39,283 bases of DNA from an uncultured Actinomycetes bacterium (GTDB lineage: Bacteria > Actinomycetota > Thermoleophilia > RBG-16-64-13): the NCBI GenBank assembly GCA_903873715.1, contig CAIQPS010000131.1:1-39283 (forward strand). Reading direction: 5' to 3'. Made by a program: the position numbers and the translations under genes. The notes below the pieces were generated by a model, which was not told where the DNA came from, made no database searches, and saw only the letters and a program-made list of their open reading frames with translations. This document shows positions 1 to 39,283 of this stretch, piece after piece (positions within the stretch are counted from its first letter, which is position 1; each line of letters starts with the position of its first letter).

Positions 1-1
1 C

Positions 2-1006
2 GCCGCCACGCCGCCCGCGCAGACCCCGCCCGCCGAGCAGGTGCTCCACTCGCTTTCCTGCCCGCAATGCGCCGGGCCGCTCAGCGTTCGTGCCGGGCGG
101 CGCATCCTGTTGTGCGGCCACTGCGGCGTCCGCGTCCTCAACTCGGGTGAAGACGGCGTGTCTTACTGGCTGTTCCCCCAGACGGTGGATCGCATCCGGG
201 CTCTCTCCATCGCGGGGCGGTGGCTCAGCGACTATCCCGGTGTGGCGCCCGGCGCCCGCGACGCCCCGCTGCGGGAGGCGCGCCTCGTGCACGTCCCCAT
301 CTGGGAACACAAGGCCTTGGTGGCAGGCTGGGAGTTCGGCACCAAGCTCCGCACCAGGACCTACCTCGTGCAGGGCGACGAGAAGTGGGACGAGCACCTC
401 GAACTGGCCGTCGAGGAGGAATCGTTCCAGGAGCCGCATCTCCAGGAGCGCCGCTATTTCCAGCAGGGCTGCGACCTCGCCTCCCTGGAAGCCACCCGGC
501 CCCGCTTCAGCGGCCGCGAACTGCTCCTTCCTCTGCTGGCAGGTGAGGTCGATCCGTCGTCCACAGTCTACGAGCCCCAGGGTGACCCGGAAGCCGTCGC
601 CGCGAAAGGACGCACCATCGCGTCGACGCCCTTCAGCGGGGCCGCCGAGCCGCACACCCGGATGCTCGTCCTCCGCGAGTCGGTCAGCCTGCTCTACTAC
701 CCTCTGTGGCTGGTGGACTACCGGGTGGGAGACTCGGCCTATCGCGTGGTGGTCGATGCCCGGACCGGGACGGTCAACTCGGCGGAAGCTCCGGCCGCCC
801 GCCGCCGGCGCGGCCCCGTCCTGGCCGCCAAGATAGCCGCCTTGCTCGTGGTGGCGGCTCTCGCCGCCTGGCTCGCCCTCGCCTGGCCTTCGGGTCGCAT
901 GCCAAGCATCCTATTAGCCGTTATAGTGTGTGTGGCTGCGTTCCTGCTTGTGTCCAGGTCCCCCTCGGGCGGGAAGGTGGAATATCACGAGCCGTTCTCG
1001 AGCTGA
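2..1006 (+). CDS. Zinc-ribbon membrane protein, 5' end outside window
   Basis: The frame is open from the first bases of the window, reading an Ala/Pro-rich linker into a zinc ribbon (CPQC about 20 residues before CGHCG). The gene therefore probably starts upstream; GTG at 41 is the first internal start. After the ribbon comes a soluble domain of about 200 residues without recognised motifs. The C-terminus carries two hydrophobic segments (about nt 820-895 and 905-955), so the ribbon probably faces the cytosol beside the membrane. It is the first gene of a co-directional cluster with SPFH and DUF2207 proteins; the next frame overlaps its end. Function is unknown. A role in a membrane-associated scaffold is inferred from context only. 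Confidence 0.75.
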   Translation, partial: AATPPAQTPPAEQVLHSLSCPQCAGPLSVRAGRRILLCGHCGVRVLNSGEDGVSYWLFPQTVDRIRALSIAGRWLSDYPGVAPGARDAPLREARLVHVPIWEHKALVAGWEFGTKLRTRTYLVQGDEKWDEHLELAVEEESFQEPHLQERRYFQQGCDLASLEATRPRFSGRELLLPLLAGEVDPSSTVYEPQGDPEAVAAKGRTIASTPFSGAAEPHTRMLVLRESVSLLYYPLWLVDYRVGDSAYRVVVDARTGTVNSAEAPAARRRRGPVLAAKIAALLVVAALAAWLALAWPSGRMPSILLAVIVCVAAFLLVSRSPSGGKVEYHEPFSS

Positions 1007-2288
1007 TCTCATCCCACTGCTGTGCACGCGTTGCGGGCTCCCGTTGGCGGGCGGGGACGAGGCCGCCATGTTCGCCTGCCCCGCCTGCGGCCTGGTCCAT
1101 GAACTGGCCGGCGGCCGTCTGGAACCCTTCCCTGCGGACACCGTCGAGACGACCACCGAGCTCACGGTCACCGGTCCGGTGCAGTACCTGGCCGTGTGGC
1201 GCCTGCAGCCTGCGGCGACTCCCGAGGGCGACGTCGTATGGGACTACATCCGGAGAGCGGCGGGCCCGCGGCCGGCCTATCTCTACGTTCCGGCCTTCTC
1301 CCTTGCCCGGGCGGTCGTGCAGAGGTTGGGCGTGCGCCTCACCGAGGTCCAGCCCGATCTCACAGTCACCGCCGGCGCTCCCGCCGCCCGCGCTCTGCGT
1401 CCAGCGCTGGCCGAAGCCCGCCCGGAGACCGCACCCTTCCCTATCGCTCCCTCCGCTCCGCCGGCTCCGGACGAGCCGGTGAGCGACGCCGTCTCCTCCG
1501 TCCTCGTGAGCCGGCGCGAAGCCTGGGGGCTGGCGCATTTCATCCACATGGCCATAGAGGCCCGCGAGACCCACGACCTGCGGCCCGGCGACCTCCAGCT
1601 GCAGCCCGGCACGGAGGAGCTCCTGTTCGTGCCGGCCGTCTGGGACCCTCGCTATATCCACGAGTCGAACTGGCGGCTCCTGCTCAGGGAGTTCGACGGT
1701 CTGGTAGCGTTGGCGACTGGCGCGCGGCCGCGGGGGAAGCGGGCGCGCGACGCTAAGAAAGGGGTGGAGACCATGTCTGGGATAGACGACCGGATCGAGG
1801 AAAGCAAGAACTGGTTCGAGCGCCTTGCCGAGCACATGCCCGGCTACAAGGGCTACAAGGAGAAGGAGCTCCGCCGGGAGGCCGACAAGACGCAGCGGCT
1901 CTTCGTGGCCGAGCGGCTGGCCGCGGTCCTCGGCGCGCTCGACGCCGTCAAGCTGGACCTGGTCAACCGGGGCAGCCTGGACCTGCTGGGCATCATCGAC
2001 GTGGCCGGACGCAAGCTGCGGACCGTCACCGACAAGATCCGCTTTGCGGACTACGGCTACGCCGGCCTGTTCGACACCGACAAAGTGGACGAGGCCATCC
2101 TCGACCAGCTGTACAAGTTCGACAACGACCTGGTCACCGGGGTCAACGAGATGGAGACCCTGGCGGGCGCCCTGAGCGCCGACAGCCCGACGCTCAAGAG
2201 CGACATCGGCATACTCGAGGACAAGATCGAAGCGCTCGGCACCCTGTTCGCCGAGCGGGAACATCTCATCACCGGAGCGGGGAGGTAA
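930..2288 (+). CDS. Zinc-ribbon protein fused in frame to a conserved helical domain
   Basis: The start is uncertain: GTG 930 or TTG 948, both overlapping the preceding gene. The zinc ribbon begins at the codon at nt 1023 (CTRC, then CPAC about 20 residues on). A middle domain of about 200 residues follows, ending near nt 1700 with motifs such as WRLLLREFDG. After a basic linker comes a roughly 170-residue mainly helical domain containing GYKGYKEKELRREADK. No membrane segment is evident. The helical part has its own RBS-like sequence and ATG at 1773 in the same frame, so it may be a fused partner that is also made separately. The gene ends 3 bp before the SPFH gene. I do not recognise a biochemical function. 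Confidence 0.7.
   Translation: MWLRSCLCPGPPRAGRWNITSRSRADLIPLLCTRCGLPLAGGDEAAMFACPACGLVHELAGGRLEPFPADTVETTTELTVTGPVQYLAVWRLQPAATPEGDVVWDYIRRAAGPRPAYLYVPAFSLARAVVQRLGVRLTEVQPDLTVTAGAPAARALRPALAEARPETAPFPIAPSAPPAPDEPVSDAVSSVLVSRREAWGLAHFIHMAIEARETHDLRPGDLQLQPGTEELLFVPAVWDPRYIHESNWRLLLREFDGLVALATGARPRGKRARDAKKGVETMSGIDDRIEESKNWFERLAEHMPGYKGYKEKELRREADKTQRLFVAERLAAVLGALDAVKLDLVNRGSLDLLGIIDVAGRKLRTVTDKIRFADYGYAGLFDTDKVDEAILDQLYKFDNDLVTGVNEMETLAGALSADSPTLKSDIGILEDKIEALGTLFAEREHLITGAGR
1773..2288 (+). CDS. Possible separately translated helical protein (internal start)
   Basis: ATG 1773 follows the purine-rich stretch AAGAAAGGGGTGGAGA (1755-1770), which looks like a ribosome site inside a longer open frame. 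The 171-residue product starts MSGIDDRIEESKNWFERL and continues with a charged helical region (GYKGYKEKELRREADKTQR) and amphipathic segments. It has no signal peptide or membrane helix. It could be a real gene that lost the stop codon of its upstream neighbour, or just the C-terminal domain of the longer protein. It sits directly upstream of the SPFH gene, so co-production with it is likely. Function unknown. Confidence 0.4.
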   Translation: MSGIDDRIEESKNWFERLAEHMPGYKGYKEKELRREADKTQRLFVAERLAAVLGALDAVKLDLVNRGSLDLLGIIDVAGRKLRTVTDKIRFADYGYAGLFDTDKVDEAILDQLYKFDNDLVTGVNEMETLAGALSADSPTLKSDIGILEDKIEALGTLFAEREHLITGAGR

Positions 2289-2291
2289 CCC

Positions 2292-3401
2292 ATGGCCCTT
2301 ATGAACCTCATCGAGTTCGTGGACGAGACCGGCAGCGAGATGGTGCACCGCATCCCCGAGCAGGGCTCGGGCGAGTTCAAGGTGGGCTCGCAGCTGATCG
2401 TCCGGGAGAACCAGTGGGCCGTCTTCTTCAGGGACGGCAAGGCCTACGACGTGTTCGGCCCCGGCCGGCACACGTTGGCCACCCAGAACATCCCGCTCCT
2501 GACCGCCGTGATCACCACGCCGCTGTTCGGCGACACGCCGTTCCGCACAGAGGTGTACTTCGTCAGCCAGCGGGTCTTCACCGACCTCAAGTGGGGCACC
2601 GCTGAACCGGTCCTCTTCAGGGATTCCGAGTTCAAGATGATCCGGTTGCGCTCCAACGGCATCTACACCTTCCAGGTGACCGATCCCAAGCTGTTCGTGC
2701 TCAAGGTGGTCGGCACCCGGGGCATCTTCACCAACGCCTCCATCGAGGACTTCCTGCGCGGCATCATCGTCGGGCGGCTTGCCGACATCCTCGGTGAGAC
2801 CCTCGACTCCGTTCTCGACCTGCCCCGCTACTTCGACGAGCTCGGCGCCGGGATGAAGGCCCGCATCAAGGACGACTTCGCCCAGTACGGGCTGGCTGTG
2901 GTGGACTTCATCATCAACGCCATCACCCCGCCGGACGAGGTGCAGAAGCGCATCGACGAGCGGTCGGGCATGGAAGCCGTCGGCGGCATGGACCGCTACT
3001 TCCAGTTCAAGGCCGCGCAGGCCATCGGCGACCTGGCGAAGGGTGCTGGGGGCGGTGGAGGCGGCGGCAGCGACCTCGGTTCGGCCGCCGCGGCCGGGCT
3101 CGGTCTCGGCACCGGCGCCGGACTGGGCATGATGATCCCCGGCATGCTGCAGCAGGCCATGGCCGGCGGAGCCCAGCCCAAGATGCGCTGCCCCAACTGC
3201 AAGCAGGACGTCCCGGTGGGCAGCAAGTTCTGCCCCAACTGCGGCTACAACCTGGAAGCCACGGTCAAGTGTTCCAAGTGCGGCACCGAAGTCCCCGCCG
3301 ACTCCAAGTTCTGTCCCAACTGCGGCAACACCATGGCGGCGGCGCCCGCCGGAGCGGAGGCGCAGGCCGAAGGCGGCAAGGCCCAGGAGGACAAGAAGTG
3401 A
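2292..3401 (+). CDS. SPFH-domain protein with C-terminal double zinc ribbon
   Basis: ATG 2292 follows GGGGAGGT at 2279-2286. Residues about 1-250 form an SPFH/band-7 type domain of the 'virion core'/YdjI-like kind (starts MALMNLIEFVDETGSE; internal FGPGRHTL and SNGIYTFQV). A Gly-rich linker and Ala/Gly/Met stretch (about 255-295) lead to two zinc ribbons near the C-terminus: CPNC/CPNCG and CSKC/CPNCG. There is no transmembrane helix; such proteins usually bind membranes peripherally as oligomeric scaffolds. In Bacillus subtilis a related protein (YdjI) helps place PspA at the membrane; the same role here is inference. The stop codon overlaps the GTG start of the DUF2207 gene, so translation is probably coupled. 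Confidence 0.85.
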   Translation: MALMNLIEFVDETGSEMVHRIPEQGSGEFKVGSQLIVRENQWAVFFRDGKAYDVFGPGRHTLATQNIPLLTAVITTPLFGDTPFRTEVYFVSQRVFTDLKWGTAEPVLFRDSEFKMIRLRSNGIYTFQVTDPKLFVLKVVGTRGIFTNASIEDFLRGIIVGRLADILGETLDSVLDLPRYFDELGAGMKARIKDDFAQYGLAVVDFIINAITPPDEVQKRIDERSGMEAVGGMDRYFQFKAAQAIGDLAKGAGGGGGGGSDLGSAAAAGLGLGTGAGLGMMIPGMLQQAMAGGAQPKMRCPNCKQDVPVGSKFCPNCGYNLEATVKCSKCGTEVPADSKFCPNCGNTMAAAPAGAEAQAEGGKAQEDKK

Positions 3402-5314
3402 CGGGTGCAGGTGGTCTTTCCCGCGCCGGCGGGCTGCGCCGCGCGGGCTCGTTGTGCCGCGCCGGCTCGCCGCAGGGCGTCGGCTCGGTGCGGCGCGCCG
3501 CGGCAGCGCGCCGGCTCATCCCGGCCGCCCTCTTGGCGGCTCTGTTCGCAATGGCGTTCCTGTTCCTGGCCCCCGCCTCGCCGGCCCAGGCCAAGGACTG
3601 GAGCATCAGCAACGACGACACCGTCCTCGACATCCAGAAGAACGGCGACGTCATCGTCGACGAGAAGGTGACGTTCGTCTTCTCCGGCAACTACCACTAC
3701 GTCTCCCGCGACATCCCGATGGGCTCGCTCAACGGCTTCGCGGACCTCAAGGTCTACGACCAGGACGGCAAAGAGCTGCCCCAGGGCGACACGCCGGGCA
3801 CGTACAGCACCGAGGATTCGGGCGGATACAAGTACATCATCGTGCACTTCGATCTCACCGACACCTCGTACACATGGACGTTCCACTATCGGGCGGTCGA
3901 CGAGATCATGTTCTGGGACCAGGGCGACGAGCTGCGCTGGCACGTGTTCGACGCAGAGACCCCGGTGCCCATCGGCAAGGTGCGGACCACGGTCAAGCTG
4001 CCCGCCGACGTCCCCACGGACAAGATGAGCATGGCGGTGCAGACCGGCATCGGCGTCCCGTACACGGCGTCCGCCCCCGACACGAGGACCATCGTCTACG
4101 AAGCCAGCGACATCCCGGCTTACACCGAGTTCTGGATCGTCTCCGGCTTCCCCAAAGGCGTCGTCAAGTACACCTGGACCGCCCGGCGGATCGCCGCGTT
4201 CATCGTCCCCAAGGTCGGCCTGATCCTGCCGATCATCTTCTTCCTGGGGATGCTCCTCATCTGGCGGCGCCGCGGTCGTGACGACCCGGCCAAGACCTAC
4301 GCCAGCTACGTGAGCGAGCCGCCCTCGGCGCTATCGCCGGCCCTGGCCGGGGCACTCATCGACGAGAAGGTGGACACCAAAGAGGTGATCGCCACCATCG
4401 TCGACCTGGCCCGGCGCGGCTACATCGAGATGACCGACAAGCCGCGGGAGGGCGTCTTCGGCAAGGGTGAGACCATCTTCACGCGCACCAAGTCCCTCGA
4501 CGATCTGGGCGGGTTCGAAAGGAAGGTGGCCGATGCCCTCTTCTCCGACCACCCCGACCAGGTGACCTCCAAGCAGCTCACCAACCACTTCTACACTCAC
4601 GTCGCGGGCATCACAGGCGACATCTACACGGGCGTGGTCACGGCCGGCCTCTTCAGTCGTAGCCCGAAAGCCGTGCGCAGCCGCTGGATGGGGTACGGCA
4701 CGCTCGCCGGGGTCGTCCTCGGCGTCCTGTGCGCCATCTTCGGCCTGCTCGACATCGGAGGATGGGGCTACTTCGTGTTCGGCACCGTCGTCTCGGTGAT
4801 CATCGTGTGGTGCTTCAGCCCGTTCATGCCGCAGCGCACGCCGGCCGGCTCGCAGGAAGTGCGCAAGTGGCAGGCGTTCCGCAACTACCTGCGCGACCTC
4901 ACCCGGTTCCAGGACGTGCCGACGGCCAAGGAGACGTTCGACAAGTACCTCGCCTACGCGATCGCCTTCGGCGTGGAGAAGGAGTGGGTGCGGCGCTTCC
5001 AGGGTCTGGACGTCCCGTCCCCGTATTGGTATCACCCGCCCATCTTCATCCCGGTGAACATGGGCGGACCCGTCGGCGGACCTATCTCGGGCGGTCTCGG
5101 CGGCGGTGCCGGGGTGCCCAACGTGGGCGGCGGCGGCTTCAGCTTGGACACCATCTCCGACGGCCTGTTCAACAGTCTGAGCAACGTGTCGAGCGTCCTG
5201 ACGTCGGCTCCCTCGAGCACCGGTTCCGGCCACGGCGGCTTCTCGGGTGGAGGCGGCGGCTTCGGCGGCGGCTTCTCGGGTGGAGGCGGCGGCGGCGGGT
5301 TCCACGCGGGATAG
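3398..5314 (+). CDS. DUF2207 family membrane protein
   Basis: GTG 3398 overlaps the SPFH stop (GTGA) and is preceded by GGAGGAC; GTG 3488 is an alternative that gives a more normal signal peptide. The N-terminus is an unusual Arg/Ala/Gly repeat (RAGGLRRAGSLCRAGS) before a hydrophobic signal segment ending AQA at about residue 65. An extracytoplasmic DUF2207 domain (about 66-260) is followed by a transmembrane helix (about 268-290), a cytoplasmic region, and a hydrophobic pair (about 431-472). The tail (about 540-638) is very Gly-rich (GGFSGGGGGFGGGF), typical of this family. The family function is not established. Neighbouring SPFH and zinc-ribbon genes suggest a shared membrane complex. Confidence 0.85.
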   Translation: MTGAGGLSRAGGLRRAGSLCRAGSPQGVGSVRRAAAARRLIPAALLAALFAMAFLFLAPASPAQAKDWSISNDDTVLDIQKNGDVIVDEKVTFVFSGNYHYVSRDIPMGSLNGFADLKVYDQDGKELPQGDTPGTYSTEDSGGYKYIIVHFDLTDTSYTWTFHYRAVDEIMFWDQGDELRWHVFDAETPVPIGKVRTTVKLPADVPTDKMSMAVQTGIGVPYTASAPDTRTIVYEASDIPAYTEFWIVSGFPKGVVKYTWTARRIAAFIVPKVGLILPIIFFLGMLLIWRRRGRDDPAKTYASYVSEPPSALSPALAGALIDEKVDTKEVIATIVDLARRGYIEMTDKPREGVFGKGETIFTRTKSLDDLGGFERKVADALFSDHPDQVTSKQLTNHFYTHVAGITGDIYTGVVTAGLFSRSPKAVRSRWMGYGTLAGVVLGVLCAIFGLLDIGGWGYFVFGTVVSVIIVWCFSPFMPQRTPAGSQEVRKWQAFRNYLRDLTRFQDVPTAKETFDKYLAYAIAFGVEKEWVRRFQGLDVPSPYWYHPPIFIPVNMGGPVGGPISGGLGGGAGVPNVGGGGFSLDTISDGLFNSLSNVSSVLTSAPSSTGSGHGGFSGGGGGFGGGFSGGGGGGGFHAG

Positions 5315-5335
5315 ACGGGGGAGACAGGAGGAAAC

Positions 5336-5917
5336 ATGCGTTCTCGCATCATCGGGATAGTTCTCATCGTAGTCAGCATCGGTGTCGACATCTGGCTCGG
5401 CACCGCGCTGGCGTCCGGATCCCGGGCCACGGGTGTCTCGCTGGCGTTCGTGCTGGTCTCGCTGCCCTTCCTCGCGACGGGCATCTACTTCCTCATGAGC
5501 TCGCGCGGCGAGGTGAAAGCGGAGAGCTCGGCGGACAAGGAACGGAACATCCTCAACTCCGTGATGACCCGGGGCAAGGTGACCATCCCCGACCTGGCCA
5601 TCGAGGGCAACCTCACCCGCGACCAGGTGCGGGACTACATCTACGCCCTCATCGGGAAGGACCTCTTCCGAGGCTACGTCAACTGGCAGCGCGGCGAGAT
5701 CGTCTCGGCCGAGGCGGCGCAGATCAAGGACGGCACCTGCCCCAACTGCGGGGGCCGTCTGGAACTGGCGGGCAAGGGGCTGGTACGCTGTCCCTACTGC
5801 GGGACGGAGATCTATCTCTCCGCGGCCGTTTCGGCGCCGCAGGCAGCCCCGGCGGTGCAGGCGGCTGCGGCCGCTCCCCCGCCCGATGACGGCGCAGGGG
5901 GTGCCTCGTCCGGATAG
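5336..5917 (+). CDS. Membrane protein with winged-helix-like and zinc-ribbon domains
   Basis: ATG 5336 has a perfect AGGAGG at 5327-5332. Two transmembrane helices (residues about 5-27 and 35-55) are followed by a cytosolic segment of about 60 residues that reads like a winged helix or PCI-type fold (ERNILNSVMTRGKVTIPDLA, then LTRDQVRDYIYALIGK). A zinc ribbon follows (CPNCGG, CPYCG, about residues 138-160), then an Ala/Pro-rich tail. It is the last member of the zinc-ribbon/SPFH/DUF2207 cluster, 21 bp after DUF2207. The winged-helix-like part may bind protein rather than DNA because it is membrane-tethered. Function unknown. Confidence 0.8.
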   Translation: MRSRIIGIVLIVVSIGVDIWLGTALASGSRATGVSLAFVLVSLPFLATGIYFLMSSRGEVKAESSADKERNILNSVMTRGKVTIPDLAIEGNLTRDQVRDYIYALIGKDLFRGYVNWQRGEIVSAEAAQIKDGTCPNCGGRLELAGKGLVRCPYCGTEIYLSAAVSAPQAAPAVQAAAAAPPPDDGAGGASSG

Positions 5918-5941
5918 CCTTCGAACGATCGGAACGACTGG

Positions 5942-6319
5942 GTGCAACTCAAGTACAAGCTATGGCTGGACTACCGGGGCCGCGCCTTTGGCGACGGCCC
6001 CGCCCGTCTGCTCAAAGGGGTCGCGGAGACCGGCTCGCTCCGCAAGGCGGCGATGGAACTCGGCATGTCCTACAACAAGGCATGGCGGATCATCCACGCC
6101 GCCGAGGAGCGTCTCGGCTTCCCGCTGCTCGACCGCAGCGTGGGCGGCACCACCGGCGGCGGCTCGGTCATCACCCCCGAGGCCCGCGACCTGATGGAGC
6201 GCTACCAGGCGGTGGCCGCCGAGGCCGACCAGGCGCTGGAGGAAGTGTTCCAGCGCCACTTCGCGGACTGGGTGGACCCGGTCGTCGCCGAGGCTGACGG
6301 CGCCGGACCGGCGGAGTAG
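5942..6319 (+). CDS. ModE-type winged-helix transcriptional regulator lacking TOBE domains
   Basis: GTG 5942 gives a 125-residue protein. Residues about 30-65 form the LysR-like helix-turn-helix of the ModE N-terminal family (TGSLRKAAMELGMSYNKAW, then ERLGFPLLDR and VGGTTGGGSVITPEA). Full ModE proteins have C-terminal molybdate-binding TOBE domains; they are absent here, as in many short ModE-like proteins. It may regulate molybdate- or molybdopterin-linked genes, but no such genes are visible nearby except an FmdE-like gene 1.3 kb away. The spacing from the preceding gene is 24 bp. The ribosome site is weak. Confidence 0.85.
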   Translation: MQLKYKLWLDYRGRAFGDGPARLLKGVAETGSLRKAAMELGMSYNKAWRIIHAAEERLGFPLLDRSVGGTTGGGSVITPEARDLMERYQAVAAEADQALEEVFQRHFADWVDPVVAEADGAGPAE

Positions 6320-6403
6320 CGCCGAGCCGCGGTGGCCCCGGCCCGCGGTGGCGCCGAGCCGCGCGGCCCTCGGCGTGACCAGTCCCGATGCTCCGTTCTT
6401 CCG

Positions 6404-6437
6404 CATATGATTGTGCGATATCTCGCACAATCATATG
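6404..6437. repeat. Perfect 15-bp inverted repeat, AT-rich, 4-nt centre
   Basis: The arms are 6404-6418 (CATATGATTGTGCGA) and 6423-6437, exact reverse complements around TATC. It lies between convergent genes (ModE-like, amidohydrolase) and stands out as an AT-rich island in very GC-rich DNA. There is no T-tract, so it is not a classic terminator. It could be a bidirectional transcription-end hairpin or a dyad operator. The rest of 6320-6503 holds only GC-rich short repeats, with the 13-mer at 6319-6331 recurring at 6351-6363. Confidence 0.8.
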
Positions 6438-6503
6438 GTCGGGGAACCACGTGCGGCTGGTGAGAGGCTCCGCCCCGCGCAGCAGCGCCGCGCAGCCACT
6501 CTC

Positions 6504-7541
6504 CTAGAGCTTGACCCCCAGCGCCGCCGCGTTGCTCTCGTAGAGCATCGTCCGCTCGGCCTCGCTCAGGCCCAGACCCTCCAAGAAGCCCATGCACTCC
6601 TGCATGCTGTCGTACGGGTGGTCGGTCCCGAGCAGGATGCGCTCCATCCCCAGCGTGTCCTTGGTGCACTGGAAGGCGGCCGGCAGGTAGTTGCCGCTGG
6701 TGGAGACCCACATGTTCTCGCGCAGGTAGTCGCTCGGGCGACGCTTCAGCTGCGGTGTCGCCCCTATGTCGGCTACCACGTGCGGCCGGGCGTACGCCCA
6801 GTCGATGCGGTGCATCAGGAACGGCAGGAACTCGCCGTAGTGGCCGAGCACCAGCTTGAGCTTGGGGAAGGCGTCGAAGGCGCCGCTGAGGATCAGGCGG
6901 TACATCACCAGGGCGGTCTCCACGCCGAAGCCGAAGGGCGGCCCGGCAAGGGCCACGCCGTACGTGCGGAGCTCCTCCATCTTCGACATCGTGGGATGCA
7001 GGTAGATGGGGGCGTCCAGCTCCTCGCACTTGGCCAGGATGGGCCAAAAGCGCTTGTCGTCCAGGTAGATGTCGCCGTAGTTGCAGTGGGTCTTCCAGCC
7101 GACCAGTCCCAGATCCTTGACCGACCGCTCCAGCTCCTTGACGGATGCGTCCACATCCCGGACCGGCAGCGCGCAATAGCCGGCATAGCGGTCCGGATGG
7201 GCATCGCAGGCGGCGGCCAGCACGTCGTTGGCCTCCCTGGCCAGCTCGACGCTCCGCTTGGTCTCGAAGCGCTCGATCCCCGGTGACGTCAGTGAGATCA
7301 CGGCCATGTCTATGCCGGCCTCGTCCATCAGCTTGAGGCGCGGCTCGCCCAGCTCGAGTAGCTTGTCGATGATGACGTCGCCGTACGGCTCGCCCGCCCC
7401 GGGGAAGTAGAAGAGGCGCCGGTTCTTGCTCGCCGGGTCGTGCCGGAACTGCGGGAAGTCCTCGTTGGCGTAGAGCGCGTCGACCCAACTCTGCGTGGCG
7501 AAATGCACTTCGAAGTCGATCTTCTTCACGGCGGGCTCCAT
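6504..7541 (-). CDS. Amidohydrolase-family protein (ACMSD/gamma-resorcylate decarboxylase-like)
   Basis: The product is a metal-dependent TIM-barrel of the amidohydrolase-2 family, about 345 residues, the usual length. An ExH motif lies near the N-terminus (DFEVHF), as in decarboxylases of this family. Further ligands are likely in IYLHPT, LGHYGEF and GTDHPYD; the last carries the conserved Asp. ATG 7541 is preceded in frame by GTG 7544; neither has a strong ribosome site. Family members decarboxylate or hydrolyse small aromatic or carboxylated substrates, but the substrate here cannot be read from sequence. It is cytosolic with no signal peptide, and divergent from the FmdE-like gene. Confidence 0.85.
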   Translation of the reverse strand: MEPAVKKIDFEVHFATQSWVDALYANEDFPQFRHDPASKNRRLFYFPGAGEPYGDVIIDKLLELGEPRLKLMDEAGIDMAVISLTSPGIERFETKRSVELAREANDVLAAACDAHPDRYAGYCALPVRDVDASVKELERSVKDLGLVGWKTHCNYGDIYLDDKRFWPILAKCEELDAPIYLHPTMSKMEELRTYGVALAGPPFGFGVETALVMYRLILSGAFDAFPKLKLVLGHYGEFLPFLMHRIDWAYARPHVVADIGATPQLKRRPSDYLRENMWVSTSGNYLPAAFQCTKDTLGMERILLGTDHPYDSMQECMGFLEGLGLSEAERTMLYESNAAALGVKL

Positions 7542-7652
7542 CACTCGAACGATATGTGTCCGGGCCGCAGCATACCACCGGGCCGGATGTCTCCGGGGCG
7601 TGCGGGTCTATACTCATCCGCATAGCCGCAGGCGGCACACAAGGAGGTTGCG

Positions 7653-8198
7653 TTGCGCCCCATCGAACAGGATCTCGCCGATGCCCAGGCCTACCACGGG
7701 CACCTCTGCCACGGGATGGTCATGGGGGTCCGCATGGCCCGCTATGGATGCTCCCTGATCGGCATCGACGACCCCCGCTCCTACCGCGACCTCATGGTCT
7801 ACGTGGAGATCGACCGCTGCGCCAGCGACGCCGTCGGTGTGGTGTGCGGCGCTACCATGGGCCGCCGGCGCCTCAAGTGGAAGGACTACGGCAAGATGGC
7901 CGCCACCTTCGTGGACCTGGCCACCGGCAAGGCCGTCCGTCTGGCTCCGCACCCCGACGTACCGCACGCCGGCCGCGACACGGATCCCATCGAGTTCTGG
8001 AAAGACTGGGCGGACGACGCGCTGTTCGTGTGGGCACCCGTGACCGTCGACATCCCCATCGAGGACCTGCCTGGTCCGCCCAAGGCCAGCGTGGACTGCG
8101 AAGAGTGCGGCGAATCGGTCAAGGACCGCCGGGAGGTCGTCGTGGACGGCCGGACCCTGTGCCGCTCCTGCGCGGGGGATGCCTACTACCGGAAGTGA
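7653..8198 (+). CDS. FmdE-family protein with C-terminal zinc finger
   Basis: TTG 7653 is chosen because AAGGAGG lies at 7641-7647. The 181-residue protein starts with the FmdE signature (HGHLCHG, residues 15-21) and a domain related to subunit E of formylmethanofuran dehydrogenase. A treble-clef or zinc-ribbon type element ends it (CEEC ... CRSC). FmdE-like proteins are common in anaerobes, often unlinked to formylmethanofuran dehydrogenase genes, and their exact role is unclear; metal or molybdopterin handling is a common suggestion. A TATACT hexamer at 7609-7614 could be its -10 box, but no good -35 is seen. It is divergent from the amidohydrolase gene. Confidence 0.85.
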   Translation: MRPIEQDLADAQAYHGHLCHGMVMGVRMARYGCSLIGIDDPRSYRDLMVYVEIDRCASDAVGVVCGATMGRRRLKWKDYGKMAATFVDLATGKAVRLAPHPDVPHAGRDTDPIEFWKDWADDALFVWAPVTVDIPIEDLPGPPKASVDCEECGESVKDRREVVVDGRTLCRSCAGDAYYRK

Positions 8199-8223
8199 GC
8201 CCCGGCCGGCGATGAGCCGCCGC

Positions 8224-8820
8224 CTAGGACCGCGCCAACTCCGGGGCCAGCACGCGCCGCAGATGGTCGAGCGCCCGGAACTGCAGGGCTTTCACGGCCC
8301 CTTCGGTCTTGCCCATCATCTGGGCGACCTCGTGGACCGGCAGGTCGAAGTAGAAGCGGCAGCCGACCACCATGCGCTGTTCGGGCGAGAGCCGCATCAC
8401 CGCCTCGTAGAGGATGTCCCTGCGCTCGTCGGCGAGGAGTGCCGTTTCGGGCTCTTCACCCGGGTCTGCCACCGCTGAGAGCTCCGTCTCGGCGTCGTCC
8501 ACCAGGGGCAGCCTGCGTTTGCGGTAGTAGTCGATGATGGTGTTCTGCGCGATGGTGTACAGCCAGGTGGAGAACTGGGCCGGGGAGGGCCGGTACCGCC
8601 CGATGGCCGCGAAGGCCTTCTCGAACACGGTGTTGGTGAGGTCCTGGGCTTCCTCGGGCCCGGTCACCCGGGCGGCCACGTACCGCAGCACCTGAGGGGC
8701 GTAGATACGGTACAGGTCGCCAAAGGCCGATACGTCCCGATCGGCAGCCATTCGGGCCAAAAGCCCGACGTCGGCGGAAGGCGCGGACCTGCCCGCTGAG
8801 ACTGAACAAAGGGCTAGCAT
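8224..8820 (-). CDS. ECF-type RNA polymerase sigma factor
   Basis: The 198-residue protein has a sigma-70 region 2 (about 35-100, with DLTNTVFEKAFAAIGRY and FSTWLYTIAQNTIIDYYRK) and region 4 (about 135-190, with RLSPEQRMVVGCRFYFDL, then VHEVAQMMGKTEGAVKALQ). This is the size and layout of an extracytoplasmic-function sigma factor. ATG 8820 is the first start; no ribosome site precedes it. TAGACT lies a few bases upstream on the coding strand, so the transcript could be leaderless. No anti-sigma factor is encoded beside it: the flanking genes are FmdE-like (convergent) and VanW. Regulation and target genes are unknown. Confidence 0.9.
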   Translation of the reverse strand: MLALCSVSAGRSAPSADVGLLARMAADRDVSAFGDLYRIYAPQVLRYVAARVTGPEEAQDLTNTVFEKAFAAIGRYRPSPAQFSTWLYTIAQNTIIDYYRKRRLPLVDDAETELSAVADPGEEPETALLADERRDILYEAVMRLSPEQRMVVGCRFYFDLPVHEVAQMMGKTEGAVKALQFRALDHLRRVLAPELARS

Positions 8821-8888
8821 GACAGTCTAAGTATCGGCTCCGGCGAAGGTTTTCTTGAGAGTAGAAACCTGCACTCTCGCAGCCGTTG

Positions 8889-8925
8889 GGCAAAGAGAAG
8901 GGCGGCGGCCTTGCGGCCGCCGCCC
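8889..8925 (-). terminator. Rho-independent terminator of the VanW gene
   Basis: The arms 8900-8910 and 8915-8925 are a perfect 11-bp inverted repeat (GGGCGGCGGCC) around TTGC. On the minus strand the hairpin is followed by TTCTCTTTG. It lies 46 bp after the VanW stop, between that gene and the sigma factor. Confidence 0.8.
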
Positions 8926-8971
8926 CGTCTAGAAGGCAGCTATCTTGTCCGGGTCTCCGCCCGGCCCGCTC

Positions 8972-10798
8972 CTACCCGCCCGAACTCGACGTGGTGGTCT
9001 CCGACGTGGAGGTCGACACCGGGACGGTGGTGCCCGTGGTGAGCGTGCCGACGCCTATCTGTTTCGGGAACATCGGCCAGTAGCTGATGAAGGTCTGCGA
9101 GTTGATGACCGTGCCGTTCTTGGTGACCACGTAGGTGGTCTTGAGGTTCTTGCCCACCTGGCCCGGGTCGATGATGGTGGTCTTGCCGCTCATCAGGGTC
9201 GGGATCTGGGTGGTGACCGTGGCCACGCTGGACACGCCGTAGAAGCTGCCCACGGTGATGGTGGGCACGCGGCCGTCCTTGGTGCCGTAGATGGAGATGG
9301 TCGTGACCACCCCGGTGGACGTCCCCATGATCCAGATGTACTTATCGGTGTCGTTGACGAACCGGAGGTTCTTGCCGCCCACCGTGACCGTCGCGTCGCG
9401 GCCCTTGGGGTAGTGGCTGATGTAGATGGAGTGGTTGTGCCGCTCCGTGACCTTGAGGCCGGCCTCGATGACCGCGTTGAACATGGTGGTGGACACCTGG
9501 CAGATGCCGCCGCCCAGCACGTCGTCCAGGGTGTTCGGGCCGACGATGCCGGGAGCGAGCTTGTAGCCCCGTTCCGTGGTCCGCGGGCCGATCTGTTTGT
9601 CGAAGTTGTACTCCTGGCCGGGGGCAAGGAACACGTTGGAGGCGTACCCGGTGGTGATGCGCACGTTGATCTGCCGGTTGGTGGGGCAGTTGTACTTCGT
9701 GGTGTAGGTGGACAGCTGCTCTTTGATGCCCATGGCCTCGGCGGCCTCGGTGGTGAACGTCGGGGCCTTCTTGGCGGTGACCACCTCGACCGTGCGGCCG
9801 TCGCTCTTGAGGGTCGCTTCGGTGATGGCCTGGGCGGTCGCCGCGGAGTCGAGTTGCTCGCCGTCCTTGCCGGGCACCACTTTAGGCGTGGTCCCGTCGA
9901 GGGCGAAGCTGGCGTCCGTCGGTTCGCTGGCCACGAGCGGGGTTATCTGCGTGAGAAGCGGTTCCAGCTTGGTGACGTCCATCTGCGGTACGAGGGTGGA
10001 GACGCCGTTGACGTCCTTGGCGGTGAAGCCCATGTAGGACGCGATCTGGTCGGCGGTGATGGTCCAGCTGTCAGTGCCGTGGGTGACGGTGACGGGGCCG
10101 CTGATCATGATCTCGGCCTGCTTCTGGGCCTCGGCGTTGTCCTCGGCCTTGACGTCCGGTTCCTTGGCCACGACCGGCACCTGCACCGTGGTGCTGTGCA
10201 GGGCGGTGAGCAGATCGGTGAGAGTGGCCGCGAGGCTCGCCTGGTCGACGACCTTGCCTTCCACGCTTTCGATGACCTTGATCTTGCCGTTCTCGATGGA
10301 GAGGGCGGCGTTGACCGGCGCGACGTCCACGTCCTTGGCGACGCCGGCGATGTACGCCGTCAGCTGGGCGCTGTCGACGGTGCCGGTGAGGGGCAGGTCG
10401 CGGGAGGTGAAGTACAGCTTCCACCGGGTGCCGATGTCGCTGAAGAGGTTGCCGTCACGGGTGACGCCCATGGCCGCCTTGACTGCGCCCTCCACGTCGA
10501 TGGTGGCGCCCACCGCGGCCGGGGCGAGCGACCAGGTCTTGTCGCCGTACGCGAGGGTGATGGGGCTGCCCTGGGCCTTGGCGACCTCCGCCTGCACCGT
10601 GGCCATGGCCTCGGTCTTGGTCTGCCCTCCCAGGCTGACTCCGGCCACGCTGACACCGGAGTGGACTTTGTTGTAGTAGATCGCGGAGTCGATTAGGATG
10701 GCGAACACCACGATGAAGATGATTGCTCCGACGGCGATGAGCGACCAGAACGCTGGAGTCCCGGTACGGCGCTTCTTGATACCTGTCTGCTGGTTCAA
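8972..10798 (-). CDS. VanW family membrane-anchored protein
   Basis: The frame is open further upstream, but TTG 10798 is preferred: AGGAG lies about 10 nt before it, and longer versions would run into the divergent birA. The 608-residue protein has a short basic cytosolic N-terminus, one transmembrane helix (about 17-37), then two regions like putative peptidoglycan-binding PG_binding_4 domains (about 40-340). The VanW domain spans about 380-470 (YNFDKQIGPRTTERGYK, GGGICQVSTTMFNAVIEAG). A G5-like segment follows, and the tail is Ser/Thr-rich. VanW was named from vancomycin resistance clusters but its role is unclear; cell-wall association is likely. It is divergent from birA and ends at a clear terminator. 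Confidence 0.9.
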   Translation of the reverse strand: MNQQTGIKKRRTGTPAFWSLIAVGAIIFIVVFAILIDSAIYYNKVHSGVSVAGVSLGGQTKTEAMATVQAEVAKAQGSPITLAYGDKTWSLAPAAVGATIDVEGAVKAAMGVTRDGNLFSDIGTRWKLYFTSRDLPLTGTVDSAQLTAYIAGVAKDVDVAPVNAALSIENGKIKVIESVEGKVVDQASLAATLTDLLTALHSTTVQVPVVAKEPDVKAEDNAEAQKQAEIMISGPVTVTHGTDSWTITADQIASYMGFTAKDVNGVSTLVPQMDVTKLEPLLTQITPLVASEPTDASFALDGTTPKVVPGKDGEQLDSAATAQAITEATLKSDGRTVEVVTAKKAPTFTTEAAEAMGIKEQLSTYTTKYNCPTNRQINVRITTGYASNVFLAPGQEYNFDKQIGPRTTERGYKLAPGIVGPNTLDDVLGGGICQVSTTMFNAVIEAGLKVTERHNHSIYISHYPKGRDATVTVGGKNLRFVNDTDKYIWIMGTSTGVVTTISIYGTKDGRVPTITVGSFYGVSSVATVTTQIPTLMSGKTTIIDPGQVGKNLKTTYVVTKNGTVINSQTFISYWPMFPKQIGVGTLTTGTTVPVSTSTSETTTSSSGG

Positions 10799-10870
10799 CT
10801 CGTACGTACTCCTGAAGTCGGGGGACGCCACAAAATAGCAGATGCATTTAGCTTCTGAAAGGTTTCCGGG

Positions 10871-11815
10871 ATGAGCGGAGCGGACATTCCTTTTGATTCC
10901 ATAGCATCGGCCGTAGTCCTCCCCATCGTGCGCCGGCTCGAGGGCCCGGGCGCTCCCGGGGTGGCCGCTGCGGCGTACCACCATCTACCCCAGTGCCCCT
11001 CCACCAACACCTTCCTCAAGGAGATCGCGGGCTCCAGTCCCACCGGGACGGTCGCCGTCACCGACGACCAGACGATGGGCCGCGGGCGCCTGGGGCGCAC
11101 CTGGCTGGGCCGGCCCGGGCAGGATCTGGCCTTCTCCGTGCTGCTCCGCCCGGCCCTTGCGGCGGAGCGGGCGCACCTGCTCGCGCTCGCCACCGGGGTG
11201 GCCGTCGCGGAGGTGCTCGAGGAGGAGTTCGGGCTTGGTGGGCAGGTGGCGCTCAAGTGGCCCAACGACGTGCTCCTGGCCGGGAAGAAGGTGTGCGGGA
11301 TCCTGCTCGAGGGATCGCTGAGCGGCGACCGGTTGTCGTGGGTGGTGGCAGGTATCGGAGTGAACGTGAACGGCGAACCGGGCCGGATGGTGGAATCTCT
11401 GCCGCCGGACCTGGCGGCCGAATGGGAGGGGCGGCCGGAGCCGGTGTCGCTCAAGGAGTTCCTGGGGCGCGCCGTGCCACGCGCGCCGCTCCTGGCCGCA
11501 CTGCTGGTCCGGGGGGCCCGCCTCTGGTCGTCGCTGGACGACCCTGAGGGGCAGGCCGCCCTCCTCGAGGGTTGGCGCCGCCGGGACGCCCTGCTCGGCC
11601 GGCAGGTGGAGGTGTTCGCCGGGGCGGACCGTTCGGAGGTGCTGGTCCGTGGGGAGGCGGCCGGCATCGGGCCCGAAGGGCAGCTGCTGGTGCGCCCCGG
11701 CGCCGAGCGGGCCGCGGGCCATGCCCCGGCCGGGGCCTCGGACGGCGCCGCGCGGTCCGGCGAAGCCCGTCTCGCCGAGGTGTTCGCCGGCGATGTGAGT
11801 GTGCGCTCTATTTGA
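10871..11815 (+). CDS. birA: Biotin--[acetyl-CoA-carboxylase] ligase, class I
   Basis: The enzyme activates biotin to biotinyl-AMP and attaches it to biotin-dependent carboxylases. The biotin/ATP motif GRGRLGRTW is at residues 70-78, KWPNDV at 129-134, and GKKVCGILLEG follows. The N-terminal helix-turn-helix found in E. coli BirA is absent, so this is a class I ligase that cannot itself repress biotin genes through that domain. The C-terminal small domain holds an Ala/Gly-rich insertion (about residues 278-298). ATG 10871 follows AAAGG. bioY lies 69 bp downstream with its own promoter. The TGA stop at 11813-11815 is part of that promoter. Confidence 0.95.
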   Translation: MSGADIPFDSIASAVVLPIVRRLEGPGAPGVAAAAYHHLPQCPSTNTFLKEIAGSSPTGTVAVTDDQTMGRGRLGRTWLGRPGQDLAFSVLLRPALAAERAHLLALATGVAVAEVLEEEFGLGGQVALKWPNDVLLAGKKVCGILLEGSLSGDRLSWVVAGIGVNVNGEPGRMVESLPPDLAAEWEGRPEPVSLKEFLGRAVPRAPLLAALLVRGARLWSSLDDPEGQAALLEGWRRRDALLGRQVEVFAGADRSEVLVRGEAAGIGPEGQLLVRPGAERAAGHAPAGASDGAARSGEARLAEVFAGDVSVRSI

Positions 11816-11840
11816 CAGGGACGGCCCCCGTGGCTAGACT
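11812..11840 (+). promoter_or_regulatory. Consensus promoter for bioY, overlapping the birA stop
   Basis: TTGACA (11812-11817) and TAGACT (11835-11840) are separated by 17 bp. The birA stop TGA lies inside the -35 box. Transcription would begin about 11847, giving a leader of about 38 nt before the bioY ATG, too short for a riboswitch. Confidence 0.85.
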
Positions 11841-11884
11841 GTGGCGGCGAGCCTTTTGGCCGGTCGACTCGGAAGGATGAACAG

Positions 11885-12490
11885 ATGAAGGTGTATCTCC
11901 CGCGGATGGAAGCCGTCCGCTCGAGCGCGGCCCAGAGAGCCGCCATGGTCCTCGTGGGTATCGGCATCCTGGCCGCCTCGGCCTGGCTCTCCGTGCCGTT
12001 CTATCCCGTGCCGCTCACCATGCAGACGCTCGCCGTGCTCCTCATCGGCGGGGCGCTGGGCCCGGTGGCCGGTGTCTCCTCGGTGATCGGGTATCTCGCG
12101 ATCGGCGCCGCCGGCGCCCCCGTGTTCCACGGCGGGCTGGGTGGTGCCCTCGTCTTCGCCGGCCCCACCGCGGGCTACCTGTTCGGCTTCATCCCGGCCG
12201 TGTTCATCATGGGCTGCGCCTCCCGCCTCGCCGGGACGCGCGACTCGGTCGTCGGCGGCCGTTCGGCCCGTCGCCTGCTGGTGCTGGCAGTCGGTGCTCT
12301 GCTAGCAAGCGCGGCCGTCTACGTGGTGGGGCTGCCATGGCTGGCCGTCTCCACCGGGATGGGCTTCCAGAAGGCTCTCCATGCCGGGCTCTACCCGTTC
12401 CTGCTCGGTGACCTCCTCAAAGCGGCCGTAGCGGTCGGAGCCGTGTACGGCGGCCGCGCGATCTCGCAGCGGAGGCCGTCCCTCTTCTGA
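11885..12490 (+). CDS. bioY: BioY biotin transporter (ECF S component)
   Basis: ATG 11885 follows GGAAGG at 11871-11876. The 201-residue, very hydrophobic protein has about six membrane helices and family motifs (VPFYPVPLTMQTLAVLLIGG, then GPTAGYLFGF and FLLGDLLKAA). BioY binds biotin in the membrane and imports it, alone or with an ECF energising module; no such ATPase or T component is in the window. Adjacency to birA fits biotin scavenging and use. uppP starts 13 bp downstream and probably shares the transcript. Confidence 0.95.
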   Translation: MKVYLPRMEAVRSSAAQRAAMVLVGIGILAASAWLSVPFYPVPLTMQTLAVLLIGGALGPVAGVSSVIGYLAIGAAGAPVFHGGLGGALVFAGPTAGYLFGFIPAVFIMGCASRLAGTRDSVVGGRSARRLLVLAVGALLASAAVYVVGLPWLAVSTGMGFQKALHAGLYPFLLGDLLKAAVAVGAVYGGRAISQRRPSLF

Positions 12491-12503
12491 GAGGCCGCTC
12501 GAT

Positions 12504-13328
12504 TTGACGGTCCTCGAAGCCCTCATACTCGGCCTCGTACAGGGAGTCACCGAGTTCCTCCCTGTCTCGAGTTCGGCCCATCTGGTGATCGTCCCGCAGC
12601 TGTTCAACATCCCCGAGCCGGGGGTGGCCTTCGACGTGCTGCTGCACGTCGCCACCCTGGTCGCCGTGGTCGGCTACTTCATCGGGGATGTGTGGAAGAT
12701 CGTCGTCGCCCTGTTCATGCCCAAGCGGATGAGCAAGGAGGACGTCCGGTACTGGCGCCGCCTGTTCTTGTGGCTCGTGATCGGCTCCATCCCTGCGGCG
12801 GTCGTCGGGGCAGCGCTGAACGACTTCTTCGAGGGCCTCTTCTCGAGCACGGCGGCCGTCGGCATCTTCCTGATAGTGACCAGCGTGCTGCTGGTGTCGT
12901 CCGACCTGGCGGTCGTCTGGACCAAGCGGCGCCGGCGCCGGCGGGCCAAGCTCGGCGACATGGGCTGGTTCGACGCGCTGGTGGTGGGCTGCTATCAGGC
13001 GCTGGCCATCGCGCCGGGGCTCAGCCGTTCGGGCTCCACCATCTCGGCGGGGATCTTTCTCGGCTTCGACCGGGAGACCGCCGCCCGCTTCGCGTTCCTG
13101 CTCAGCATCCCGGCGATCCTCGGGGCCTTCCTGTTCAAGCTGCCCGACCTCGGTGGGTCTGCGGGTCCCGGTGGCGTGGCGCTGCTGGTCGGCTTCCTCG
13201 CCGCGGCCGTGTCGGGGTTCTTCGCGGTCCGCTTCATGATGCGGTACCTCAAGCGGCACCGTCTCTGGGGCTTCGCGGTCTACACGCTCCTGGTGGGCGT
13301 GTTCGTGATCGTGCTCAGTCTCGCGTAG
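12504..13328 (+). CDS. uppP: Undecaprenyl-diphosphatase
   Basis: This membrane enzyme removes a phosphate from undecaprenyl diphosphate to recycle the lipid carrier of cell-wall synthesis; overexpressed homologues give bacitracin resistance. TTG 12504 begins MTVLEALILGLVQGVTEFLP, followed by VSSSAHL, the family's N-terminal catalytic motif with Glu17. The second motif, APGLSRSGSTISAG, with its conserved Arg, lies about residue 170. About eight hydrophobic segments fit the BacA/UppP fold, and 274 residues is the normal length. It follows bioY by 13 bp and ends convergent with the histidine kinase gene. Confidence 0.95.
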   Translation: MTVLEALILGLVQGVTEFLPVSSSAHLVIVPQLFNIPEPGVAFDVLLHVATLVAVVGYFIGDVWKIVVALFMPKRMSKEDVRYWRRLFLWLVIGSIPAAVVGAALNDFFEGLFSSTAAVGIFLIVTSVLLVSSDLAVVWTKRRRRRRAKLGDMGWFDALVVGCYQALAIAPGLSRSGSTISAGIFLGFDRETAARFAFLLSIPAILGAFLFKLPDLGGSAGPGGVALLVGFLAAAVSGFFAVRFMMRYLKRHRLWGFAVYTLLVGVFVIVLSLA

Positions 13329-13367
13329 CGGCAGGCGCGGGCGTGAGTGCCGGCGTGGTGGCTGCGA

Positions 13368-14843
13368 TCAGGCGTCGCTCTTCTTGCCGTTGGTCTTCGG
13401 CGCCTGCTGCTGCGGCGCCGCCGGCAGCGTGACGGTCACTTCGAGCCCGCCCTCGGCCAGACCGGCCAGGCGTACCTCACCCTGGTGGGCCTCCACCACA
13501 GACTTCACGATGGAGAGCCCCAGGCCGAACCCGCCGGTCTTGCGGCTGCGCGACTTGTCGGGCCGGTAGAAGCGGTCGAACAGTCTCTCGACGTCCTCGC
13601 TGGACAGCACGGGGCCGCTGTTGGCCACCACCAGGAAGGCCTTGCCCTTCTCGGTGTAGGTCTTCACGCTGAACCAGCCGTTCGGGACGTTGTGGTGGAC
13701 GGCGTTCTCCACCAGGTTGCCCACCAGGCGCTCCAGGAGCGACCGCTCGCCCAGGATCGGGGCGGGCTGCAGGTCCAGCTCCAGCCGCAGCCCGAGGCCG
13801 TCGGCTTCGCCGGACGTGATGTCGACCTCGTTCTCGGCCACCTCCGCCAGGTCGACCTCGGCCATGCCGGGCCGGCTCTCGGCGTCGGCGCTCGCCAGGA
13901 CCAGCAGGCCGTCTATGAGGGATTCGCTGCGCACCACCGCTTCGGTGATGGCGGAGCCCATCTCCTGGAGCTCCTCGGGGGAGATCTCCGGGTCGCTGAG
14001 AGCCACATCCACCTCGGTGCGGATGATGGTGAGGGGCGTGCGGAGCTCGTGCGAAGCGTTGGCGACGAACTCCCGCTGGGCGGTGAAGGCGCTGTCCAAG
14101 CGGCCGAGCATGCTGTCGAACGTGTCGGCCAGCTCTTTCAACTCATCCCGTGGGCCCTTGAGCATGATGCGCTCGTGCAGGTTGGATCCCGAGAGGCGGC
14201 GGGCCGTGTTCGTGATGGCGTGGAGCGGTCTGAGCAGCCGGCCGGCGACCAGCCAGGCCAGCCCGAACACCACCACCACCATGATGGCGAGGGCGATGAG
14301 CGACCGGATCCACAGCTGGCGAAGGGCCTCGGCCCTGAGCATGGTCTGGGCCCGGTCGATGAGGCGCGGGAGCGGGACGCCGTTGATGGTGACGTAGCGG
14401 TCCATCTGGCCGGGTTGGGCGCCAGGCTCGCCGGGGAAGAAGTGGCCGAACTCGAGGTCCGAGGGGTCGAGGCCGAACTGTTTGGCCACCTCGGCCCGGG
14501 CCTTCTCCGGTGCGATGCTCAGGCTGTTGCGCACCATGTAGTAGTTGGCGGCTATGAGGATGACCCCGCCCAGGAAGAAGAGCAGGCCGTACCACAGGGT
14601 GAGCTTGAGCCGGATGGTGACGCTGCGCCTGGGGCTCTTGACGGCCGTGGGGCCGGCGGGCGCATCGCCGCTCGCGGCGGCTTCGGCGGGACCGGCCGCG
14701 TCGGCGGCTGGGGAGCCTGCCGCGCCACCGCGGACCTCTTCGGCGCCGTCTTCGTGGATGATGAAGTCAGGCTCGGCGATCAGGGCCGCTTCCGCGGCGT
14801 CGCCGGCCAGCCCGTCCCGGGACGGGCCATCGCTGCTGCTCAT
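13368..14843 (-). CDS. Sensor histidine kinase (HAMP-HisKA-HATPase)
   Basis: The 491-residue kinase has a long, acidic, Ala-rich cytosolic N-terminus of about 75 residues, then TM1 (about 81-104), an extracytoplasmic sensor loop (about 105-177), TM2 (about 178-201), HAMP (about 202-254) and the dimerisation helix with phospho-acceptor His265 (NASHELRTPL). The ATPase domain shows the N box (LVENAVHHN) and G boxes (GFGLGLSIVKS). Its ATG overlaps the response regulator stop (ATGA, 14840-14843), so the two are translationally coupled. The layout beside an HtrA protease resembles MprAB/PepD of mycobacteria and CssRS/HtrA of Bacillus, suggesting envelope or protein-misfolding stress sensing. The signal itself is unknown. 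Confidence 0.93.
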   Translation of the reverse strand: MSSSDGPSRDGLAGDAAEAALIAEPDFIIHEDGAEEVRGGAAGSPAADAAGPAEAAASGDAPAGPTAVKSPRRSVTIRLKLTLWYGLLFFLGGVILIAANYYMVRNSLSIAPEKARAEVAKQFGLDPSDLEFGHFFPGEPGAQPGQMDRYVTINGVPLPRLIDRAQTMLRAEALRQLWIRSLIALAIMVVVVFGLAWLVAGRLLRPLHAITNTARRLSGSNLHERIMLKGPRDELKELADTFDSMLGRLDSAFTAQREFVANASHELRTPLTIIRTEVDVALSDPEISPEELQEMGSAITEAVVRSESLIDGLLVLASADAESRPGMAEVDLAEVAENEVDITSGEADGLGLRLELDLQPAPILGERSLLERLVGNLVENAVHHNVPNGWFSVKTYTEKGKAFLVVANSGPVLSSEDVERLFDRFYRPDKSRSRKTGGFGLGLSIVKSVVEAHQGEVRLAGLAEGGLEVTVTLPAAPQQQAPKTNGKKSDA

Positions 14844-15493
14844 ATCTTGTATCCCACTCCCGCGATGGTCTCTATCAGCGGCGGGTTGCCCAACTTGCGC
14901 CGGAGCGTCATGATGGTGACCCGCACCACGTTGGTGAAGGGGTCGGCGTTCTCGTCCCAGGCCTTCTCGAGGAGCTCCTCGGCGCTCACCACCCGCCCTT
15001 CGGCGGAGAGGAGCACTTCCAGGACCCCGAACTCCTTCTTGGTGAGGTTCAGGTCTTTCCCGTTGCGTTGCGCCACGTGTTTGGCCGGGTCGAGGGTGAG
15101 CTCGCCCCGTTCGAGCACGGGCGGCGTGGCCTGGACGGCCCGCCGGCTGAGCGCCCGGATGCGGGCGACCAGTTCCGTGAGTGCGAAGGGCTTGGGCAGA
15201 TAGTCGTCGGCGCCGATCTCCAGGCCGGTGACCCGGTCCTTGATGGAGCCTGCCGCGGTGAGCATGAGGATGCGCGAGAGGGATTCCCGGCGCACCAGTT
15301 CCCGGCAGACGTCGTCGCCATGGACCTTGGGCAGGTTGCGGTCGAGCACGACCACGTCGTAGCTGTTCATGGCCGCTCTATCGAGGGCGGCGGCACCGTC
15401 GAGGACGATGTCCACTGCCATGCCCTCACGGCGGAGGCCCCTGGCGATGGTGGTGGCCAGCCGCTCTTCGTCTTCTACAAGTAGAACCCGCAT
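14840..15493 (-). CDS. OmpR/PhoB-family response regulator
   Basis: The receiver domain (1-115) has the acidic pair in VEDEE, phospho-acceptor Asp51 (VVVLDRNLP), Thr79 and Lys101 (YLPKPF). The C-terminal winged helix (about 125-217) has the typical end IETIAGVGYKI. ATG 15493 follows AAAAAGGG. It is the first gene of a two-gene operon with the kinase. The 219-bp gap to divergent htrA-like DNA is the likely operator region; its own -10 may be TATTAT (15526-15531, minus strand). Confidence 0.95.
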   Translation of the reverse strand: MRVLLVEDEERLATTIARGLRREGMAVDIVLDGAAALDRAAMNSYDVVVLDRNLPKVHGDDVCRELVRRESLSRILMLTAAGSIKDRVTGLEIGADDYLPKPFALTELVARIRALSRRAVQATPPVLERGELTLDPAKHVAQRNGKDLNLTKKEFGVLEVLLSAEGRVVSAEELLEKAWDENADPFTNVVRVTIMTLRRKLGNPPLIETIAGVGYKI

Positions 15494-15712
15494 CTCAACC
15501 CTTTTTGCTGCACGAGTTTGCCGCGATAATACCCCGTGTCCCGACTGTCCACGAGTTTAGACTGGGTGGGATAAGGCCATCATAAGCTGGAAATCGGCGC
15601 AAAACCGCCTGCAATGCGGGTTTTGGGGCGCTCGAGGCTTACGTGTTCCTTACACCCCCACGGGTATCATCCGCGCTCACAGTGTCTTAGTAGGTCATAT
15701 GGGAGGATCGGC
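15494..15712. promoter_or_regulatory. Divergent control region between response regulator and HtrA-like gene
   Basis: This 219-bp gap is less GC-rich than its surroundings. CACGAGTTT occurs twice (about 15511 and 15550), and an imperfect inverted repeat (AAAACCGC 15601-15608, GCGGGTTTT 15616-15624) lies in the middle. TATCAT (15666-15671) could be a -10 for the protease gene. The sites are candidates for autoregulation by the adjacent response regulator; this is inference. Confidence 0.4.
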
Positions 15713-16990
15713 GTGAAAAGATCTCTTCTGACGATAATCGCGACCCTCGTCGTGCTCGCGGCCGTTCTCGGCCTCGTGGCTGCGGGTTGTAGTTCCGGCT
15801 CGGCAGCCACCACCACTTCCGCAGGGAGCCAGGTGACGACCGCCACCACTCAGGCCAGCACGCTCACCACCTCGAACGGCAGCATGGACACCACCGCCAC
15901 CGCGGGTTCGGACACCACCACGGCTCCGGCCGGCAACTCCACCAGCGGCACCACCACGCCGACCGTCGTGGCTCAGGGCGCGGCCAGCCCCGCCGAAGCC
16001 GTCGCGCAGAAACTGGGTCCGAGCGTGGTCAACATCAAGGTCACCGGCACCACCCCCGCCAGCGACAACGGGTTCCCCTTCGGCCAGCAGACCCCCCAGG
16101 AGTATTCCGCTGAAGGCTCGGGCGTCATCTACCGCGCCGACGGCATGATCATCACCAACAACCACGTGGTCACCGATGAGTACACTGGGGATCCGGTGGA
16201 CACCATCAAGGTGACGCTCGCTACCGGTGAGGAGCTCGACGCCACCCTCGTGGGCCGGGACCCGCTCACCGACCTGGCGGTCATCAAGGTCAAGACCGAC
16301 AAGCAACTCCCGGTCGCGGGCTTCGTCGGCGCCCTGCCGCAGGTCGGCGAATACGCCGTCGCCATCGGGAGCCCTCTCGGCTACGAGAACTCGGTGACGC
16401 TGGGTATCGTGTCCGGCCTCAGCCGCCAGATCGAAGGCATCACCGGCGCTGAATCCGCCGCCTACACCAACCTCATCCAGACCGATGCCCCCATCAGCCC
16501 CGGCAACTCCGGCGGCGCCCTCGCCAACGCGGGCGGCCAGGTGATAGGCATCAACGTCGCCTACGAACCGCCGAGCCAGACGGGCGCGGTGAGCATCGGC
16601 TTCGCCATCCCGGCCTCGACGGTGGTCAACGTGGCCGACCAGCTCATCAACTCGGGCAAAGTGGTCCAGGGCTACCTGGGCGTGAGCCTCTATCCCGACC
16701 CGCTCGATGCCACCATCAAGCAGCATTTCAGCCTCAGCCGGGATTCGGGGGTGCTGGTCTCCGAGATCGTGCCCGCCGGGCCCGCGGAGAAGGCGGGCTT
16801 GAAGCAGGGCGACATCGTCTTCAAGGCCAACGGCGCCACCGTCACGGACCCGAGCGCCTTCATCGCGCTGATCCGCGACATGAAGCCGGGCAGCCAGGTG
16901 GAGCTGACCATCGACCGGGACGGCAAGGAGTTGACCGTCACCGTGACCATCGGCGAGCGGCCGAGCACCACGGCGACGACGTCTCAGTAG
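15713..16990 (+). CDS. HtrA/DegP-like serine protease lipoprotein with PDZ domain
   Basis: GTG 15713 is chosen because GGGAGGAT lies just upstream and it begins a lipoprotein signal (KRSLLTIIATLVVLAAVLGL, then VAAGC with Cys26). A Thr/Ser-rich linker follows (about 27-95). The trypsin-like domain shows the full triad: His151 (TNNHVV), Asp187 (LTDLAVIKV) and Ser266 (SPGNSGGAL). One PDZ domain occupies about residues 325-415. These enzymes degrade or chaperone misfolded exported proteins. The 425-residue protein is divergent from a two-component pair, as in other envelope-stress loci, so induction by that pair is plausible. Confidence 0.93.
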   Translation: MKRSLLTIIATLVVLAAVLGLVAAGCSSGSAATTTSAGSQVTTATTQASTLTTSNGSMDTTATAGSDTTTAPAGNSTSGTTTPTVVAQGAASPAEAVAQKLGPSVVNIKVTGTTPASDNGFPFGQQTPQEYSAEGSGVIYRADGMIITNNHVVTDEYTGDPVDTIKVTLATGEELDATLVGRDPLTDLAVIKVKTDKQLPVAGFVGALPQVGEYAVAIGSPLGYENSVTLGIVSGLSRQIEGITGAESAAYTNLIQTDAPISPGNSGGALANAGGQVIGINVAYEPPSQTGAVSIGFAIPASTVVNVADQLINSGKVVQGYLGVSLYPDPLDATIKQHFSLSRDSGVLVSEIVPAGPAEKAGLKQGDIVFKANGATVTDPSAFIALIRDMKPGSQVELTIDRDGKELTVTVTIGERPSTTATTSQ

Positions 16991-17047
16991 AAGAAGGGGC
17001 GGCGCCGCCCTGCGGGGGCGCGCCGGACCAGAGTGCCTCGACGTGAT

Positions 17048-17090
17048 GCGGGGCTTCAGCGTCAGCCGACGCTGAAGCCCCGCTCCCCTT
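17048..17090 (+). terminator. Hairpin between the HtrA-like gene and acylphosphatase
   Basis: The arms 17048-17063 and 17068-17083 form a perfect 16-bp inverted repeat around AGCC, followed on the plus strand by CTCCCCTTTC. It also includes the last codons and stop of the convergent acylphosphatase gene. It probably terminates the protease transcript, and may act on both strands. Confidence 0.65.
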
Positions 17091-17349
17091 TCGGCTCTTC
17101 ATCGTGGATGTCCAGGCTGTCCACCCGGGCCGCGGCCGGTCCCCTGCGCGTCCAGGCGAGCATCTCCTCGACGGCGTCCCGGGGCCCTTCGTAGACCGCC
17201 TCCACCCGCCTGTCCGGCAGGTTGCGGGCCCAGCCCTGGATGCCCAGCCGCGCCGCTTCGCGGGCGGTGGCGGCGCGGAACCCCACGCCCTGCACCCGGC
17301 CGTCCACGAAGACGCGGACGCGGATCACGGACGGTATTGGTCCTACCAT
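17062..17349 (-). CDS. acyP: Acylphosphatase
   Basis: The small enzyme hydrolyses carboxyl-phosphate bonds such as acetyl or carbamoyl phosphate. The signature GRVQGVGFR with catalytic Arg25 and the GWARNLPD motif with Asn43 are present, and 95 residues is normal for the family. The frame is open further upstream, but the family alignment begins just after ATG 17349; GTG 17328 is an equally plausible start. Its end lies inside a 16-bp hairpin. It follows DUF4126 by 43 bp and may share its transcript. Confidence 0.93.
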   Translation of the reverse strand: MVGPIPSVIRVRVFVDGRVQGVGFRAATAREAARLGIQGWARNLPDRRVEAVYEGPRDAVEEMLAWTRRGPAAARVDSLDIHDEEPKGERGFSVG

Positions 17350-17392
17350 CAACCCAAAACTCCGTGTATCGACCCGGCGTGGGCCCGGGCGC

Positions 17393-18010
17393 CTATCCCT
17401 TGAGGATCCGCAGCCCCTTGTGCTTCCGCTTGCGCCGCTGGCGCAGGCGGTACACGAACAGGAACATGAAGCACGCGAACAGCGCGCCGATGAGCGGCAC
17501 CAGTACGAACAGCAACGTGCCCACGAGGACGAGAGCGTCGGCATAGAGGCTCAGGAGCACGAACGGCGCCCGCTCCACCTGGGCGCTGCCGGCCTGGACT
17601 CCCGGCCGCATGGAATGGACGGCGTGCTCGGCCAGGAAGGCTATGCCGAACCCCGCCACCGCGCAGATGACCATCGGGATCCAGCCGTCCGGGGCCATCG
17701 CCACGGCGAACACCAGCCCGCCCAGCGCGATGCGGATGGGCCGCAGGATCTGCCGGTGGAGCGACGCCCAGCCGGGTATCTTGTCGGTGGTGATCTCCAT
17801 GGCCGCCAGGGCGAACAGCAGGATGATCACCCACGTCTTCTCGAGGAAGGCGAACGGCGTCCCGCTGAGGACCGGGGCGCTGAAGAACTCGAGCCGGGAA
17901 TAGAGGGCCAGGAAGGCCACCGGCAGGAAGGCCCGGACGCCGCTCAGCGCGGCCAGGCCGGCGCCCATGCACACCCGGGCGTAGATGCTCTTGAAGACGG
18001 GGTTGTCCAT
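17393..18010 (-). CDS. DUF4126 family membrane protein
   Basis: ATG 18010 follows GAAAGG on the minus strand. The 205-residue protein has about five membrane helices, the family N-terminus GLAALSGVRAFLPVAFLAL and a Lys/Arg-rich C-terminus (RLRQRRKRKHKG). The family has no established function. It lies between nitroreductase (24 bp upstream) and acylphosphatase, so the three probably form one operon. Confidence 0.85.
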   Translation of the reverse strand: MDNPVFKSIYARVCMGAGLAALSGVRAFLPVAFLALYSRLEFFSAPVLSGTPFAFLEKTWVIILLFALAAMEITTDKIPGWASLHRQILRPIRIALGGLVFAVAMAPDGWIPMVICAVAGFGIAFLAEHAVHSMRPGVQAGSAQVERAPFVLLSLYADALVLVGTLLFVLVPLIGALFACFMFLFVYRLRQRRKRKHKGLRILKG

Positions 18011-18034
18011 CAGCAGCCTTTCGCTCCGTCAGAT

Positions 18035-18634
18035 TCAGACCAGGATATCGTCCACCGAACGGCGCACCTTGGGGCCGCCGGCCTCGGCCGCATACCCTAT
18101 GGAGACCATCACCGTCGGGACAAGATTCTCGGGAAGGCCCAGGATCTCGGCGAACGCCGGTGGCTGGAACGCGGTCATGGGGCAGGCGCCGAGACCCAGG
18201 GAATAGGCGCCGTTGAGGCAGTTGCCGAGGGCGATGTACACCTGTTCCTTGGACCAGGCCAGCCGGGCTTCGGGCGGCATGCCGTCGGCCACGTTGGCGG
18301 CGAGTCCCATCATGGCCTCGCGCTGCGGGTCGGGGACGCCGCCGGCCTGCATGACCCTGTTGGTGGTGTTGATGATGCCGGCGTAGTCGGTGTCGGCGCA
18401 GAAGACGAACAGGTGGGAGCAGGTCTTCACCTGGTTCTGACCGAAGGTGGCCGGGAAGAGCTTGTCCTTGGTCTCCTGGTCGGAGACGACCTTGATCTTC
18501 CAGGGCTGCAGGTTGATGGCCGAGACTGCGTAGCTGGTGATCTCGAGCAGCTCGCGGATGGTCTCCTCCGGGACGGCCTTGGCCTCGTACTGGCGGATGG
18601 CCCGGCGGCTCTTGACGATGTCTTTGAAGTCCAC
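18035..18634 (-). CDS. Nitroreductase-family flavoprotein
   Basis: GTG 18634 has GAGGAAG just upstream. The 199-residue product has the family N-terminus (SRRAIRQY, residues about 9-16) and the SYAVSAINLQPWKIKVV region that contacts FMN, followed by the typical GLGACPMTAFQPP segment. Such FMN enzymes are NAD(P)H-dependent reductases of nitro compounds, quinones or related electrophiles; the substrate cannot be predicted. It is cytosolic. TATACT at 18793-18798 on the minus strand is a possible -10 box, 160 bp upstream. Confidence 0.92.
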   Translation of the reverse strand: MDFKDIVKSRRAIRQYEAKAVPEETIRELLEITSYAVSAINLQPWKIKVVSDQETKDKLFPATFGQNQVKTCSHLFVFCADTDYAGIINTTNRVMQAGGVPDPQREAMMGLAANVADGMPPEARLAWSKEQVYIALGNCLNGAYSLGLGACPMTAFQPPAFAEILGLPENLVPTVMVSIGYAAEAGGPKVRRSVDDILV

Positions 18635-18940
18635 GTCTTCCTCGCTCTGCTCGTCGACTGTTGTGCGCTCCGGCGGCCGGCGCCTCGCGGCGGGCCGAAC
18701 GACCCTGCCTCGCCGGCGGCCGCGTGGGCCGCGCCCGGGTCCGATCGGGTCGGTTCGCCCATCCGGGTGCGGAGCATCGCCGGACGATGGCCAGTATATA
18801 AGGTACCGGGTGCAGGGCGGGAACCCTGCTGTGAGGGGGCAGGCGCAGGCGCGGCCCCGCCGCGGTCGTTGCGGCGGGCGTGGGAGCTGCAGCTGCGTTG
18901 TGAAGGAGTCAGCGCTGCGTCCCGCCCTGTATCGCCGCCC
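18635..18940. other. Intergenic region without a convincing gene
   Basis: These 306 bp separate nitroreductase from a secreted protein on the same strand. Open frames here look like shadows and lack ribosome sites. The only notable points are an AT-rich patch (about 18793-18805), which includes the possible minus-strand -10 TATACT. Confidence 0.6.
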
Positions 18941-19543
18941 CTAGTTCACCGCCATCCACCGGTCGGCATACCCGTCCCCAGCCTCGAGCGCGAAGGTGCC
19001 GGCCCCGGGGAGCGTCAACGTCCCGTTGCCCACCACCTCCCGGAAGATGCCTGACGTCATTTTCAAGTAGTCACCGGTGTAGGGGTTGAGGACGTTGCGC
19101 TCCCGGTCCCGCCCGATGGTGCCCTCTCCCGTCCAGGTCATCTGCACGATCGCATCCCCCACAGGCTTGTCGTCGGCGTCGGTGAGGGGCACGGTCACCT
19201 GCTTCAGCACCAGCCGGCTCAGGTCGGCGCCGTTCGCCAGGAACAGGGCTCCCGGGATCGTCGCTATCCCGCCCACCGAACTCTCGGTCCTGCCACCGTC
19301 GTAGACGGCGCTGATGACCATGACGAACGTCCCGTGGCTGTTGGGACCGGCGGAGTACTTGAAGACGTACACCCCGGTGGTGCGGTGCCGTTCGCCGCCC
19401 AGATCCTGCTTGAAGAGAGAGTAGGCGCTCCATGCCGGGCTGTCCGCGACGCCCGCGGAGGAGGCGAAGGCGGGAGCCGCGGCCGCGAGCAGGCCGGCGA
19501 GCAACAGGACCGCGATCGAGACGACGTAGAACATGCGGCGCAC
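18941..19543 (-). CDS. Small secreted protein of unknown function
   Basis: GTG 19543 is chosen because GGGAGG lies immediately upstream. The 200-residue product starts with a Sec signal (FYVVSIAVLLLAGLLAAAAP, cleaved near AFA-SS). The mature part is Thr/Gly-rich and likely beta-rich (TGVYVFKYSAG, GTFVMVISAVYDGG, GGIATIPGALFLANG), with no enzyme motif I recognise. It is divergent from the large CARDB protein, 236 bp away, and may share its surface role. Confidence 0.75.
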   Translation of the reverse strand: MRRMFYVVSIAVLLLAGLLAAAAPAFASSAGVADSPAWSAYSLFKQDLGGERHRTTGVYVFKYSAGPNSHGTFVMVISAVYDGGRTESSVGGIATIPGALFLANGADLSRLVLKQVTVPLTDADDKPVGDAIVQMTWTGEGTIGRDRERNVLNPYTGDYLKMTSGIFREVVGNGTLTLPGAGTFALEAGDGYADRWMAVN

Positions 19544-19705
19544 AGTGGGCCTCCCTTGCACCCATGAAAGGGTCACGGTCGGAGTGTGTTTGTTGCTGCG
19601 AGTATGGCTCTCGACCGAGGGTCTCTAGTACTCCGGAGGTTGGGCTTTGGCCTACATAGCCTGAAGATGGGGCACGGAGGGGACACGCGACCCCCTCAGC
19701 GGCGG

Positions 19706-19733
19706 TTGACGCGCCACCTGCTGACGATATAGT
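19706..19733 (+). promoter_or_regulatory. Promoter for the CARDB-repeat protein gene
   Basis: TTGACG (19706-19711) and TATAGT (19728-19733) are 16 bp apart. The GTG at 19732 overlaps the -10 box and so cannot be the translation start, which supports ATG 19780. Confidence 0.75.
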
Positions 19734-19779
19734 GAAAAGTGATCGGGCGTTTGTGATCGTGGCGGCGGGGTGGTCGCTG

Positions 19780-22700
19780 ATGAGACGATCCAGGTGCTTG
19801 GCTGTGGCGATGGCGCTGACCGCTGTGGTGGCAGTATGCACCTGGTCGGCCGGGCCCGCGGCCTTCGCGGCCCCCGATCCGCAGGCGCAGGTGGTCCAGT
19901 GGGCCGACGCCGTGCAGCCGGGCAAGGTCTGGACCATCACCTTCAACTCTCCCGTGGACGTCCTCACGGTCACCCCTGACCGCGTCAGCCTGCTCGATAC
20001 CTCGGGCCAGACTCACCCGGTGCGCGTGACCACGGCCCTCGACGGCATGAGCATCTCGATAGAGCCTGTGACCGCTCTGCCGGCCGGCGACTACCGGCTA
20101 CGCGTGCTCGAGGGCATCAAAGACACCGCCGGCCAGGCTCTGCAGGCGCCCGTGGAGATCGATTTCTCCGTCACGGCGGCCTCCATCGCCGAGTCGCTGG
20201 CCGGGCAGGAGACATCCTCGAGCATCGCCCCGGCTCCGGGCCGGTTCGCGTACGGGCTCATGAGCGCGGCTCCGGTTGATCTCGCCATCTCCGGAGCCGA
20301 TCTCACGCTCCCCACCGAGGTGACCGGTGGAGCCTTCATGTCGATCCGGATGCGCGTCCACAACGCTTCACCGGGGCAGGGCCTCGCCGGTGGCAGTGTC
20401 GTGCGGGTGACGGTCGCCGGCCGGGTGGTGGACGAGATCCCCTTCTACCTCGCCGCCGGTCAGGCCGACCGGGTGGTGACCGCCAGGTACTATCTGCCGG
20501 CCGGGCCCTACAAGTCGCTCGAGGGACAGGAGCGGGCCACCGTCCAGGTGACCGCGACCGTAGACCCCTACGGCAAGACACCGGAGACCGACGAGGGCAA
20601 CAACATCGCCACCGGTTCCTTCACGGTGCGGCCAGACAACGATGTCACCATCCAGGAGACCGCCCCGCCGATGACGGTGGACGCCGCCGGGCTCTCCGTC
20701 TGGAGCACCAAGGACGACGCTGCCGACGATAGGATCCAGGCTGCCCTGCCCGGCCAGACCCTCCATCTTGCCGCCACCATCGCGTGCCCGGGCGCGGATG
20801 CGACCGAGGACATCAACGTGAAGTTCCTGGTGAACGGGGTCGTCGTCCTCGACGACGACCGCCACGTGGTCCGGCCCGCCTCGGGATCCTTCCAGGTCAC
20901 CGACGAATACGTGGTGCCGCACAACGCCACCGGTCCGTTGACCTTCCAGGTACTGCTCAGCAACGGCTCTGCCGCCGCCATCAAAGTGCCGGTGCTGCGT
21001 TGGGATACGGAGGTGAGGCCCGGCGATCTCTACTGGTCCAGCAGCACGGTGGCCGTCCCCGGCCAGCGGCTCTACCTCCACGCGGTCATAAAGAACACCT
21101 CCTGGCTGAGCCTGGGCACGTCGGACGCCAAGATCGCGTGCCGGGTGCTGGTGAACGGGACGCCTTTCTACGAGCACGAGTACACCCTCACTCTCGACCG
21201 ACTACTCATCACGGTGCCCGCCTACCTCGTGCCGCAGGACCAGACCGGGCCCGTCACCTTCACCGTGGTCACCGACCCTTACGACCAGCTGGCCGAGTCG
21301 GATGAGGGCAACAATATCGCCACCATCGAGGTGCCGCTGGTGAACACGGGCGGCTCCGACTTCGACCTGTGGGTGAGCCCGTCCGATCTCACCGCCATCG
21401 CCCGGCCCATCCTGCCGGGGTCGCGCGTGGTCTTGTCCGCCGCCATCCACAATCGGTCCAACGCCATCCCGGCCAAGGACGTCAAGGTGCATTTCCTCAT
21501 CAACGGGGCTGTGGTGGGTACCGATACCATCAGCCGCGCCTCCCTGATGCCCATGCAGGCCCGGCAGGCCACCTACACCTGGACGGCGCCGGCCGACCTC
21601 GCCGGAGTCCCGTCCTTCAAGGTGGTCATCGACCCGGATAACGAACTGTCCGAGTTCGCCGAGGACAACAACGACGCTTCCGAACAGCTGGAGCTGGCCC
21701 AGCCCGACCTGGACGCCGCGGCGCCGTGTCTGACCTGGACGCCGGCGGCGCCCGTGGCCGGCGGCTCGGTGACCCTGCGGGCGGTGATACGCAACAACGG
21801 CGCTACCGCGGTCCGCAACGCCGTCGTGCGGTTCATGGTGGACGGCGCGACGGCGGGTGATGCCACCATCCCGGTGGTTGGCGGGTCGGGGGCGGGTGTC
21901 GCGACCTTGGACTGGCGCATCCCCGACGGGTCGGCACTGGGCTCGACACCGTGGGCGGAGCTCACCGGGACTCCCGGCAAGATCCCGCTCCCCTCCCGGG
22001 TGACGCACGACTTCGCCGTCAGTGCCGTGGCCGACCCCGAGCAGCGCGTCGCCGAGAGCGACGAGGACAACAACGCGGCAGCTCCGGTCACCATGACGGT
22101 GACCGTCCCCAACGACAAGAAAGTGGTGTACGTGGGCCTCACCGACATCCTGGGTGCGGTGCCCGCTGCCACTGTGGTGCTGCAGGCGGCGGACGGGACG
22201 TCCGCCCAGACGGTCACCGGCGATGACGGCTGGTGCTGTTTCACCGGCGTGCCCGCAGGCGCGTACACGGTCTCGGTGAGCAAGGAGGGCTACAAGTCGC
22301 AGTCGGCGAGCGGCCAGGCCGGCGGCCAGTCCGCCGTGTACTACCAGAGGCTGGTGATGGAGCGCACCGGTGACGTGGTGGGGCTCACGCAGAACGACCG
22401 CGACTACGACCTGCTCTCCGACGAACTGGAACTGCTCTACGGCACGAACCCCGACGATCCGGACACCGATGACGACGGGGTCATCGACGGCAAGGACCTC
22501 TCTCCGCTCGTCGACCCCGTGGAGCCGCAGTTCGAGTCCCTGCAGAAGGTGGGGATGCTTCGCCTGGACCAGCCCGTCGCCGCCTACGGGCTGGACGGCT
22601 GGTGTGAGGTGTGGGACATGGATTGGAGCTTCAGCACCATGTCGGACACTCTGGTGCTCTCGCAGACCTACGACAGCAACGGCACCCGGGCAAGCACCAT

Positions 22701-24372
22701 GAGCCAGGACAACTACCGCTCCGCCGTGGACAGGCTCTACGCCTCCTCGGGCCTGAAGAGTTGGGCCATCAAAGACGTCACCCCGCAGGAGATCGGCTAC
22801 GAGGACACGGAACTCCGGGCCGACGGCACCCCCGAGGACAGCTGGACCTACCCGGCCGACCATTTCCACCGTACGGAGTACCGCTTCTACTACGACTACG
22901 TGACCGACTACCAGCTGGTCTCGCTCAAGAACGATAGCGAGATGCTCTATCCCTCGGCGGATTCCTTCTTCCGCTACCTGCTCTTCCCGGTGCAGCAACT
23001 CACCGGCCACACCCAGAGCTACAAGTTCCAGTTCACGCAGCCCGGCCTGGCCGACCAGATCCAAGCGAACCCCGACGGTTCGTATCACGAACTGGGTATG
23101 CAGTACGCCTTCTATGGCAGCGACCAGTTCGACGACGACTCGGACCTGCCGTTCGCCCAGGGCATGGTGCTGGTGGACACCGACGGCAGCGACCGTTTCG
23201 ACTTCGCGATCACGCTGCCGGCGGAGCTGGCCACGGTCGCGTCCGCCTACCTGAAGATCACGCCGGTGTGGGTGAGCAAAGCCGCGAACAACCCCGACGC
23301 CTCGGTGGCCCCGGTCACGCTGGCCTGGGACCTGACCGGTCTGCAGCGCGACGTCGTCTACTCCCAGGACGCCGAGGGCAACAGCTCCGTGGGCAGCGAC
23401 TACCCGGCCTCGGTGGCCGGGTTCGGGCAGCCGGTGCGAAGCCTGGCGCAGTCCCGTGCGCTCGAGAGCGACCCGCAGACCAGGGCCACGACTGACTGGT
23501 CCGGCTTCGTCACGTCCGACCCGGACGCGCCCGACGGCCAGCAGATCACCGCCGTGGAGTCCGACGTCAAGATCCTCTCCTACGTGGCCAAGGGGATCGG
23601 CGGGGCGGGCAGCGGCATCAGCGTCCTGGTGGAGAAGGTGGTCAAGAGCAAGACCAAGGCCAAGAAGATCGAGGACCTGCCCCAGACGCACTGGGTCCGG
23701 GGTGCCAAGTACAACGGCGTGCTCATGGGCTTCAAAGCGGCGAGCGGGGTGGTGACGCTGTTCTCCAACGGCAAGGACGCCTACGTGGCCTTCCGGGACG
23801 GCGACAAGATCACCGGCACCTACTACGTGGCCAAGGGCATCGTGAGCGTCGGCGAGACGGCGTACAGCATGGCGGAGGTGAGCAAGAACATCGTGGCCTG
23901 GGGCGGCAAGACCGGACGTTTCGCCAAACTGGCCAACGACAAGGTGGCCGTGGGCCTGGCGGTGGCTGTGGGCACGGTGGAGATCGGCTACAACCTGGCC
24001 AAGTGGAAGGCGACGAGCGACCCCATCAAGAAGTCCGCGTACTTCGAGAGCACCTTCACGGCGGCCATCGATACCGTGCTGGGGATGGTATCGGCGGTGT
24101 ACGGGCCGCAGATGCTGGCCTTCCAGGTGACCTGGATGGTGGGCAACGAGATCGTCTTCCGCTTCTTCGGCGGTGACGCCATCGCGTACGAGGTGGCGAA
24201 GAGCCCGGCGTCGGCCATCGTGTTCATCGCCAAGTACTGGGGGGAGGACGTGCCCTCGCAACTGGCCGAGGCGGCGTACGACGCCGTCGAGGGCCGGCTG
24301 ATGGAACTGCTGAAGGGCATGGACGAGTTCGGCAAGCCGTTCATCCCGGTGTTCGTCGATCCGGCGCTGTGA
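19780..24372 (+). CDS. Giant secreted CARDB-repeat protein with unknown helical C-terminus
   Basis: ATG 19780 follows GGCGGGGTGG and begins a Sec signal ending AAFA (1530 residues in all). An SbsA-type Ig domain (about 40-135) leads to four or five CARDB-like beta domains (about 165-775), most ending in an acidic E-x-D-E-x-N-N motif (TDEGNNIA, SDEGNNIA, SDEDNNAA). A carboxypeptidase-regulatory/CnaB-like domain follows (about 777-858), then a thrombospondin-3-like calcium loop (DPDTDDDGVIDGKD, about 895). The last 600 residues are not recognised; about 1268-1530 has long Ala/Gly-rich, partly hydrophobic helices. No LPxTG or SLH anchor is present. The next gene, an SLH lipoprotein, overlaps or abuts its stop, suggesting a joint surface assembly. 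Confidence 0.85.
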   Translation: MRRSRCLAVAMALTAVVAVCTWSAGPAAFAAPDPQAQVVQWADAVQPGKVWTITFNSPVDVLTVTPDRVSLLDTSGQTHPVRVTTALDGMSISIEPVTALPAGDYRLRVLEGIKDTAGQALQAPVEIDFSVTAASIAESLAGQETSSSIAPAPGRFAYGLMSAAPVDLAISGADLTLPTEVTGGAFMSIRMRVHNASPGQGLAGGSVVRVTVAGRVVDEIPFYLAAGQADRVVTARYYLPAGPYKSLEGQERATVQVTATVDPYGKTPETDEGNNIATGSFTVRPDNDVTIQETAPPMTVDAAGLSVWSTKDDAADDRIQAALPGQTLHLAATIACPGADATEDINVKFLVNGVVVLDDDRHVVRPASGSFQVTDEYVVPHNATGPLTFQVLLSNGSAAAIKVPVLRWDTEVRPGDLYWSSSTVAVPGQRLYLHAVIKNTSWLSLGTSDAKIACRVLVNGTPFYEHEYTLTLDRLLITVPAYLVPQDQTGPVTFTVVTDPYDQLAESDEGNNIATIEVPLVNTGGSDFDLWVSPSDLTAIARPILPGSRVVLSAAIHNRSNAIPAKDVKVHFLINGAVVGTDTISRASLMPMQARQATYTWTAPADLAGVPSFKVVIDPDNELSEFAEDNNDASEQLELAQPDLDAAAPCLTWTPAAPVAGGSVTLRAVIRNNGATAVRNAVVRFMVDGATAGDATIPVVGGSGAGVATLDWRIPDGSALGSTPWAELTGTPGKIPLPSRVTHDFAVSAVADPEQRVAESDEDNNAAAPVTMTVTVPNDKKVVYVGLTDILGAVPAATVVLQAADGTSAQTVTGDDGWCCFTGVPAGAYTVSVSKEGYKSQSASGQAGGQSAVYYQRLVMERTGDVVGLTQNDRDYDLLSDELELLYGTNPDDPDTDDDGVIDGKDLSPLVDPVEPQFESLQKVGMLRLDQPVAAYGLDGWCEVWDMDWSFSTMSDTLVLSQTYDSNGTRASTMSQDNYRSAVDRLYASSGLKSWAIKDVTPQEIGYEDTELRADGTPEDSWTYPADHFHRTEYRFYYDYVTDYQLVSLKNDSEMLYPSADSFFRYLLFPVQQLTGHTQSYKFQFTQPGLADQIQANPDGSYHELGMQYAFYGSDQFDDDSDLPFAQGMVLVDTDGSDRFDFAITLPAELATVASAYLKITPVWVSKAANNPDASVAPVTLAWDLTGLQRDVVYSQDAEGNSSVGSDYPASVAGFGQPVRSLAQSRALESDPQTRATTDWSGFVTSDPDAPDGQQITAVESDVKILSYVAKGIGGAGSGISVLVEKVVKSKTKAKKIEDLPQTHWVRGAKYNGVLMGFKAASGVVTLFSNGKDAYVAFRDGDKITGTYYVAKGIVSVGETAYSMAEVSKNIVAWGGKTGRFAKLANDKVAVGLAVAVGTVEIGYNLAKWKATSDPIKKSAYFESTFTAAIDTVLGMVSAVYGPQMLAFQVTWMVGNEIVFRFFGGDAIAYEVAKSPASAIVFIAKYWGEDVPSQLAEAAYDAVEGRLMELLKGMDEFGKPFIPVFVDPAL

Positions 24373-24383
24373 TGGGAGGCGCT

Positions 24384-25220
24384 GTGAACTGGTCGCGGAT
24401 GCGGAGACGGGCGTCGCCGGCGCAGCGGTGCACGGAGCCGCTGAGGGCGCGGGCGGCGCGGGCGCCCGATCGGCCGGCGCAGGACCGGGCGCAGGTGACA
24501 CCACCGGTGACGCCACTGGTGACAGTGAGTGGCGCGGACGGCCGCGCGGCCCGGGCCGCCGCTCCGGCAGCCGCGCCGTTCGCCGCTGTGGTGCTGGGCG
24601 CCGCGACGATCGCGTGCGCCGCGCTGCTGCTGGGGCTGGGACTCGCCGGCTGTGAGGACGAGGGCGGGGCGACTACCACCACCCAGGCGAACACCGCCGT
24701 GACTTTCAGTGACATGGGTGCGGCAGACCCGGCCCTGCCGGCCGCGCTCTCAGCCTCCGGCTACGGGCTGCTGACCGAGGACCAGTCGGGGCGCTTCCGC
24801 CCTGCAGACCCTGTGAGCCGCGCTGAATTCGCGATGCTCGTCGCTGAAGTCCTCGGCTTGGAATCCGCCGCGCCGGCGTCCCCCACCTTCGTCGATGTGC
24901 CCCAGTGGCACCCGGCATATGGAGCGGTCGAGAGTCTGGCGACGTACTTCCCCGACTCGGCCGGTGGCACAGCGGACGCGGCCGGGAAGACCTTCCGACC
25001 CGATGAGGCTGTTGGCGCAGCCGAAGCCGTCCAGACCCTGACGGCAGCGCTGCAGAAGGAAGCTCCCGACCGGGCTACGGCATTGAGCGCCGCGCTGGCA
25101 GGGGTGGCCGGCGGGGATGCGCCGCTCACGCGGGCAGAGGCGGCGCGGTTGCTCGTCGCATTGGTGAAGGCCGCGCAGCCACCTCCGGGCGACGCGCTGA
25201 GACCCGTGGGCGTGAACTGA
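24384..25220 (+). CDS. SLH-domain lipoprotein
   Basis: GTG 24384 has GGGAGG 4 bp upstream; GTG 24369, ATG 24372 and ATG 24399 are alternatives. A polar N-terminus of about 60-70 residues precedes a hydrophobic segment ending LAGC, a lipobox; such a long leader is odd and a later start is possible. Two SLH-type modules follow (VTFSDMG ... GRFRPADPVSRAEFAMLVAE; TFVDVPQWHPAYGAVESLAT ... FRPDEAVGAAEAVQTL) and a weaker third. SLH domains bind secondary cell-wall polymers, and a lipid anchor would tether the membrane to that layer. It starts 11 bp after the CARDB gene stop and is probably co-translated. Confidence 0.8.
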   Translation: MNWSRMRRRASPAQRCTEPLRARAARAPDRPAQDRAQVTPPVTPLVTVSGADGRAARAAAPAAAPFAAVVLGAATIACAALLLGLGLAGCEDEGGATTTTQANTAVTFSDMGAADPALPAALSASGYGLLTEDQSGRFRPADPVSRAEFAMLVAEVLGLESAAPASPTFVDVPQWHPAYGAVESLATYFPDSAGGTADAAGKTFRPDEAVGAAEAVQTLTAALQKEAPDRATALSAALAGVAGGDAPLTRAEAARLLVALVKAAQPPPGDALRPVGVN

Positions 25221-25360
25221 GCCCCGGCCGGGCGCAGTCCGCCCCCGGACGCGCCCCTCCCATCTTGATAGAATCTGCCGGCCGCGCGAGCCATCCCGGC
25301 TCGCCGCTCCAGGGCGAAACGGCCACCGGCCACCGGCAGCGAGCCGGCGCCGCATCCTTC

Positions 25361-25432
25361 GCCCCCGTAGCTCAGGGGATAGAGCAGAGGTTTCCTAAAC
25401 CTCGAGCGTAGGTTCGAGTCCTACCGGGGGCA
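25361..25432 (+). tRNA. tRNA-Arg (anticodon CCU)
   Basis: A complete cloverleaf can be folded: acceptor GCCCCCG/CGGGGGC, D arm GCTC/GAGC, anticodon stem GAGGT/ACCTC with loop TTCCTAA (anticodon CCT), four-base variable loop, T arm GTAGG/CCTAC with TTCGAGT. Discriminator A; CCA is not encoded. The 3' half from the anticodon loop on is duplicated at 26688-26731. Confidence 0.95.
25389..25432 (+). repeat. att-type repeat, copy A, inside tRNA-Arg
   Basis: These 44 bases, from the anticodon stem-loop to the discriminator, match 26688-26731 at 43 positions. The single mismatch is A37 (25397) against G (26696). The first eight bases, GGTTTCCT, are also found at 25631-25638. Confidence 0.9.
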
Positions 25433-25755
25433 CTAGATGATTTGCCTGCATACGACGGTTTTCCGAGTCACCCCTCCACTCCTCTGGACAGCCCCAAACG
25501 GCCGTTCGACCCTACCGTTACCTCTACCCAGGTGATACTCAGTGATACTCAGTGGATGGAATATCACCGATTGCAGGCTATTTTCGGTACGCCAAAGTAC
25601 TGGGTGATACACCATGGACGGCTGAACCGGGGTTTCCTATTCTCCGCCCGAGCCTCTCGCGAGACCCGGCGGCACCCGGCTCCTATTCGAAGCGTTGCAT
25701 TGGTATCCCGCGCGGGAGGGGCGCGTCAGCATCCCCGCGGGTGGGATCGTCCCTA
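25433..25755. other. Intergenic left arm of the tRNA-Arg integration scar
   Basis: The 323 bp hold no convincing gene; the frame 25442-25759 lacks a ribosome site. The DNA is less GC-rich than its neighbours. GTGATACTCA occurs in tandem at 25532-25541 and 25542-25551, GGTGATAC recurs at 25603-25610, and the inverse TATCACC is at 25562-25568. The second core copy (25631-25638) lies near the end. The pattern fits arm-type integrase sites next to a core. Confidence 0.6.
25617..25638 (+). repeat. att-type repeat, copy B
   Basis: These 22 bases are identical to 26674-26695. They end in GGTTTCCT, the tRNA anticodon-loop core, but are followed by sequence unlike the tRNA. Copies B and C are 1057 bp apart and flank the lipoprotein gene. 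Confidence 0.85.
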
Positions 25756-26460
25756 CTAGTCTCCTGTGAGTGACACGTCGGCCAGCGAGATCTCGGTGAT
25801 GACGTGGGAAGCGATGGCCGTGTTGACCGCGAGCGTGGCGGCGTCGTCGGCGTCCATGGAGAAGGCGACGAGTATGTAGTAATCCTGGAAGAGCACGCTG
25901 ACGTCCATGTTGTTCTCGTTGTAGAAGGACTGCAGCGATTTGGCCCCCGAGCCCGGCAGATCGACAGGAGCGACGGGGATACCCTTCTTCGATTCCTCGA
26001 AGGCCCACTTTGCGTTGTGCCCCAGTTTCAGTTCGGCAGACGGGATCAGCGCGTTCTGGGTGAGATACAGCATGGCGTAGACGACGGTGCCGCCCTCGAA
26101 CTCGTACTGGTATTCGGCATAGATCTCGCCCGTGTCGGTGATCTTGCTCGAGACGTCGATGATGGAAGCAGTCACACCCACCATGCTCGAGGCCTCTTCG
26201 GCCGTGAGCAGCTCCTCGGGCACGAGAACCTGTTCGAGTGCACCGGACGCAGAGGGGTCGACGGTGGTCGCCGGGCCCATCTGGGTGTCGGCCTCGGTGG
26301 TGGAGGACGAGGTATCCGCGTGCACCAGTCCGGCGGACGAAGTGGTGCCGGCCGCGGTGCTGGCGGTGCTGCCGACGGTGCCGTTACACGCGGTGAAGGT
26401 CGCGAGGACGAGGGCCAGGAGAAGGAGAAGACAGGGTGCGAGGTAGCGCGATCGGCTCAT
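25756..26460 (-). CDS. Putative lipoprotein of unknown function
   Basis: ATG 26460 begins SRSRYLAPCLLLLLALVLAT and a weak lipobox (FTAC); AAAAGGA lies upstream. An earlier ATG at 26505 is possible. A Thr/Ser-rich linker (about 25-65) leads to a folded domain of about 150 residues (LLTAEEASSMVGVTASIID, YAEYQYEFEGGTVVYAMLYL, FEESKKGIPVAPVDLPGSGA, VLFQDYYILVAFSMD). The shape recalls small secreted proteins of the DUF3558-like type, but I cannot assign a family. It is the only gene between copies B and C of the tRNA-derived repeat, so it may be the cargo of a small integrated element. Confidence 0.75.
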   Translation of the reverse strand: MSRSRYLAPCLLLLLALVLATFTACNGTVGSTASTAAGTTSSAGLVHADTSSSTTEADTQMGPATTVDPSASGALEQVLVPEELLTAEEASSMVGVTASIIDVSSKITDTGEIYAEYQYEFEGGTVVYAMLYLTQNALIPSAELKLGHNAKWAFEESKKGIPVAPVDLPGSGAKSLQSFYNENNMDVSVLFQDYYILVAFSMDADDAATLAVNTAIASHVITEISLADVSLTGD

Positions 26461-26944
26461 GATGTCGGTGTCCTTTTCGGTGGAGCATCGGGACTCAACA
26501 GACATTCGGTTGCGCAGGCCTCATTTCGTCGGCCGCAGCCCCGCACGATACCCACCGCCTCGCGCAAAAGAAAGCGGGCCGCCACACCGTGTACTCGAAG
26601 AGAGTACGGGGTGATGGCCGGGCGGTCCCAGACGGTGGCCGGGCGGTCGCGGGCGATGCCGGCAGTCGCCACCGACGGCTGAACCGGGGTTTCCTGAACC
26701 TCGAGCGTAGGTTCGAGTCCTACCGGGGGCATCACAGGCTCTTGGAGAACGCGCGGCGCGGTGTGCCCAACGACGCCGGCCGCTTGACGGTTCGCGGCTT
26801 CGTGTCCGGGCCGACGGATAGTATGTAGATGCCGAGACGGTGGGCACTCCCGCCGAGGCCGAGACTCCCACATGAAGCCCCTCCTTCTTCTCCGGCCTCC
26901 TCGGCACTCGCAGCTCTCCCCGCCTACCCACAAGGAGGTCTGTC
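26461..26944. other. Intergenic right arm of the tRNA-Arg scar
   Basis: No convincing gene in 484 bp. The stretch TGGCCGGGCGGTC occurs at 26615-26627 and 26636-26648 (period 21), GTACTC/GAGTAC forms a small inverted repeat (26591-26607), and the tRNA-derived copy C lies at 26674-26731. The minus-strand frame reading VGLEPT here is the antisense of that tRNA fragment. Confidence 0.6.
26674..26731 (+). repeat. att-type repeat, copy C, tRNA-Arg 3' fragment
   Basis: The first 22 bases equal copy B. From 26688 the sequence equals the tRNA-Arg 3' half (43 of 44 positions to 26731). The 5' half of the tRNA is missing, so it is a remnant, not a tRNA gene; this is what an attR site left by integration at tRNA-Arg would look like. 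Confidence 0.88.
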
Positions 26945-27628
26945 ATGGCCCGCCACTTCGACTACTTCGACGACTGGAAGACCGAGATCCTCGAGTGCCC
27001 GAAATGCGGCTGGAAGGGGACCTTCGAGGAGGGTGATGTCGGCTACTACGAGCAGCTCATGGACTCCTCCTGTCCGACATGCTCGTACCCCAACGATCCC
27101 ATGCTGGCCATCGTCTCCTATCCCACTCATGACGAGGTGGAGGCCAACCTCGACAAGCTCTCGGTCCGGGAGCGGAGCGCCTATCGCCAGCGGAAGCGGC
27201 ACGAGCAGCTATGGGAGACGTACTGCCTGCGGAGACCAGAGCAACTCCCCGACCTGGAGGGCGATGAGATCACGCTCATCTGGGACATGGAAGACGTGGG
27301 GGACGATTCTTGGACGGTGATCCGTCACGGCGACAGGGTCGTGTGGAGGGAACCGGCGTGGTATGAGTGCTATCCCCGCTTCGACGCGATGTTGTACCTC
27401 CTCAAGCGCAAGTACGGGCGCCGCCTGGTGGACGTCGAGCCGACCTGCGGGTCGTGGGGGTGGCTGTGCGGCGATCGGCTCGCCTCGATCCGCTGGGTGG
27501 ACGGCTGGCGGGCGAAGTTGAGGGAGACCACCCCCGAGCCCGAGCCCGAGGCCCGATCGGCTCCGCGGCGGCCGTGGTCGCGGATGAACGACTTCTTGCG
27601 AAGTCTCTGGCATTTCTTCCAGCGGTGA
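26945..27628 (+). CDS. Zinc-ribbon protein of unknown function
   Basis: ATG 26945 follows AAGGAGG. The 227-residue cytosolic protein starts with a zinc ribbon (CPKCGWKGTF, then CPTC about 25 residues on). The middle is charged (DEVEANLDKLSVRERSAYRQ), and an acidic segment follows (DEITLIWDMEDVGDDSW). A second Cys pair occurs in CGSWGWLCGDRLAS, before a Pro/Glu-rich linker and basic C-terminus. I do not recognise a function. It lies just outside the right end of the tRNA-Arg scar and is convergent with the glycosidase. Two small palindromes (27638-27649 and 27653-27664) separate them. Confidence 0.8.
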   Translation: MARHFDYFDDWKTEILECPKCGWKGTFEEGDVGYYEQLMDSSCPTCSYPNDPMLAIVSYPTHDEVEANLDKLSVRERSAYRQRKRHEQLWETYCLRRPEQLPDLEGDEITLIWDMEDVGDDSWTVIRHGDRVVWREPAWYECYPRFDAMLYLLKRKYGRRLVDVEPTCGSWGWLCGDRLASIRWVDGWRAKLRETTPEPEPEARSAPRRPWSRMNDFLRSLWHFFQR

Positions 27629-27678
27629 CCCGGGCGCATCCACGTGGATCCAGAGCGGCCGCTCCATCCCCGACGCCC

Positions 27679-29757
27679 CTACTTGTAGACCTCCAGCTCG
27701 AACAGCCGGATCCGCTCCGTCGCCTGGTTCCAGGCAGTGGAGTACATCCGTACATACCGTGCCGTCGCCGGTGAGAAGGTGATGGTGTCGGTGCCGCCGT
27801 TGCCGGCGAGGTCCTCGAAAACCGGGATCCAGGTGGCATTGTCGGCGGAGACCTCGATCCTGTACTTCGTTGCGTAGTAGCCGCCCCACTTCAAGACCAC
27901 TTTCGAGAGCGGCTGGGCACTCCCCAGATCGACGACGATCCATTCCGAAGGCCCGCCGTTGCTCTTGCGGGTGCGCCAGTAGGTGGCCCCGTCGCCGTCG
28001 ACGGCCTTGCTGCCGTTCTGGCTGAGGCTGTAGTAGGTGGAGACGGTCGCCGGCCGGCCGAGCGCCAGGTTTCCGGACCCGTCCGGCGGGGTCGTGGCCG
28101 ATGCGGCAGCGCTTGGCCCGGAGACGTTGCCGGCCGCGTCGTAGGCCTTGACGGAATAGGCGTAGGTCGTGCTGGGCGCCAGACCGCTGTCGGCGTAGCT
28201 TGTGCCGGTGCACGTGCCGACCTGGACTCCTCCCCGGAAGATCCGATAGCCCGACACGCCCACGTCGTCGGTCGCCGCCGTCCACGAGAGATCGATCCGG
28301 CTCGACGATATCGCGGTGGCCGTCAATCCGGTGGGTGCGGTCGGAGGCTGGGTGTCGCTGCCACTCCCGCCGAAGGTATCCGTATACGTGCCGGCCGCCG
28401 GGTAGGTCTTGCTGTAGGTGTTCCCGGCGATCACGACGTTCAGCGTGAAGGGGCTGTCTGTCGACACGGTGACGACGGCCGGGCCGGCCGCGGAGGCGCG
28501 CCGCGCGGCCGTGACCGAGACGATGTTGTCACCGAAATGCAGGTTGCGCATGCCGTTGGGCTCGGTGAGGAACATGTGCCAGGTCAGCGAGTCGTGAGGG
28601 GCGTCGGCGCTGAGGCCGATGAGGAAGTCGACGACGCCGACCAGTACGGCCGCACTGCTCCAGGTGAGGTTCGTGCCCCCGTAGATCCGGGGCTGGTCAG
28701 GGTAGTAGTTCTCGCCCAACGCCCCGGAGGTCGCATAGCTCTGGTAGGTCATGTCCAGGTCCCGCCAGGCCAACTGATGCGCCTGCTCCCAATAGCCGTA
28801 GAAGGACAGCGCCTTTTCGGCGGTGATGACGTCCGGCGGCCAGGTCGGCCCGTTCCACTTGCTGCCGCTCATGTAGTACGAGCTGTCTGCGGACACGGAA
28901 GGCACCGGATGCGCGCGCCAGAACTCGTCGGGATCGGTGATGTGCGCGACCATCGCCGCGGCCTGGCTCGGACTGCAGGCCCGGGCGATCAACGTCCAGA
29001 ACGCCTGGGGTGAGTGCGTGTTGGTCATGTAGGCGTGACTGGCCGCGTCGAGGGTCTCGAAGTAGCCGGTGGCCGGGTTCCAATGGAGGCGGTCGATGTC
29101 GGAGACGAGCGTGGCGTAGGCGCTGTTCATGGCCGTCTGCGCCGCCGTGTCGCCTGCCACCTCGGCGATCTTCGCCGTGTAGTAGGCGGCAGCGGCCATC
29201 TGGGAGATTAGGTCGATCCGGGCATAGCCGTCGTCCACGGTGCTCTCCCGCCCGCTGCCGAACTTGCCGGCCCAGGTCCAGGAACCGTCCGCACGGTGGT
29301 AGGTCGGGCTGTTGTAGAGGTAATTGAAGTAGTCGACCAGGTGGCGAAGCACCGTCCGGCCGTTGATGACCTTGGTGAAGCGGGCCTTGTCCCCGGTCAC
29401 CAGATAATGCTCCCACTCGGTCCAGGCGAAGAAGGGCGGGTTGATCTCGGAGTTGAATCCGCCGTTCTTCTCGCCGAGCTTCTGGCCCATGAAGCCGTTG
29501 GCCAGTTGGAAGTAGTAGAAGTTGTTCTGGGTCTCGATGGTGGGGAACTGGTAGAAGCCCCACTTGTTCCCGATGGTCCCGTAGAGCGTGTCCCACTGGA
29601 AGATGGAGTTGCTGGCGCCGAAGCCCTCGTCCACCCACCAAGGGCTGAAGAACTTGGGGTTGTAGAGGATCAGCCGCTTCTCGTTCGCCCACGCGAAGTC
29701 GTACATCTGCACCCAGCCCGGATGGTCCCCGAGGACCGGCACGGGCAGGTCGGCCAA
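27679..29757 (-). pseudogene. Glycoside hydrolase (MGH1-like) with FnIII and F5/8C domains, 5'-truncated
   Basis: The frame is 692 residues from TTG 29757 and closed upstream by a stop at 29800-29802. No signal peptide, ribosome site or family N-terminus precedes the first motif (LPVPVLGDHPGW). The (alpha/alpha)6 catalytic domain (1 to about 385) resembles clan GH-G/MGH1-like enzymes: FQWDTLYG, GRESTVDDGYARIDL (Asp175/176, candidate acid) and GENYYPDQPRIYGG (Glu349, candidate base). A beta domain (about 385-480), one fibronectin III domain (about 485-575) and an F5/8C/CBM32 domain (about 578-692) follow. Such enzymes are normally exported, so the N-terminal export signal and probably several hundred residues are missing. 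It may be inactive. Confidence 0.75.
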
Positions 29758-29786
29758 GTCCGGGTCGCCCTTGTCGACGGCGAGAG

Positions 29787-30032
29787 CCGGGGATCCTTCT
29801 CATCGTCCCCGGGATCGCAGGTTTCGTCTGCATCAGCTGGTTCTGGACATTGCCCGGGATCCTTCTGGTTGTCGGGGGGATCCTCGAAGCGGTATCCAGC
29901 CCGGCGCCTGTGGCGGCTCCTCAGGTCGTCTACGTCCAAGCGGCGCCCGTGCCCACGCCGCAAGCGGCACCAGCCGCAGTCCCGGAAGCGCCGGCGGCCT
30001 CGACCACCGTACCGACCGATCCTGCGAGCTGA
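29787..30032 (+). pseudogene. 5'-truncated membrane protein gene fragment
   Basis: The frame reads PGILLIVPGIAGFVCISWF then LPGILLVVGGILEAVS, two hydrophobic segments, and an Ala/Pro-rich tail (VQAAPVPTPQAAPAAVPEAP) to TGA 30032. No start codon or ribosome site exists in frame upstream; before 29787 the frame reads antisense to the glycosidase. It looks like the C-terminal part of a small membrane protein with a Pro/Ala tail. Only the last 60 residues follow a possible TTG at 29850. Its missing 5' end meets the missing 5' end of the divergent glycosidase. Confidence 0.6.
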
Positions 30033-30190
30033 ATCCGAGGCTTGCGCCCGCGGCGGGAGTCGCCGCGCAAGACCCCACGCGAGGCAACTGATCGCGTAGA
30101 CGCGCCGGACGGGGCCGATGTCCACCTGGGTGGCGGCCTCTGCCCCCTTCGCCTGCGCGTCCGCGCACCGGCCGCCTTGCGCCTGTCTTG

Positions 30191-30219
30191 TTGCACTTTC
30201 ACCACCAGGTTAATAATAT
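30191..30219 (+). promoter_or_regulatory. Promoter for the 8+8 repeat secreted protein
   Basis: TTGCAC (30191-30196) and TAATAT (30214-30219) are exactly 17 bp apart in an AT-rich patch, giving a leader of about 68 nt before GTG 30294. Confidence 0.8.
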
Positions 30220-30293
30220 GGGCGTGTTGACCTCTTGGATAGGACATCGTCCGCGTTGCCGAGTCCGCCCGGCAAAGGTGAAAGGAGTCAGTC

Positions 30294-33200
30294 GTGAGCC
30301 GCAAGGTGATGCTCGTGCTGGTGACCGCCGTCGCGATCCTGGGGGTGCTGCTCGTACCCGGGCTGGCAAGCGCCACGAGCGCGCCGGAGACGTTCGACAT
30401 CGTGCGGCTGACCGACAACAACTACGACGACATCGACCAGCAGGTCTCAGGCGACCACGTCGTGTGGTCGCGTTCGACGACCAACGAGGCATACGCCTGG
30501 GTGAACGGCGGCAGTATATGGAAACTGTCGGTGTCTCTGGGCTCCGCCTCGCAGCCGGTGGTTTCCGGTAACAGGGTCGTGTGGGTCGAACTCAGGGAGC
30601 AGGGGGGCGTGCCCGAGTACGACATCGCCTATTCAGACAACGGCGGATACTCGCAGATGGTGCTGACCATGACTGCGGCGGACGAAGACTCCCCTCAGGT
30701 GGATGGGGATCGTGTCGTCTTCGAGCGGACCCCTTCCGGCGGGACGCGGGATATCTACGTCTACACCTGGGGACCCTCGGGTGGCGAGACCAGGATCACC
30801 GACAACGCCTACGAGGACGTGGAACCCCAGATCTCGGGCGATAGGGTCGTCTGGCTGGGAGCGGCCGGTGCCGGCGGCAACAACGAGGTGTTCACCTGGG
30901 AGGCCGGCGGCGATGTCACCCAGATCACCGACGGCAGCTACAGCGCATCCCGCGTCCAGGTGTCGGGCGACAGGGTCGTGTGGCAGGGCAACGACAAGAT
31001 CTGGACGTGGACGCCCACCAGCGGCGGTCCGCAGGAGATCGGCAGCGCGGTCGGGACGTTCTGCCTCGACATCTCGGGCGACCGGGTCGTATGGAACGCC
31101 ATCGGCGGCGCCGGCGACGTGACCACCGACAACGAGATCTTCACCTGGGTGGCGGGCGACTCGGCCCCGACCCAGATCACCGATAACGGGATCATCGACC
31201 AGGTCCCGCAGGTCTCCGGCGATAGGATCGTGTGGGAAAGCTATAGCGGGAGCGACAGCGTCACCACCGACCCGGAGATCTTCACATGGAGGGCCGGCGT
31301 CGGCACCAGCCAGGTGACCGCCAACGACTACGATGACTACGATCCGGTGGTCTCCGGAGACCGCATCGCATGGGACGGCTGCCCGCCGGACCACGCCAAC
31401 GCCTGCGAGACCTACACGGCCGTCCTCGTCGACCTGGGCGCGCCCACGGTCTCCGACGTCGCTGTCGATCCGGCCTCACCCACCTATGGCCAGTCCGTCA
31501 CCGTGACCGCCACGGCCGCGGACGCGGCGACCGCCATCACGTCGGCCGAGTACAAGGTGGACGACGGGGCGTGGAAGCCCATGTCGGCGGCCGATGGCGC
31601 CTTCGACGAGCTCAGCGAAGCCGTCACCGCGAGGGTGCCGGACATCCTGAGCCTCGGGTCGCATACCGTGTACGTGCGGGCCACAGATTCGACAGGCCAG
31701 ACGAGTTATGGTGACGCCCACGCGGACTTCACGATGGCTGGGGAACTCGGCGCCCAGTCCTACCGCCAGACGCGCCTGACGCCCAGCGTCGCCTACATCG
31801 ATCATGTCTGCGTCTCCGGCGACCGGCTGGCGTGGATCGAGCAGGACGACATCGGGAGCCATGTCGCCGTCTGGACCACCACCGCCGGCGGGACCCCGGA
31901 GCAGGTGAGCGCCGCTGGATCGGTCCCCGACTCGCTCCGGATCTCGGGCGACCGCCTGGTGTGGTCCGCCCGTACCAGTGGGGTCCCAAACGGCGTCATC
32001 CTCACCTGGACGCCGCCGTCCGGCGGTAGCGGCGGCCGTGTCGAGGTGACCGACGGGACCTACGACTGCTACGAACCGGACGTCTCCGGCGACATCATCG
32101 TGTGGACGGAGTCGGTTGCGACTTCCAACTCATACATCAAGGTCTGGGATGCGACGACCGCGATCAGCACCGTCGCGACAGTCGACACGATCGCGGACGT
32201 GTGGAGCCCCGTGGTCTCGGGCGACCGGGTGGCGTGGCTCGGTTGGGCGGAGGACACCGCCGACGTCTTCACGGCTCCATTGAGCGACCTCAGCGCCGAC
32301 GAACAGGTCACCCACACCGGGGGCAACGAGATCCATCTCTCGGTCTCCGGGGGCCGCTTGGTCTGGACCCTCGAGGACGATGCGGGCGAGTTGCAGGTCT
32401 ACACCTGGGTAGGGGGAGCCACCACCCGACTCACCGAAGGGGCCGTGGACGTGGATGCACCCAAGGTCGACGGTGACCGAGTCGTGTGGTACGCCAGCAA
32501 GCAAGAATCCCCGGACCCGGGCAGCATCTGGATGTACACCCCCAGCAACGGGGTCCAGACTCTCACCGGGAGCGGAGCACCGGAAGAGGCGGCGATGGGG
32601 ATCCGAGAAGTCACCGTCTCCGGTGACCGGGTCGCATGGACCGTCACCGGGACCGGCGGCGACCTGGAGGTGTGGACCTGGACCGACGCACACGGCTACA
32701 CCAGGTTGACCACGAACACCTCGAGCGATCTGCACCCGGCCGTCTCCGGCGACCGCATCGCCTGGGCCCGCACGAATGGCAACTACTCCGCGTCCGGCTA
32801 CGTTATGACGGCTGTCCCCGGCGCGGACACCGCGCCTGAAGCGGCGGGTGGGACCTCGCCCAACCCCGCCACCGGCACGGTGGCTCTCACAGTGGGATTC
32901 AGCAGCGCCGGTAGCACCGACGACGGAGCCGGGTATCTCGATTATTCCTGGAACTTTGGAGACGGGACCCCGGCGGGATCCGGCAGTTCGGTGTCGCACA
33001 CGTACTACAACTACAAAGCGGGCGGCTACACCGCCACGCTCACCGTCACCGACGCCGCGGGGCAGACCGACCAGTGCCAGTTCCCCATCACCGTCAACCT
33101 GCCGGCCGGCGTCACCAGTGCAGCGGCGGGCATGCGCTTGGCCGACATGACGCTCACCATCAAGACGGTGCGGACCAGCCACTACGGCGAGCTGCGCGTC

Positions 33201-33443
33201 CAGGTGACCGATCTGGCCGGGAACCCGGTGGCCAAAGCCAAGGTCACCGGCACGTGGAGCGGGGCGGTGGCCAAGAACGTGTCCGGCACGACCGGTTCCG
33301 ATGGATGGGCGACCATCACTTCCGCCAAGTACCCGGCGTCGTCGACGAAGGACCTCACCTTCACGGTCACCGGGATCACCAAGAGATACTGCGTCTACGT
33401 GACGGGGGCGAACGTCGTGCCGCTCTTCATCACGCGTATGTAG
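30294..33443 (+). CDS. Secreted protein with two eight-repeat propellers, Ig-like and PKD domains
   Basis: GTG 30294 follows AAAGGAG and begins a Sec signal (SRKVMLVLVTAVAILGVLLV ... ASA). Sixteen copies of a V-S-G-D-R-[VIL]-[VA]-W motif are present, eight before (residues about 35-375) and eight after (about 500-840) an Ig-like domain (about 380-480). Each repeat is about 40-50 residues, typical of TolB/DPP6-like beta-propeller blades. A PKD domain (about 845-930, YSWNFGDGTPAGSG) and a C-terminal Ig-like domain (about 945-1049) complete it. It has no anchor motif. The repeats make ligand binding likely; no catalytic residues are seen. The gene follows the truncated genes at 29.8 kb. Confidence 0.9.
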   Translation: MSRKVMLVLVTAVAILGVLLVPGLASATSAPETFDIVRLTDNNYDDIDQQVSGDHVVWSRSTTNEAYAWVNGGSIWKLSVSLGSASQPVVSGNRVVWVELREQGGVPEYDIAYSDNGGYSQMVLTMTAADEDSPQVDGDRVVFERTPSGGTRDIYVYTWGPSGGETRITDNAYEDVEPQISGDRVVWLGAAGAGGNNEVFTWEAGGDVTQITDGSYSASRVQVSGDRVVWQGNDKIWTWTPTSGGPQEIGSAVGTFCLDISGDRVVWNAIGGAGDVTTDNEIFTWVAGDSAPTQITDNGIIDQVPQVSGDRIVWESYSGSDSVTTDPEIFTWRAGVGTSQVTANDYDDYDPVVSGDRIAWDGCPPDHANACETYTAVLVDLGAPTVSDVAVDPASPTYGQSVTVTATAADAATAITSAEYKVDDGAWKPMSAADGAFDELSEAVTARVPDILSLGSHTVYVRATDSTGQTSYGDAHADFTMAGELGAQSYRQTRLTPSVAYIDHVCVSGDRLAWIEQDDIGSHVAVWTTTAGGTPEQVSAAGSVPDSLRISGDRLVWSARTSGVPNGVILTWTPPSGGSGGRVEVTDGTYDCYEPDVSGDIIVWTESVATSNSYIKVWDATTAISTVATVDTIADVWSPVVSGDRVAWLGWAEDTADVFTAPLSDLSADEQVTHTGGNEIHLSVSGGRLVWTLEDDAGELQVYTWVGGATTRLTEGAVDVDAPKVDGDRVVWYASKQESPDPGSIWMYTPSNGVQTLTGSGAPEEAAMGIREVTVSGDRVAWTVTGTGGDLEVWTWTDAHGYTRLTTNTSSDLHPAVSGDRIAWARTNGNYSASGYVMTAVPGADTAPEAAGGTSPNPATGTVALTVGFSSAGSTDDGAGYLDYSWNFGDGTPAGSGSSVSHTYYNYKAGGYTATLTVTDAAGQTDQCQFPITVNLPAGVTSAAAGMRLADMTLTIKTVRTSHYGELRVQVTDLAGNPVAKAKVTGTWSGAVAKNVSGTTGSDGWATITSAKYPASSTKDLTFTVTGITKRYCVYVTGANVVPLFITRM

Positions 33444-33729
33444 AAGACAAGGCGCGCTGCCGCACCGAGATGCAAGCGGCAGCCGGCCTCCCTCGTGCAT
33501 TGCTCGAGCGTGGGACGAATCGGCGGGTTAAGCGAGATGCTGTCCGTCGACTGTCCCACGACTGTCCCTCGGGACATGGCGCCCGCCACCTGCCTCCGGA
33601 TAATGAAGATGGGTATACGCGCACGCGACCCGTGGGGGTCGCGAGACGAACGATCAGTCAGGGATGGGTGCCTTTCCGGCGCCCGTCCGGTCCGCACGAA
33701 CGCGCGAACGGCCAAGGGAGGATGGGGGT
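33444..33729. promoter_or_regulatory. Leader region of the beta-helix giant gene
   Basis: CGACTGTCCC occurs twice in tandem with an 11-bp period (33548-33557 and 33559-33568), and TGTCCC/GGGACA forms an inverted repeat (33563-33576). Eleven-bp direct repeats are typical of OmpR-family regulator sites. A weak -10 candidate, TATACG, lies at 33614-33619. No gene is seen in the 286 bp. Confidence 0.4.
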
Positions 33730-36700
33730 ATGGACCGCAGGACGGCGTCATCGAGCACCGACGGACCCCGGTCGACGCGGGGATCGATCCAGAGACGGCG
33801 GGCGGTTCGACTGCTTGTCGCTCTACTTCTGGTGGGGATCGTAGTACTCGGCGGCATGGCCGGTTCGGCCTCGGCGGTGATACCGCTGATATACGTGGAC
33901 GCCGACGCCACCGGCAGCAACAACGGCACCAGCTGGACCAACGCCTACACCGACCTGCAGGCCGCCCTGAATGCGGCGACCGCACCGGCTCAGATCTGGG
34001 TGGCAGCAGGGACGTACCACCCCACCGCCGGCACCGATCGGAGCATCAGCTTCGTCCTCAAGGAAGGCGTCACGGTTTACGGCGGCTTCGCCGGGACTGA
34101 GACGACCCTCGGCCAGCGGAACTGGGTGACCAACGTCACCAACCTCAGCGGCAACATCGGGGATCCTGCCCTGGCCACGGACAACTCAGAGACGGTGGTC
34201 ATGGCCGGCCCGGCGATGACCACGGCCACCATCTTCGACGGCTTCACCGTCCGCGATGGCTACGACAACCAGCGGGCCGCCGGGATCCTCTGCTGGGGCA
34301 GTCCCACGCTCAGCCATCTGACCATCTCCTACAACCAGTTGGTGGGCAACTACGTCATGGGGGCCGGCATGTACAACGCCGGCAGCCCCGCCCTCAGCAA
34401 CGTCACCTTCGACTCGAACACCGTATCCCCGAACTTCTTCGTCACCTGGGGTACGCACAACTCGGGCGGCGGGCTCTACAGTGACTCGGGCTCCCCGGTC
34501 CTCACCAACGTCAGCTTCATCTCGAACAGCGCCTGGGGAGAGCGAGGACAGGGCGCGGGGATGTACGTCCGCTCTGGGTCTGCCTCCTTGACCACCGTCA
34601 GCTTCAGCGGCAACGCCGCCGGGCAGAGCGACACGTATCCTGGCGAAAGCGCCCAAGGAGCGGGCCTCTGTAACGAGGCCGGCTCTCTCACCCTCAGCTA
34701 TGTCACCTTCACGAGCAATACCCTGGAAGGCCTCTATGGGTTCGGCGGCGGCATGTTCAACGGGAGCGGATCTGCCACGCTCGACCACGTCGACTTCGTA
34801 TCCAACTCCGCGAACCCCGGCGCCGGGGGCGCCCTGCACAACGACACCGGCGCGCTCGACCTGAGCGACGTCACGTTCACCGGCAACAGCGTATCGGGAC
34901 CCGCCGGCAACGGAGGGGCGATATTCAACTTTGAAGGCCGCATGGGGCTCACCGACTGCGTCTTCACCTCCAACACATCCACCGGCTCTGACTCCAGCGG
35001 CGGGGCCATCGAGAACGAATGGGAGATGACCCTCGACACGGTCACCCTGACATCCAACAGTGTCACCGGCGTCAACGTCACCGGAGGCGGGATGTGCTCG
35101 GAAGGGTACTCGACCTTGGTCCATGTCACTTTCACCGACAATGCGGTGATCGGGGAGGACTCGCTTGGGAACCCGGCTTCTTGCAGAGGGGGCGGCTTCT
35201 ATGGCCAGGAAGGTGGCGTCTCGATGACAGACGTGACCTTCGACGGTAACAGTGCGTCCGGGTCCTACGCGTATGGAGCCGGGATGTACGACACATACCC
35301 CGATCTCGATCTTCGGCTCACGGGCGTGGTCTTCGACTCCAACACAGTCACGGGCTCGGCGAATGCCGGCGGTGGCGGCCTGTTCTCCCAGGGCGACTGC
35401 TTCCTCTCGGATGTGGACTTCACCGGTAACAGCGCCATCGGGTCCGGATCGGGCGCGGGCTTCGGCGGCGGCTTCTACGACGACTCGTACAGCGGCACAC
35501 TCATCAGGCTCAGCCAGGTGGACTTCCTCGGGAACATGGTCAGCGGGGCGGGCAGCTGCGGAGGTGGCCTCTGGACCGACAACGGGTTGGAGGGCGACTA
35601 TCTCACCTTCACCTCCAACCAGGCGGTCGGTGGAACGGAGGATATGGGGGGCGGCGGCGCGGCAGCCTGCCTCATGGGCGGCGAGACGAGCCTGAGCCAT
35701 GTGGCGTTCAACACCAACCACGCGACCGGCGAGGGGTTGGGCGGAGCCGTACAGAGCAATGCTCCCCTCAGCCTGACGGATGCCACCTTCGCCGGCAACA
35801 CGGCTACCGGAGCCCGGGCAGAGGGAGGGGCCATCTGGTCCGCCGCCGGTCCGCTTGTCGTGACCGGAGGGACATTCTCGAACAACAGCGCGGCCGCGAA
35901 CGGTGGAGCCGTGCAGGTCTACTCGGGCAACTCCTCGTTCAGCGGAGTGAGCTTCATTGGCAACCAGGCGGGTGCCGCAGGCGGAGCCATAGACTCGGAT
36001 ACCTGGACGTCCGGACTCCAAGCGCGTGATTGCCGGTTCCAGGGGAACACCGCGGCGAACAACGGCGGGGCCGTGTGTTTCGTGGGCAGTGGCAACTCGA
36101 CGAACGTCGTCAACGGGCTGTTCGCAGCCAACACCGCAGGCGGTGACGGCGGCGCGCTATACCTGACCGGCAACGACGCGACCTTCACCAACACCACCTT
36201 CAGCAAGAACGCGGCGGGCTCCACCACGGGGAAGGGCGGGGCGCTCTACCTCGGCTCGAGCGGGAGCATGGCCATCCGCAACAGCATCCTCTGGGGCGAC
36301 ACGGCTTCGGACAGCGCCGAGATATTCAACGGCGTCTCCTCGGCCACGGATGTGGGTGTCGCCTATAGCGACGTCGGGGACAACACCGGCACCGGGTACG
36401 GCTTCTCCGACGGAGGGAGCAACATCAGTCTCTCGCCGCTCTTCGTCGACACAACGACCAACGACTTCCACCTGGCGACGAGTCCCACCGCTTCCCCCTG
36501 CATCGATGTCGGTGACAGTACGGCGACCGCACTGTCCGGCGTCCACCAGGACCTTGGCGGCGATACGCGCATCATGGGAACGGCGGTCGACATGGGGGCA
36601 TACGAGGCCGCGGCCGCGGGTGCTCCGGCGTTCACGAGCTCGGACGGGACGACCTTCAAAGCAGGTAGCGCCGGCTCTTTCTCCATCGCCACCACCTACG

Positions 36701-39283
36701 GGCAGGACATCCCGACCATCACCATGGAGTCGGCCGATCCACTGGTCACGCTGCCCGCCTGGCTGAACTTCACCGATGATGAGGACGGCACCGCGACCCT
36801 GAGCGGGACGCCGACCTGGTCCGTCGGTCAGCCCACATACTACGAGCTGACCCTGACGGCCGACAACGGAGTGGGGGCCGCGGCCACCCAGACCTTCGGT
36901 CTCCATCTGATCGCTCCGCCGGTGGTGACCCTCCACCCTGAGAGCCAGACGAAGCTGAACGGCTTGACGGCGACCTTCACCGCTACAGCCACCGGCTATC
37001 CCGCGCCCACAGTCACGTGGGAGTACCGGAGTGCAGGGGGCACCCAGTGGATGTTCCAGGGGACCGAAGTCGAGCAGATCATCTCCTGCGTCTCCTACAC
37101 GAACGGCATGTCTTTCCGGGCGACGTTCACAAACGAGGCCGGCGCCGCCGTCAGCGACGCCGCCACCCTCACCGTCCAGTCCTCTCCCACGATAACGAGT
37201 GACGAGGCGTGCGTCTTCGTCAAGGGCTTCTACGACAGCTTCACAGTGGTGGCGACCGGCAGTCCTGTCCCGGCGCTCACCGTGAACCCGTCAGACCTGC
37301 CCACCGGTGTCACGTTCCACGACAACGGGGACGGCACGGGCACGTTGGCCGGCGCCCCCACGGTGAGAAGTGAGCTGTACTCCTTCGACATCGCTGCGAG
37401 CAACGGTGTCGGCAGCGTTTGGACCCAGAATTTCGACCTCTACGTCGAAGGCCTTCCCTGGATCACCACCCAGCCCGTCAGCCAGACCGCCAACGCCGGC
37501 TCCGGCCCCGTCACCTTCACTGTGGAGGGTGGTGGCGAACCCCAGGCCCAGCTGCAGTGGCAGTACCGGGATCCGGATGATGTGGGTTGGAGCGACGTTG
37601 AGAACAACACCAGCTGGTACACGATGGTCTCGCCGATCATCGAACTTAACGGACACCAATACCGGCTGAAAGTGTGGAACAACTACGGCACCATCTACAG
37701 CGACCCGGCGACCCTGACGGTGACATCTCCACCGGCGATCACGAGCGACGACAACACCACCTTCATCCTCGGGTCGCCCGGCAGCTTCGCCGTGACGGCC
37801 ACCGGCAACCCGACGCCGAGTCTCGGGTGCACTGGCACCCTGCCCGCCGGCGTCACCTTCACCGACAACCACGACGGCACCGCGACCCTGGCCGGCACAC
37901 CCTCCGGCAGCACTGCGACCTATCCCCTCACCATCACCGCTACGAACGCCGGCGGCTCCGACTCCCAAGACTTCGAGCTGATAGTGGGGGCCGTCCCGAA
38001 CGTCACGGACCAACCGGACGATGCCACGGTCTACGAGACCGAGAACGTCTCCTTCACCGTGGCGGTCTCCGGATATCCGGCGCCCACCTTGCAGTGGTGG
38101 GAGGATCACGGCAGCGGTTGGCAGTCGATGTACGGTGAGACACGCGCCACCCTCTCCCTCGCGGGCGTGCACAGCGGCTCCAAGTTCAAAGTGGCCGTCA
38201 CCAACTCGGCCGGCAGCGTCTGGAGCAACGTGGCCACGCTGACCGTACTTCCGGCTACCTTCCCGGTGGTCAAGCTGCAGCCGGCCAACGCGGTGGTGGC
38301 CAACGGATCGACTGCCACCTTCACCGCCAAGGCGAACTCCTTCCCTGTCGCCGAAGCGTACTGGGAAGTCAGCACCAACTCCGGCAAGAGCTGGTCCTTC
38401 GTGTCGAACGGAAGCACCGCCGTCACGGGCGCCTCGGATGGCGACGGGCGGGAGGTCTCGACGAGCTTCACCACCGCTTCGACCGGCAACAACATGAACG
38501 GCAACCTGTACCGGGCTTGCTTCACCACCTACGCCGGATCTGTCTACAGCCAGGCCGCCACCCTCTACGTGTACGGCCGCGTCACACGGCCGGTCGTGAC
38601 CGCAGTCGCGCCCACCACAGGCCCCGCGGGTACGTCGGTGACCATCACCGGGTCCAACTTCCTCGGTGTCAGCACGGTCTCGTTCGGCACCACCTCAGCC
38701 GTCTTCCAGGTCATAAGCCCGACTCAGATCAACGCCACCGCCCCGGCTCACACCATCGGGCTGGTGGGCGTGAGCGTCACGAACTCCGCCGGGACGAGCG
38801 TGGATACCACCGCAGACGACTTCACCTACGTGGGTGACACGACTCCGAACACCTTCACCTTCGCCGCGGCTACCGGCGTCATTCCGGGCACCGTGCAGAC
38901 TTCGAACACGGTGACCATCAGCGGCATCGATACCGCGACGGCAATCTCGGTCTCCGGCACGGCCGGCAGCGAATACCGGATCGACGGCGGCTCTTGGACC
39001 TCAGCACCCGGCTTCATCACCGACGGCCAGACGGTGGCCGTCCACCACAGCGCCTCCGCCGGCTACTCCACCACCGTGAGCACCACGCTGACCATCGGCG
39101 GGGTGGACGGGACCTTCTCCTCCACCACCATGGCGTGGCCCGTCCCCACCGTCACCAAGCTCACCCCCACCTACGGCCCCACCACCGGCGCCACCTCGGT
39201 CACCATCACCGGCACCTACCTGACCGGGGCCACGGCGGTGAAGTTCGGCTCCACCCCGGCCACCAACGTGTCGGTGGTCTCCG
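33730..39283 (+). CDS. Giant secreted beta-helix/Ig/TIG protein, 3' end outside window
   Basis: ATG 33730 has GGAGG 8 bp upstream (33717-33721) and a Sec signal (AVRLLVALLLVGIVVLGGMA ... SASA, cleaved near residue 49). The frame stays open to the end of the window, 1851 codons. Residues about 50-960 are a right-handed beta-helix with 21 F-x-x-N motifs (VTFDSNTV, VSFISNSA ... TTFSKNAA; about 227-824) and many GGG/GGA turns, like polymorphic membrane protein repeats. Putative Ig (He_PIG-like) domains (about 964-1050, 1152-1240, 1334-1420) alternate with Ig-like domains (about 1062-1150, 1243-1335, 1421-1510, 1511-1617). An IPT/TIG domain (about 1621-1700), a further beta domain and a second TIG domain (from about 1806) follow. 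Surface adhesin or stalk function is likely; its anchor is out of view. Confidence 0.9.
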   Translation, partial: MDRRTASSSTDGPRSTRGSIQRRRAVRLLVALLLVGIVVLGGMAGSASAVIPLIYVDADATGSNNGTSWTNAYTDLQAALNAATAPAQIWVAAGTYHPTAGTDRSISFVLKEGVTVYGGFAGTETTLGQRNWVTNVTNLSGNIGDPALATDNSETVVMAGPAMTTATIFDGFTVRDGYDNQRAAGILCWGSPTLSHLTISYNQLVGNYVMGAGMYNAGSPALSNVTFDSNTVSPNFFVTWGTHNSGGGLYSDSGSPVLTNVSFISNSAWGERGQGAGMYVRSGSASLTTVSFSGNAAGQSDTYPGESAQGAGLCNEAGSLTLSYVTFTSNTLEGLYGFGGGMFNGSGSATLDHVDFVSNSANPGAGGALHNDTGALDLSDVTFTGNSVSGPAGNGGAIFNFEGRMGLTDCVFTSNTSTGSDSSGGAIENEWEMTLDTVTLTSNSVTGVNVTGGGMCSEGYSTLVHVTFTDNAVIGEDSLGNPASCRGGGFYGQEGGVSMTDVTFDGNSASGSYAYGAGMYDTYPDLDLRLTGVVFDSNTVTGSANAGGGGLFSQGDCFLSDVDFTGNSAIGSGSGAGFGGGFYDDSYSGTLIRLSQVDFLGNMVSGAGSCGGGLWTDNGLEGDYLTFTSNQAVGGTEDMGGGGAAACLMGGETSLSHVAFNTNHATGEGLGGAVQSNAPLSLTDATFAGNTATGARAEGGAIWSAAGPLVVTGGTFSNNSAAANGGAVQVYSGNSSFSGVSFIGNQAGAAGGAIDSDTWTSGLQARDCRFQGNTAANNGGAVCFVGSGNSTNVVNGLFAANTAGGDGGALYLTGNDATFTNTTFSKNAAGSTTGKGGALYLGSSGSMAIRNSILWGDTASDSAEIFNGVSSATDVGVAYSDVGDNTGTGYGFSDGGSNISLSPLFVDTTTNDFHLATSPTASPCIDVGDSTATALSGVHQDLGGDTRIMGTAVDMGAYEAAAAGAPAFTSSDGTTFKAGSAGSFSIATTYGQDIPTITMESADPLVTLPAWLNFTDDEDGTATLSGTPTWSVGQPTYYELTLTADNGVGAAATQTFGLHLIAPPVVTLHPESQTKLNGLTATFTATATGYPAPTVTWEYRSAGGTQWMFQGTEVEQIISCVSYTNGMSFRATFTNEAGAAVSDAATLTVQSSPTITSDEACVFVKGFYDSFTVVATGSPVPALTVNPSDLPTGVTFHDNGDGTGTLAGAPTVRSELYSFDIAASNGVGSVWTQNFDLYVEGLPWITTQPVSQTANAGSGPVTFTVEGGGEPQAQLQWQYRDPDDVGWSDVENNTSWYTMVSPIIELNGHQYRLKVWNNYGTIYSDPATLTVTSPPAITSDDNTTFILGSPGSFAVTATGNPTPSLGCTGTLPAGVTFTDNHDGTATLAGTPSGSTATYPLTITATNAGGSDSQDFELIVGAVPNVTDQPDDATVYETENVSFTVAVSGYPAPTLQWWEDHGSGWQSMYGETRATLSLAGVHSGSKFKVAVTNSAGSVWSNVATLTVLPATFPVVKLQPANAVVANGSTATFTAKANSFPVAEAYWEVSTNSGKSWSFVSNGSTAVTGASDGDGREVSTSFTTASTGNNMNGNLYRACFTTYAGSVYSQAATLYVYGRVTRPVVTAVAPTTGPAGTSVTITGSNFLGVSTVSFGTTSAVFQVISPTQINATAPAHTIGLVGVSVTNSAGTSVDTTADDFTYVGDTTPNTFTFAAATGVIPGTVQTSNTVTISGIDTATAISVSGTAGSEYRIDGGSWTSAPGFITDGQTVAVHHSASAGYSTTVSTTLTIGGVDGTFSSTTMAWPVPTVTKLTPTYGPTTGATSVTITGTYLTGATAVKFGSTPATNVSVVS

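Follow-up and report, generated by a model that had tools for sequence, protein, structure and literature searches.

Probable fossil recombination joints at the tRNA-Arg(CCU) gene of an uncultured actinobacterium, one of which appears to lie in a broken cobalamin riboswitch

The region that starts with the tRNA-Arg(CCU) gene in the window (the whole stretch of DNA analyzed here, 39,283 nt, which is all of contig C131 in a draft genome of 169 contigs and 3.33 Mb, 96.9% complete and probably a MAG) is best read, with a probability that we put at about 70%, as the fossil of tyrosine-integrase recombination in the anticodon loop of this tRNA. The body of the element would have been lost, a third copy of the core would be a joint at a secondary site in a cobalamin riboswitch, and a host-like segment would have been caught between the joints. 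From left to right, the order is the 5' half of the tRNA, the core (O), a P' arm of 0.18 kb, P, O, the 5' end of a riboswitch (reversed), a lipoprotein gene (reversed), P, O and the old 3' half of the tRNA (Table 1). One of the three joints appears to sit inside a broken vitamin-B12 riboswitch, while the tRNA gene itself stays functional. At the level of sequence, the locus offers repeats, a shared core, arm features, homology to a riboswitch and, in relatives, use of the same site.

Table 1. Features of the tRNA-Arg(CCU) region, in positions of the window
Feature	Position	Strand	Basis
tRNA-Arg(CCU) gene; 3' half = P' side of attL	25361..25433	+	ARAGORN; Rfam RF00005, 67.4 bits
Core O (GGTTTCCT), copy 1, anticodon stem-loop; hybrid attL	25389..25396	+	sequence; repeat D1
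Probable P' arm of former element, about 184 bp	25434..25616	+	low GC, GCCTGCAT motif, GTGAYAY sites
P-O copy 1 = GACGGCTGAACCGG + core GGTTTCCT; middle junction	25617..25638	+	repeat analysis, genome search
Cobalamin riboswitch 5' end (~25639-25692) with upstream leader homology (to 25728), cut at the core	25639..25728	-	paralogue on C136
Putative lipoprotein gene; signal and lipobox ...LATFTAC	25756..26505	-	ORF
Two imperfect 21-nt direct repeats beside right P-O; possible arm sites (weak)	26615..26656	+	repeat D4
P-O copy 2, P side of attR	26674..26695	+	repeat analysis, genome search
Displaced tRNA-Arg 3' half, B' of attR	26688..26731	+	43/44 identical to gene

The repeats were already noticed in a sequence-only reading of this DNA, and they are borne out. 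Indeed, the tRNA 3' half at 25389-25432 recurs at 26688-26731 with a single mismatch (43 of 44 nt, A to G at 26696), the right core reading TTTCCTG instead of TTTCCTA. As in an att site, the 3' part of a tRNA gene, here from the anticodon loop to the 3' end, is duplicated at the far end of the locus with the crossover inside the gene. The third core, at 25631-25638, is preceded by the same 14 bases as the right one, as had been claimed, and the resulting 22-mer GACGGCTGAACCGGGGTTTCCT (14 nt plus the core) is found at 25617-25638 and 26674-26695 with no mismatch between the copies, which are spaced by 1057 nt. The same reading had advised a search for other copies of this repeat, which came back empty: none was found in the whole 3.33-Mb genome with up to three mismatches allowed, none in IMG/VR as an exact match, and among 299 genomes of the class nothing beyond scattered 3-mismatch hits. 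In 25361-26731, 27 repeated 16-mers were observed vs a mean of 0 in dinucleotide shuffles, and chance repeats are ruled out by these shuffles together with the genome and 299-genome searches. Identity between the two P-O copies stops after 22 nt, so they probably stem from the P ends of related elements, or from copies of a single one. ARAGORN also calls a tRNA-Gly(ACC) at 26635-26731, which we rejected as a false gene, a chimera of P-O/element sequence and the tRNA-Arg 3' fragment that the Rfam tRNA model rejects.

Regarding the ~184 bp that follow the tRNA, they look like the attachment (P') arm of an element, judging from composition and motifs. Their GC content is 52% vs 66-68% around, the GCCTGCAT motif lies at 25444-25451, and candidate arm-type repeats of the form GTGAYAY are found near the core at 25532, 25542, 25561 (minus strand) and 25604, which makes four sites in 80 bp vs 20 in the whole 39-kb window. 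A CCTGCAT-like motif stands 10-20 nt past the end of the tRNA in the window and in three relatives (G004, G010 and G011), with CCTGTAT in a fourth (G017), and at the second tRNA-Arg locus of G004 three GTGAYAY sites are packed into 43 bp, equally far from the tRNA. No parent ICE or IME was found, the P' arm motif being common to elements of the relatives. A 105-aa ORF at 25442-25759 was considered as an excisionase remnant and rejected, as its nucleotide matches in relatives fall in unrelated genes.

The comparison set comprised 17 genomes of the same family, none from the same genus, and the named relatives are uncultured Actinomycetota assemblies; a contig scan with the neighboring nitroreductase for a genus-mate found none. 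The gene order 5' of tRNA-Arg(CCU) (window ~8.2-18.6 kb, several genes, then those for an HtrA-like protease and a nitroreductase-like protein) is kept wholly or partly in G001, G008, G010, G016 and G017, whereas 3' of the tRNA there is no positional synteny between relatives. The tRNA gene is therefore an old chromosomal landmark whose 3' side is an integration hotspot. In the window, the nitroreductase gene is separated from the tRNA by genes for a CARDB/Big_5 surface protein of 1546 aa and for a protein with an SLH domain (19732-25220); as relatives have only 0.2-1.3 kb from the nitroreductase gene to tRNA-Arg(CCU), this stretch is an insertion or lineage-specific gain 5' of the tRNA. Just past the att region, at 27679-29757 on the minus strand, lies a trehalase/GH63-like glycosidase gene with fn3 and F5/8 type C domains, a position not common to relatives.

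Comparison of tRNA-Arg(CCU) loci, another proposal of the sequence-only reading, indicates that the same site has been used elsewhere in the family. In G017, from a sister genus, the tRNA flanks an 11.4-kb island (L047:5540-16993, on G017:C8) whose attL and attR share 44 identical nt and whose attR switches at GGTTTCCT; it encodes an AEP-TOTE primase-helicase and a Ser/Thr protein kinase, looks like a defense island and has no PF00589 match on its contig. In G004, on a contig (C130) represented by the same sequence as L108, a tyrosine integrase (PF00589 and PF14659) ends ~100 bp from tRNA-Arg(CCU), and tandem arm repeats TTGACAACCA lie between the two. G011 has an integrase 48% identical to this one at 3.1 kb from the tRNA, with a degraded copy in G010. 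An integrase family is thus known at tRNA-Arg(CCU), with arm repeats that differ from those of the window, and its viral relatives are distant matches only. Moreover, G013 and G019 have copies of the tRNA 5' half (39-42 nt) upstream of the whole gene (L048:1169-1210 and L049:3241-3279), which implies that this anticodon loop has served elements of either polarity. Use of the site is independently supported by the G017 island and by an integrase beside the tRNA in another relative. The att layout first proposed (B-O-P' at the tRNA, P-O-X in the middle and P-O-B' at the right) finds support in the sequence as well as in relatives that use the same tRNA and crossover point.

What is new here concerns the X side of the middle core, where the minus strand carries the 5' end of a cobalamin riboswitch. 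When the genome was searched with 25639-26945, a single meaningful match emerged elsewhere, C136:26394-26462 (E 1.6e-4 genome-wide), which begins at the first base after the core and belongs to a cobalamin riboswitch (RF00174, 104.8 bits). The window fragment is 77% identical to the 5' domain and leader of this paralogue over 81 nt, in an alignment that takes in the core (TTTCCTATTCTCC vs TTCCCTATTCTCC); with the core left out, the local score is 61 vs at most 36 in 2000 dinucleotide shuffles and 47 in random segments of the window. In both the fragment and the paralogue, a P2-like hairpin lies directly 5' of AGAAUAGG. Rfam gave no RF00174 match in the window, even with the ~60-nt fragment alone, and no complete aptamer is present; a piece of roughly one third of an aptamer may well go undetected, and the assignment to the 5' domain of RF00174 hence rests on the paralogue, the one sequence that aligns at the nucleotide level, and on the shuffle test. 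A riboswitch running on across the core in either flank was rejected, as the 3' domain is absent from both flanks by eye and by Rfam. The paralogue, at 26412 of its contig, lies 5' of an ABC transporter operon and after a purH-like gene, and the genome has three complete cobalamin riboswitches in total, all of them in a 12-kb stretch of that contig (G000:C136:15284-26635).

As the X side is a riboswitch 5' end cut at the core, we interpret the middle core as a joint that an integrase made at a secondary site, inferring an integrase, and not chance microhomology, as its cause; such a joint requires recombination at a second site. The riboswitches of this type in G009 and G014 carry AGAATAGGAAATC (in relatives, TAGGAAATC), whose opposite strand gives TTTCCTA, the seven bases of the tRNA-Arg(CCU) anticodon loop. 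It is conceivable, though we hold it only tentatively and consider it less probable than its contrary, that an integrase with its main site in this anticodon loop recognizes cobalamin riboswitches too, as secondary sites, through the shared 7-base overlap and thereby cuts, deletes or carries along B12-regulated host genes.

The integrase itself was not found. As the sequence-only reading had stated, the 1.3 kb contain no integrase: in 25361-26731, no integrase or recombinase was found by ORF or profile searches, the only ORF retained having a lipoprotein-like product, and no Pfam, PHROG or NCBIfam match to integrase or transfer genes was obtained inside the segment. That reading had also advised looking elsewhere for an integrase whose attP holds the core. 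All PF00589 matches of the genome are on other contigs, namely two Xer-like proteins and one P4-type integrase (PF13356), and no cognate integrase was found, with no member of the tRNA-Arg(CCU) family (A2) in this genome at E<=1e-30. The P4-type integrase gene (Arm-DNA-bind_3; L046:6040-7432, on G000:C165) lies beside a tRNA-Thr(TGT) and runs off the contig end. Four GTGAYAY sites, the motif of the P' arm in the window, are found between that tRNA and the integrase gene; this likeness was dropped as evidence, since relatives of the integrase do not keep these repeats. As a helper in trans, the P4-type enzyme was rejected: nine relatives, where a tRNA adjoins, are at tRNA-Thr or tRNA-Lys and never at tRNA-Arg. 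No suitable tyrosine integrase having been found, we take the locus for a fossil, with the reservation that ~3% of the genome is missing. Of the two fates first considered, that of a remnant is therefore retained and mobilization in trans is not, the only non-Xer integrase being the P4-type one at tRNA-Thr and the A2 family being absent; present mobility of the locus is unsupported.

The foremost competing explanation, also raised in the sequence-only reading, is that two small integrase-less elements lie in tandem, a 0.2-kb stub followed, at its attR, by a 1.06-kb lipoprotein cassette (circle junction P-O-X) movable in trans. Two exact P-O copies spaced by 1057 nt are what a circle integrated through its core could leave, and tandems of CIMEs and IMEs at attR are a documented pattern (PMC5704250). 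However, the supposed cassette has a host-like GC content (63-71%) and a single GTGAYAY site, near the end of the gene, its left end is a truncated riboswitch with no attachment arm, and no suitable integrase was found in the genome. Its lipoprotein, which has no Pfam family and whose predicted structure (mean pLDDT 45) allows no fold inference, has a weak paralogue in the same genome (G000:C80, about 30% identical) and no phage or plasmid relatives that we could find. Host-like composition, a genomic paralogue and the lack of phage or plasmid relatives favor caught host DNA over the cargo of a mini-element, and with X being a riboswitch cut at the core, the tandem is not established and we regard it as rather unlikely.

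Still less probable is an ordinary duplication or illegitimate recombination, with no integrase, as the origin of the second tRNA 3' end and of the repeated 22-nt sequence. Such an event could alone yield the 44-nt copy, and the riboswitch joint and the core have only ~6-7 nt in common, an overlap compatible with microhomology. Against it, three joints all switch at one 8-nt anticodon-loop core, an AT-richer, arm-like segment follows the tRNA, and the same crossover and 44-nt copy accompany the 11.4-kb island in another genus, with an integrase at the tRNA in a third. An assembly chimera at short repeats, as might be feared in a draft of 169 contigs, is the least credible, since repeats of 22 and 44 nt are below usual assembly k-mers and a misjoin does not produce the att logic of three joints.

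For the favored reading, a decayed tyrosine-integrase element, the order of events is one that we infer, and several histories fit, among which the data choose none. An element would have integrated in the anticodon loop, so that the tRNA 3' half was rebuilt (attL, 25389) and the old one pushed downstream (attR, 26688); its body, including the integrase, would later have been lost, with ~184 bp of P' arm kept. The third core would be an integrase-made joint between the P end of an element and a secondary site in the cobalamin riboswitch, whose conserved box (GGGAA/GGAAA) would supply, on the opposite strand, TTTCCTA. The 1.05-kb segment (riboswitch 5' end and lipoprotein gene) would then be host-like DNA trapped between joints, either because a tandem of two related elements underwent an integrase-made deletion ending in the riboswitch, followed by loss of the first element's interior, or because a chromosomal piece with riboswitch and lipoprotein gene was captured by recombination at the same core. 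Under this history, the empty site would end ...GGTTTCCTAAACCTCG...GGGGGCA and pass directly into the sequence from 26732 on. Several points speak against the reading: the riboswitch fragment has no Rfam match and a single paralogue that aligns, the 3' half of the riboswitch and the cognate integrase were not found, the right core has TTTCCTG in place of TTTCCTA, the integrase family known at this tRNA has other arm repeats, and the assembly is a draft.

The locus is a small case of a known kind, a CIME-like tandem remnant being the closest. As described where PMC3218068 cites Pavlovic 2004, a CIME keeps attL and attR and has lost integrase and transfer genes. The locus likewise retains attL and attR, with no integration or transfer genes inside and a composite att at the 3' end of a tRNA gene; unlike a CIME, it has almost no cargo (a 0.18-kb arm and 1.05 kb) and a riboswitch at its inner joint. 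It has no excision and integration genes of its own, as an IME would, 25361-26731 being devoid of a recombinase. CIMEs and accretion in tandem at attR have been described (PMC5704250), and actinobacterial ICEs are known in tRNA genes, such as Frankia Fean6303 with three direct repeats at tRNA-Arg and the tandem Sav3708/Sav3728 at a tRNA-Arg (PMC3218068). These share with our locus three att-like repeats around tRNA-Arg and tyrosine-integrase chemistry, but carry int, rep and tra genes, of which it has none. The G017 island has the same tRNA, the same core, a 44-nt identical repeat and no integrase on its contig, but differs in its 11.4 kb with TOTE-type primase-helicase and protein kinase, its P side and its arm repeats. 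Finally, in Vibrio cholerae, GI-23 is inserted in a cobalamin riboswitch upstream of btuB (PMC12409358). A cobalamin riboswitch is there also the insertion point of an island, although that riboswitch holds a 25-kb island, whereas here a riboswitch 5' fragment joins the P end of an element of the tRNA site.

In this family of uncultured Actinomycetota, the tRNA-Arg(CCU) gene is a hotspot at which integration has taken place, and the locus is an example of deep element decay in which the recombination joints can still be read. The double use of tRNA and riboswitch is the only surprising part: if the riboswitch joint is the product of an integrase, two conserved non-coding RNA motifs would be alternative targets of one enzyme.
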